Notes under the pieces: generated by a model | Databases searched by the model: none | What the model was told of the DNA's origin: nothing | Seen by the model: the letters and a program-made list of their open reading frames with translations, nothing else | Assembly (NCBI GenBank): GCA_026390735.1 | Contig: JAPLFJ010000028.1 | Coordinates: 1 to 46,660, forward strand | From: Ignavibacteriota bacterium | GTDB taxonomy: Bacteria > Bacteroidota > Ignavibacteria > Tepidaquicellales > Tepidaquicellaceae | Reading direction: 5' to 3' | Length of the DNA: 46,660 nucleotides | Position numbers and translations under genes: made by a program | Shown here: positions 1-46,660 of the stretch, piece after piece | Numbering within the stretch: the first letter of the stretch is position 1 | How the letters are laid out: every line of letters starts with the position of its first letter

Positions 1-79
1 TCTCTATTTCACCTACAACCTTCTGTTTAAAAGCATGGCTGTATTGTAGGTTCTCGCCTTGAATAAATCTTGTTGTCAT
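1..79 (-). CDS. Partial N-terminus of probable IS3-type transposase (OrfA-like)
   Basis: The reverse strand from the ATG at 79 to the window edge reads as an open frame of 26 codons, beginning MTTRFIQGENLQ and continuing YSHAFKQKVVGEIE. The 'FKQKVV.EIE' pattern close to the N-terminus is typical of the helix-turn-helix DNA-binding half (OrfA) of IS3/IS911-family transposases. An AAAGGA ribosome-binding site lies a few bases upstream of the ATG. Only the start is inside the window, so the catalytic half and the terminal repeats cannot be seen. It could also be a non-transposase HTH protein. Confidence 0.5.
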   Translation of the reverse strand, partial: MTTRFIQGENLQYSHAFKQKVVGEIE

Positions 80-117
80 TTCTTATCCTTTCTTTAGGTT
101 TAACTTATTAACTTCTG

Positions 118-423
118 TCAACCTATTCCAGGAAAAGACAGCCAGGGGCTTCCGATAAAGTGAAACATTTTCGGCTGATAGTAAACAACTCCGCTTTTCT
201 TTTCAACACCCGATATGAATACTTTGAATCCAATGTCATTATAACCGTAGTTAAGTATGCTTCCTGAAGCACTGTACTGCTCAAACTTTGAACTCCCCTG
301 CTCGATGGTATTAACCTTTACGTAATTGCTGTTGGTGTTATTAATAGCAGGGTCAACAGGACTGTTTGAATTACAACCTGTGAAAATAATGAAAACGATA
401 ATTATAGTTAAATATTTAAGCAT
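118..423 (-). CDS. Small hypothetical lipoprotein
   Basis: A 101-aa protein with a short hydrophobic N-terminus (residues 4-15) followed by a lipobox ending in Cys17 (IFTGC), so it is predicted to be exported, lipid-modified and anchored in the membrane. After the Cys comes a polar linker (NSNSPVDPAINNTNSN), then a segment rich in aromatic and small residues that is probably beta-structured. No catalytic motif is visible and I do not recognise a family. The start is the ATG at 423 with only a weak ribosome-binding site. It lies between a probable transposase and a large inverted repeat, so it may be an accessory gene or the remnant of a longer one. The signal peptide is what supports its being real. 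Confidence 0.6.
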   Translation of the reverse strand: MLKYLTIIIVFIIFTGCNSNSPVDPAINNTNSNYVKVNTIEQGSSKFEQYSASGSILNYGYNDIGFKVFISGVEKKSGVVYYQPKMFHFIGSPWLSFPGIG

Positions 424-516
424 ATTAATTAATTTTTATAAATTATGTATATCGCCACAGAAATGCAATCGATAATAATAATATGAATTCCGATTTCGAT
501 ATAATTATAGTTGCTA

Positions 517-691
517 ACATATAAACCCTAAAGGGATATTTTATTGGGTACAATTCTTACCTACTAACATTTTATCCCTAAAGGGATAAACCTTTGTCTT
601 GAGTTTATTAATTCTCTAATTCCCTTTAGGGAATAAACATTAGTAGGTACACGAGTCCAACAAATTTCTTATCCCTTTAGGGATTATATGT
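517..691. repeat. 175-bp nested inverted repeat with four TCCCTAAAGGGA-type palindromes
   Basis: Four short palindromes with the core CCCTAAAGGG or CCCTTTAGGG lie at about 526-537, 573-588, 621-632 and 671-684. The whole block is itself an imperfect inverted repeat centred near 604. 526-537 pairs exactly with 671-682, and the conserved ACCTACTAA at 559-567 pairs with TTAGTAGGT at 640-648. This architecture resembles a non-autonomous palindromic element (MITE or REP/BIME type, as mobilised by IS200/REP-associated transposases). It fills most of the gene-free stretch 424-791. No transposase for it is visible nearby other than the partial gene at 1-79. Confidence 0.75.
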
Positions 692-740
692 CAATTTGCA
701 ATAATAAATTTACCCATTACGAATGAATCACCCGCAATTA

Positions 741-772
741 AAAAACCCTCAGCGGAAAACCGTAGAGGGTTT
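741..772 (-). terminator. Rho-independent terminator after htrA
   Basis: Read on the minus strand, a stem of AAACCCTC pairs with GAGGGTTT and is followed by a run of T. It lies about 20 bases past the htrA stop codon, so it ends the transketolase-htrA transcript. Confidence 0.75.
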
Positions 773-791
773 GTGTGATAACAAACTATTC

Positions 792-1988
792 TTATTTTTT
801 AGAAGTCAGTTTCATTTCTATTTCCTTTTCACTGCCGCCGCGGACTATCTTCATCTTTAGTACGTCCCCTACCCTTAAGTCATTTACTTCAAGTACGAGG
901 TCCTGTTCATTCCTTACTTTCATACCGTTCACATTTAATATCACGTCTTCAGGTTTCAGTCCTGCATTATCTGCATCGCCGCCTTTTTGTACCTGAGTGA
1001 CAACAACTCCGTCCTTGTTTTTCAGTCCGAGATATTTTGCAACCTGGTCATCAATTCCCTGAATACGGAATCCGACGTTATTGCTGCGTTCAATCTTGCC
1101 ATTCGTTTTTAACTCGCCGAGTGTTTTGTTAACACGATTAATGGAGATAGAAAATCCTACGCCGATGCTTCCCTGATTGAACTGTCCGCCTGTGTATATT
1201 ATTGTATTCATTCCGATAACTTCTCCGTCTGCATTTATTAAAGGCCCGCCTGAGTTGCCGCTGTTGATTGAAGCATCTGTCTGAATCATATCCTTGTATG
1301 ACCTGTTAGCATCTGCAGAGACTTTCATGTTCAACGCACTTATAACACCGACTGTTACAGTAGGTTTATCATTGATTTCAAACAGTCCGAAAGGATTACC
1401 GAGAGCAATTACCCATTCACCGATTATTGCATTATCAGAATTACCAAACTTAACTGCTGTTAATCCTGATTTGTTAATCTTTAAAAGTGCGACATCCGAC
1501 ACAGGGTCCGAACCGATTAGTTTTGCTTCTATGGTTTCACCCGTAGTAAGAGTAACGGATATTTTAGTTGCATTGCCTGCAACGTGGTCATTTGTCAGAA
1601 TGTACCCGTCTTCAGAGATTATAAATCCTGAACCGAGACCTCTGACCGTCTGGCGCTGAGGTGCCTGCTGGCCGAAGAACTGCTGGAAGAACGGGTCGTT
1701 CATAAACGGGTCGCGTACTTCACGGACTTCTTCAACGTTAATACCGACTATCGAATTGCTTACCTTTTCAATGGCACGTGTGATAGCAGTCTGTCTGTCC
1801 TGACTGATGTTTTCATTCTTCTGATTCCTGTCGAAAGAAGCAGTGTTAACGTTTGGTGATTGTTTAAAAAAGAATTTAGAGAATAATACTCCTCCGATTA
1901 CAACACCTGATAACAAAAGCAATGCTGCAACTACAACAGCAGTAATTTTCATTTTAACCGAGTTTGTATTAAGGGTTAATGTAGTCAT
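792..1988 (-). CDS. HtrA/Deg-family periplasmic serine protease
   Basis: This is an envelope quality-control serine endopeptidase that degrades misfolded exported proteins. The 398-aa protein has an N-terminal membrane anchor or uncleaved signal (about residues 15-37) and a trypsin-like domain with a complete catalytic triad: His135 (TNDHVAG), Asp165 (SDVALL) and Ser246 (GNSGGPL). One C-terminal PDZ domain follows (about 300-395), including the motif KPEDVILNVNG. With a single PDZ and an N-terminal anchor it is closer to the DegS/HtrA layout than to two-PDZ DegP. The ATG at 1988 is used; an internal Met13 is an alternative. It starts 8 bases after the transketolase subunit stop, so the two are probably co-transcribed. 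Family assignment is very secure; the physiological substrate is unknown. Confidence 0.95.
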   Translation of the reverse strand: MTTLTLNTNSVKMKITAVVVAALLLLSGVVIGGVLFSKFFFKQSPNVNTASFDRNQKNENISQDRQTAITRAIEKVSNSIVGINVEEVREVRDPFMNDPFFQQFFGQQAPQRQTVRGLGSGFIISEDGYILTNDHVAGNATKISVTLTTGETIEAKLIGSDPVSDVALLKINKSGLTAVKFGNSDNAIIGEWVIALGNPFGLFEINDKPTVTVGVISALNMKVSADANRSYKDMIQTDASINSGNSGGPLINADGEVIGMNTIIYTGGQFNQGSIGVGFSISINRVNKTLGELKTNGKIERSNNVGFRIQGIDDQVAKYLGLKNKDGVVVTQVQKGGDADNAGLKPEDVILNVNGMKVRNEQDLVLEVNDLRVGDVLKMKIVRGGSEKEIEMKLTSKK

Positions 1989-1996
1989 ATTCTGTT

Positions 1997-2950
1997 TTAT
2001 TTCTTTAAATGTTTTTTAACTTTCCTGATGATTTCCTCATCGTTTATTTTATACTTACGCATAAGTTCTTCCATTGTTCCGCTTTCGCCGAAAGTATCTT
2101 CAACTGCAACGTAATCCATCTGAGTAGGACGATGCAATGAAAGCACTTCTGCAACTGCACCGTAAAGACCGCTTTGCTTCTGATGGTCTTCGCAGGTAAT
2201 TACCAGATTGGTTTCTTCGGCAGCTTTAACGAGAGCATCAACATCTATTGGTTTAATGGTATGAATATTAATTACTTTTACGCTGATACCGTCTTTCTCA
2301 AGAACTTCCGCTGCTTTCAGAGCTTCCCATACGAGCAATCCGCTTGCTACAAGTGTAACATCCTTTCCTTCTTTCAATATCTGTGCTTTGCCGATTTCAT
2401 ATTCTTCGTTCGGGTCTGTGAAGTTTGGAGTTTTATCCCTGTAGAACCTTACGTAGAAAGGTCCTTTTGTTTCAACACATTTCATTATTGCTTTATATGT
2501 CTGATTATAGTCGCAGGGAGTGAGAACAGTCATATGAGGAAGCAGTCTCATCAGACCGACATCTTCCAGTGACTGGTGAGTTGCACCGTCAGGACCGACT
2601 GAAATACCGCAGTGTGAGGCACAAATCTTTACGTTCATCTGACTGTATGCAACAGACTGGCGAATCTGGTCGAAAGGACGACCCGTAGCAAATTCTCCGT
2701 ATGCAGAAGCAATAGGAATTTTGCCGGCTACAGCAAGACCTGCTGCTGTACCAATCATATCCTGTTCTGCAATACCTACTGAAAAGAATCTGTCAGGGAA
2801 AGCATCACGGAAAACGTTTGTTTTAACCGAGCCAGACACATCACCGCCAAGAACTACAACATCCGGGTTTTCAGAACCGAGTTTAATCAGGGCATCAGCA
2901 AAAGCCTGTCGTGTTTCCTTCAGTTCTGGATTATCAAAGTTGAATTTCAT
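1997..2950 (-). CDS. Transketolase C-terminal subunit (split transketolase)
   Basis: The 317-aa protein corresponds to the C-terminal half of transketolase, which moves two-carbon units in the pentose phosphate pathway. It carries the pyrimidine-binding domain of the thiamine diphosphate site (about residues 10-180, with the motif GIAEQDMIGTAAGLA, where the Glu is the expected cofactor-activating residue) and the transketolase C-terminal domain (about 190-310). Split transketolases use a separate N-terminal subunit that binds the diphosphate end of the cofactor. That subunit is not upstream here: 2951-3219 is non-coding and the next gene is on the other strand. The partner must be elsewhere in the genome. 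The ATG start fits the family. A DXP-synthase-like or E1-component beta homologue is the alternative, but the motifs favour transketolase. Confidence 0.9.
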   Translation of the reverse strand: MKFNFDNPELKETRQAFADALIKLGSENPDVVVLGGDVSGSVKTNVFRDAFPDRFFSVGIAEQDMIGTAAGLAVAGKIPIASAYGEFATGRPFDQIRQSVAYSQMNVKICASHCGISVGPDGATHQSLEDVGLMRLLPHMTVLTPCDYNQTYKAIMKCVETKGPFYVRFYRDKTPNFTDPNEEYEIGKAQILKEGKDVTLVASGLLVWEALKAAEVLEKDGISVKVINIHTIKPIDVDALVKAAEETNLVITCEDHQKQSGLYGAVAEVLSLHRPTQMDYVAVEDTFGESGTMEELMRKYKINDEEIIRKVKKHLKK

Positions 2951-3219
2951 ATTATTATTTAGTTTTATTTACAATTTTATAAAAAAACAGTATATTTTAA
3001 AGTCATTTACGACATTTAATATAACGTTTAATTATTTAAAATAAATCCTTATATTTTAGATAATATTAAACTTCTGAGATTATTCATTCAGCAGAAAGTT
3101 AATTGAACAAATGAAACATTTCTTTTGTTAAAGGGATAGTAAACGAAGGGAAACAGTTATTTTGGTTTTTCCCGGAATCAGAAGAATATTTCTGAGTAAA
3201 CTTATTATGAAAAACATTT
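2951..3219. promoter_or_regulatory. Divergent intergenic region between transketolase subunit and sensor kinase
   Basis: A 269-bp, very AT-rich stretch between two divergent genes, so it should hold promoters for both. I see no convincing sigma-factor boxes, riboswitch or RNA gene. A short palindrome (CAGAA..TTCTG) lies near 3179-3194. The assignment as a promoter region rests on gene orientation alone. Confidence 0.35.
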
Positions 3220-4716
3220 ATGAGTCCTAAAAAATCATCAACAAGTACATCAAATTTATTCAATCTTGAATTTATTTTTAACAACGTAACAGATTTAATC
3301 TTTCTCGTTAAGATTGAGGGTAAAGATAAGTACAGGTTCGAATCAGTTAACGAGTCTTACCTTGAAGTTACAAAACTGAAAAAAGAAGACATTATAGGAA
3401 AAACATTCGAGGAAGTTTTATCGCCTAATGTTTTCGGGAATGTAAAGAAAGTTTATGATACTATAATCAAGACCGGTAAATCTATAGTGAATGAAGAACT
3501 ATGGACAGACATTCCTGTGAGTAATTTACTGGTGGAAGTGAAATTAACACCCGTATCCATAAACTCTAAAAAGATAACACATATACTCGGTTCAGCAAGA
3601 GACATTACTGAAAGGAAAAAACGCGAGGATATGGAAGTGGGATACAAAGCACTTCTCGATACTGTTACTGAAGCAATATACATTCAGGACAAAGAAGGAA
3701 AGTTCCTGGACATAAACAAAGGTGCTCTGGATATGTACGGTTATAAGCGTGAAGATTTTATCGGTAAAACACCTGAGTTTCTGTCAGCTCCCGGAAAGAA
3801 TGACATTGAAAAAACAATTGCTCACGTAAAGAAGGCATTCGAAGGCAATACACAGTACTTTAACTTCTGGGGATTAAGAAAGAATGGCGAGGCATTTCCG
3901 AAAGAAGTGATACTGAACAAAACGAATTACCTTGGGCAGGATGCTGTGATTGCAACTGCAAGGGATATTTCCGACAGGTATGAAAACGAAGAAAAACAGA
4001 GGAAGTACACAACAGAACTGAAAGAACTGAATGATGCCAAAGATAAATTCTTTTCGATTATCGCACACGATTTAAGAAGCCCTTTTAACGGATTGCTTGG
4101 ATTCTCTAAGGTGCTGTCGGATGAATTCGATGACTTGACAAAAGATGAAGTAAAGGAATACATATCATACGTATACAGTTCAGCAAAGAATGTGTTCAAT
4201 TTAATCGAGAACCTGCTTCAGTGGTCAAGAATACAGACGGGCAGGATGGAATTTCAGCCAATCAGGATTGACCTGTATGAACTTGTGTTTAAAATTGTAA
4301 ACTTATTTACTTCTGTTGCAATTGAGAAGCATATAACACTCAGAAACCTTGTTCCGATAAATGCAGTAATAAAGGCTGACCAGAATATGCTTAATTCAAT
4401 CATACAGAATCTCATTGCCAATGCACTTAAGTTCACAAATCAGGGCGGAACGGTAGCAGTATCTTATGAACATATAAATGATTTCCACAAGATTACAGTC
4501 ACGGATAACGGTGTAGGGATTTCAAATGAGAACCAGAAAAAGTTATTCAGGATTGATACTCAATATTCAACAACAGGGACTGCAAACGAAGAAGGTACAG
4601 GATTAGGGCTTATACTCTGCGGTGAACTGGCAGAACAAAACGGTGGACATATACATGTGGAAAGCGAACTTGAAAAAGGCAGTAAGTTTACGATAATTCT
4701 TCCTGCGATTAATTAA
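3220..4716 (+). CDS. Cytoplasmic PAS-domain sensor histidine kinase
   Basis: A 498-aa two-component sensor kinase without a signal peptide or membrane segments, so it senses a cytoplasmic cue. Two PAS domains come first (about 15-130 and 140-255), each ending in a PAC-type motif (SARDITERKK and TARDISDRY). Next are a HisKA dimerisation domain with the phospho-acceptor His283 (FFSIIAHDLRSPF) and an HATPase domain with the N-box at N401 (NLIANALKF), the G1 box around D429 (DNGVGIS) and the G2 box GTGLGL at 459-464. All key residues are present, so the kinase should be active. No response regulator is adjacent. Only 17 bases separate it from selD, so it is probably co-transcribed with the selenium genes. 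What the PAS domains bind is not evident. Confidence 0.93.
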   Translation: MSPKKSSTSTSNLFNLEFIFNNVTDLIFLVKIEGKDKYRFESVNESYLEVTKLKKEDIIGKTFEEVLSPNVFGNVKKVYDTIIKTGKSIVNEELWTDIPVSNLLVEVKLTPVSINSKKITHILGSARDITERKKREDMEVGYKALLDTVTEAIYIQDKEGKFLDINKGALDMYGYKREDFIGKTPEFLSAPGKNDIEKTIAHVKKAFEGNTQYFNFWGLRKNGEAFPKEVILNKTNYLGQDAVIATARDISDRYENEEKQRKYTTELKELNDAKDKFFSIIAHDLRSPFNGLLGFSKVLSDEFDDLTKDEVKEYISYVYSSAKNVFNLIENLLQWSRIQTGRMEFQPIRIDLYELVFKIVNLFTSVAIEKHITLRNLVPINAVIKADQNMLNSIIQNLIANALKFTNQGGTVAVSYEHINDFHKITVTDNGVGISNENQKKLFRIDTQYSTTGTANEEGTGLGLILCGELAEQNGGHIHVESELEKGSKFTIILPAIN

Positions 4717-4733
4717 ACAGTGATATATATATA

Positions 4734-5789
4734 ATGAATGAAAAAGTAAGATTGACACAGATGGTAACATCAGCCGGGTGCGCTGCAAAGATATTTCCGT
4801 ACATATTAAACGATGCATTAAAAGATATAAAGTGGTTTCAGGATGAGAATGTAATGGTAGGGTTTTCGGGAAATGATGATGCGGGTGTTTATAAACTGAC
4901 TGATGAACTTGTACTGATTCAAACTACAGACTTTTTCACTCCTGTTGTAGACGACCCTTACACTTATGGGATGATTGCCGCTACAAATTCACTTAGTGAT
5001 GTTTATGCGATGGGCGGCAAGCCTCTGAATGCGCTGAACATTGTAGCATTCCCTCAAAAAGAGGATATATCAATCCTTAAGGAAATACTTGCAGGTGGTG
5101 CGGATAAGGCAAGAGAAGCAAAGTGCTCTATCATCGGCGGACATTCAGTTGATATCACAAACATTCTCTACGGGCTCGCAGTTACAGGTACGGCGCATCC
5201 GAAGGATATTAAAGGAAACGATACTGCAAAAGCAGGCGATGTTTTAATATTAACAAAAGGACTGGGCACGGGAGTTCTGAACAATTCAGTTAAATACGGT
5301 AAACCAGAGAAAAGTTATGTAGACGGATTAATAGATTCAATGTGCAGACTAAACAGAAGTGCAGCAGAACTTATGGTGAAATATAATGCTAATGCCTGTA
5401 CAGACGTAACAGGTTTTGGTCTGGCAGGACACTCAATGCAAATGGCAAAGGCATCGAAAGTTGCTTTACATTTTAGTGTAAAAGATTTGCCTGTACTTGA
5501 GGGTGCAATGTGGGCGATAAAGGAAAAGCAGTTAACACGCGGAGATAAATCAAACAGAATATACACACAGGACTTTGTGATAAACAAAGGTACAATCGAC
5601 ACAGAGAAAGAACATTTAATCTATGACCCTCAGACTTCGGGTGGGTTGCTGATATCAGTGGAAGAAACAAAAGCAGAAAGTCTGTTACGGGAAATCCGTG
5701 ATAATGGTGACGGGATTTCAAGCATAGTCGGATATGTGACTGAGGTAAACGAAGATAATAAATCAGGTTCAATTGTGTTTAACTTTTAA
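4734..5789 (+). CDS. selD: Selenide, water dikinase (selenophosphate synthetase)
   Basis: SelD makes selenophosphate from selenide and ATP, the selenium donor for selenoproteins and selenouridine. The 351-aa protein starts with the family's N-terminal signature LTQMVTSAGCAAKI. Cys16 occupies the catalytic Sec/Cys position and Lys19 is retained, so this is the cysteine form and not itself a selenoprotein. The AIRS-type N-terminal (phosphate-binding) and C-terminal domains follow, with NSLSDVYAMGGKP, TDVTGFGLAGH and DPQTSGGLL all conserved. Its stop is 9 bases before the selU start. No selA, selB or selC is in the window, so the local role is tRNA selenouridine synthesis. The ATG is preceded by a poor ribosome-binding site, and translation may be coupled to the upstream kinase gene. 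Confidence 0.97.
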   Translation: MNEKVRLTQMVTSAGCAAKIFPYILNDALKDIKWFQDENVMVGFSGNDDAGVYKLTDELVLIQTTDFFTPVVDDPYTYGMIAATNSLSDVYAMGGKPLNALNIVAFPQKEDISILKEILAGGADKAREAKCSIIGGHSVDITNILYGLAVTGTAHPKDIKGNDTAKAGDVLILTKGLGTGVLNNSVKYGKPEKSYVDGLIDSMCRLNRSAAELMVKYNANACTDVTGFGLAGHSMQMAKASKVALHFSVKDLPVLEGAMWAIKEKQLTRGDKSNRIYTQDFVINKGTIDTEKEHLIYDPQTSGGLLISVEETKAESLLREIRDNGDGISSIVGYVTEVNEDNKSGSIVFNF

Positions 5790-5798
5790 AGTGAATAC

Positions 5799-6974
5799 GT
5801 GAAAGAATTCCAATCACCAAAAGAATTATTTGATTACGTCAGACAGTATGACTTAAATAGCATAAAGAATCTTAAAGAAGTATTCGGGAATTATAGTTTC
5901 GATTTTATAGAGATTGCCGAACTTCAGAAAATGCTTTATGGTGATGATTATCTGCTAATTGATGCGAGGTCAGAAAAAGAGTTTGAAGAAACATCAATTC
6001 CGACTGCCATAAACTTCCCGGTATTACTTAATAATGAAAGAAAGAACGTAGGAATGGTATACAAAAACTATTCTGATTTAGCCGCAGTTGAACTTGCTGT
6101 GGAGTATTCTTTGCCTAAAATTGAAGCCCTTAAAGCATTCCTTTCTGAGAATAATGCTTCAGGTAAGGAAATAATTGTCTATTGCTGGAGGGGTGGTGGG
6201 AGAAGCAAGTACTTGTCAAAGATGATTATCGATTCAGGATATAAGCCTAAGACTTTATCTAAAGGGATTAAGTCTTATAGAAATATAGTTAATAGCTTCT
6301 TTCAGTTAAATCCATTTCCCTCACAACTATTAGAGCTTAACGGGCTTACAGGATGCGGTAAAACTGATCTGATAAATACCGTTTCAGGGGCAATACCAGT
6401 ATTGAACCTTGAGAAATCAGCAAGGCATTTCTCGTCACTATTCGGTTATGTTCCGTACAAAATAAGAGGACAAAAACAGGTAAAGAATCAGAGTGCTTTT
6501 GAGAATAACCTGTACGGTGAGTATATATATAACCAGAACTGCCATTCTGAACGCAGCACATACATAGTCGAAAGTGAGAGCAGGAAAGTGGGTGGCTTCT
6601 ATGTGCCGAGGATTCTTTACAAGGCGATTGAGGACGCTAAATGCATCAATATTGAGTCAAGTCTGGAGAGCAGGGTGAATAGGTTAACGAATGACTACTT
6701 CATTAACGCCGAAGGTTACGAAGAAATGATACGAATATTCAAAGAAAAGGATAAATTCTTCAAGAGGGAATTAAGCAATGTTCATTATAACTCCTGCCTT
6801 GAAGCACTTCTTTCGGGAAACGCAGAACAGTTTATCTCAATTATGCTTACTGAATATTATGATTTAAAGTATAAAGACAAAGGCAAGTCCCCTGTTGCAA
6901 CAGTAAACTCAGATAACCTGAAGTCTGCGGCTGAGGAGATTATCTTTATATATCAAAAGTCTTTCCAAACTTAA
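5799..6974 (+). CDS. mnmH: tRNA 2-selenouridine synthase (SelU/MnmH)
   Basis: The enzyme replaces sulfur by selenium in 2-thiouridine at the wobble position of tRNAs, via a geranylated intermediate, using selenophosphate from SelD. The 391-aa protein has an N-terminal rhodanese domain (about 45-165) with the essential Cys129 in the family motif YCWRGGGRS, followed by a P-loop domain with a Walker A at 182-190 (GLTGCGKTD). It starts at GTG 5799; an earlier GTG at 5791 hits a stop at once. About 35 residues precede the usual start of the rhodanese domain, so the N-terminus is slightly extended. Its 3' end overlaps the convergent dinB gene by 29 bases. selD and mnmH form one operon. Function is secure from the motif pair and the neighbour. 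Confidence 0.95.
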   Translation: MKEFQSPKELFDYVRQYDLNSIKNLKEVFGNYSFDFIEIAELQKMLYGDDYLLIDARSEKEFEETSIPTAINFPVLLNNERKNVGMVYKNYSDLAAVELAVEYSLPKIEALKAFLSENNASGKEIIVYCWRGGGRSKYLSKMIIDSGYKPKTLSKGIKSYRNIVNSFFQLNPFPSQLLELNGLTGCGKTDLINTVSGAIPVLNLEKSARHFSSLFGYVPYKIRGQKQVKNQSAFENNLYGEYIYNQNCHSERSTYIVESESRKVGGFYVPRILYKAIEDAKCINIESSLESRVNRLTNDYFINAEGYEEMIRIFKEKDKFFKRELSNVHYNSCLEALLSGNAEQFISIMLTEYYDLKYKDKGKSPVATVNSDNLKSAAEEIIFIYQKSFQT

Positions 6975-8124
6975 TAACATTGTAGTCGTACTTCTTCCTG
7001 ATTTTATCCATGTTTTCGACTAAAGACCTGAACTTATCCTCTTTCACAAACATATCTTCCTGAAGATTACCATCGTTATCCCTTAAATCACCAAACCTGA
7101 CACCGACAAGCCTGATTTGCTTTCCTTTTCTGTATAGTTTATCGAACAATGCAAGAGAGTCCTCATAGAAGTCCATTTCAACGTTAGAGAATCTGTTAAT
7201 GATATGCGATTTCTGATTAACGGTAAAGTCTGCATATTTAACCTTTACGGTCAGATTGTTAGAGATGTAATTCTTCTTACGCATACGCGAACAAGCTCTC
7301 TCAAGGACATAGTATAGTTCTTTTTCAAGATAGTGTTTATCGTCAGTGTTAAAGTCGAGAGTGGTTTCCTTCGAAAGTGACTTCTGGTCATAATCCTCAA
7401 AAGTATTTATTTCCCTGTTATCGATTCCGTTAGCGACGTTCAGAAGATAACCTGAATGCATACCAATTTCCTTTTCATAGAAAGATTTATCATAATTAAG
7501 CAAGTCCCCTATCTTGAATATTCCGTACTTATTAAGATGTTTAAGAGTGACCTTGCCGACTCCCGGAATTCTTTCAACCGGAAGACCGTGAAGAAAGTCC
7601 TGTTCTTCATCTTTAAGAAGATACGTAATACCGTCAGGCTTATTTTCCTTTGAAGCAATCTTAGAGCAAACTTTATTGGAAGAGATACCTACAGAGCAGG
7701 TAATGCCAAGTGTATTTTTCACATCTTCTTTTAATGCAAATGCAAGTTCGTACACATCACCCTTAAAAGGTCTTAGGGTTTGAGTAACATCTAGGAATGC
7801 TTCATCGATACTCATAGGTTCAATAAGCGGAGTATATTTATAGAATATTTCACGAACACGTTTTGAATAGTCCGAATAAATGCCACGGGTTCCGCGTATG
7901 AAATTACCTTCGGGAGCAAGCTGAAGAGCACGTGTGATGGGCATTGCAGTTCTGATACCTTTTTTACGTGCAAGATAATTAGGACAGGAAACTATACCTC
8001 GAGTATCGTTTTTCGTACCGCCAACGATTAAAGGTTTTCCTTTTAAATCGGGATTAACTGCTTCTTCGCATGACGCAAAGAATGCATCCATATCGACGTG
8101 AAGTATGTATCTTGTTTTTGGCAT
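6946..8124 (-). CDS. dinB: DNA polymerase IV (Y-family translesion polymerase)
   Basis: A 392-aa error-prone polymerase for bypassing damaged bases. Catalytic metal-binding residues are intact: Asp11 in HVDMDAFFAS, and Asp107/Glu108 in SIDEAFLDV. The palm and fingers (1-170), the thumb with a helix-hairpin-helix around GIPGVGKVT-like residues (VERIPGVGKVTL, about 180-200) and the little-finger domain (about 240-350) are in the normal order, and the length is typical for DinB. No beta-clamp motif is obvious at the C-terminus, which ends KFGKTFDI. Start is ATG 8124. I see no clear LexA operator upstream. The gene is convergent with and overlaps selU. Confidence 0.95.
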   Translation of the reverse strand: MPKTRYILHVDMDAFFASCEEAVNPDLKGKPLIVGGTKNDTRGIVSCPNYLARKKGIRTAMPITRALQLAPEGNFIRGTRGIYSDYSKRVREIFYKYTPLIEPMSIDEAFLDVTQTLRPFKGDVYELAFALKEDVKNTLGITCSVGISSNKVCSKIASKENKPDGITYLLKDEEQDFLHGLPVERIPGVGKVTLKHLNKYGIFKIGDLLNYDKSFYEKEIGMHSGYLLNVANGIDNREINTFEDYDQKSLSKETTLDFNTDDKHYLEKELYYVLERACSRMRKKNYISNNLTVKVKYADFTVNQKSHIINRFSNVEMDFYEDSLALFDKLYRKGKQIRLVGVRFGDLRDNDGNLQEDMFVKEDKFRSLVENMDKIRKKYDYNVIKFGKTFDI

Positions 8125-8163
8125 ACGTAAAAATAATGAAATGCAGCGAAAGATATGTAGTAA

Positions 8164-9858
8164 TTATAAAGTATACAGGAACCTTTTAATCTTCAGTGTT
8201 GGTGTTTTAGCGAAAGGCTGATCCTGTTCGAGGACTTTCACAATTTTAGAATATGAAGGAAGTTTTTTATTCACTTCAGTCTGAACTTCATCGAGAATAT
8301 GTTTAATCTTTTCGTTAAACTGTGCTTTCTTAAGGTTCAGGTGTTTATATATTTCTTCCAGTTCGGGATAATTAAGGTGTACCCTTGCGACGAGTTTTTC
8401 ATCTTTCTGAAATACGAGAGATTCTGCAACGTACTGCAGATCATTTATCTTCGATTCAATTTCTTCGGGATAAATGTTCTTCCCGTTTGAACCTACTATA
8501 ACATTCTTAATCCTGTCTTTAATGTATATGTAACCATCTTTGTCAATCAGCCCTAAATCCCCTGTCCTGAACCATCCGTCATCAGTGAACATTTCTTTTG
8601 TCTTTGCTTCATCTTTGTAATATCCCTTAAACACATTCGGTCCTTTAACAAGAATCTCACCCATCTTTGAATCCTTATCGGGATTGTTAATCTTCACCTG
8701 AACACCTTTTATCGGTTGTCCGGAAGAACGGTATCTTCTTGTTGCAGGAGCATTTCCTGAAACAAGCGGAGAGGTTTCAGTTAAGCCGTAACCTAGCGTA
8801 TGCGGAAACTTTGCTTCGATAAGAAAATCTTCTACGTCCTGAGGTAAAGCAGCACCGCCAATACAGAACATTCTTAGTCTGCCGCCGAATGTTTCCATAA
8901 GTTTCTTGCCCGCGGCTTTATTCATAAGTTTTCTTGTAACAGACCTGCCGTAAAGGAATCTTCGGGAAGTACTCTTCTCGAATTCGGGTTTTATTTTCTG
9001 TCTGTAAATCTTTTCAATTACCAGGGGAATAGACACCATTATAGTCGGTCTCACCTTTTTCAATGCTGGTAGAAGAACAGATGCCGTAGGTGGTTTATCG
9101 AGATAGTAAATTTGTGAACCTGCCATAACAGGAACGACCATACCTACATTACATTCCATAGTATGCGAAAGAGGAAGAATAGAAAGCAGTACATCATCTG
9201 ATTTAATTCCTGAAAGTTCAACTGTGGAGATTGCATCGGAAATAAAGTTCTTATGTGAAAGCAAGACACCTTTTGAATGTCCTGTAGTACCAGAAGTATA
9301 AATCAGTGAAGCAATATCATCTTCAAGAACGTTTTTTCCCAGTGGGGCATCTTCGTTCGGAGAAGCAAAATCCAGTTTCAGGTATCCTTTATTAATAGTA
9401 TCAGCATTATCAACAATAAAGGATTTCAGTTTATCTTTACTGACAATTGAAAACTCATCGAACATTACAACAAAATTCAGAGCAGCCACTTCGAACACAT
9501 CGAGTTTAACTTTGCATCTATCCGAGACGAATATTCCTTTCGCACCGGAATCTTCTATGATGTATGCAATTTCTTCAGGCTGGAATTCAGTCATAATCGG
9601 GACAGCAATAGCACCGAGCGAAGTGATTGCAAAGAAAGCAATTCCCCAGTTCGGTGAACTTTCGCTCAGGAGTGCAACCCTGTCGCCTTTCTTAATTCCG
9701 TTTGTTACAAGATAAGCAGAAACAGAAAGAATGTATTCTTTCAGTTCAGAATATCTGTAAGCGGATTTATCGATTGACCCTAACGATAAATTATCAGGAT
9801 ACAAACTGAAAGTCCTGTTAAGAACTGCCGGTATCGTTAACGGCTTAATTTCTATCAA
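8164..9858 (-). CDS. Long-chain fatty acid-CoA ligase (AMP-binding)
   Basis: A 564-aa member of the ANL superfamily that activates a carboxylic acid to acyl-AMP and then acyl-CoA. The P-loop-like motif YTSGTTGHSKG is at about 187-197, the A5 motif GYGLTETSP at 355-363, and the TGDLG/KDRIKN hinge motifs with the C-terminal lid follow. The closest known type is the FadD/AMP-forming long-chain acyl-CoA synthetase group found in Bacteroidota. The frame begins at a TTG (9858) and has no other early Met, so TTG is the likely start. It stands alone on the minus strand, divergent from the PLP enzyme gene, with a 133-bp shared upstream region. Chain-length specificity cannot be read from sequence. Confidence 0.92.
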   Translation of the reverse strand: MIEIKPLTIPAVLNRTFSLYPDNLSLGSIDKSAYRYSELKEYILSVSAYLVTNGIKKGDRVALLSESSPNWGIAFFAITSLGAIAVPIMTEFQPEEIAYIIEDSGAKGIFVSDRCKVKLDVFEVAALNFVVMFDEFSIVSKDKLKSFIVDNADTINKGYLKLDFASPNEDAPLGKNVLEDDIASLIYTSGTTGHSKGVLLSHKNFISDAISTVELSGIKSDDVLLSILPLSHTMECNVGMVVPVMAGSQIYYLDKPPTASVLLPALKKVRPTIMVSIPLVIEKIYRQKIKPEFEKSTSRRFLYGRSVTRKLMNKAAGKKLMETFGGRLRMFCIGGAALPQDVEDFLIEAKFPHTLGYGLTETSPLVSGNAPATRRYRSSGQPIKGVQVKINNPDKDSKMGEILVKGPNVFKGYYKDEAKTKEMFTDDGWFRTGDLGLIDKDGYIYIKDRIKNVIVGSNGKNIYPEEIESKINDLQYVAESLVFQKDEKLVARVHLNYPELEEIYKHLNLKKAQFNEKIKHILDEVQTEVNKKLPSYSKIVKVLEQDQPFAKTPTLKIKRFLYTL

Positions 9859-9991
9859 TGATATAAATTATGTTTAGTTAATTGCGAATCAAAATAAGGA
9901 ATTAGAGTATCAAATTAAATTGCAATTAATGAAAATAAAGGAGAACTGATATTAACGCATATAAAGCAGGAAAATACATTAACTTTGCTCT

Positions 9992-10939
9992 ATGGCAATA
10001 ACAAAACAGGACATCTCAGAAGCTCACGCAAGGATAGCACCGTATATTCACAGAACACATGTACTGACATCTGATTCAATTAATGAAATGTACGGATGCA
10101 AATTCTATTTCAAGTGCGAAAACTTTCAGAAGATAGGTGCGTTCAAAATCAGAGGCGGTATGAATGCTTCACTGCAACTGGCTTCATCAATACTTGAGAA
10201 AGGACTTGCGACACATTCATCGGGCAATCACGCACAGGCAATCGCACTTGCGGCAAAGTTACTGGGGACCAGGGCTTACATCGTGATGCCTGATAACTCC
10301 CCTGCCGTGAAAGTTAATGCAGTGAAAGGATACGGTGCGGAGATTACATTTTGCGAGCCAACGTTACAGGCACGCGAGGATACTATGGAGAAAGTTATCA
10401 GAAGAACAGGTGCAGAGTTTATTCATCCTTTTAATGATGAAAGGATTGTAGCGGGACAGGCAACAGCTGCAAAAGAATTAATCGAAGAAGTGAAAGACCT
10501 TGAGGTAATAATTGCTCCCGTAGGCGGAGGTGGTCTGCTATCGGGGACTTCACTCTCGGCAAAATATTTCGGGAATAACATAAAGGTTTATGCAGGAGAA
10601 CCCGAAGGAGCGGCTGATGCAGTACTTTCGTATAAATCAGGTAAAATAGAATCAGCACCATACATTAAAACAATAGCAGACGGATTACTAACGACACTCG
10701 GAGATATCACACTTGGCATAATAAGAGAAAACGTGTCAGAAATATTCACAGTAACAGAAGAAGAAATAATAAAGGCAATGCGTCTTGTGTATGAAAGGAT
10801 GAAGATTGTAATCGAACCAAGTTCAGCAGTTCCCCTTGCAGCAATTATAAAACACGCAGACCGCTTCAAAGGAAAACGCATAGGAGTGATAATTTCAGGC
10901 GGAAACGTGGATTTAAGCAGTTTCAGAGATTGGTTTTAG
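9992..10939 (+). CDS. Threonine dehydratase / serine racemase family PLP enzyme
   Basis: A 315-aa fold-type II pyridoxal-phosphate enzyme that deaminates threonine or serine, or racemises serine. The cofactor lysine is Lys52 in the motif GAFKIRGG. SSGNHAQA binds the substrate carboxylate, and the glycine loop GGGGLLSG holds the cofactor phosphate. The protein lacks the C-terminal ACT regulatory domain of biosynthetic IlvA, so it belongs to the short catabolic TdcB/serine-racemase subgroup. The two activities cannot be told apart here. It is monocistronic: 133 bp follow the divergent acyl-CoA ligase and 65 bp precede the next gene. ATG start. Confidence 0.9.
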   Translation: MAITKQDISEAHARIAPYIHRTHVLTSDSINEMYGCKFYFKCENFQKIGAFKIRGGMNASLQLASSILEKGLATHSSGNHAQAIALAAKLLGTRAYIVMPDNSPAVKVNAVKGYGAEITFCEPTLQAREDTMEKVIRRTGAEFIHPFNDERIVAGQATAAKELIEEVKDLEVIIAPVGGGGLLSGTSLSAKYFGNNIKVYAGEPEGAADAVLSYKSGKIESAPYIKTIADGLLTTLGDITLGIIRENVSEIFTVTEEEIIKAMRLVYERMKIVIEPSSAVPLAAIIKHADRFKGKRIGVIISGGNVDLSSFRDWF

Positions 10940-11004
10940 CATTTATATATCCTACTTTTTACTTCCCGAATTAGTTAAATTCTCCGATAAAATTATAAGA
11001 CAGA

Positions 11005-11961
11005 ATGAAGAAAATCATATTACCTCTTTTATTTGCTTTATTATTCGGGCAGAATATATCTGCACAGGATTTAGGTACATTACTTACAAATGTTGGTCCT
11101 GATTATGCAAAAAGTTATTTAGCACCTTTCACAACAGGGCTGGGTACCAATCTGAATTCAGGATGGTTCGGCGGATTTGATCCGTCGGGATACTCAAAAC
11201 TTCCTTTCGTTCCGCATTTTTATGTTGGCGTAAAGTTTAATGGTGTTATTATGCAGGAACAGGATAGAGTTTTTACACAAAACTTCAGAACAACTATTCC
11301 TATTAATGGTACGAACAGAGATGTATTTTTAAAAATGGTTGATGCACCTACAGTTTTAGGATATACATCTACCCCTAAGGGGCAAGTATTTGATGCGAAT
11401 ACAAATACTTATTTAGGTGAATATGCAACCATCGGCGGAATAACAAATTCGCAGTTTGTACCGCTTGTTGTACCTCACTTCGGATTCGGGACTTTGCTCG
11501 GAACGGATATAATGTTAAGGGTTTTACCGGGGTTTGATATGGGGAACTATGGTTCATTTTTAATGTTCGGAGGTGCGATAAGACACAGTCTGGGTGGATA
11601 CGTAAAGAATATGCCTTTTGATATTTCAGCACAATTCGGTTATCAGACAATCGGCATAAAAGATAATCACTACAATAAATTCATCACAGGAAATTCAATG
11701 TTTGCAAACCTGCAGATAAGCAAGTCGATTTCGATAGTAACAATATACGGTGGTGCTCAGTACGAAAATTATACCGTTGATGTGAATTATACACTGAACG
11801 TAAGCGGTTATACACAGAGCGTTTCTTTCACACAGAAAGGTGAAAACTCATTCAGAGGCCTTGCAGGAGCGACAATCAGTGCAGGTCCGGTTCACTTTAA
11901 TGCAGATTTAAACATGGGAAGCAAGTTTTCATTTTCAGGTGGCGTAGGGATAGGTCTTTAA
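11005..11961 (+). CDS. Probable outer-membrane protein, DUF6588-like
   Basis: A 318-aa exported protein with a clear signal peptide (MKKIILPLLFALLFGQNISA, cleavage near residue 20). The mature part is rich in Gly and aromatic residues in an alternating pattern and ends in GVGIGL, as expected for an outer-membrane beta-barrel. The N-terminal stretch with YLAPFTTGLGTNLNSGW is reminiscent of the Bacteroidota family DUF6588, but I cannot confirm this. No transport motif is visible. It is a separate unit, 55 bp before the next gene. Confidence 0.65.
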   Translation: MKKIILPLLFALLFGQNISAQDLGTLLTNVGPDYAKSYLAPFTTGLGTNLNSGWFGGFDPSGYSKLPFVPHFYVGVKFNGVIMQEQDRVFTQNFRTTIPINGTNRDVFLKMVDAPTVLGYTSTPKGQVFDANTNTYLGEYATIGGITNSQFVPLVVPHFGFGTLLGTDIMLRVLPGFDMGNYGSFLMFGGAIRHSLGGYVKNMPFDISAQFGYQTIGIKDNHYNKFITGNSMFANLQISKSISIVTIYGGAQYENYTVDVNYTLNVSGYTQSVSFTQKGENSFRGLAGATISAGPVHFNADLNMGSKFSFSGGVGIGL

Positions 11962-12016
11962 TTTATAAGATAGTTTTGCAAAGAGTGGTTTTATATTAAA
12001 TTTAAATGATTAAGGA

Positions 12017-12631
12017 ATGGATAACATTGTTGAGGTAAGAAAGATAACGGACAAAGATTTTGATGCGGCAATTGAAGTATACACCGAGGCATTTACTGAA
12101 GACCCTCTTCACGTTTACCTTTTTCCTGAGGTTGAGGAAAGGGAAAGAATCACAAGGTTATTTTACGAAATGATGGTGAATGAATTTGTTTACGGCCTGA
12201 ATTTACAGTTTCGCGGAGTGTATGAAGATGACATACTCACTGCAGCACTGATGTACACAAGACCCGACTCAAACGAATGGAGTGAAGACATGATGAATAT
12301 TGTAATGGAAATGAGGAGTAAAGCCAAGAATGAAAAAGTGAATTTTGTGAGCGAGTATACTATGAAGGCAAACAATTTCAAGCCAAGAGAAAAGCATATA
12401 TACCTTAATGAACTTGCTACAGGAAAGAAGCACAGAGGAAAAGGTTTTGCAAGAATGTTAATTTCAAGTGCAGTATCCGATGCAGCAAACTTTCCGGAAG
12501 CAAAGATTATGGGTCTGGACACATCAAACAAAGCTAATGTTGATATTTACAGAAAGATTGGGTTTAACATTTACAAGGAATTCCCTTTCCGTGGTCTGAA
12601 AGGATACGTGATGAGGAAATCTATAAACTAA
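12017..12631 (+). CDS. GNAT-family N-acetyltransferase
   Basis: A 204-aa single-domain acetyltransferase of the GNAT fold. The acetyl-CoA pyrophosphate-binding loop (motif A) is seen as KKHRGKGFARML at about 136-147, preceded by the beta-strand LNELATG and followed by the C-terminal motif LDTSNKANVDIYRKIGF typical of the family. The substrate (small amine, antibiotic or protein) is not apparent. An AAGGA sequence lies immediately upstream of the ATG. The stop overlaps the stop of the convergent ggt gene by 4 bases, so there is no room for an intervening terminator. Confidence 0.88.
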   Translation: MDNIVEVRKITDKDFDAAIEVYTEAFTEDPLHVYLFPEVEERERITRLFYEMMVNEFVYGLNLQFRGVYEDDILTAALMYTRPDSNEWSEDMMNIVMEMRSKAKNEKVNFVSEYTMKANNFKPREKHIYLNELATGKKHRGKGFARMLISSAVSDAANFPEAKIMGLDTSNKANVDIYRKIGFNIYKEFPFRGLKGYVMRKSIN

Positions 12632-14289
12632 AAACCAAGCGCTTTACCGCTTCCGCGTCTGTCAGAATGCCCGGAAAGCGTTCCATCGGGATTATATTTA
12701 ATCGCTTCGACGCGTGCAAAATCAGATATGATTTTTATGCTATACCCAATTTCTTTTAATTCCCTTATCTGCATATTCGACGCATAAGAGTTCTCAAGCT
12801 GTAATAAATCAGGAAGCCACTGATGATGAAAACGAGGAGCATCCACTGCATCTTCAGCAGACATTTCAAAATCGATTATATTAATTACAGACTGCAGAAC
12901 AGCAGTTATTATCTTACCGCCACCAGGTGAACCAATAACAAGAAATGGTTTATTATCTTTGAGAATAATTGCAGGAGTCATAGAACTAAGCATTCTTTTA
13001 CCCGGCGCAATTGCATTTGCTTCATTACCGACAAGTCCGTATATATTGGGAACGCCAGGCTTCACGGAGAAATCATCCATTTCATTGTTCAGTAAAAAAC
13101 CAGCACCGTCAACGACAACCTTACTTCCGAATACATCGTTGAGTGTGGTTGTAAGAGAAACCATATTCCCTTTCGAATCGGCAACCGATAAGTGAGTTGT
13201 CTGAGGACTTTCCTTATCTGCATTACCGGGTTTGATTCCATCCGATGGAATAGTTTCCCCTAAGGTGAAATTACTGAATCTTTCTTTTGCATAAGATTTG
13301 GAAATCAGTTTATCAACAGGCATATTGTAGAAATCCTTATCACCCATAAACTCACTTCTGTCTGAGTATACTCTTTTCATTGCTTCGGCAAGAACGTTAA
13401 CGAATGGAACGCTCCCCTTTCCGAGACTTTTCAAATCGAAGTTTTCAAGAATGTTAAGAAGATAAATAAGGCAGGTACCACCGCTTGAGGGAGGGCCCAT
13501 TGTTATGAGATCATATCCCCGGTATGTACCTTTTATCACTTTTCTTTCTACAGGTTGATATTTTTCAAGGTCCCGAAGCGAGATAATTCCATTACCATTT
13601 TTCATTTCAGCCACAATCTTATCCGCAACTACTCCTTTATAAAAACCATCTCTTCCTTTTGAGGATATTTCTTTTAAAGTGTTAGCTAAATCAGTCTGTT
13701 TGAATAAATCAGCGTTCTTAAATTTTCTGCCGAATATTTGAAAAGAACTTGTGAATTGATTGAAATCACTTCTGTGATGGTTAATAGAGTTTGCAAGTTC
13801 CTGATTAATGAGAAATCCTTTTTCTGCAAGTTCGATTGCGTATGATAGAATTTCCTCACGGGATTTTGTTCCGTACTTTTCCAGTGCATACAGCAGACCT
13901 GCAACGGAACCAGGAATACCGGATGCGAGTTGTCCTGTAGTACTTAATTCAGGAATAACGTTTCCATTATTGTCCAGGTACATATTTTTTGATGAGAGCA
14001 AAGGTGCAGTTTCGCGGAAGTCAATTGAAGTTTCGAAACCTTTCTCTGAACGAAGGACGATAAATCCACCACCACCAAGATTTCCTGCCTGAGGATAAAC
14101 GACTGCGAGTGCAAAGGCTGTTCCTACTGCAGCATCGATTGCATTACCGCCGCTTTTAAGGATTTTGATGCCAACTTCGGAAGCAAGTTCGTTTGCAGAA
14201 CTTACAACGGCATTTTGATAAGAATTTATCTGTGAATTTGCTATCGCATACGAAAAGAATAAAACAAATAATAATAGTTTCTTTACCAT
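12628..14289 (-). CDS. ggt: Gamma-glutamyltransferase precursor
   Basis: The enzyme hydrolyses or transfers the gamma-glutamyl group of glutathione in the periplasm. A longer frame begins at 14376, but the ATG at 14289 puts the signal peptide MVKKLLLFVLFFSYAIANSQ at the N-terminus and avoids overlap with nadE, so I prefer a 553-aa precursor. The family motifs are present: the GNAIDAAV region, LGGGGFIVL, and the autoprocessing/catalytic threonine Thr374 at the start of TTHLSVAD, which becomes the N-terminus of the small subunit. The later PGSPGG-like motif appears as IGSPGGGKI. A perfect GC-rich palindrome sits directly on the start codon. It follows nadE with a 52-bp gap and may share its transcript. 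Confidence 0.93.
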   Translation of the reverse strand: MVKKLLLFVLFFSYAIANSQINSYQNAVVSSANELASEVGIKILKSGGNAIDAAVGTAFALAVVYPQAGNLGGGGFIVLRSEKGFETSIDFRETAPLLSSKNMYLDNNGNVIPELSTTGQLASGIPGSVAGLLYALEKYGTKSREEILSYAIELAEKGFLINQELANSINHHRSDFNQFTSSFQIFGRKFKNADLFKQTDLANTLKEISSKGRDGFYKGVVADKIVAEMKNGNGIISLRDLEKYQPVERKVIKGTYRGYDLITMGPPSSGGTCLIYLLNILENFDLKSLGKGSVPFVNVLAEAMKRVYSDRSEFMGDKDFYNMPVDKLISKSYAKERFSNFTLGETIPSDGIKPGNADKESPQTTHLSVADSKGNMVSLTTTLNDVFGSKVVVDGAGFLLNNEMDDFSVKPGVPNIYGLVGNEANAIAPGKRMLSSMTPAIILKDNKPFLVIGSPGGGKIITAVLQSVINIIDFEMSAEDAVDAPRFHHQWLPDLLQLENSYASNMQIRELKEIGYSIKIISDFARVEAIKYNPDGTLSGHSDRRGSGKALGF

Positions 14290-14302
14290 CCGCCACGGCG
14301 GA
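14289..14302. repeat. Perfect GC-rich palindrome at the ggt start codon
   Basis: TCCGCC-AC-GGCGGA is a perfect 6-bp stem with a 2-base loop that touches the first base of the ggt ATG. It is conspicuously GC-rich for its surroundings and lies where a ribosome-binding site would be. Confidence 0.6.
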
Positions 14303-14341
14303 CGCACAGAGGTTTTAATCTTCAAAGAATGTATGCTACTA

Positions 14342-15157
14342 TTATGTATTCCAGTCACGGTTATAGCGGAAATCAACGTTAACTGTTCTGTTTGAGACCT
14401 TTGCGATTAAGGGCGGAAGACGTTTAAACTGGTTGCGGGAAATCATCCTGCTGATTTTCTCTATAAACGGTTTCTCAAAACCCATCTTAAGTAATTCCTC
14501 ATCTGTTCTTCTTTCGTCGATCTTCTCGTACAGGAATTCATCCACGTTAGCGTATGTAATGCCCATTTCCTCCTCATCAGTTTGTCCTTCCCATAAATCT
14601 GCAGAAGGTTTTTTATCAATAACTTCTTCAGGGATATTAAGATATTTAGCCAGTTCGAATATCTGTGTTTTGTACAAATCGCCAAGAGGATTAATAGCAC
14701 AGGCAGAATCGCCAAACAAAGTTGAATAACCAAGTAGAAGTTCGGTTTTATTGCTTGTTCCTACAACGAGTGCATTTTCTTTGGCGGACTCATCATAAAG
14801 AACAATCATTCTCATACGAGCCATAACATTTCCCTTGCGTAGGTTTGAGACATCTCCGTCAAGAGTTTTCAGGTATGCATCAACCGAAGGAGAAATATCA
14901 GCAACTTTTGAACGGACTCCAAGGTCTTTAATAATTTTCTCAGCGTCGGTTAAACTGTTTTTACTGCTTGTTTTATAAGGCATCATAACACAGAGGACAT
15001 TTTCAGGTCCGAAAGCTTTTGCAGAAAGGTATGCAGAAACGGCAGAATCTATTCCGCCTGACAACCCTATAACAGCTTTTTTTATACCAATACGGTTAGT
15101 TTCGTTCTTAAGGAAACCAACAAGCAGTTTTTCTATAATTTTATAATCGTAAGTCAT
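14342..15157 (-). CDS. nadE: Ammonia-dependent NAD+ synthetase
   Basis: NadE completes NAD biosynthesis by amidating deamido-NAD with ATP. The 271-aa protein has the N-type ATP-pyrophosphatase P-loop SGGIDS at 33-38, the substrate-binding motif GTSNKTELLLGY, and KPSADLWEGQTDE near the C-terminal third. It has no N-terminal glutaminase domain, so it uses free ammonia. The longest frame starts at a TTG at 15163, but an ATG two codons later (15157) is a better start. It is the first gene of a two-gene minus-strand unit with ggt, and a terminator hairpin separates it from the gene upstream. Confidence 0.95.
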   Translation of the reverse strand: MTYDYKIIEKLLVGFLKNETNRIGIKKAVIGLSGGIDSAVSAYLSAKAFGPENVLCVMMPYKTSSKNSLTDAEKIIKDLGVRSKVADISPSVDAYLKTLDGDVSNLRKGNVMARMRMIVLYDESAKENALVVGTSNKTELLLGYSTLFGDSACAINPLGDLYKTQIFELAKYLNIPEEVIDKKPSADLWEGQTDEEEMGITYANVDEFLYEKIDERRTDEELLKMGFEKPFIEKISRMISRNQFKRLPPLIAKVSNRTVNVDFRYNRDWNT

Positions 15158-15200
15158 AATCAATGTTTACATAAATTAAATATTTAAGGGGAATAAAAAA

Positions 15201-15224
15201 AGCCGTTAGATTACTCTAACGGCT
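15201..15224. terminator. Bidirectional-looking Rho-independent terminator
   Basis: A perfect 10-bp stem (AGCCGTTAGA with its complement) closes a 4-base loop, flanked by an A-run on the left and TTTTATT on the right. It follows the 84-aa gene on the minus strand and separates it from nadE. Confidence 0.85.
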
Positions 15225-15246
15225 TTTATTGATAAAATGCTTATAA

Positions 15247-15501
15247 CTACTTAGAAACCTGATATACTATTTTTCTAATTGTGTCAAACTGCAAATACGG
15301 GAACATTTCCTGTATTTTATCGATTGCTTCACCTGCGCTCATTTCTCTTCTCATATCCTTGTACATTTGCCTGATCTTATAATCTCTGATAGCTTTTTCA
15401 TCAAGTAACTTATATTTCTTTAAAGTATTGAATACTTCATCGTCTATCAATTCACTTAATGGATTGTCACTCTTTGATTTAGTTTTTGCTGATGGTTTCA
15501 A
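15247..15501 (-). CDS. Small conserved-looking protein of unknown function
   Basis: An 84-aa, highly charged, soluble protein predicted to be mostly helical. Its C-terminal half contains REMSAGEAIDKIQEMFP followed by FDTIRKIVYQ, which looks like a helix-turn-helix-type arrangement, but I cannot name a family. It begins at TTG 15501, and a good AAAGGAG ribosome-binding site lies 7 bases upstream; this decides the start. A strong terminator follows 22 bases after the stop, so it is a self-contained transcription unit. Lacking a signal peptide, it is cytoplasmic. A role as a small regulator is possible but only inferred. Confidence 0.7.
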   Translation of the reverse strand: MKPSAKTKSKSDNPLSELIDDEVFNTLKKYKLLDEKAIRDYKIRQMYKDMRREMSAGEAIDKIQEMFPYLQFDTIRKIVYQVSK

Positions 15502-15701
15502 ATTTTCTCTCCTTTGTTATTAGTTTTAAAATCTTAAAAAGAAGTATATAACAACTAAATTCTAAATATTTAATTTACAATAAACAAAAATACCTAAAAA
15601 ACAAGAGAAAATCAAGCGTATTAGAATTCCAAAGGCTTTTGCAATTGATTATAAAGCAGAATCATTATAATTTGATAAAATTTAATAAACTAACTGGGTC
15701 A

Positions 15702-17516
15702 ATGAAAAAGTCAATTCTCCTGATAGCATTGATGTTCTTTGCAATTAATGTAATTGCACAGGAATCAGAACATTTATCTTATAAATTATTTACAAACCGT
15801 GATACATATTCAGCCAAAGATACTGTAAAATTAGGGATTAAGGTTAAAATCAATGAAAAATACCACATTAATTCCTTTAGGCCCTCAGATGAAAGTTTTA
15901 TTAAGACAGAGATAGTATCAAAGTCGGGTGATTTTAATACATTAGGGACATATTTCCCGAATCACAAGATGTATAAATTTGCATTTTCTGACACAGAAAT
16001 ACCTGTTTATGAGGGTGAAATTGAGATAGGAATGAGTTTTCTTGCGAAGGACAACGTGAAGGACGGAGAAATTGTGATACAGGTAGAATTTACCTATCAG
16101 GCCTGCGACAAGGCGGCATGTTATCCTCCAAAAACGATAAAATCTGAAGTTAAGATAAAAATATCAAAAACAGGAAGTGAGACTAATAAAGAAGTATTTT
16201 CTAAAATTGACTTTACCAAACCGGTAGTTTCAGATAAGAAAGAAACAGGAAAAAAGGAAGAGACTTTAAAAGAAAACACAAGAACCGAAGGACAGAATCC
16301 TGATGAACAGAAAGTTTCTAATTTTATTGAGGAAAAGGGGTTATTCCTCGGTATACTGATAATATTTGTATGGGGACTTGCATTAAACTTAACTCCGTGC
16401 ATATATCCTTTAATACCAATAACGATAAGTTACTTTGGTTCACAGGCGAGCGGAAACAGATTCCAGAGTATAATGATGGGTGTGTTTTATGCTATTGGAA
16501 TGGCGGTGACTTATTCATTAATGGGATTGTTTGCTGCCTTAACAGGAAGTTTACTGGGAACGGCATTGCAGAATCCATTCGTTGTTTTATTCATAGCAGC
16601 AATATTTATAGCATTAGCCACATCGATGTTCGGACTATGGGAAATCAGAGTTCCGCAATCATTAGCAGTAGCGGGGAATAAAAACCGTACTGGATATTTC
16701 GGTTCATTGATGATGGGATTACTTGTAGGTTTTATTGCAGCACCTTGCATAGGTCCGATAGTTTTAAGTCTGTTAGTTTATGTAGGAAAACTTGGAAGCC
16801 CGCTGATGGGATTCTTTTTATTTTTCGTATTATCATTAGGACTTGGAGTACCTTATATATTCCTTGCGGCATTCTCGAGTTCGATAAGCAAACTCCCCCG
16901 TTCAGGTGAATGGATGATAAGCGTGAAATTAATATTCGGTTTCGTATTAATCATAATGGCAATAAACACACTCGGTCCTTTAATGCCTGCGAACGTATAC
17001 AGTATCATATACCCGTTATCTATAATTCTTGCAGGTATTTACCTGATAATCTTTGACAACAAAGGACTGAATGCAAAAGGATACACAAAGGTTAAATATG
17101 CTATTGCAATAGCAGGTATAGTATTTGGTGTCTGGATATTAAAACCAGAGTCCAGATCAGCAGATGTAGCATGGAAGAATCTTGGTTCAGTAGAACAGAT
17201 TGAAACATCTATAAAGACGGACAAGAAACCTATAATGATAGATTTCTATGCTGACTGGTGTGCACAATGCAAGGAACTGGATAAATATACTTATACAGAT
17301 GAGAAAGTAGTTGAACTTTCGAAAAATATTAACAATATTAAGATTGACTTAACAAAAGAGAATGCTGATATCACCAGTAAATACGGGATAAAGGGATTAC
17401 CAGTTGTTATTTTTATGAAACCAAACGGAGAAGAGATAAAGGAACTAAGGGTAACAGGATTTTTAAAGCCTGAGGAATTCTCCAAAAGAATTGAAAAACT
17501 AATAAATGATAAATAA
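15702..17516 (+). CDS. dsbD: Thiol:disulfide interchange protein DsbD
   Basis: DsbD carries electrons from cytoplasmic thioredoxin across the inner membrane to reduce periplasmic disulfides, for example during cytochrome c maturation. The frame opens at 15639, but the ATG at 15702 places a signal peptide at the N-terminus (604 aa). The three redox modules are complete: an N-terminal DsbD-alpha domain with Cys135/Cys140 (CDKAAC), a CcdA-like eight-helix membrane domain with Cys233 (NLTPCIYP) and Cys349 (AAPCIGP), and a C-terminal thioredoxin domain with Cys520/Cys523 (ADWCAQC). A Lys/Glu-rich linker (about 165-210) joins alpha to the membrane part. It is the first gene of the operon that runs to 21919; its 3' end overlaps the next gene by 11 bases. 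Confidence 0.96.
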   Translation: MKKSILLIALMFFAINVIAQESEHLSYKLFTNRDTYSAKDTVKLGIKVKINEKYHINSFRPSDESFIKTEIVSKSGDFNTLGTYFPNHKMYKFAFSDTEIPVYEGEIEIGMSFLAKDNVKDGEIVIQVEFTYQACDKAACYPPKTIKSEVKIKISKTGSETNKEVFSKIDFTKPVVSDKKETGKKEETLKENTRTEGQNPDEQKVSNFIEEKGLFLGILIIFVWGLALNLTPCIYPLIPITISYFGSQASGNRFQSIMMGVFYAIGMAVTYSLMGLFAALTGSLLGTALQNPFVVLFIAAIFIALATSMFGLWEIRVPQSLAVAGNKNRTGYFGSLMMGLLVGFIAAPCIGPIVLSLLVYVGKLGSPLMGFFLFFVLSLGLGVPYIFLAAFSSSISKLPRSGEWMISVKLIFGFVLIIMAINTLGPLMPANVYSIIYPLSIILAGIYLIIFDNKGLNAKGYTKVKYAIAIAGIVFGVWILKPESRSADVAWKNLGSVEQIETSIKTDKKPIMIDFYADWCAQCKELDKYTYTDEKVVELSKNINNIKIDLTKENADITSKYGIKGLPVVIFMKPNGEEIKELRVTGFLKPEEFSKRIEKLINDK

Positions 17517-18246
17517 AACAATAACAGCAATAATTGTATTTCTGTTTGCGGGAAATATGTACGCGCAAAGAATTACTGATAACAGCAGTAATTTTAAGAT
17601 GACCGAATTAACAAATATGATGTTAAAGGATACAATAAAAGAAACTACAATAACAGAGAATACAGGAAATGTAAAATCTCCGGGGATATCCATTTTATTA
17701 TCTGTATTACTGCCTGGTGCAGGTCATTATTATGCAGGAAGAATGGACGTAGGTTCTTATTTTCTGGGAGCTGAAGTCGGTATGTGGCTTGGCTTGTTTG
17801 GAGTGAACTATTACGGGAACGCACTGAGGGATGATTCAAGGTCTTATGCTTCTGTCCATTCGGGGTTAAACAATAATGGCAAGGATGACGACTTCTATTC
17901 GAACGTCGGCAATTACCTGACTGTATATTCATACAACAATGAAAAATTACAGAGGGGTGAATACGATAAGTTATACGACATAAACACTCATTTCTGGAAC
18001 TGGGATTCTGCCAATGACCAGAGTGTGTTTGACCAGCAAAGAAAGAAAAGCGAAAGGACATATAACCTTAAGACTATTTTTATAACAGGAATGATAATTA
18101 ACAGAATAGTCAGCGGGTTAAGTGCATTAATACTCACTAACAAAGTCAACAACAGTGCAGGTTCAATAAAACTTAGCAGTGAAATGTTTTCAACACCAGG
18201 AAACACAATAGACGGAATCAAACTGAATTTCGTAAAGTCATTCTAA
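17506..18246 (+). CDS. Exported/membrane protein with PGAGHYYAG motif (DUF5683-like)
   Basis: A 246-aa protein with an N-terminal signal peptide (to about residue 21). A hydrophobic region (SPGISILLSVLLPGAGHYY, then YFLGAEVGMWLGLFGV) follows; the 'SP...LLPGAG..Y.G' pattern is common in small Bacteroidota envelope proteins annotated as DUF5683. A Tyr/Asn/Asp-rich stretch and a last hydrophobic segment (TIFITGMIINRIVSGLSALIL) complete it. It overlaps dsbD by 11 bases and is followed 4 bases later by truA, so it is translated as part of the operon. A paralogue with the same motif lies on the other side of truA. Function is unknown; envelope location is inferred. Confidence 0.75.
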   Translation: MINKTITAIIVFLFAGNMYAQRITDNSSNFKMTELTNMMLKDTIKETTITENTGNVKSPGISILLSVLLPGAGHYYAGRMDVGSYFLGAEVGMWLGLFGVNYYGNALRDDSRSYASVHSGLNNNGKDDDFYSNVGNYLTVYSYNNEKLQRGEYDKLYDINTHFWNWDSANDQSVFDQQRKKSERTYNLKTIFITGMIINRIVSGLSALILTNKVNNSAGSIKLSSEMFSTPGNTIDGIKLNFVKSF

Positions 18247-18250
18247 AAGA

Positions 18251-18994
18251 GTGAGCAAATACAATTATAAGTTAACGATTGAATACGACGGTAGTGATTA
18301 TTGCGGATGGCAGAGACAAAAAAGATTCAGGAATTCTATACAGGAAGTAATTGAAACAGGTTTAGAGAAGTTGCTTAAAGAAGAAATTAAGATTACAGGC
18401 GCCGGCAGGACAGATGCCGGCGTTCATGCTTATAATCAGACTGCTAACTTTAAGACAGACATCAAAATAGAAAATGTTGATAAGTTTTTGTATTCAGTTA
18501 ATTCCATCATACCAAAATCTATCACTATAAAATCTATAAAGAAAGTTAAGGACGATTTTCATTCTAGGTATTCAGCTAAGAAAAGAGAATATATATACAG
18601 GATAGTTACGAAAGATATTTCGATCGGAAGAAAATACTATCACAAATTAAATTACAAACTTGACTTTAAAATTATAGATGAATTTATTAAAATACTAAAA
18701 GGTTACAAGTCATACAGGTCGTTATGCAAGAATACCGAAGATAAGCATAATTTCTGCTGTGAAATGAAGAGTATAACGTACAGGCAAAACAAGAAAGAAG
18801 GAACCATAGAATTTAAGTTAGTTGCAGACAGGTATTTGCACTCCATGGTAAGGGCTTTAACAGGAACGTTGATAGACCTTGGAAGGAACAGAATAGGAAT
18901 AAAAGACACAATAACAAAATTTAACAGAGGAGAAAAAATCAAGGCTACATATCTACCTGCAAATGCATTATTTTTAAACAAAATCTACTATTAA
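18251..18994 (+). CDS. truA: tRNA pseudouridine(38-40) synthase TruA
   Basis: TruA isomerises uridines at positions 38-40 in the anticodon stem-loop of many tRNAs. The 247-aa protein contains the catalytic motif GAGRTDAGVHA with nucleophile Asp55, the N-terminal EYDGSDYCGWQRQ, and the C-terminal VRALTGTLIDLGR segment of the family. Length is normal. It starts with GTG at 18251, only 4 bases after the previous stop, and its TAA shares a base with the ATG of the next gene (TAATG), implying translational coupling. Confidence 0.96.
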   Translation: MSKYNYKLTIEYDGSDYCGWQRQKRFRNSIQEVIETGLEKLLKEEIKITGAGRTDAGVHAYNQTANFKTDIKIENVDKFLYSVNSIIPKSITIKSIKKVKDDFHSRYSAKKREYIYRIVTKDISIGRKYYHKLNYKLDFKIIDEFIKILKGYKSYRSLCKNTEDKHNFCCEMKSITYRQNKKEGTIEFKLVADRYLHSMVRALTGTLIDLGRNRIGIKDTITKFNRGEKIKATYLPANALFLNKIYY

Positions 18995-19884
18995 TGAAGA
19001 AAACAATAATTTTAATAACCATAGCATTATTTTCAGTTACCTGTACAAACCTGAAAGCACAGGACTTACCTGATAATCAGGCGAAAACCGATAAGAGCAA
19101 TTCTTACCTGAACATCAAGAGCAAACTGATTGATAAAGAACTCAATACTCAGGATTTAAATCTTAGGATATCAGATGTGGATTCAAGTAAACTAAAGAGT
19201 CCGATACTCGGTGCTGTTCTTTCAGCTGTTATCCCGGGTGCAGGTCAGTTTTACGGTAAGAACTATATTAAGACAGGAATATTTCTTGCGGTAGAAGCAG
19301 GGCTATGGGTTGTGTACGCAGTTTTTCAGGGTAAAGGTAATGACCAGACAACAACTTATCAGAACTATGCAAACGGAAACTGGGATATGAGAAGATATGC
19401 ACAATGGTTAAAAGACCAGTCATTTACAGGTTCACCCGGTATAGATATGAATTCAAATGACGTTACATTAAGGGCACAGATTAACGCCTGTGAAAGTGCA
19501 AGCGGATTTTCACATCAGTTACCCCCTCCCGGAGACCAGCAGTATTACGAAGTAATCGGTAAATATCAGACTTATATTGCCGGATGGTCAAGTGCAGTAG
19601 GACAGAATATTAATAAAACAAACTATGAGACTTATCATTTAACACAGGTAAGCGACTATATGGATTCAAGACAAACTGCCAATGACTATTACAACAAAGG
19701 TACAACAACTTTGATGGTAGTTCTGTTGAACCACCTTGCCTCAGCCGTGGATGGAGTTCTCACAGTAAACTCATACAACAATAAATACGTACTAAAGGGC
19801 GGCGTGAGTTTTGCCCCGATATATTCATACAAACTCGACAGAGCCGTCATCACACCTTTTGCTAATGTAAGTTTTACATTTTAA
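18994..19884 (+). CDS. Exported/membrane protein with PGAGQFYGK motif, paralogue of the gene before truA
   Basis: A 296-aa protein with a signal peptide (lipobox-like Cys17 at VTCTN is present, but cleavage after KAQ at about residue 23 is equally possible). The core SPILGAVLSAVIPGAGQFYG and a hydrophobic helix (GIFLAVEAGLWVVYAVF) match the arrangement of the gene at 17506, and both end in a hydrophobic segment (TLMVVLLNHLASAVDGVLT) plus a short beta-rich tail. The C-terminal residues PFANVSFTF resemble an outer-membrane terminal strand. It overlaps the truA stop by one base and precedes cdd by 3 bases. Function unknown. Confidence 0.75.
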   Translation: MKKTIILITIALFSVTCTNLKAQDLPDNQAKTDKSNSYLNIKSKLIDKELNTQDLNLRISDVDSSKLKSPILGAVLSAVIPGAGQFYGKNYIKTGIFLAVEAGLWVVYAVFQGKGNDQTTTYQNYANGNWDMRRYAQWLKDQSFTGSPGIDMNSNDVTLRAQINACESASGFSHQLPPPGDQQYYEVIGKYQTYIAGWSSAVGQNINKTNYETYHLTQVSDYMDSRQTANDYYNKGTTTLMVVLLNHLASAVDGVLTVNSYNNKYVLKGGVSFAPIYSYKLDRAVITPFANVSFTF

Positions 19885-19887
19885 ACC

Positions 19888-20274
19888 ATGTACGAAGAAT
19901 TAATTGAACAATCAATAAAAGCGAAGAAACTATCTCACTCCCCTTACTCAAAATTCAGGGTGGGGGTAGCTTTACTTACGAAAGATAACACAATATTTGC
20001 AGGAGCGAACGTAGAATGCTCATCATACGGACTGACTATATGTGCAGAAAGAGTTGCTGCCGTAAAAGCAATAACCGAAAGACACAAAGTCTTTAAGGCA
20101 GTTGCTATAGCATCTAGCGGCAAGGAGTTAGCATTTCCATGCGGTGCTTGCAGACAGTTCCTGTCTGAATTTTCAGAGAACATGGATGTTATTCTGGTGA
20201 AGTCTAAGAAGAATTATCAGATTTACAAGTTACAGAATTTATTTCCTCACAAATTTATATTTAAACTACAATAA
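19888..20274 (+). CDS. cdd: Cytidine deaminase
   Basis: A 128-aa zinc enzyme of pyrimidine salvage that converts cytidine and deoxycytidine to uridine and deoxyuridine. The zinc/proton-shuttle motif CAE is at 52-54 (Cys52, catalytic Glu54) and the second motif PCGACRQ supplies Cys85 and Cys88. The size matches the small homotetrameric type. It starts 3 bases after the previous stop and lies 18 bases before thymidine kinase, so these two salvage enzymes are co-transcribed. The C-terminal about 25 residues are less conserved. Confidence 0.95.
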   Translation: MYEELIEQSIKAKKLSHSPYSKFRVGVALLTKDNTIFAGANVECSSYGLTICAERVAAVKAITERHKVFKAVAIASSGKELAFPCGACRQFLSEFSENMDVILVKSKKNYQIYKLQNLFPHKFIFKLQ

Positions 20275-20292
20275 CAGGAAAGGGTTTTTAAA

Positions 20293-20871
20293 ATGGATAT
20301 GAATGAACATCTCCAGATAAGAACATTTAAGAAGACAGGTCATCTTGAAGTGATATGCGGGTCTATGTTTTCGGGGAAGACTGAAGAGTTAATCCGCAGA
20401 ATAAGGCGTGCAGAAATTGCGAGGCAGAGAGTGAAAGTATTCAAGCCAAAGATTGACAACAGGTACAGCGAGTTTTCAATAGTCTCACACAGCGAGCAGT
20501 CTTATCCTTCCGAAGTGATTGAAAACGCTGAAGAGATGCTGGAGAAGAGTTTTGATGCTGAAGTAATTGGCGTGGATGAAGCACAGTTCTTTGAGAACAA
20601 CCTTGTTCAGGTATGTCAGTCGTTAGCAGATGCAGGCAGACGGGTAATAGTAGCAGGCCTTGACCAGGATTACAGGGCATTTCCTTTCGAACCAATGCCG
20701 CAGCTTTTAGCCGTTGCAGAATACATTACAAAGACAATGGCAATTTGTGTTATATGCGGAGCACCTGCAAACAGAACGCAAAGAGTATCAAAAGAATCTG
20801 ACAGAGTACTTGTTGGCGGAGAGAATCATTATGAAGCCCGCTGCAGATTACATCACGTAGTACAGGAATAA
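20293..20871 (+). CDS. tdk: Thymidine kinase (type II, TK1-like)
   Basis: The enzyme phosphorylates thymidine to dTMP. The 192-aa protein has the P-loop GSMFSGKTEE (about 23-32), the Walker-B-like VDEAQFF at 94-100 with the catalytic Glu96, the lasso region, and a C-terminal zinc knuckle using Cys152, Cys155, Cys184 and a final His (CRLHH). It is of normal bacterial length. An AGGAAAGGG stretch precedes the ATG. It is placed between cdd and a nucleoside-binding lipoprotein gene, which supports a pyrimidine-salvage cluster. Confidence 0.96.
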   Translation: MDMNEHLQIRTFKKTGHLEVICGSMFSGKTEELIRRIRRAEIARQRVKVFKPKIDNRYSEFSIVSHSEQSYPSEVIENAEEMLEKSFDAEVIGVDEAQFFENNLVQVCQSLADAGRRVIVAGLDQDYRAFPFEPMPQLLAVAEYITKTMAICVICGAPANRTQRVSKESDRVLVGGENHYEARCRLHHVVQE

Positions 20872-20896
20872 CAAAGAAATCAGAATATATTAATCC

Positions 20897-21919
20897 ATGA
20901 AAAAATTATTAGTAATAGCAGTATTATTGATAACAATATCAATATCTGCATGCAAGAAAAGTCAGGAAGTAAGCCAGTCCCCTGCCGACAAATCAAAGTT
21001 TAAAGTCGGTTTAGTATTTGATGTAGGAGGAAGAGGAGACAAATCTTTTAATGATGCTGCGCATAACGGATTAGAGAAAGCAAAAAAGGAATTCGGGATT
21101 GAATACGAAGAAATCGATCCGGGCGACGGAGCAGACAGAGAATCTGCATTAAGGAAACTTGCAAGCAATCCTGAGATTACGATGATATTCGGAGTTGGAT
21201 TTATTTTCACTGAAGACATAACAAAAATGGCGATAGATTTCCCGAAGAAGAAGTTTGCCTGTGTGGATTATTCAGTAAATCCACAGACGAAGATTCCTGA
21301 TAATCTTGTTGCACTTGAGTTTAAAGAAGAAGAAGGTTCATTTTTAGTAGGAGTATTAGCCGCTTTAACTACCAAGACAAACACTATAGGATTTATAGGT
21401 GGAATGGAATCATCATTAATAAGAAAATTTGAAAAGGGATTCACTCAGGGTGCAAAGTTTATAAACCCTGATATAAAAGTACTGGTCACTTACGTAAGTG
21501 TTACAGGAGAAGGGTTTAAGAATCCCGGTAAGGCAGAAGAAATTGCGATAAGCCAGTATTCGAAGGGAGCAGACATAATTTATCATGCTTCAGGTTTATC
21601 AGGAATAGGACTATTCAAAGCTGCGAAGGAGAACAAGAAATTAGCAATCGGTGTTGATATGGACCAGTACAAAGAGGCAGAAGGTTTTGTTTTAACGAGT
21701 ATGATAAAGATAGTTGACGAAGTTATATATCAAACCATCTCAGATTACAGAACCGGGACTTTCAAGAATGGAATAAAGTCACTTGGACTGAAAGAAAAAG
21801 GTGTTGGGTTTGTTTATGACAATAACAATAAAGCTTTAATACTCCCCGCCCATAAGGATAAACTTGACGAGATTACCAAAAAGATTATTTCAGGTGAAAT
21901 TAAAGTCAGTGCCGAGTAG
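20897..21919 (+). CDS. BMP/PnrA-family nucleoside-binding lipoprotein
   Basis: A 340-aa ABC-transporter substrate-binding lipoprotein of the basic membrane protein family (Med/BmpA/PnrA), which in characterised members binds purine or other nucleosides. The signal peptide ends in a lipobox with Cys19 (ISISAC). Family motifs include GLVFDVGGRGDKSFNDAA, GFIGGMESSLI, and GVDMDQY near the C-terminal third. It is the last gene of the dsbD operon, 25 bases after tdk, and a terminator follows. No permease or ATPase genes are in the window, so it must work with a transporter encoded elsewhere or act alone as a sensor. Ligand identity (pyrimidine here?) is inferred only from the neighbours. Confidence 0.92.
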   Translation: MKKLLVIAVLLITISISACKKSQEVSQSPADKSKFKVGLVFDVGGRGDKSFNDAAHNGLEKAKKEFGIEYEEIDPGDGADRESALRKLASNPEITMIFGVGFIFTEDITKMAIDFPKKKFACVDYSVNPQTKIPDNLVALEFKEEEGSFLVGVLAALTTKTNTIGFIGGMESSLIRKFEKGFTQGAKFINPDIKVLVTYVSVTGEGFKNPGKAEEIAISQYSKGADIIYHASGLSGIGLFKAAKENKKLAIGVDMDQYKEAEGFVLTSMIKIVDEVIYQTISDYRTGTFKNGIKSLGLKEKGVGFVYDNNNKALILPAHKDKLDEITKKIISGEIKVSAE

Positions 21920-21940
21920 GAATTAATAATTATTTTGAAG

Positions 21941-21975
21941 AGCCGTTATCACATAAGTGGTGACGGCTTTTTTAT
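21941..21975 (+). terminator. Strong Rho-independent terminator of the dsbD-tdk-bmp operon
   Basis: A 12-bp stem (one G-T type mismatch allowed) starting AGCCGTTATCAC with a 4-base loop, followed by seven T. It lies 21 bases after the lipoprotein stop and just beyond the stop of the convergent sprA gene, so it may serve both. Confidence 0.88.
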
Positions 21976-21981
21976 TTGCGT

Positions 21982-24900
21982 CTACTGAATAGTTACTCTG
22001 ACGTTCAAACCACCTTCATTAGTAGTTCTTGGCTGTGTGGTAGCATTACCAGCAGTCGGTTCGGATTTACTGTATTTGTAGAACACCATTAACTGAACCT
22101 TTGAACTCAAAGAATAAGAAACAGAAGGATTGAATGATGTTACGGTAGAACCTGCACCGTCCAGTTTTTCCTTTCCTAAGAGCGGAGTAAACCTCCAATC
22201 AATAGGCTGGTTGACGTTCTTCGAGATTGTAAGCGAGAATGTAATATCATTTTTTAGTGAAAGACCGAAAAGAGGAATATCAAAACCTGATTTAGCATAG
22301 TTAGCGGTAAGGCTCCAGTCGCTTGTTTTATTTTCCTGAATTAAATTACTCGAAGGAGTAAGGATATTACTCGTAGAAGAATTAATCCTTAAATTCGCAG
22401 TCATATTGCCGCCGAATATAGGTTTGAAAGTAACGTTCAGTCCTATCAGAGGATTAAATGACTGAGTAACAGACTGTCTCTGTATAACAACCTGATTGGA
22501 TGCATCATTAAAGGATGCTTCTGAATACTCTGAAGTAAATGTATTTTCAATCGACACTGTTGAAGCAAACTCCGAGAACAAGGGCAGTTTTTCCAATCCT
22601 GACACTGTAAGGTTCCAGTTCGGGAACGGGAATGAAGCAAGACTGCTCTTAAAAGCCGAAGTAATATTCGTAACATTATCAAAGGCATTATCCGAAGGTG
22701 AGAAATTAAAATTATCCATATTGCCTGCAAAGAACATACTGTATCCGTCAGTTTTATTACTGCTTCTGTTTACTGCAGCACCCAGAGCACCGGACTCCTC
22801 AGTAACGAATGTCCCTGAATTATTAAATCCCCACAACTTCTTAAACGACAGATTCATCCTGATATTCTGCGGCAATATAGGAGATATAGTTGTATTAAAC
22901 GTTACATTATTTGAAAGATTATAGACATCTGTTATGTTAAGATATGGCACACGCTTACCCGGGTATCTGTCTAACCCAAGTTGATACATTCTGGACGGTC
23001 CATACTCCTCAACAGTCTTTAAAGCCAGCCAGAAATTACCCAGTCCGGGACGACCTATAACACCAGGGTTAACAACAGAGTTAGTCTGATTGAAATTAAC
23101 CGAAATCAAATCAGGAATAAAAGTCCCGAGAACTTTCATTATATCACCAAACTTTATTTTATCATCAAACTCACTTGCAGCATTTAATCTGTTCGGAATA
23201 TTCCTGTACCCGCTTGAATTTTTCGGTATACCAAAAGTATTTAAAATTTCATTGAATTTAAACGTGGCACCTGTAGTAAAAGTGTTAGCAAAACCAACGT
23301 TATACCCGATATTTTGTGTTGAGTTTGGGTTAGTCCATGCATAGGTAACATTATAATTCATGTTAACATCCAGAAACTTATTAATAACAGGAATATTAAA
23401 CTTAGGATTAAAAGTAGTTGACTGCTGGAAATCCAGGTCTTTACCGAAATTTATCAGGCCTTCGTTAAGGAAGATATCGCTAAGAACCTGCTTCTCGGTT
23501 CTTTGTGTCCTCAAAGAATCCTTGTTAGTTTCATAATCAGTAAGGTCAGACCCGATTTTAAAATTATAAGTTCCTGTCATATCTACAATCCAGTTTTCAA
23601 TAAACTTCCAGTTAAAGCCGAACCCCCTGTTTGCCCTGAACAGTCTGCTGACAGGGTCATCCTGCAGAAGCAGTCTTTGCTTTGATTCATTATGAGTTCT
23701 CGTGAAATCCATAGAGGCATTAAAGTTTGAACTGAATGCAGGCACGAAAGGAATTAACGGGAAGAACAGATAAATCTTCGCATCCTTATACTGTTCACCG
23801 AGGTTCACAAGATTATTCAGATGCAGATTAAGAATTTCCGATAATCTGAAATCAGTATTATAGTTTAAACTACCGTTGACGTTATAGTCAGATTTATTTT
23901 CAAAAGTAAAATCTCTCTGCGAGCCGAAAGAGCCTGAGAAATTAACAGAGAAAGCATTCAAAACTGTTCTTGTGACAATATTATTTCCCGGGAATTTGAA
24001 TGCCATACCAGTAACGGAAATATCATTTCTTACGATTAAGGTTTGAGTAGACTTAATAAAATCCTCTCTGGATTTCGTAGCAAAAGCAGGATCATTTGTT
24101 TTAGCAAGAACCTGTTTATACTTTTCATCTGCGGCGCTTTCCAGGTCGATATCAGAGCCAGGATAATATTTCGGATTAATCATACTCTCGCTATGCCTGA
24201 AAGTTACAGGAAAGTTCAGGAAATCTTTCCATTCAGGAGAGAGAACAGACGCGAGGAAATTATTAACCAGTTTATGCGCGTTAACTGATAATCCCATATC
24301 CCAGTTCTGGCCTGTATTACGTGAACCGGCACGCGTATCCAGTGAGTGGAAATTAGGATCTATTTTAGACATATTAAAACTCAAGTTAGCAAAGTCTGCA
24401 ATTTTAAGACTTGTGTTAACGTTATAAGCATAGCCGTTATCGTCATTTACTTTCAGAACACGGACTTCGTTAAACCATACGCTTCCTGAAATAGTAGAAT
24501 TCATACCTGAACGGTTTTTCTCAACACCGAGAGTAAATTCACGTATAGCATTCAAAGCCGGAGTCCCCCTTACCCTGTAGTACGAACCAGGAGGACCATT
24601 AGGGACAGGCATATCAACAACCTGATTAGCAGAGTCACGTGATATTTTCAGACTCGTTAGATCAGAGAACACAATAGAGACCTCATTTAATGAATTCCAT
24701 GGCTGTCCAGGGCGAACGTCGGGATGTATAGGAGCCCTGTACTCATAAAAATTTGTAGAGTCAGAGCCAAACCTTACAACCATTGTAGCATCATAAATAT
24801 ACTGATTTGTGTAATTAAAACTCGGATCACCGTTAACGAACAGTTTCATCATTTTATAATTAAACAAATCAAGAATCTGGCTTCTGTAATCTTTTACTGC

Positions 24901-27900
24901 AATCTTCTGCTGACCTACGACTAAGTTATTGAATGAAAGAGCAAGAGACTGTTCGTTTGATTTTGTATTAACACCATTTGTATTACGGACAGTCTGTCTT
25001 AAAATATCACCCGCAACGGGACTCATATAAATCTGTGAATTTTCTTCAATACTTACTACAGAGATATTATAAGTTGTATCGATTTTATTTGGTTTAAACC
25101 ACTGGTTACCAACTAAGTTAAAATCAATAAGTCCAAGTCTTACTTTGCCATCAAGACCTTTAATCCAGACTCTTACATATCTAACGTTGTTCAAAGTTGC
25201 AACCTGGTCACCGATACTTTGCTTGAATTCAGAAAGAGGTATTCTGTACTGGAACCAACCGCTACCCGGAGCACCGCGTCCTGAAATCATTTTATTGTTT
25301 GTTGTATCAAGACTAACATAATACTCATAATACTTATTCGCCTTATCGAGAACACCGTTACCGTCAAGGTCTTCAGTATCAGGGCGGCTGAATCCTTCAA
25401 TCGACCTGTTATTTTCCGTACCGTTAACAAGGTCGATATTAATAATATTAGAGTTTGAGTTATTATCACCAGCAGGGTCAACACTACCGCCGTGAGTCGC
25501 GGAATATGTGGGCATATCATAATTAGTACCGTTTTTAGCATTATAAAGGGCCAACTCTTCAACGTCGTATAAAAAATCAAGACCCCTGTCTTCAAAGGGA
25601 TTCTGGTCCTGCAAAGTACCATTATTGTTAAAGTCTTCAGTATTAAGTGTACCGTTTGGAATAGCGTCTTCAGAAATAAGACCAAGATCGACATACAGTT
25701 TCGCATTCTGCAGACCAACATTATCATAGTTTTCAATTCTCATATTGAATTCTATGAAATTAATATTTTCATTAATAAGGTCAGGTGAAGTAGTATTCAT
25801 ATACTTCATAATACCGTTCCATTTGGTTTGGCGGTTGCTCAGTGTATCGAACCCAATTTCCTTATAGTTGTAAGTACCGCGCTTTGATGGATCGAAATTC
25901 ATATAGAAAGGCGAGAGCCTGTCCTGCCCTGCCTGTACGTCCCTTAACGGATATACAGCCTTAACTTCAACATCATTCGGAAGAGTGTACCACTTAAGAC
26001 TTGCTCTTCTGTCCTGCATTATGGAATCAGCAACAGGAGGAAAAAGCACAGGAACCGAAGAGATTGACCAGGACTGATAATTTGTTCCGAGAGAAATAAT
26101 TTTCTTAGCACCTTCCATATCATCGATGTAGGCAATAGCCTCATTATTATCGGAAGGGATAGCACTCTTTTTAGTATTCGGGTCAGGAGTTAAATAAGCA
26201 ATTTCACCTCTCAGCGACAGAATAGATTCTTCTTTTGTATTAAATCCCGGTAGAAGGTTTATAGCTTTGGTCAGGAAATTTGGTTTAAACTCAGTTGTAA
26301 GGTCAGCACCGAACATAGAGTTATTCGTAGGTTCCTCACCTATTCTCACTTTGTCGTTAAGTGTTTCCTGAACAAGGTTAACGAAAGTAAATCCAAGGTT
26401 AGTTTTATCGTTAATTTTATAGTCACCTCTGAGACCTATAAAAGTCTTGGAAGCAAGAGAAAACAAATCATTAGACTCATATGTAATTCTAAGGTCTTTG
26501 GAAGTAAGAGCAGCACCATTCCTGATAATAACAACACCTGTTGTATAATCACAGGAATAATCTACATTTTCAGTAAGTTTACTTTGTCCGAGGAAAACAG
26601 CCACACTACCCTGAACAACATTCAGTCCAAGGTTGAATGAATTACTGATACCGGATTCACCTTTTGCGCTTCCTTTAATTACATAGAGGTTAGCCTTAGG
26701 TGATTGCTGGGAATTAGTTTTCTTTTGAGTGTATATTTCAGTGAACTGGTACGTAGTATCTGCACCTGCAATTCTTATGTTATCAGAAAACGGTCTCAGG
26801 TTCGGGAATATGATATCACCTGATTCAGTGAGTATAGTTCTACCAGTTAAAAAATCAAAGACACCATCGGGTGCAAACTTTGTATTCTTACCTGCGTACC
26901 TGTCGATATTTAAAATAGTAGAAAGCGATAAACTGTTATTTAAGTTAAGGATATTCTTCTGATAAACGTTATTATTGTTGTACAACGCATCCAGAACAAA
27001 ACCATCTTCCATAATTCTTGAAACAGGAAGCCGGTAAATATTCTTCATTTTCAGCTCCCAGGCAAGAGGAGTTAAAACAGGGTCGGGAGTATCAACTTTA
27101 ATTAATTTCAGAATAAGCGTATCATTACCATTTGACTCACCAGCCCTGGTACCTTTACCGTAGATCTCGTCCTGATATGTATTATAAACCACACCAACAT
27201 AATAGGTTTCCGGAACACTTAGTTTCAGACTGACAAATCCTGCAAATTCATCTACACGATATTCATTCTCTTCAAGTTTTCTGAAATAACCTGCAAATTT
27301 ATCACCAATAACTGAAACAGGATTTTTGATAGAATCAGGATAACCAGCAACAGGGCGGGGGCCCAGCATTACTTTACCGACTGCGAATCTTTTTTTAGAT
27401 TCCGTAACCTGACACTGAATCCAGACTTCAAAATTATTGTTTGCAAGGTTGAGTCTGTTCAGATTAACAGACGGAGAATACTGTTTGCCCAGAGTATCGT
27501 TGTATACTTCATTAAAAGAACTCTTGTATACAGTATCGATAAAATAATGACTGTCGGAATAATCCCAGACACTAATCTGAAAATTCTGATCCTGTACACC
27601 CTGCGAGAATGTTTTTTCTTCCTGCTTACTTTTCTTCTGAGATACGACGGACGATAGAGTTAATGGCCCGAGTTTAAATTCACCACGGATACCGAAAAGT
27701 GCCTGAGTTGACTGAATCAAAGATGACTTCGTATCGAGAGAAACATTACCTGCCTCGATTTTCTGAATAACCTCATCGGCATATCCTGTGTACTTAAGTT
27801 TTAACTGGTTCTCAAAATCAAAGACACGTTGTGTATTCCAGTCGGCATCGATGGTAAGTTTATCTCCGATAGAACCTTTAGCAGTCACCTGTACTTCCTG

Positions 27901-28623
27901 CTTAAAGTTAATATTACTCTGGTTATTGTTAGTAAAAGACAACGAAGTAACATTATTATTCTGATAAGAAGCAGTAATATCGACCGCACCGTTAATCCTG
28001 AGATTAAAAGTAGGCGGACCGAAAATGGTTTCCGTTTTAAACGGCAAAGGAATAGTAATATCCGTAAACTTCTCGAACAATCTGGTTAAATCGTCTGTAG
28101 TAACCCCTTTAAATTTATCAGAAAACAGTTCATAGAATATTTTTTCCCCATTAACCTTAACTTTTTTGTTTAAATAATCATCAAAGCCTATAACGAGCGG
28201 AGCTTTAAAATCCTCCCCATTCACAGTCTGGCGAATGATTACTTTATTGCTATCGCCGAAAGTAATATCTGTTTTAACGTAGGATGAATTTTCAAGGAGC
28301 AGCGGATGTGTTTTTTCCTTAATTTTAGTACCAAAAGTATATTGCGGCTTGTACTGGAAATATTTTATACGGGCTGTAGAATCTACGGGTAAGTATCTGG
28401 TCGAATCATAAGTAATACCCAGGGAATCGGCTAATTTCTTTTTAATAGAATCACTTAACTCATATTTATAATTGGCATAAGTTCCTAAATCTCTTCTCCC
28501 TTGAGAAAAAGTAACATTGCAAATCGTTAAAATAATTGCTATTATTGTCAGAGAAAATATGAATATTCTCTTGACACGGAACTTGTCAGTAAAAGATTTT
28601 GTATTTATAATATTAAAACTCAA
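21982..28623 (-). CDS. sprA: SprA, outer-membrane translocon of type IX secretion
   Basis: SprA (Sov in Porphyromonas) is the very large outer-membrane barrel through which type IX secretion substrates leave the cell. The 2213-aa product has an N-terminal membrane/signal segment ending near residue 41 (VTFSQ), long beta-rich repeats with the SprA/N-terminal plug-like regions (for example QNQNF-type and IDDMEGAKKIISLG around residue 830), and a C-terminal part of aromatic-ending strands terminating in VRVTIQ. IDDMEGA and NPSVSYSLSSKVQ are typical of the family. The frame starts at a TTG (28623) with no nearby alternative, so the exact start is uncertain. No other type IX core genes (gldKLMN, porV) are in the window. 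It is divergent from the 1034-aa fusion protein gene across a 164-bp region. Confidence 0.93.
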   Translation of the reverse strand: MSFNIINTKSFTDKFRVKRIFIFSLTIIAIILTICNVTFSQGRRDLGTYANYKYELSDSIKKKLADSLGITYDSTRYLPVDSTARIKYFQYKPQYTFGTKIKEKTHPLLLENSSYVKTDITFGDSNKVIIRQTVNGEDFKAPLVIGFDDYLNKKVKVNGEKIFYELFSDKFKGVTTDDLTRLFEKFTDITIPLPFKTETIFGPPTFNLRINGAVDITASYQNNNVTSLSFTNNNQSNINFKQEVQVTAKGSIGDKLTIDADWNTQRVFDFENQLKLKYTGYADEVIQKIEAGNVSLDTKSSLIQSTQALFGIRGEFKLGPLTLSSVVSQKKSKQEEKTFSQGVQDQNFQISVWDYSDSHYFIDTVYKSSFNEVYNDTLGKQYSPSVNLNRLNLANNNFEVWIQCQVTESKKRFAVGKVMLGPRPVAGYPDSIKNPVSVIGDKFAGYFRKLEENEYRVDEFAGFVSLKLSVPETYYVGVVYNTYQDEIYGKGTRAGESNGNDTLILKLIKVDTPDPVLTPLAWELKMKNIYRLPVSRIMEDGFVLDALYNNNNVYQKNILNLNNSLSLSTILNIDRYAGKNTKFAPDGVFDFLTGRTILTESGDIIFPNLRPFSDNIRIAGADTTYQFTEIYTQKKTNSQQSPKANLYVIKGSAKGESGISNSFNLGLNVVQGSVAVFLGQSKLTENVDYSCDYTTGVVIIRNGAALTSKDLRITYESNDLFSLASKTFIGLRGDYKINDKTNLGFTFVNLVQETLNDKVRIGEEPTNNSMFGADLTTEFKPNFLTKAINLLPGFNTKEESILSLRGEIAYLTPDPNTKKSAIPSDNNEAIAYIDDMEGAKKIISLGTNYQSWSISSVPVLFPPVADSIMQDRRASLKWYTLPNDVEVKAVYPLRDVQAGQDRLSPFYMNFDPSKRGTYNYKEIGFDTLSNRQTKWNGIMKYMNTTSPDLINENINFIEFNMRIENYDNVGLQNAKLYVDLGLISEDAIPNGTLNTEDFNNNGTLQDQNPFEDRGLDFLYDVEELALYNAKNGTNYDMPTYSATHGGSVDPAGDNNSNSNIINIDLVNGTENNRSIEGFSRPDTEDLDGNGVLDKANKYYEYYVSLDTTNNKMISGRGAPGSGWFQYRIPLSEFKQSIGDQVATLNNVRYVRVWIKGLDGKVRLGLIDFNLVGNQWFKPNKIDTTYNISVVSIEENSQIYMSPVAGDILRQTVRNTNGVNTKSNEQSLALSFNNLVVGQQKIAVKDYRSQILDLFNYKMMKLFVNGDPSFNYTNQYIYDATMVVRFGSDSTNFYEYRAPIHPDVRPGQPWNSLNEVSIVFSDLTSLKISRDSANQVVDMPVPNGPPGSYYRVRGTPALNAIREFTLGVEKNRSGMNSTISGSVWFNEVRVLKVNDDNGYAYNVNTSLKIADFANLSFNMSKIDPNFHSLDTRAGSRNTGQNWDMGLSVNAHKLVNNFLASVLSPEWKDFLNFPVTFRHSESMINPKYYPGSDIDLESAADEKYKQVLAKTNDPAFATKSREDFIKSTQTLIVRNDISVTGMAFKFPGNNIVTRTVLNAFSVNFSGSFGSQRDFTFENKSDYNVNGSLNYNTDFRLSEILNLHLNNLVNLGEQYKDAKIYLFFPLIPFVPAFSSNFNASMDFTRTHNESKQRLLLQDDPVSRLFRANRGFGFNWKFIENWIVDMTGTYNFKIGSDLTDYETNKDSLRTQRTEKQVLSDIFLNEGLINFGKDLDFQQSTTFNPKFNIPVINKFLDVNMNYNVTYAWTNPNSTQNIGYNVGFANTFTTGATFKFNEILNTFGIPKNSSGYRNIPNRLNAASEFDDKIKFGDIMKVLGTFIPDLISVNFNQTNSVVNPGVIGRPGLGNFWLALKTVEEYGPSRMYQLGLDRYPGKRVPYLNITDVYNLSNNVTFNTTISPILPQNIRMNLSFKKLWGFNNSGTFVTEESGALGAAVNRSSNKTDGYSMFFAGNMDNFNFSPSDNAFDNVTNITSAFKSSLASFPFPNWNLTVSGLEKLPLFSEFASTVSIENTFTSEYSEASFNDASNQVVIQRQSVTQSFNPLIGLNVTFKPIFGGNMTANLRINSSTSNILTPSSNLIQENKTSDWSLTANYAKSGFDIPLFGLSLKNDITFSLTISKNVNQPIDWRFTPLLGKEKLDGAGSTVTSFNPSVSYSLSSKVQLMVFYKYSKSEPTAGNATTQPRTTNEGGLNVRVTIQ

Positions 28624-28787
28624 TAATAATAATGATTTTTCGTATACGAAATGCCGATAACAGTCCTTTTTTAATTATTGAAAAAATTAGTTTTACTTTT
28701 ATTAAACAAATTAAAAGCCCTATTCATATTTCTACAAGATAATATCATAATTTTATTTAATAATAAATAGTAAAAAATATATATTCA
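28624..28787. promoter_or_regulatory. Divergent promoter region sprA / protease-barrel fusion
   Basis: This 164-bp, extremely AT-rich gap is the only upstream sequence for both divergent genes, so both promoters should be in it. I could not identify unambiguous promoter boxes; several A/T tracts and TAATAATAAT-like motifs are present. Confidence 0.4.
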
Positions 28788-31700
28788 ATGATTAATAGAC
28801 GGGAAAAATTTTCGCTCTTTAGTATTACATTAGTTATAATAAGTATTATAGCTAACTTAGCCACAGCACAGTTTGAATCACACCCTGAACAGGACTGGTT
28901 TACGATAGAAACAAAGCATTTCACAGTTTCATATCACACAGGTGCCGAAAGAACTGCTCAGGTAATTGCAAAGATTGCGGAAGAAGTTTACGGACCGATA
29001 ACAGACCTATACCAGTTTCCATTAAAAGACAAAGTGAACTTTGTAGTTAACGACCTATCTGACATAGCAAACGGAGCAACTGACTATTACGGCAACAGAA
29101 TTGAGATATTTGCCTCAGCACTTGATTTTGAATTCAGGGGTACACATAACTGGCTCAGAAACGTGATAACACACGAATTCACTCATATGGTGCAAATACA
29201 GGCATCATTGAAAATGTCGAAGAATATGCCCGCTATTTATCTTCAATGGATTAATTATGAGAACGAAAGAAGACCCGATGTGCTTTACGGTTATCCGAAT
29301 GTTATAGTTTCCTACCCAATCTCAGGAGTTGGAGTTCCTGCATGGTTTGCAGAAGGTGTAGCACAGTATCAGAGACAGCAAATGGGTTACGATTACTGGG
29401 ATGCCAACAGGGATATGATATTGAGAAGTTACGTAATGGATGACAATATGCTGACCTGGAATGAAATGGGACAGTTTTCTTCCATCACAAGTTTAAAAGC
29501 TGAATCGATTTACAACTCAGGATTTGCGTTATCGCAGTACATTGCGAAAACGTACGGTGAAGATAAGTTGAAAATGATAACTAAGAGCCTTGGAAACTTC
29601 ACAAATTTCAGTGTTGATAAGGCGATAAAAGTACACCTTGGAAAAGACGGACCGGATTTGTACAATGAATGGAAAGCATTTTTACAGAAAGACTATGGTG
29701 ACAGAATTGCGGATGTGAAGAAAACCCAGATGGACGGCGAGATTATTCAGTTAGACGGGTTTGCAAACTTCTACCCCAAGTTTTCACCTGATGGTAAAAA
29801 AATTGCATATCTCTCGAACGGGACTTACGATTACGGAACGACAGTACTGATAGTTTACGACATAGCGACAAAGAAAGTTGAAAGCATTGATGCACCTGTG
29901 GCTTCCAATTATTCATGGTCTGCGGACGGGAAGAAATTAATTTATGCAAAGAGAAATTCTCCCCCAACGATTGGCGAGGCAGTATTATTCGATATTTACG
30001 AATATGATATAGCCACTAAAAAAGATAAAAGACTTTCAGAGGAATTGAGAGCATTCTCCCCTTCATACTCACCCGATGCGAGTAAAATAGTTTACATCAG
30101 CGGCAGAGACGGAACGCTTAATTTATACACAGCAGACAAAGATTTAAAGAACAGGAAGCAGATAACATTCTTCAGCAATGGAGAACAGATATACAATCCT
30201 ATCTTTGCTCCAGACGGGAAGACAATAGTATTCGATTTCTCGCTTATAGAAGCAAGAAAAATAGCAAAAGTAGATGCTGAGACTGGAAATATGGAATTCA
30301 TATTCGACAAAGAGAACATAGACTACAGAACACCTGTGATTACAAAAGACGGGGATAAGATGTTTTTCTCATCGAACGAGACAGGAATTTTCAACGTATA
30401 CTCATACGATTTCAAAACAAAAGATATAAAGCAGGTAACGAACGTACTTGGCGGAGCATTCATGCCGACGATTGATGACAACGGGAATATTGCATATACT
30501 TCTTATAAATCGACAGGTTTCAAGATTGCATACCTGAAAGGATTCAGTGAAAAAACAAAGAGTGAATACGGGCAGTACAAAGCACCTGACAAACTTGTAG
30601 CAAGATACAGCAGTGATACAACAAGCAACAAGTTCGGATGGAACGGGTTAAAGAATTTTAACGACAAAGAATACAAGAATCTTGAGAGCAAGAATTACAA
30701 GAGCATATTCAATCAGTTATCTATCTTTCCTGTACTGAGGTTTGACAATTACACAAAGAACAACAACATACTTGATGCGATAAAGCCCGGGGTGTATTTA
30801 TACTCGGATGAATTAATGACAAGGTTTTCCATATTCGGAGGATTTGCGATTAACAGAAAAGCAGAACGTGACATATTTATGCAATTCACTTACAACAACG
30901 GCTTCCCTGTAGGGCAGAAGTTCCTTGCTAAGAATTTAAGTTTTGACCCAAAGTTCACTTTATCAGGTTACAACGTCACGCGTAAGTCAGATGCACAGTT
31001 ATACGCAGGTGTGGATACTTTAAGCGTAGGAGTTGCATATGATTTACTCGAGTTCGAACTTGCTATGGATTTTAAACTGATAAACTACAATCACGACTTC
31101 AGGATAACGTACGGAATATCAAAATACGCATCGAGCATCGATAACTTTTATTTACCTAGCAGCGGAATAACTGCAAGAGCTTCTTCACAGGATTATTTTA
31201 AAGCACAGAGAATAACATTTGATTACAAATATGAAAGAGGATACCATAACAAAAACTCGGACATTAATCCTGCAGGAAGAAAAGTTAATCTGAGATATGA
31301 ATATGAAGCGAGTAAAATAAACCCTGAAATTGCAGTAGACGAGCAGGGCAACGTATCGACTGTATTCACAGCCAACAACCTTCACAAATTCGAAGGGACA
31401 TGGGTAGAGGGATTGTATGTATTCAGGAATCATTCAATCAACCTAAAACTGAGGGGTGCAGGAATACTCGGTAAACCTGTTGACAGTTTCTATGATTTTT
31501 ACGCAGGTGGTTTGATTGGTATGAGAGGATATCCTTATTTCTCGATGGGTGGCGGCAGAGTGGCACACGCAAACTTAACATACAGATTCCCATTGATATC
31601 GAAGATAGACACACGTATATCTCCGTTGTACCTTGATAAGTTATACCTGTCATTATTCGGTGACATAGGTAATGCATGGAACGGAACAGCTCCGGGACTG

Positions 31701-31892
31701 AACGAATTCAAAAAAGACGTCGGTTTTGAACTGAGACTTCAGGCATTTTCATCGTACGTATTCCCAACCAGCATATTCTTCAGTGCGGCATACGGATCAG
31801 ATAGTTTTACGAAAAGATTTTCAGGAAAAGATGTAACATACGGAAAAGAAATGATATATTACTTCGGAATGTTATTCGGATTCGACATTTAG
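28788..31892 (+). CDS. Exported fusion: HEFTH metalloprotease-like domain, TolB-type propeller, Omp85-like barrel
   Basis: A 1034-aa exported protein (signal peptide to about residue 27, ATAQ). Domains in order: a gluzincin/peptidase-MA-like region with the zinc motif HEFTH at 129-133 and a downstream Glu189 (AWFAEG) as the likely third ligand; about six PD40/TolB beta-propeller blades (about 330-600), each with the motif 'FSPDGKKIAY' or a variant; and a C-terminal beta-barrel (about 650-1034) containing an Omp85-like MRGYP motif at 912-916 and ending in a strand (YYFGMLFGFDI). It therefore looks like an outer-membrane surface protein with a periplasmic protease/propeller part. Catalytic residues are intact, so activity is plausible but unproven. 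It is divergent from sprA and followed by a terminator. Confidence 0.85.
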   Translation: MINRREKFSLFSITLVIISIIANLATAQFESHPEQDWFTIETKHFTVSYHTGAERTAQVIAKIAEEVYGPITDLYQFPLKDKVNFVVNDLSDIANGATDYYGNRIEIFASALDFEFRGTHNWLRNVITHEFTHMVQIQASLKMSKNMPAIYLQWINYENERRPDVLYGYPNVIVSYPISGVGVPAWFAEGVAQYQRQQMGYDYWDANRDMILRSYVMDDNMLTWNEMGQFSSITSLKAESIYNSGFALSQYIAKTYGEDKLKMITKSLGNFTNFSVDKAIKVHLGKDGPDLYNEWKAFLQKDYGDRIADVKKTQMDGEIIQLDGFANFYPKFSPDGKKIAYLSNGTYDYGTTVLIVYDIATKKVESIDAPVASNYSWSADGKKLIYAKRNSPPTIGEAVLFDIYEYDIATKKDKRLSEELRAFSPSYSPDASKIVYISGRDGTLNLYTADKDLKNRKQITFFSNGEQIYNPIFAPDGKTIVFDFSLIEARKIAKVDAETGNMEFIFDKENIDYRTPVITKDGDKMFFSSNETGIFNVYSYDFKTKDIKQVTNVLGGAFMPTIDDNGNIAYTSYKSTGFKIAYLKGFSEKTKSEYGQYKAPDKLVARYSSDTTSNKFGWNGLKNFNDKEYKNLESKNYKSIFNQLSIFPVLRFDNYTKNNNILDAIKPGVYLYSDELMTRFSIFGGFAINRKAERDIFMQFTYNNGFPVGQKFLAKNLSFDPKFTLSGYNVTRKSDAQLYAGVDTLSVGVAYDLLEFELAMDFKLINYNHDFRITYGISKYASSIDNFYLPSSGITARASSQDYFKAQRITFDYKYERGYHNKNSDINPAGRKVNLRYEYEASKINPEIAVDEQGNVSTVFTANNLHKFEGTWVEGLYVFRNHSINLKLRGAGILGKPVDSFYDFYAGGLIGMRGYPYFSMGGGRVAHANLTYRFPLISKIDTRISPLYLDKLYLSLFGDIGNAWNGTAPGLNEFKKDVGFELRLQAFSSYVFPTSIFFSAAYGSDSFTKRFSGKDVTYGKEMIYYFGMLFGFDI

Positions 31893-31938
31893 ATAAAAGT
31901 TTTTTGATTAAACCCGGCATAAATGCGGGTGAAAATTT

Positions 31939-31971
31939 AACCCATTTCATTAATTTGAAATGGGTTTTTTT
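31939..31971 (+). terminator. Rho-independent terminator after the fusion gene
   Basis: An 11-bp perfect stem AACCCATTTCA with its complement, a 6-base loop and a T-run. A shorter hairpin ACCCG/CGGGT occurs just before it, at about 31912-31930. Confidence 0.88.
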
Positions 31972-32027
31972 GTTGTGTTGTATTCTCCAGGAATAAATGC
32001 AGTTTACTCATTTAGACATTAAAAATA

Positions 32028-32082
32028 CGTACTATAATCGTACTACAAACGAACTATAAACGCACTATAAAGGTACTAGTAG
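32028..32082. repeat. Five tandem 11-bp repeats, consensus CGNACTAYAAA
   Basis: Consecutive units start at 32028, 32039, 32050, 32061 and 32072: CGTACTATAAT, CGTACTACAAA, CGAACTATAAA, CGCACTATAAA and a diverged GGTACTAGTAG. The ACTA core is kept in all five. The block lies in the 290-bp gap between a terminator and cutC, about 100 bases before the cutC start. An exact 11-bp period places the units on one face of the helix and would suit a cooperatively bound protein. Alternatively it is a simple slippage repeat. Confidence 0.85.
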
Positions 32083-32182
32083 AATTTGAGGTATCTTAAT
32101 TTGATGATTAAGAGATATTTAAGCTTAAATTACTTGATATTTGATTGCTTTTTCGTTAAATATAGTAAAATCTGAATGAAAT

Positions 32183-32866
32183 ATGGGATTATTAGAAGCA
32201 GCGGTATTTTGTTATGAGTCTGCAGTACTTGCAAAAGTAGCGGGGGCAGACAGGCTTGAAGTTTGCGAAGACTATGCAAACGGAGGGTTCACGTCTTCAG
32301 CAGAATATGTAATGAAGACCAGAGAACTGGGAGATATCGGTATGTTTGTAATGATAAGGGAAAGAGTTGATAATTTTGTGTACACGAGGGCTGATTTAGA
32401 AAAGATGCTAAAGGATATTGAGTTGTTCAAATCATATAAAGTTGACGGGTTTGTGTATGGTGGTTTAGACACAAACAGAAATGTGAATTTTGAATATGCA
32501 AAGGAGATAATTGAAGCGGCAACTCCCCTGCCGGTAACGTTTCACAGAGCGTTTGACTTATGTGAAGATTTACTAAGAGCTTCTGAAGAAATTGCAGAAC
32601 TCGGTTTTAAAAGGATATTAACTTCAGGCGGAAAACAGAATGCTTACGAAGGAAGGTTTGTGATTCAGGATTTAATAAACAGATATGGTGAACGAATAAT
32701 ATTCATACCCGGAGGCGGCATCAGGAAAAATAACGTATCAGAGATTGAGAAAGTAACAAAAGCAAAGGAATTTCATACTGCAGGAATTACCGACAAAGGA
32801 ACAGGAAGTAATATGCTAATATCGGTGGAAGAAATAAGAGAGATTAAAAATATATTAGGAATGTAA
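32183..32866 (+). CDS. cutC: CutC-family protein (copper homeostasis protein homologue)
   Basis: A 227-aa TIM-barrel protein of the CutC family. Conserved family segments are the N-terminal LLEAAVFCYESAVLAKVAGADRLE pattern (residues 3-26), the ICE-like VCEDYANGGFTSS, VTFHRAFDLCEDLL, RILTSGGKQNAYEG and IIFIPGGGIRKNN. The family was named for a link to copper tolerance in E. coli, but its biochemical activity is disputed, so the role here is uncertain. It is preceded by a five-copy 11-bp repeat and followed by a terminator shared with the convergent TonB-receptor gene. ATG start; weak ribosome-binding site. Confidence 0.9.
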   Translation: MGLLEAAVFCYESAVLAKVAGADRLEVCEDYANGGFTSSAEYVMKTRELGDIGMFVMIRERVDNFVYTRADLEKMLKDIELFKSYKVDGFVYGGLDTNRNVNFEYAKEIIEAATPLPVTFHRAFDLCEDLLRASEEIAELGFKRILTSGGKQNAYEGRFVIQDLINRYGERIIFIPGGGIRKNNVSEIEKVTKAKEFHTAGITDKGTGSNMLISVEEIREIKNILGM

Positions 32867-32876
32867 GCGATTAATT

Positions 32877-32914
32877 AAAACACTCCATATTACAGAAACA
32901 GCAAGGAGTGTTTT
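32877..32914. terminator. Bidirectional terminator between cutC and the TonB receptor
   Basis: A 10-bp perfect stem, AAAACACTCC paired with GGAGTGTTTT, with an 18-base loop and A/T runs on both sides. It serves the two convergent genes. Confidence 0.8.
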
Positions 32915-32916
32915 AA

Positions 32917-35226
32917 TTAAAAATCTATGTTAATCCCTGAGTTGTAGTTTCTGTTAGGAGCGACGATTCGCTCGAGTTCCTGATAGAACTGATCAGTAAG
33001 GTTATTAACAGCAACAAAGAGCGAAACGTGCTTACCGATTGTCTTTGAGAGTTTCATATTCAGCAGAAAATATGCTTTTGGTTCTTCATACTTAAAGAAA
33101 ATAACCTCATCAATTTTACTGACGTACTTACCGCTAACGTTATAATTAAACCCATATATTCCGAGATTAATACTTGAATTGAATAAATGCTTTGGCTTAT
33201 AAGGCAGGAATTCATCAGCCCTGTTAGAAGACAAATCTCTTGCGTCAAGGTAAGTATAATCAAACTCAAATCCATAATGGAATTTTTCCTTGAATAAATT
33301 CATCGTAGAATTATAATCTATATAAAATTCAAATCCTTTAATCTGTGCCTTTGCGACATTCTGAACCTGGAATGGACCGTTAGGAGTAGGTCCTATATTA
33401 ACGTATTGAATCAGATTATCGTAAAGATTATAGAATACAGAAACGTCTAGATTAAACCTTGCCTTAAACTGTTTCCTGAAACCAAACTCAATAGAAGTCA
33501 TCTGCTCAGGCTTAAGGTTCGGGTTATAAACGAAATCGAACCCGCCGAACAGTTCTTTCTTAAAATAAAGTTCTGCTATTGAAGGCGACCTGAATGCAGA
33601 GCCAACAAGAAACCTGTAAGAAGTGTTATCCAGTATAACAGAATTAGACTGAGGTGAATACAGCAAAGACAGTTTCGGACTGAACTGCTTTTCTTCAAAA
33701 CTTCCTATGAATTTATTTAAATCAAATCTGCCACCTATCGTGGAAGTAAGTACAGGTATATTATTCTTAGTAAATATATTCCATTGCTCCTGAGCATATG
33801 CGCCAATATTATACTGCTGCTGATTACCGTACAGAATTGATTCTGGTGAAGAACGGACAACATTCCACTGCAGGTCAATACCGCTGATGAGATAATGTTT
33901 GTCGCTTATGTTATAATCAACCTGAGAAATATTACCAAAATTGTACGAAGTTATGTAAGTATCAAATTCTTTTCCAGGGACTCCGTACTGAATACTGACA
34001 GCATTGTTCGGGTTGTACGTAGACTTACTGTAAAGTTTATAGTAATAAAACCTTGAGCTGTACTTTGTTTTGGAATTTGCAATAGCATTATAATTCAAAT
34101 CATAACTCTGAGTTTCTTTCTGTATATTATCACCAAGATAAGTATTATCAACTTTGTAAGGCTGAGCATACCCTCCAGGCGGGACTCTCCAGTAATGCGG
34201 ATATCCGCTTTCAGATTTAGTGTACTGTACAGTAAACTCCAGATCCCTGTTTCCGAAAAGGTCATATGTAAATTTACCAAGACCGCTGTAAAAATTATAA
34301 TCAGTCTGCTGTGAATAGCCGTCATTCTGCTTATAATCTATATTCAACAGATAAGAAAACTTTCTATATGAATCACTGTGAAGGACATTAAGACCTGTAA
34401 AAGACTGAAGTTTATCACTGAACTTTAGACTGTCATTCAATTTCTGATAGAAACCGCCATTAACATTGACGGCAGTATAAGGTTTGTACGTAGGTTTCTT
34501 TGTTATTACATTAACAACTCCACCGATAGCACTTGAACCGTAAAGTGAAGAGAATGCCCCTTTTACGACTTCAACTCTCTCGATTGTAGAAACGGGAATC
34601 AAAGACCATAGCGCACCTTTGGAATCACCCGTCAGCGAAGGTCTTCCGTCAAGAAGAAGAAGCACTCTGTTGCCGATACCGCCTCCTGCAACATCAGAAC
34701 TTCCCCGAATTGAAAGAGCACTGACGTTAATACCGTTGGTTCTGTTAATTGTTACACCCTGAACATCTTCAAGTACCTGATCGAAAGTAACCTTGTTCTT
34801 ATTTTTTATTTCATCAGAAGTCACCAGAGAAATAGATGAAGGTGTTTTTTGCAAAGTCTGTTCAGTACGAGTTGCAGTAACGTTAATCTTTTCAGTTTCG
34901 AGTTCAACAGATGTTACATACAGATTAAGAACTTTATCTTCAGAAGGTTCAAGAATAATTTCAAGTGAAAACTCTTTATAACCAAGTCTGTAAACGCTGA
35001 TAATGTATTTACCAGAAGATAAATCGTTGAAAGTATATTTCCCTTTTAAGTCTGAATCGGTTTTAAACGTTTTACCCGTTTCCGAATTAACCAGCCTTAC
35101 TGAAGCAGAAGAAATAATTTCATTTGCATCTTTATCGACAACAAGCCCGGTTATTGAGCCGGGCTTGTTGTCTGCGAATAAAAACGAAGTAATGAATAAT
35201 ATTAAGATTAAAAGTACTCTTTTCAA
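32917..35226 (-). CDS. TonB-dependent outer-membrane receptor
   Basis: A 769-aa TonB-gated importer. A signal peptide (to about residue 18) is followed by a carboxypeptidase-regulatory-like beta-sandwich (about 23-110, GSITGLVVDKDANEII). Next is the plug domain (about 120-230, with VLEDVQGVTINRTNG and the motif IERVEVVKGAFSSLYGSSAIGG split over 217-238). A 22-strand barrel runs to the C-terminal aromatic motif NYNSGINIDF. The BtuB/CirA-like plug suggests a chelated metal or cofactor ligand, but the ligand cannot be read from sequence. It starts at TTG 35226, 2 bases after the upstream lipoprotein stop, so the two are one operon. Confidence 0.93.
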   Translation of the reverse strand: MKRVLLILILFITSFLFADNKPGSITGLVVDKDANEIISSASVRLVNSETGKTFKTDSDLKGKYTFNDLSSGKYIISVYRLGYKEFSLEIILEPSEDKVLNLYVTSVELETEKINVTATRTEQTLQKTPSSISLVTSDEIKNKNKVTFDQVLEDVQGVTINRTNGINVSALSIRGSSDVAGGGIGNRVLLLLDGRPSLTGDSKGALWSLIPVSTIERVEVVKGAFSSLYGSSAIGGVVNVITKKPTYKPYTAVNVNGGFYQKLNDSLKFSDKLQSFTGLNVLHSDSYRKFSYLLNIDYKQNDGYSQQTDYNFYSGLGKFTYDLFGNRDLEFTVQYTKSESGYPHYWRVPPGGYAQPYKVDNTYLGDNIQKETQSYDLNYNAIANSKTKYSSRFYYYKLYSKSTYNPNNAVSIQYGVPGKEFDTYITSYNFGNISQVDYNISDKHYLISGIDLQWNVVRSSPESILYGNQQQYNIGAYAQEQWNIFTKNNIPVLTSTIGGRFDLNKFIGSFEEKQFSPKLSLLYSPQSNSVILDNTSYRFLVGSAFRSPSIAELYFKKELFGGFDFVYNPNLKPEQMTSIEFGFRKQFKARFNLDVSVFYNLYDNLIQYVNIGPTPNGPFQVQNVAKAQIKGFEFYIDYNSTMNLFKEKFHYGFEFDYTYLDARDLSSNRADEFLPYKPKHLFNSSINLGIYGFNYNVSGKYVSKIDEVIFFKYEEPKAYFLLNMKLSKTIGKHVSLFVAVNNLTDQFYQELERIVAPNRNYNSGINIDF

Positions 35227-35228
35227 TA

Positions 35229-35747
35229 TCAGAACCTGTAGATTTTAGATGTAGTGTCAATCCAAGAAAGAAAGTTGATATTCCCAATTGTCTGTACACC
35301 TGAGACAGAAACTCTTGCATTGGTAGTATCATATATTATTCCTGGATTATGAGTAGTATCACTTTTATATTTTCCAAGACCATATACAGAACCTGAAGTA
35401 TAAGGTAATTTAATATAAGAAGAAGTTAAAGTATAGAATGAATTATTCGCAACTAACAATTGATAATCGGCAACCATTTTACCAGCATCCATTTTGAGAA
35501 CCAATTTTGAATTTGCAGAAGCGGGACCTGTAGGAGGCCATTTCGCAAACGCGGATATATCATAATAACCTTTTGTTGTATCTTTAAATTTGTAGTACCC
35601 GTTAGTATCTGTGAATGTTATACGTCCGCTAATAGTAAGCTGGTCGTAATTCGGTGCGACAGTACTATCACTATTGCAACTATAAGCAATAGTTAACATT
35701 GAAACAAGAACCACGACGAATGCGAGGTTTATAAATAGCTTTCTCAA
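35229..35747 (-). CDS. Lipoprotein co-transcribed with a TonB receptor, function unknown
   Basis: A 172-aa lipoprotein whose signal peptide ends at a lipobox with Cys24 (IAYSC). The mature protein begins with an acid/Ser-rich tether and a beta-sandwich-like region (LTISGRITFTDTNGYYKF) recalling prealbumin-like folds, then a second beta-rich part. No transport or enzymatic motif is recognised. It starts at TTG 35747 with a strong AAAAGGAG ribosome-binding site 10 bases upstream, and is followed after 2 bases by the receptor gene. By position it could be an accessory ligand-binding surface lipoprotein for the receptor (as SusD or HmuY are for theirs), but it resembles neither by eye. Confidence 0.8.
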   Translation of the reverse strand: MRKLFINLAFVVVLVSMLTIAYSCNSDSTVAPNYDQLTISGRITFTDTNGYYKFKDTTKGYYDISAFAKWPPTGPASANSKLVLKMDAGKMVADYQLLVANNSFYTLTSSYIKLPYTSGSVYGLGKYKSDTTHNPGIIYDTTNARVSVSGVQTIGNINFLSWIDTTSKIYRF

Positions 35748-35878
35748 GAATAAATCTCCTTTTAGATTTTAAATATTAGATTACAAAAATATACAATCTA
35801 TAATATATAATAAACAAATATAGTTCCATAAATATTATCTCTTTTCAGACTTTAAATTCTGATTAGTAATTATGTATA

Positions 35879-38365
35879 TTACATAAAATTGAACGTATCT
35901 ATGTCATAAGTGATACGTATATTTTTGGAAGGTTTTAATGCTGTTTTTACATTCCTGAATGCTTCAACGAGTATCTTTCCGGACGGGTCTGTCTTTCTTG
36001 ATGACTTAACTATGATGTGATAGCGGTGCTGATCTTTTATTTTTGAAATTAAGGGTTGAGTGGCAGAACCGATGTCAAGGTATGAAGAATACTTATATTT
36101 TTTAAGTATGGAATAAATTTCCGATGCTGTATATTTACATTCCTCGAACTCTTTCGATTTTATTTCAATGAGTGCTATTCTTGAAAACGGCGGGAAACCT
36201 GCTTCACTTCTTGAGTTAATTGTATAGCGATAGAATTTTTCGTAATCATGTTCTTTTACGTTTCCGAATACATTATAATCTATATGCCTTGTCTGAATTA
36301 ATACTTCTCCGCTTTTATTACTTCTTCCGCTGCGTCCCGCAACCTGAGTAAGCAGCTGGAACGTTCTTTCTTCCGCACGAAAATCAGGTAACAACATACC
36401 TATATCTGCATTAACGACTCCTACAAGTGTAACGTTGGGAAAGTCGAGACCTTTTGATATTATCTGCGTTCCTACGAGTATGTCTATGTCACCTTTTGAA
36501 AAATCCGTAAGCACTCTCTGGTATTTGAACTTGGAAACCATCGTATCGGAATCCATTCTTTCGATTCTTGCTTTCGGGAACACTGCATTTAATTCTTCTT
36601 CAATCTTTTCAGTGCCCGCTCCGCTTTCAATCAATTTAGTTGAGCTGCACTCTTTGCATCTTGTAATCATCTTCTCGGAATACCCGCAGATATGACATTT
36701 AAGATATTCAATTCGTTTATGATAAGTCAATGAAACGTTGCAATGTTCACACAATTTAACGTATCCACAGGTTACGCATTCGATATAAGAGTGATAGCCT
36801 CTGCGATTCTGAAGAAGTATTACGCTTTCCTTCTTTGCTATTCTGCTGTGAATTGCATAAAGCAGTTCTTTTGAAAGAAACTTTATCTTTGACTTCTCAA
36901 TTTCTTCAACGTAACGGAATCCGTCTGACTTTATGGGATTCTTCAGGTCAATAATTTTTATGAAAGGTAATGTTGCATCTGTAGCACGTGTTGTAAGTTT
37001 CAGCAATTTATACTTACCGCTCAAGGCATTGTAATAACTTTCGGTAGAAGGTGTAGCAGAGCCAAGAACGACTGCAGCATCGTTCAGCTTCCCTCTTACA
37101 ATTGCCATGTCACGGGCATTGTAGCGGGGTGAATTTTCCTGTTTATATGATGAATCATGTTCTTCGTCAACGATGATAATACCGATATCGGTTAACGGAG
37201 CGAATAAAGCCGAACGCGGTCCTATAACAATCTTAATTCTCTTTTCCCTTACACCTATAAACGTATCCAGTCTTTCACCTTCTGAAAGTTTACTGTGAAT
37301 AACACCGACAATATCACTGAACTTATTCTTAAACCTGCTGATAAGTTGTGGTGTAAGCGATATTTCAGGAACGAGCACGATACCAGTCTTACCAAGTTTT
37401 AACACTTCTTCGAGTGCTCTTATGTATACTTCTGTTTTACCACTGCCTGTAATACCATATAGAAGATGAACATTAAATTGTTCTTCCGTAACCGATTTAT
37501 CTATTATGTTTAAAGCTTCCTGCTGTTCGCTGTTAAGGGATAAATCTTTTTTAGCTTCACTGTAGAACGATTCAGGTTTCCTGATTTTCTTCACTTCAAC
37601 ATACTCCAGAAGTGATTTCTTAACGAGAGAACTTACGGTTGACGCAGAGAACTTATACCTCTTTGACAAATCTGTCAGTTCAATCTTATCGCTTATTGAC
37701 ATAAGTTTCAGTAACTCAACCTGCTTTGCAGTTTTAATCTTATTTGTATGAATAATCTCATCAATTTCTGATTCTTTGACCTTAGACTTTACGTATTTAA
37801 TGAACGCTTCTTTTGTTGCAGAAGTATACGACATTAGTTTTTCAAGGACACCGTGCTTAACGAGAAAATCGAGATTGTACGAAACGTTCTTTGATAACTT
37901 ATTTTCTATCTGCTTACGGGTTAACTTTTTATCTTTTGACTTAGAGATTGCGCCAACTATATCGAAAACAATCTCATTGGCTTTGGTAAGAGAGTTCAGT
38001 GCATTGAAATAATTATCGGACAGTTTATAGTTTATTTCGCTTTGAATGGAAATGTTTTTAGGAATAAACAAAGAAACAACCTCCCCTATTGGTGCTAGAT
38101 AATAATCAGCAACCCATTTTGAGAAGTCGAGCATTTCTGAACTCAGGAAAGGTTCTATATCAAGCACAGAATATACCTGTTTGATATTAATAACATCGGT
38201 TTTATCGGATATTGAAAGGACAAAACCTGTAAGTGTGCGGTTACCAAAAGGAACGAGGACTCTGGAGCCGACTTTAACATCACTGACTAAATAATCAGGA
38301 ATTGAATACGTGAATATCTGGTCTAAAGGGGTGTCTAAAGCAATATTTGCAAACAGAGTTTCCAA
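35879..38365 (-). CDS. priA: Primosomal protein N' (PriA helicase)
   Basis: PriA restarts stalled replication forks by loading the replicative helicase. The 828-aa protein has an N-terminal DNA-binding domain (1-110) beginning FANIALDTPLDQIFTYSIP, the helicase core with Walker A GITGSGKT at 304-311 and DEEH at 400-403 (Walker B), the aromatic-rich loop SYKQENSPRYNARD after it, a zinc-binding region with eight Cys (CVTCGY ... CKEC, about 530-575) and the C-terminal domain. The frame starts at TTG directly behind the TAA stop of the symporter gene, without spacing, so translation is probably coupled. Full length for the family. Confidence 0.96.
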   Translation of the reverse strand: METLFANIALDTPLDQIFTYSIPDYLVSDVKVGSRVLVPFGNRTLTGFVLSISDKTDVINIKQVYSVLDIEPFLSSEMLDFSKWVADYYLAPIGEVVSLFIPKNISIQSEINYKLSDNYFNALNSLTKANEIVFDIVGAISKSKDKKLTRKQIENKLSKNVSYNLDFLVKHGVLEKLMSYTSATKEAFIKYVKSKVKESEIDEIIHTNKIKTAKQVELLKLMSISDKIELTDLSKRYKFSASTVSSLVKKSLLEYVEVKKIRKPESFYSEAKKDLSLNSEQQEALNIIDKSVTEEQFNVHLLYGITGSGKTEVYIRALEEVLKLGKTGIVLVPEISLTPQLISRFKNKFSDIVGVIHSKLSEGERLDTFIGVREKRIKIVIGPRSALFAPLTDIGIIIVDEEHDSSYKQENSPRYNARDMAIVRGKLNDAAVVLGSATPSTESYYNALSGKYKLLKLTTRATDATLPFIKIIDLKNPIKSDGFRYVEEIEKSKIKFLSKELLYAIHSRIAKKESVILLQNRRGYHSYIECVTCGYVKLCEHCNVSLTYHKRIEYLKCHICGYSEKMITRCKECSSTKLIESGAGTEKIEEELNAVFPKARIERMDSDTMVSKFKYQRVLTDFSKGDIDILVGTQIISKGLDFPNVTLVGVVNADIGMLLPDFRAEERTFQLLTQVAGRSGRSNKSGEVLIQTRHIDYNVFGNVKEHDYEKFYRYTINSRSEAGFPPFSRIALIEIKSKEFEECKYTASEIYSILKKYKYSSYLDIGSATQPLISKIKDQHRYHIIVKSSRKTDPSGKILVEAFRNVKTALKPSKNIRITYDIDTFNFM

Positions 38366-39865
38366 TTAAGATTCATTTTGTTTCACAAACAATCTTCTGT
38401 ACATGTACGATGCGTTTGCGATTAGCAGAGTTACTATAACTCCGATGAGCACAAACCAGGTATATGCTATTTTAGTAAAGTAAATCACGAAGACCATAGA
38501 AACTATACTGACAATGAATCCCCATATAGCATCTGTTTCGTTTACACGTTTAAAGAAAAGTCCGAGGAAGAATGCACCGAGCAGACCTCCGTACGTAAAC
38601 GATGCAATCGACAAACCGATTTCTACAACCGGATTTTTAGAATCCTTAAATATCATAGCACCACCGATTAACACAACTCCCCAGAATAGAGTAAATATCT
38701 TTGACCAGAATATTTCTCTCGACCTGAACTTATCAGATTTAACGTTAGCGAATAAATCAAGGTATGTAGAAGATGCGAGAGAACTTATTGCAGAGGACAG
38801 TGTACCCATTGCAGATGCGAGTATTCCTGCGATTACAAGTCCTGAGATACCGGAAGGTAAATTCTCGACTATAAACTTAGGGAATATTTCATCTGAAGAT
38901 ACAAGGTTCAGTCCTGTATTGTTAAGTACCAAAGAACTGAATGCTGCACCTTTATAGTAGGCAAACAAACACAAACCGAGAAACATAAAGAAAGCAAACT
39001 GAACAACTATTAACGACGCATCGAGAATAAGTGCTTTCTGACTATCCTTCTTTGATTTACATCCGAGAAGTCTTTGCACGAGTAACTGGTCAGTACCGTG
39101 CGATGCCATAGTCAGGAATGTACCGCCGAGAATACCACCGATAATTGTGTATGGTGAAGCGAAGAACTCAAGTAAACTGCCACCGAAATTGAGATTAAAT
39201 AGTTTAAACTTATCCAGTCCGTTTGCAGAAGCGTAATACATAACATCACTCAATCCGTTCGGAAGTGCATAAATTGCAACTACCATTGCAGCAACTGCAC
39301 CGCCGATATATATAAACATCTGAACGACATCCATCGTAACAACAGCTTTAATGCCGCCCATATAAGTATACAGCAGAGTGAACACTCCTATGATTGCAAT
39401 ACTCGTTGGATAATCAAGACCTGTTATGATATGAACAGGAATTGCAGTAGCGAATAATCTTACACCCGAAGCAAGAACGCGTGTGACAATAAACACTGAT
39501 GAAGTAAGTTTGCGGAGTTTCTGTCCGAAACGCTGTCCGAGGAAATCATAAGCAGTAACAATATCACCTTTATAGTAAGCGGGTATGAATATAACTGTAA
39601 CCAGCATTCGTCCGATAAAATATCCGATAATAAGCTGCATAAAAGTGAAATCGCTTTTATAGGCAAGTCCCGGAATACTTATAAACGTAAGAGTGCTTGT
39701 TTCACTTGCAACGATTGAGAATCCAACAGCCCACCATTTCATTTCCTTACCGCCGAGGAAATAATCCTTAGTGGTTTTCTGTTTTCTTGCAGTAAAGAAA
39801 CCTGCAAGTACCGTTGCGAGTAAATAAGTAATTACGATAACGTAATCAACTACAGAAAATTTCAT
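38366..39865 (-). CDS. Sodium:solute symporter (SSS family)
   Basis: A 499-aa inner-membrane transporter of the SSS (SLC5) family, with 12-13 hydrophobic segments. It begins VVDYVIVITYLLATVLAG with the family-typical motif GGKEMKWWAVGFSIVASETS (residues 38-57), and has the GTDQLLVQRLLGCKSKKDSQK signature near residue 255 (split here for length: GTDQLLVQRLL, then GCKSKKDSQK). Sodium-coupled uptake of a sugar, amino acid, or organic acid is expected; the substrate is not determined. It sits 6 bases after the MBL hydrolase gene and directly before priA. Confidence 0.92.
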   Translation of the reverse strand: MKFSVVDYVIVITYLLATVLAGFFTARKQKTTKDYFLGGKEMKWWAVGFSIVASETSTLTFISIPGLAYKSDFTFMQLIIGYFIGRMLVTVIFIPAYYKGDIVTAYDFLGQRFGQKLRKLTSSVFIVTRVLASGVRLFATAIPVHIITGLDYPTSIAIIGVFTLLYTYMGGIKAVVTMDVVQMFIYIGGAVAAMVVAIYALPNGLSDVMYYASANGLDKFKLFNLNFGGSLLEFFASPYTIIGGILGGTFLTMASHGTDQLLVQRLLGCKSKKDSQKALILDASLIVVQFAFFMFLGLCLFAYYKGAAFSSLVLNNTGLNLVSSDEIFPKFIVENLPSGISGLVIAGILASAMGTLSSAISSLASSTYLDLFANVKSDKFRSREIFWSKIFTLFWGVVLIGGAMIFKDSKNPVVEIGLSIASFTYGGLLGAFFLGLFFKRVNETDAIWGFIVSIVSMVFVIYFTKIAYTWFVLIGVIVTLLIANASYMYRRLFVKQNES

Positions 39866-39871
39866 TAATGT

Positions 39872-40717
39872 TTATACGTTGAGTTTTTCTTTCAGGAAAT
39901 ATGACTTATTCTCAAATCCTATTTTTCCTGCTTCAACATAAGGGTCATGTTCAAAAAATACAGTGTAGTTATTTTCGTATATTTCTTTCAGGTATTCTCT
40001 CTTTTCTTCAAGAGTAACTAGAGGAAACAAATCGTATCCCATAATGTACGGAAGCGGAACGTGTGCAGACATCGGGATTAAATCAGCAAGGTACACAAGT
40101 GCTTCCTTGCCATCCGATATTTTCACTATCTGCATACTTCTTGTATGTCCGTTCAGAGGAATGAGTGTGATGAAATCATCAAACTTATGTTTCTCATCGA
40201 CAGTTTTTAACTGTTTGGATTTAATCATAGGTTCATAATTCTCAGGGAAGAAACTTGCCTTATCTCTTTCTGTAGGGTTCAGAGCCCAGTCGAGATGTTT
40301 TTCCTGAACGTGATATACGGCATTCTTAAAAGCAGGAAGCGGTGTATTCCTTTCATCGAATATAGTTGAACCCCCTGCGTGATCGAAATGCAAATGGGTT
40401 AAAATAACGTCTGTAATATCTTCGGGTTTTATACTAAGATTGTTCAATCCCTTTTCAAGTGTGTATTCAGAATAATCGACTCCGTAAATCTTATTCAGTT
40501 TATCGGACATTTTATGACCGATTCCGGTATCGACCAATATCTTACGGTCTTTGCTTTCAAGAAGGAGTACATTCGTACTCATTTCAATCCTGTTCTTATC
40601 GTCAGAAGGATTTGATTTATTCCAGATAGTTTTAGGGACTACTCCAAACATAGAACCCCCATCGAGTCTGAATAGTCCGGTTTTGATTGAACTTATTTTA
40701 TAATCACCTATTTGCAT
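39872..40717 (-). CDS. MBL-fold metallo-hydrolase (lactonase-like)
   Basis: A 281-aa metallo-beta-lactamase-fold hydrolase with the complete dinuclear metal site: His108, His110, Asp112, His113 (THLHFDHAGG), a later His in LNGHTRSMQ, an Asp in YLADLIP and a His in FEHDP. The overall layout (STNVLLLE, LVDTGIG) resembles YtnP/AidC-type lactonases that can open acyl-homoserine lactones, but other ester/lactone substrates are equally possible. No signal peptide, so cytoplasmic. First gene of a three-gene unit with the symporter and priA, spaced by 6 and 0 bases. Confidence 0.88.
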   Translation of the reverse strand: MQIGDYKISSIKTGLFRLDGGSMFGVVPKTIWNKSNPSDDKNRIEMSTNVLLLESKDRKILVDTGIGHKMSDKLNKIYGVDYSEYTLEKGLNNLSIKPEDITDVILTHLHFDHAGGSTIFDERNTPLPAFKNAVYHVQEKHLDWALNPTERDKASFFPENYEPMIKSKQLKTVDEKHKFDDFITLIPLNGHTRSMQIVKISDGKEALVYLADLIPMSAHVPLPYIMGYDLFPLVTLEEKREYLKEIYENNYTVFFEHDPYVEAGKIGFENKSYFLKEKLNV

Positions 40718-40736
40718 ATGCTAATGTTTTATTGTA

Positions 40737-40772
40737 AAAAAACCCGTCCTTCATAAAGCAAAAACGGGTTTA
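40737..40772 (-). terminator. Rho-independent terminator after the outer-membrane protein gene
   Basis: Read on the minus strand, AAACCCGT pairs with ACGGGTTT and is followed by seven T. It lies about 20 bases after the stop of the 249-aa gene. Confidence 0.85.
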
Positions 40773-40792
40773 TAAGATTTAAGTATAATTAT

Positions 40793-41542
40793 TTACAGCG
40801 CGAACCTTACTCCCGAGAAGAAAGTAAAGTTTGTTGTTGTTACTTTTTCTATTTCAGGTGTGCTGATTAAATTATTCAGTCCGCCGTACTTGAATGTTGT
40901 ACCGAAGATAACACTTAACGGATACATAAAGACATAGTTGCCTGTTAATGTTGCATTCAGTCCTAAATCAAAATTCTTGTAACCAAATTCTTTGTACTGA
41001 TCATTAGGTTTTGACATAAGGAATCCAAGGTAAGGTCCGCCGGTAAACCAGAGACCAACTTTTTCAGAAACCATACCACCTAAGTTTATGAATAACGGCA
41101 CTACAAAGTAGTTAGCCGGGACGTAATGAGTTGTGGAATCAGTTAGAGTTGATAAATTCGTTTTAGGTTCCTGTACACCAAAACTCTTACCGTCGAACGA
41201 AACACCTGTAGTAAAACTGAATGCATCAAAAAGATTGATGTATACAAGTCCGCCTAAAGTATACCCAAGTTTAGATTTTTCAGTAACCGCAGGATTACCA
41301 CTTGTAGAAGTGATATTAGGTGATGTTGAACCTACTCCAAGCTGGAAGTCTATGTAGAAATCAACGGGCTTGCCGATGCTGTAGTCGAATTGTTTCTTTG
41401 CTTTTTTATAATCGCTTTTAAGTTTCCAGTCTGATTTATAATTCTTGCTGCCGTATGGTTTGCTCGGGTCGTTTTCTGCCATAACGTTAAGGCTGAATGA
41501 CAACACCAGGAGCATTAAAAATAGTTTTGAAAACAGTTTCAC
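40793..41542 (-). CDS. Outer-membrane beta-barrel protein, unknown function
   Basis: A 249-aa exported protein with a classic signal peptide (MKLFSKLFLMLLVLSFSLNVMA). The mature part starts with a charged Lys/Asp-rich segment, then amphipathic beta-strands separated by short turns, ending in a Phe-rich strand (FTFFSGVRFAL), as in small Bacteroidota barrels of the PorT/outer-membrane-beta-barrel superfamily. The start is GTG 41542, supported by an AAAGGAGA ribosome-binding site 5 bases upstream; the next upstream gene (ABC-F) ends 19 bases earlier, so co-transcription is possible. No specific role is apparent. Confidence 0.75.
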   Translation of the reverse strand: MKLFSKLFLMLLVLSFSLNVMAENDPSKPYGSKNYKSDWKLKSDYKKAKKQFDYSIGKPVDFYIDFQLGVGSTSPNITSTSGNPAVTEKSKLGYTLGGLVYINLFDAFSFTTGVSFDGKSFGVQEPKTNLSTLTDSTTHYVPANYFVVPLFINLGGMVSEKVGLWFTGGPYLGFLMSKPNDQYKEFGYKNFDLGLNATLTGNYVFMYPLSVIFGTTFKYGGLNNLISTPEIEKVTTTNFTFFSGVRFAL

Positions 41543-41561
41543 GGTTTCTCCTTTGTTTAAT

Positions 41562-43505
41562 TTATATTGATTTATTTAATACTTCTAACTTTTCAGTTTC
41601 CTTCTCCCAATCGGAAGTAAGTTTTTCAATTTTATCCGAAATTTCAAGATATTCAAACTTAATTTCAACTGCAAAATCAGCATCCTTGAAGAAATCTGTT
41701 TTACTCATTTCATTCTCAAGGTACTTCTTCTTTGCTTCAAGTTCGTTTATGCCTTTCTCTATTTCAGAAAGTCTTTTCTTTATCGGTGTTGCAAGTTTTG
41801 CGAATTCCTTTTTCTTCTTCTTGCTTTCAATCCCCTCCTGATAACTTGTTTTCACTTCCGTCTTCTCTTCAGCAACTTCAACTTCCTTATAATTATCATT
41901 CTCAATCACGTTCAGGTATTCAGAAGACTTACCAAGATACGTCTTAATCCCTTTGTTCTTAACCTCAATTATCTTATTAATAATTCCATCTATAAATTCC
42001 CTGTCGTGCGAAACAATAATAACGGTACCTTCATAATGTGCGAGTGAATCCTGTAAAACCTCCTTGGACTTTATATCCAGATGGTTTGTAGGTTCGTCAA
42101 GTATCAGCAGGTTTGATGGTTCAATCAGCATCTTAGCGAGTGCAAGCCTTGATTTTTCGCCGCCTGAAAGCACTCCAACCTTTTTAAAAACATCGTCTCC
42201 GTGAAAAAGAAATCCGCCGAGTATATTACGGATACCTGTTTGCGATTCGCCGCTGTTTGCCTCTTCCATAATTTCCAGCGAATTCTTTTCTGGGTTCATT
42301 TCGTCTGCCTGATTCTGCGCAAAGTATTTTGGTATTACGTTGTAGCCATACTTCACAACACCCGAATTGTATTTTTCTGTATCGGCTATGATTCTCGTCA
42401 GCGTAGACTTCCCTGCTCCGTTCTTACCGACGATAGCTATTTTCTCTCCGCGTTCGATTGTCAAATCAACTTTCTCAAGAACATTTTTTACATTATCATA
42501 AGTTTTCGTCAGCCCTTCAATCTCAACCATAATCCTGCCCGAATGAATCGCAGGCGGGAAGCGGAATTTGATTTTTGCTGCTTCGTCTTCAAGTTCTACC
42601 TTATCAAGTTTATCAAGCATCTTAATTCTGCTCTGAACTGCACGCGCCTTCGTTGCCTTGTACCTGAAGCGTGTTATAAACTTTTCCTGTTCGGATAAAT
42701 ATTTCTGCTGGTTCTTAAACTGATTCTCAAGAAGTTCTTTGCGCTTTGCTTTTTCTTCAACATAAAAAGCATAATTGCCGTTGTAAATATTCATATCGCC
42801 GTTCTGGATTTCGATTGTTTTGTTCGATATATTATTCAGGAATTCCTTATCGTGCGAAACAACAACTATTGCGCCCTTATAATGTATGAGATATTTTTCA
42901 AACCATATAAGCGATTCAAAGTCAAGGTGGTTTGTGGGTTCATCCAGCAAAAGCACAGTAGGATTTTGCAGAAGAAGCTTCGAAAGTTCAATTCTCATCT
43001 GCCATCCGCCGCTGAATGTTTCTACGTCCTTTTCAAATTCATCAGCCTCAAACCCAAGCCCTGCGAGAATCTTCTCAACTTTCGATTTCAGTTTGTGTCC
43101 TTCGAGCAGATGAAACTGTTCCTGCAATTCAGAATATGTTGTAAGCAGGTCTATGTATTCATCGCTATCAGTATTTTCAAACAACTTCATTTCAGTTTCA
43201 ATGTCGCTGATTTCATCTTCGATGATTTTAATGTCTTCGACAGAATCATAAACTTCATCGAAAAGTTTTTTGCCTTTCAGCCTGACAGTTTCCTGCGGCA
43301 GATATCCGACAGTTGAATAGCGAGATTTAATTACTTTCCCTGCATCCTGATTGAAACCGCCTGTAATAATTTTCAGGAGAGTACTTTTCCCTGCACCGTT
43401 TACACCAACGAGGGAAATTCTGTCTTTACCACCTACACGAAGGTTTACATTGTCAAGAAGTTTCCTTGTACCAAAACTAACCGATATATTCTCTAATATT
43501 ACCAT
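41562..43505 (-). CDS. ABC-F family ATPase
   Basis: A soluble twin-ATPase of the ABC-F group, proteins that act on the ribosome rather than in membrane transport. The frame opens at 43535, but the ATG at 43505 (MVILENISVSFG) is the family start, giving 647 aa. ABC1 has GVNGAGKSTLL and the signature FSGGWQMRIE; ABC2 has GKNGAGKSTLTR and LSGGEKSRLALAKM. Between them is the charged inter-domain linker. A long coiled coil (about 540-645, Lys/Glu-rich) ends the protein, as in Uup/YdiF-type members. Not specifically an antibiotic-resistance ABC-F as far as can be seen. An upstream palindrome-rich region separates it from the surface-protein gene. Confidence 0.95.
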   Translation of the reverse strand: MVILENISVSFGTRKLLDNVNLRVGGKDRISLVGVNGAGKSTLLKIITGGFNQDAGKVIKSRYSTVGYLPQETVRLKGKKLFDEVYDSVEDIKIIEDEISDIETEMKLFENTDSDEYIDLLTTYSELQEQFHLLEGHKLKSKVEKILAGLGFEADEFEKDVETFSGGWQMRIELSKLLLQNPTVLLLDEPTNHLDFESLIWFEKYLIHYKGAIVVVSHDKEFLNNISNKTIEIQNGDMNIYNGNYAFYVEEKAKRKELLENQFKNQQKYLSEQEKFITRFRYKATKARAVQSRIKMLDKLDKVELEDEAAKIKFRFPPAIHSGRIMVEIEGLTKTYDNVKNVLEKVDLTIERGEKIAIVGKNGAGKSTLTRIIADTEKYNSGVVKYGYNVIPKYFAQNQADEMNPEKNSLEIMEEANSGESQTGIRNILGGFLFHGDDVFKKVGVLSGGEKSRLALAKMLIEPSNLLILDEPTNHLDIKSKEVLQDSLAHYEGTVIIVSHDREFIDGIINKIIEVKNKGIKTYLGKSSEYLNVIENDNYKEVEVAEEKTEVKTSYQEGIESKKKKKEFAKLATPIKKRLSEIEKGINELEAKKKYLENEMSKTDFFKDADFAVEIKFEYLEISDKIEKLTSDWEKETEKLEVLNKSI

Positions 43506-43598
43506 AATTTGTCTGCAAATATATTTAAAATGCAAGGAAGTATAAACGCAAAAAGGATATGTGAAATGGATTTATGAGAGATTACTAAATTAAAATTC

Positions 43599-43685
43599 AG
43601 AAACCCGGCAATGAGAAGGCGGGTTTCTGAAATAAATGGCGGATTATTTAATTAAAATCCCCGATACGCTTCGCTATCGGGATTT
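43599..43685 (-). terminator. Tandem hairpins downstream of the surface-protein gene
   Basis: Two strong hairpins lie in a row on the minus-strand side of the 391-aa gene. One pairs CAGAAACCCG with CGGGTTTCTG (43599-43629), the other AATCCCCGATA with its complement around 43655-43685. A third, AAAGTGAT/ATCACTTT (43691-43710), overlaps the tandem stop codons. Together they look like a reinforced terminator. Confidence 0.75.
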
Positions 43686-43703
43686 CTGCTAAAGTGATTA
43701 TCA

Positions 43704-44879
43704 TCACTTTAGCATCAACATTTTCTTTGTTTCTGTAAAACCATCCGTTGCAAGTTTATAAAAATACACGCCACTGTTTAGTGTGGAGCCGTCGAACGTA
43801 GTTTCGTAAGTCCCCGCCTGCAATCTTTCGTTCACGAGTGTTTGGATTTCGCGACCCATTAAGTCATAGACAATGACCTTTGCATCGCCCGCCTTTGGCA
43901 TAGCAAACTTTATCTTCGTAGTCGGGTTAAATGGGTTCGGATAGTTGCTGTACAATTTATTTTCTGTTGGAACTTCTGAAGATATATTGATAATTCCGGA
44001 TTGAGCTATTGTATTAAATGAACATAATGTTGACCATGGACCTGTTCCTGCAACATTCGTCGCGTTTACTCTCCAATAATAATGTGAATTATAATTTAAA
44101 ATGCCTGATGGAACTGTATATTGTGATACATTGACCACTGTATTAATTATAGTGCTTGCAAAAGTTGGAGAAGTAGAAACCTGAACTCTATAAGACATTA
44201 CAGAAGGAAGAGAATTCCAGTCAAGAATTGGAGTTAATGGAACATTGGCGGTATCGCATATTAATAATGGGGGAGCGGGAGGACCAATTATTGATGTTTG
44301 AAAAGTCCATACAGATGACCAATTACCCGTCCCGCAACTGTTTCCTGACTTAATTCTCCAGTAATATTGTGTATTATATTGAAGAGTAATAAAAGGAAGC
44401 GGAGTTGTATCGTTTACTACCAACGAATCAAACAAAGGATATTTTGAAAGTTGAAATATATAATAAGTTGCTCCGGATACATCACTCCAATCAAATGTAG
44501 TATTTATAGGAACGTTTGTCGCATTGTTTGGAGGCAAAAGTAAACTTGGCGAATTTGGTAGAGACAATGTATTAAACAACCATTGTACTGACCAATTACC
44601 ACCCCCTCCTTGTAAATTCGCTTTTATCCTCCAGTAATATTGTGTATTGCTTTGAAGAATACCGGCTAATACAAGGTATTGCGATTGAAGCAATCCGTCG
44701 GCATCTATAATAGTTGTTGCTCCTGTAATAACCTGGATTCTGTAACTTACAGCCAGTGGAACATCATCCCAGTTAAAGAGTATACTTCCCGGACATACAC
44801 TACCATTAGGTGGTGGGTACATTTGCGAATATGCATTCATCGCCGCAAGCATTACTAATACAACAAATAATTTCTTCAT
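43704..44879 (-). CDS. Surface/secreted protein with fibronectin-III-like repeats and type IX sorting domain
   Basis: A 391-aa exported protein with a signal peptide (to about residue 18, NAYSQ). Three fibronectin-III-like modules follow (about 20-110, 110-205, 205-300), each with a conserved strand 'TQYYWRIKA' or 'SHYYWRVNA' and a W-S-x-F/L-F end. A linker leads to a C-terminal type IX sorting domain (about 310-391) with the motifs YPNPFNPTTKIKF, YDLMGREIQTL and SGVYFYKLATDG. It is therefore predicted to be exported through the Sec system and then the SprA translocon, and perhaps anchored at the cell surface. A DNA segment within the sorting domain is nearly identical to one at 46319. ATG start; tandem hairpins follow. 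Confidence 0.9.
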   Translation of the reverse strand: MKKLFVVLVMLAAMNAYSQMYPPPNGSVCPGSILFNWDDVPLAVSYRIQVITGATTIIDADGLLQSQYLVLAGILQSNTQYYWRIKANLQGGGGNWSVQWLFNTLSLPNSPSLLLPPNNATNVPINTTFDWSDVSGATYYIFQLSKYPLFDSLVVNDTTPLPFITLQYNTQYYWRIKSGNSCGTGNWSSVWTFQTSIIGPPAPPLLICDTANVPLTPILDWNSLPSVMSYRVQVSTSPTFASTIINTVVNVSQYTVPSGILNYNSHYYWRVNATNVAGTGPWSTLCSFNTIAQSGIINISSEVPTENKLYSNYPNPFNPTTKIKFAMPKAGDAKVIVYDLMGREIQTLVNERLQAGTYETTFDGSTLNSGVYFYKLATDGFTETKKMLMLK

Positions 44880-44899
44880 ACAAATAATTTTATGTTTTC

Positions 44900-44933
44900 A
44901 AAATCCCCCACGGCTTTCGCCGCGGGGGATTTT
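44900..44933 (-). terminator. Rho-independent terminator of the 317-aa unknown gene
   Basis: A long perfect or near-perfect stem, AAATCCCCCACGGC paired with its complement around a 4-base loop, with T/A runs on both sides. It lies 14 bases after the stop of the 317-aa gene. Its ATCCCC...GGGGAT form recurs at 43655 and 46502. Confidence 0.85.
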
Positions 44934-44946
44934 TCATTTTTATTTT

Positions 44947-45900
44947 TTAAAGCATTACCACACTGAAGTTGCCCTGATTCAGAGGGTCTAGGTTTGTTAC
45001 GTTTAAGAATGTATTGCCCGGATCACCGAGTTTCGTTGCCACAACAGTCATGCTTGTGTTTGCATCAAGCTCGATGCCCTGACCAGTAACGCCCACACCC
45101 GTTGCTGAATTCGACGTAAAGAATTTTCCTTTCGTATTGCCTGTGTAAAGTGTGAACTGTGTTGTATCCGTAAATCCGCCTGGCACAACGTTCGCAGTAT
45201 CTTTTGCGGCAACGACTATTGAAAACGTGTTTGTATTTTTTGGCGGACTTTGTATCAGTGCCAAATCAAAAAACTTTGTAACCTTTTCCGGTGTAGCGGC
45301 AAACTTTGCCATCAGCTTTCCGAGGTTTGCATACATTGCCACACCTACGTTTATCCTTTCACCATCAAGCAGTTCCGCCTTCACTCTTACATCTTCTTCT
45401 TTTCCCTGCTGGGTTGCACGTATAGCAAGCAGCGCCGTATAAAAATTATTTACATCAGTTTTCACTGCCGCCAGTGCCGGATAAGTTGCAAGCAAACCTG
45501 CCAATCCATGTAAATTATTTATTCTCATTTCGTAAGCGCCTTTGTTGAAGGCTGCTCTTCCCATCGGGAATAAACTTTTAAATTCAGGTGTGCTTTCCGG
45601 AAAAACTACCTGCACCTGAGGTATCCATTGATTTAGTTTCACACTTGCAAGTTCTTCCATTTTGTTTTCGAAAGCAAGTGTTGCACCTCTGTATAGCCCT
45701 GTTGCCACAAACCACTGCGAGTACGACAAAGAAAGCTGGTCGTCCAATGGACTATATGTGTTTAATATTGCTAAAATTTCAGGGTCTGAACTGTTTGATT
45801 GCAGTCTTGCCCTGTGGTCCGGTGATAAAATCAGCATCAATTTTGTACTGCCATCTGTAATCACCAGAAACGTGTTGCTTAAAAAATGCCATTCTGACAT
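44947..45900 (-). CDS. Hypothetical protein, all-helical N-part and beta C-part
   Basis: A 317-aa protein that I do not recognise. It has no signal peptide (starts MSEWHFLSNTFLVITD). Residues 30-220 look predominantly helical, with alanine/leucine-rich segments (LLATYPALAAVKTDV, LLAIRATQQG). The C-terminal third (about 225-317) is beta-like and Thr/Asn/Gly-rich (FSIVVAAKDTANVVPGG, ELDANTSMTVVATKLGD), recalling a surface beta-sandwich. The start is well supported by a strong GGAGG ribosome-binding site 9 bases upstream of the ATG at 45900. Codon use is somewhat more GC-rich than in the AT-rich genes to its left. It is downstream of the minisatellite and has its own terminator. Confidence 0.7.
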   Translation of the reverse strand: MSEWHFLSNTFLVITDGSTKLMLILSPDHRARLQSNSSDPEILAILNTYSPLDDQLSLSYSQWFVATGLYRGATLAFENKMEELASVKLNQWIPQVQVVFPESTPEFKSLFPMGRAAFNKGAYEMRINNLHGLAGLLATYPALAAVKTDVNNFYTALLAIRATQQGKEEDVRVKAELLDGERINVGVAMYANLGKLMAKFAATPEKVTKFFDLALIQSPPKNTNTFSIVVAAKDTANVVPGGFTDTTQFTLYTGNTKGKFFTSNSATGVGVTGQGIELDANTSMTVVATKLGDPGNTFLNVTNLDPLNQGNFSVVML

Positions 45901-46318
45901 AATTTTCCCCCTCCAAATGGGGTGTTTAGTTAATTAAAGATATCACTATTATTATTAATAGCTCAAAATTTCGTCATTTTTAAACTTTTTACCAAAAAAA
46001 CCTCAAAAAAGCCGTGCCAATAGCAATCCGTTCCTCCCCAATGCCGTTGGCATCATGCCAATGGCATTCCGCTCCTCCCCGATGTCGTTGGCATCGTGCC
46101 AATGGCTTTCCGCTCCATCCCGATGTCGATGGCATCGTGCCAATGGCGTTCCGCTCCTCCCCGATGTCGTTGGCATCGTGCCAATGGCGTTCCGTTCGGC
46201 GCCTATGCCTCTGGCAAGCCATTTTCGGGCTTTTTCGCTAATAAGTGCCCTTTTTCATCTATTTTCAGCCTTTTCAAAATTTCAAAGAACGCGTTTTACT
46301 CTATTATATATGTTTTTC
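45901..46318. other. Gene-free stretch carrying a minisatellite
   Basis: About 420 bases with no credible gene. The frames that look open on both strands across 45989-46369 are created by the 41-bp tandem repeat at 46016-46220, because that period is not a multiple of three and each copy shifts frame. The rest is AT-rich flank with the ribosome-binding site and probable promoter of the 317-aa gene near 45901-45960. Confidence 0.8.
46016..46220. repeat. Five-copy 41-bp GC-rich tandem repeat (minisatellite)
   Basis: Units start at 46016, 46057, 46098, 46139 and 46180, each beginning GCCAAT. Copies 2-4 differ at only a few positions; copy 1 and especially copy 5 are diverged. At each junction a small hairpin forms: TTGGCA-TCG-TGCCAA. 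The block is strikingly GC-rich for this window. With a period of 41 it cannot encode a constant peptide repeat. Confidence 0.92.
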
Positions 46319-46528
46319 CTATTTCAGGAGCAGCATCTTCTTCGTTTCAGTGAAGGTGCCGGTTGTTAGTTTGTAAAAATAAACACCGCTTGAAAAAGCC
46401 GAGCCATCGAACGTGGCTTCGTAAGTCCCCGCCTGCAATCTTTCGTTCACGAGTGTCTGGATTTCGCGTCCTGTGATGTCGAAGATTTTAAGAAGAACGA
46501 GATCCCCGCCAAGACCACGCGGGGATGT
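46319..46528 (-). pseudogene. Truncated type IX sorting-domain remnant
   Basis: The minus strand from 46528 to the TAG at 46319 encodes the C-terminal part of a type IX sorting domain, with GREIQTLVNERLQAGTYEA and SGVYFYKL and ending TETKKMLLLK. The frame has an in-frame stop (TAG at 46529-46531) just before it, and there is no start codon within it. Signal peptide and cargo domain are therefore missing: a 5'-truncated fragment of a surface-protein gene. It is a homologue of the C-terminus of the intact gene at 43704. Confidence 0.8.
46502..46526. repeat. Hairpin ATCCCCGC...GCGGGGAT at the truncation point
   Basis: An 8-bp perfect stem with a 9-base loop lies exactly where the sorting-domain frame breaks off. 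It resembles the ATCCCC/GGGGAT hairpins used as terminators at 43655-43685 and 44900-44933, so it may be a former terminator joined to the sorting-domain fragment by rearrangement. Confidence 0.55.
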
Positions 46529-46660
46529 CTATGGAAAAAAATGTCAAGAGAAAACACTATACCCTTAACGAAAGTTAATACTCCGTTCTGACATTTGGTC
46601 GAACTTCCTTAGTAGAACTTATACCTGTTTAAAAGAACAAAAGTTTATTATTGTTTTAGT
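46529..46660. other. Right edge of the window, no gene identified
   Basis: The last 132 bases contain only short open frames without start codons. One plus-strand frame (about 46578-46660) is open to the window edge but follows a stop and has no ATG, so I do not call it. Confidence 0.4.

Follow-up and report, generated by a model that had tools for sequence, protein, structure and literature searches.

The protein encoded at positions 28,788 to 31,892 of the window (the whole stretch of 46,660 nucleotides analysed here), hereafter the focal protein, and M6i, a cargo-type protein of the type IX secretion system (T9SS) whose M6 protease fold is catalytically dead, look like an apparently overlooked working pair of the T9SS. 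A zinc-protease motif, a TolB-type propeller and an Omp85-type barrel are united in a single exported chain, the HExxH motif is invariant, the gene is found in an operon with porU, porV and the genes for M6i and a DUF5683 protein, and it is present or absent together with M6i. That the focal protein is a T9SS-linked outer-membrane protease working with M6i we consider likely; that it forms, together with its partner M6i, a T9SS accessory module of two genes in which it is the predicted active protease, tethered to the outer membrane, we hold with somewhat better than even confidence. Its exact step in the T9SS is proposed only tentatively, and which step it cuts is something we infer. The chain and a paralogue used for comparison comprise the following features.

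28,788 to 31,892, forward strand: focal gene, 1034 aa with ATG start (ORF listing, Pfam, profile comparison, propeller fold comparison)
28,788 to 28,868, forward strand: putative Sec signal peptide, aa 1-27, ATA before Gln28 (read off the sequence, cleavage site inferred)
28,869 to 29,717, forward strand: peptidase domain, about aa 28-310, boundaries approximate (PF13485, profile comparison, conservation)
29,172 to 29,186, forward strand: HEFTH, the HExxH zinc motif, aa 129-133, kept in 93/93 orthologues
29,256 to 29,297, forward strand: insert core YENERRPDVLYGYP, aa 157-170, between the active-site helix and the Glu helix (columns, pattern, alignment)
29,337 to 29,357, forward strand: PAWFAEG, aa 184-190, with E189 as expected third zinc ligand, 83/83 and 10/10
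29,718 to 30,557, forward strand: TolB-type (PD40) propeller, about aa 311-590 (Pfam, AlphaFold, fold comparison)
30,705 to 31,889, forward strand: Omp85-type barrel, about aa 640-1034 (hhalign to PF01103/BamA-type and paralogue barrels)
31,521 to 31,535, forward strand: MRGYP, loop-6 motif of Omp85 barrels, aa 912-916 (alignment columns, profile alignment)
1,197 to 4,430 of locus L115, in the same genome: HELLH-type paralogue

The preliminary description had read the chain as a protease-like part, a TolB propeller and an Omp85-like barrel, and Pfam, the fold comparison of the propeller and the profile comparison of the barrel bear this out, the order being signal peptide, Peptidase_MA_2 (gluzincin), TolB-type propeller and Omp85-type barrel. 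Residues 1-27 are probably a Sec signal peptide; the protein has zero Cys, hence no lipobox Cys, and LxxC within the first 40 residues is found in 2 of the 83 rows of the orthologue alignment. This alignment holds the window protein and 82 distinct orthologues, ten further orthologues were checked apart, and the open reading frames come from a simple longest-ORF rule. The AlphaFold model of the full-length protein, based on a 6-sequence alignment, has a mean pLDDT of 48.6 and is confident for the propeller alone. The search of genome contigs with the focal protein returned five loci. Viral contigs gave pattern matches yet no relative, and plasmids gave 26 records, mostly TolB genes, none of them spanning 80% of the query. 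Among solved structures, a profile search matched TolB and other propellers, and no peptidase or Omp85 chain.

The peptidase domain is the best-conserved section of the chain in the 83-row alignment. Peptidase_MA_2 (PF13485) scores 33.8 bits on the focal protein (cut-off 32.4) and was matched by 15/15 family members at E up to 1, at least one of which, that of L067, scores 31.4 bits, just under the cut-off; the profile of the peptidase part aligns with the paralogues at a probability of 99.9%. The preliminary description had noted an intact HEFTH with a downstream Glu and held that variation among homologues would tell against it. These residues are invariant: H129, E130 and H133 occur in 82/82 rows with letters there and E189 in 83/83, HExxH and the Glu are kept in all ten further orthologues, and both are intact in 93/93 overall. 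The sole row gapped at HExxH, L083, is an artefact of the start-codon rule, this orthologue reading HEFTH. Spacing from the first His to the Glu is 60 in 82/82 and 10/10 orthologues, and the insert between the two helices shows the exact pattern RRPDxLYGxP in 63/83, with R162, D164, L166, Y167, G168 and P170 each conserved in at least 97%. The insert is absent from the paralogues examined, where the alignment with L115 has a gap at that place. AlphaFold of the peptidase crop gave a mean pLDDT of 43.8 and no confident fold. Judged from these sequence features, the focal protein carries a clan MA gluzincin peptidase (Peptidase_MA_2) of predicted activity. It shares HExxH and a downstream Glu with the Peptidase_MA_2 gluzincins, but differs in its conserved inter-helix insert (spacing 60; visibly shorter in the paralogues compared) and in the fusion of the peptidase to propeller and barrel. 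The HELLH-type paralogues (L115, L151-L153, L155, L156, L161 and L162) have the same peptidase-propeller-barrel order, an intact HExxH, WxxEG and LRGF/LRGY, but lack the insert, reach only some 60-80 bits to the focal protein and were not seen in a porU operon among the loci fetched.

The propeller recognised earlier as PD40-type and TolB-like is confirmed by a PD40 match of 75.5 bits in four stretches and by the superposition of residues 336-589 on TolB (3iax; Z 25.4, 242 residues, rmsd 2.8), with block pLDDT mostly between 75 and 90 in the AlphaFold model. This fold comparison lists no peptidase and no barrel and bears on the propeller alone. The fold is that of TolB (Z 25), but here it sits in a membrane protein, and the focal protein scores 118.4 bits on the TolB equivalog TIGR02800, far under its cut-off of 343. 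What backs the C-terminal barrel with its MRGYP, likewise put forward earlier, is profile comparison: its profile aligns with PF01103-matched (BamA-length) proteins at a probability of 92.6% (E 4.6e-7) and with the paralogue barrels at 96.2%, compared with control probabilities of 0.5% for PorV, 0.2% for PorU and 0.1% for SprA. MRGYP falls at the loop-6 place, onto the LRGY motif of the PF01103 (BamA-length) proteins, and is relaxed among orthologues, its Arg position holding Lys in 47/83 and Arg in 35/83 and its Gly being kept in 51/83. Pfam Omp85 (PF01103/PF19143) does not match the window protein and matched 1/15 members (E 2.8e-4), and AlphaFold with 6 sequences gave no confident barrel. 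By profile-profile evidence alone, the focal protein would be a divergent Omp85 superfamily member of the WD40-Omp85 type.

The WD40-Omp85 subfamily of the Omp85/TpsB superfamily was published in 2014 by Heinz and Lithgow (PMC4104836). Likened by its description there, it agrees with the focal protein in an N-terminal TolB-like propeller before the Omp85 barrel and in having no POTRA, but the passages describing it name neither a protease domain nor a T9SS link. The 'Metallo' Omp85 group of the same account is defined by PF00149, a domain other than that of the focal protein (PMC4104836). In the open-licence literature searched, a protease domain, M6i pairing or T9SS link of the WD40-Omp85 architecture was not found. 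The propeller-Omp85 architecture has been known since 2014, and these three would be apparent additions to it.

Elsewhere in the phylum, the operon reads porU-porV-M6i-focal gene-DUF5683, co-directional and often with overlapping genes, M6i being the NCBIfam 'T9SS-dependent M6-like inactivated metalloprotease'. Forty orthologue loci from other genomes have PorU-type neighbours in 29 cases, PorV in 27, M6i in 29 and DUF5683 in 28; NCBIfam scores are 897 bits for PorU (cut-off 420), 258 for PorV (250) and 990 and 1219 for M6i (600). In 29 loci the M6i and focal genes share a strand; 11 of these show an overlap of 1 or 4 bp between the two, and in 7 the focal gene overlaps the DUF5683 gene by exactly 4 bp. 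M6i has a sorting domain for the T9SS; HExxH is missing from it in 29/29. Among 12 further M6i, one of which (L172) was already among the 29, that of L165 has HExxH at residue 139 in surroundings unlike the M6 site, which we read as chance. A link with type IX secretion had been suggested from the divergent sprA; it is supported, and more strongly than first described, by the operon with porU, porV and M6i and the co-occurrence with M6i and SprA.

In 296 sampled genomes the focal gene and M6i are both present in 115, with SprA in 115/115, and neither occurs alone; another 113 SprA genomes are without both. Presence was called at E <=1e-90 for the focal gene and E <=1e-100 for M6i, cuts which fall in a gap since the next best scores are about 1e-28 and 1e-13, respectively; M6i is over its family's curated cut-off in 110 of the 115 genomes and below it in five. 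M6i lies at most 3 kb from the focal gene in 100/115 genomes (median gap 75.5 bp) and away from it in 15. A genome without the pair (L174, G052) reads porU-porV-DUF5683, both genes missing in between. Among 59 nearer relatives, the one discordant genome is G043 (64% complete), with M6i (E 3.7e-110) and no focal-gene orthologue, while G042 has the focal gene and no SprA match; both are draft or incomplete assemblies. T9SS research has mainly been done in few Bacteroidia. By the evidence here, most reference T9SS models are without the pair, no orthologue being present in the sampled Bacteroidia-like families lacking M6i.

Mapped onto a 54-row PorV tree, presence of the pair takes six changes, four of them forced by well-supported branches, and 0 of 500 shuffles were as low. 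The tree leaves out L188, because the longest-ORF rule hid its PorU and PorV, and L175, L177 and L190, because no PorV was seen there. Joint presence can reflect shared ancestry, and only some four to six independent changes stand behind the co-occurrence. A general-use envelope protease merely riding in the porU operon would be in keeping with the wider family of similar proteins outside that operon, including the L115 paralogue of the same genome; we hold it to be highly unlikely in view of a presence pattern equal to that of M6i in 296/296 genomes, of SprA in all carriers and of several independent joint changes of the pair on the PorV tree.

BepA, which contains TPR, is an M48 protease and soluble, and its architecture is not homologous to that of the focal protein. 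In proposed role the two are alike, BepA being described as a zinc protease that acts in outer-membrane biogenesis (PMC13067283). Taken further, the focal protein could be an Omp85-type insertase for T9SS outer-membrane proteins (SprA, PorV), its protease clearing stalled barrels as BepA does on BAM. The Omp85-type barrel by profile comparison, the operon with porV, the place beside sprA in one family and the tie of BepA and other M48 proteases to outer-membrane protein biogenesis, as that source gives it (PMC13067283), would agree with an assembly factor. Against it, SprA can be assembled without the focal protein, because 113 SprA-bearing sampled genomes lack the gene; moreover, the tightest partner is M6i rather than SprA or PorV, and the loop-6 Arg is often Lys, so that we regard this role as quite improbable.

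Nine fetched operons keep PorV, M6i and the focal gene with PorU missing, and two such genomes (G133 and G322) have no PorU match with E <=1e-100 anywhere; the genome-wide PorU search covered the 59 relatives plus 30 selected genomes. These operons would suit a second sorting peptidase that cleaves C-terminal sorting domains on part of the T9SS cargo, alongside or in place of PorU. Yet PorU is over its cut-off in 59/59 relatives irrespective of the focal gene, the active site would need to lie outside and nothing links the specificity of the focal protein to sorting domains, which leaves such an activity very improbable. Because of the nine PorU-less operons, we place the step of the protease-M6i pair on the translocation or shuttle side and not at PorU-PorZ surface attachment. 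The focal gene shares one operon with porU and porV of the attachment complex PorU-PorV-PorQ-PorZ, but its product is not among the known members and occurs without PorU in some operons, and the distribution of PorZ differs. The pair was also considered as a PorZ replacement and rejected, since PorZ_N (PF21544) follows no such pattern (105/115 genomes with the pair, 86/113 SprA genomes without).

In the mechanism we propose, BAM would insert the barrel, and propeller and peptidase would remain periplasmic, as N-terminal domains do in the Omp85 proteins studied. Beside PorV/SprA the propeller may serve as a docking site for M6i or a T9SS client, and the gluzincin site could trim or remove clients in the maturation or quality control of T9SS cargo heading for SprA. 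The dead protease M6i would be a dedicated partner (adaptor, regulator or substrate), itself leaving via SprA. Alternatively, the barrel might expose peptidase and propeller outside, protease and M6i acting on secreted or foreign proteins. The sorting domain of M6i, by which M6i should end outside, fits an extracellular partner, and such display has likewise been suggested for PlpD and other proteins of the patatin-Omp85 type (PMC4104836). However, the same account has the domains before the first strand facing the periplasm in BamA, TamA and FhaC (PMC4104836), TolB itself is periplasmic and no T9SS sorting domain (Por_Secre_tail) is matched in the focal protein by Pfam or NCBIfam; surface display seems unlikely to us.

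We give about even chances to the broadest form of the proposal, namely that in about half of the SprA-bearing genomes sampled an indivisible, so far unrecognised T9SS module of an active outer-membrane gluzincin-propeller-Omp85 protease and a T9SS-exported dead M6 protease acts at the SprA-PorV end, independent of the PorU sortase, as a proteolytic maturation or quality-control arm. If true, the translocon would gain an outer-membrane protease partner unmentioned in the open-licence T9SS literature searched, and membrane-barrel proteins that bear their own protease would have a second example. Two adjacent genes gained and lost together, with one protease site intact and one ruined, lend themselves to a clean genetic test, and PorU-less operons with the pair would offer a way to tell its function apart from surface attachment.

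Within the window, two further genes concern the T9SS setting of the focal gene.

21,982 to 28,623, reverse strand: sprA (T9SS translocon), divergent neighbour (PF14349 SprA_N, 151 bits, cut-off 27)
18,994 to 19,884, forward strand: DUF5683-like protein, 26.3 bits, just under the Pfam cut-off of 26.7; homologue of the gene after the focal gene in porU operons elsewhere

The earlier idea of sprA as a general neighbour did not hold. In the window's own family the focal gene or a fragment adjoins sprA in 25/29 genomes; in the other four, the two genes are on separate contigs. The sister family shows this adjacency in 0/15 genomes, two of which have both genes on one contig with about 61 and 65 kb between them. 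In most other lineages sampled the gene lies in the porU operon rather than beside sprA. These loci rule out sprA as a constant neighbour, and its adjacency is a local arrangement. The DUF5683 gene of the window was considered as a family-wide neighbour too and rejected, as it is mostly on another contig or far off. In the window's own genome the focal gene stands outside the operon, and PorU-PorV-M6i are encoded on another contig.

The open reading frame is intact, with one full-length copy in its own genome. Its closest match among named records is 88% identical, and the nearest sequences come from Ignavibacteria/Ignavibacteriae metagenome-assembled genomes. The chain, as read from sequence alone, is ordered as follows:

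28788-31892 (+), signal peptide, peptidase (~280 aa), TolB-type propeller, linker (~50 aa) and barrel (~395 aa)

Pfam matched PD40 repeats and Peptidase_MA_2 in this protein, with no match to Omp85. The propeller is confident in the AlphaFold model and has TolB as its best structural matches (Z 23-25 for the TolB rows, identity 20-23% or slightly less), as the preliminary description had proposed. The barrel is modelled with low confidence; its proposed likeness to Omp85 holds at the profile level, where relatives' PF01103-matched proteins, mostly of BamA length, gave 92.6%, versus 0.1-0.5% for the controls PorV, PorU and SprA. The barrels of paralogues reach 96.2% with ours and 96.1% with the PF01103 set, and relatives' paralogous ORFs of ~1079 aa exceed the Pfam cut-off for Omp85. 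Profile comparison thereby places the putative barrel in the Omp85 superfamily. The loop-6 Arg of BamA is mostly Lys among the orthologues, a departure from BamA.

The WD40-Omp85 proteins of Heinz and Lithgow (PMC4104836) carry a TolB-like propeller, and those authors conjectured a BamA-BamB-like platform. The propeller is common to both; section 10 of that paper mentions neither a protease domain in this architecture nor type IX secretion (T9SS). That the protein is an assembly factor with proteolysis, a reading to which its Omp85-type barrel is relevant, seems distinctly unlikely. Lauber et al. (PMC10994853) added SprE, PorD and SkpA to SprA in the translocon; the word Omp85 does not occur in the available text of that paper.

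The peptidase is the best-conserved part of the chain in an alignment of 83 rows, comprising the window protein and 82 distinct orthologues (36-88% identical). H129, E130 and H133 are kept in all 82 rows with letters at these columns, E189 in 83/83, and the single gapped row proved to have HEFTH when its contig was read. A further 10 orthologues have the same zinc-site residues, and the spacing from first His to Glu is exactly 60 in 82/82 and 10/10. The HEFTH motif and downstream Glu noted at the outset are thus invariant among the orthologues examined. The insert between them, in which Y157, R162, D164, L166, Y167, G168 and P170 are nearly invariant, is missing from one paralogue in the profile alignment. 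This degree of conservation speaks for a working active site, as a prediction.

The surprising part is the module that this variant of a known architecture would form with M6i, the NCBIfam T9SS-dependent M6-like inactivated metalloprotease. Among 296 genomes spread evenly over the phylum, the gene occurs in 115 and M6i in the identical 115; none has either alone. SprA is present in 115/115, and in another 113 genomes lacking both genes. The two lie within 3 kb of each other in 100/115 genomes. Genus g112 (family f34) has both in two genomes and neither in four, genus g113 (family f42) both in one and neither in one. PorZ, a T9SS control, has no such pattern (105/115 with the pair vs 86/113 SprA genomes without). 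Pair presence changes at least 4-6 times on the PorV tree, so that the agreement is not one historical accident; independent joint events are far fewer than the genomes counted. Two exceptions were found among 59 nearer relatives: a 64%-complete genome has M6i without the gene, and another, in 440 contigs and 6% contaminated, has both with SprA unmatched. Given this joint distribution, it is very unlikely that the protein is a bystander.

Across 40 loci from other lineages or families (20 from the window's class and 20 from beyond it), the recurrent order is porU-porV-M6i-gene-DUF5683, with PorU-type genes at 29/40, PorV at 27/40, M6i at 29/40 and DUF5683, a Pfam name, at 28/40. PorU, PorV and M6i are named by NCBIfam, all above cut-offs. 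Stop and start codons of M6i and the gene overlap by 1 or 4 bp in 11/29 loci, and those of the gene and DUF5683 by 4 bp in seven loci. This operon, with SprA and M6i in 115/115 carriers, bears out the suggested T9SS link. The divergent sprA neighbour is not general: adjacency occurs in 25/29 genomes of the window's family (two as contig-end fragments only), yet was not seen in the sister family. Loci L092 and L095 also have sprA, a few kb further on. The window's own genome keeps PorU, PorV and M6i together on contig C51, the gene having moved to C5. Three further features were recorded:

L114:13139-14242 (+), own genome, 367-aa ORF directly 3' of M6i, in the slot the gene holds elsewhere
18994-19881, window, DUF5683-like gene a few genes away from sprA
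G002:C4:103961-111787, genome of the window's genus, two tandem PorU-type sortase genes, both above the family cut-off

M6i retains an M6-like domain, with HExxH in 0/29 and in 1/12 further proteins, there at an unrelated position; both of the two scanned have a type A sorting domain above the Pfam cut-off. As a named NCBIfam family it is already known to curators; we found no paper on it, and no account of the gene or the pair in the literature searched. An exported dead protease adjoining an invariant, predictedly live one invites the reading of M6i as partner, regulator or substrate. Building on the observed domain make-up, conservation, operon and co-occurrence, we consider the protein to be probably a T9SS-dedicated, outer-membrane-tethered zinc protease paired with M6i. 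Peptidase and propeller would lie on the periplasmic side, where the propeller would recruit a client next to PorV/SprA for the protease to cut, and M6i would work with it. Display of these domains at the cell surface is unlikely.

Eleven operons were fetched, ten for apparent PorZ or PorU absence and one as control. Nine have PorV-M6i-gene-DUF5683 with no PorU within the fetched stretch, the other two have PorU; genome-wide, PorU had no match at E <= 1e-100 in G133 and G322. The M6i C-terminus, read by eye, is sorting-domain-like in these operons. Genome G052 (L174) has porU-porV-DUF5683 together with the pair absent between, so DUF5683 belongs to the porU operon independently. Taken together, the two arrangements show no fixed tie of the pair to the sortase. 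A role as second sorting peptidase is judged highly improbable. The nine PorU-less operons belong to f34 (L163-L169, L171, L172; genomes G160, G171, G221, G252, G284, G315, G113, G133, G322). Most of these genomes also have no PorZ match; together they make up a naturally occurring group of SprA-bearing bacteria in which surface attachment may have been lost.

Related proteins outside the window's subfamily include a second protease-propeller-barrel protein of the own genome, outside the porU operon, and a third branch (HEFTH and WFNEG, 940-963 aa) carried by class members G052 and G056, both without that subfamily:

L115:1197-4430 (+), contig C58, 1077-aa paralogue with HELLH, WFSEG and LRGF
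L157:4448-7339, third branch
L158:1674-4496, third branch
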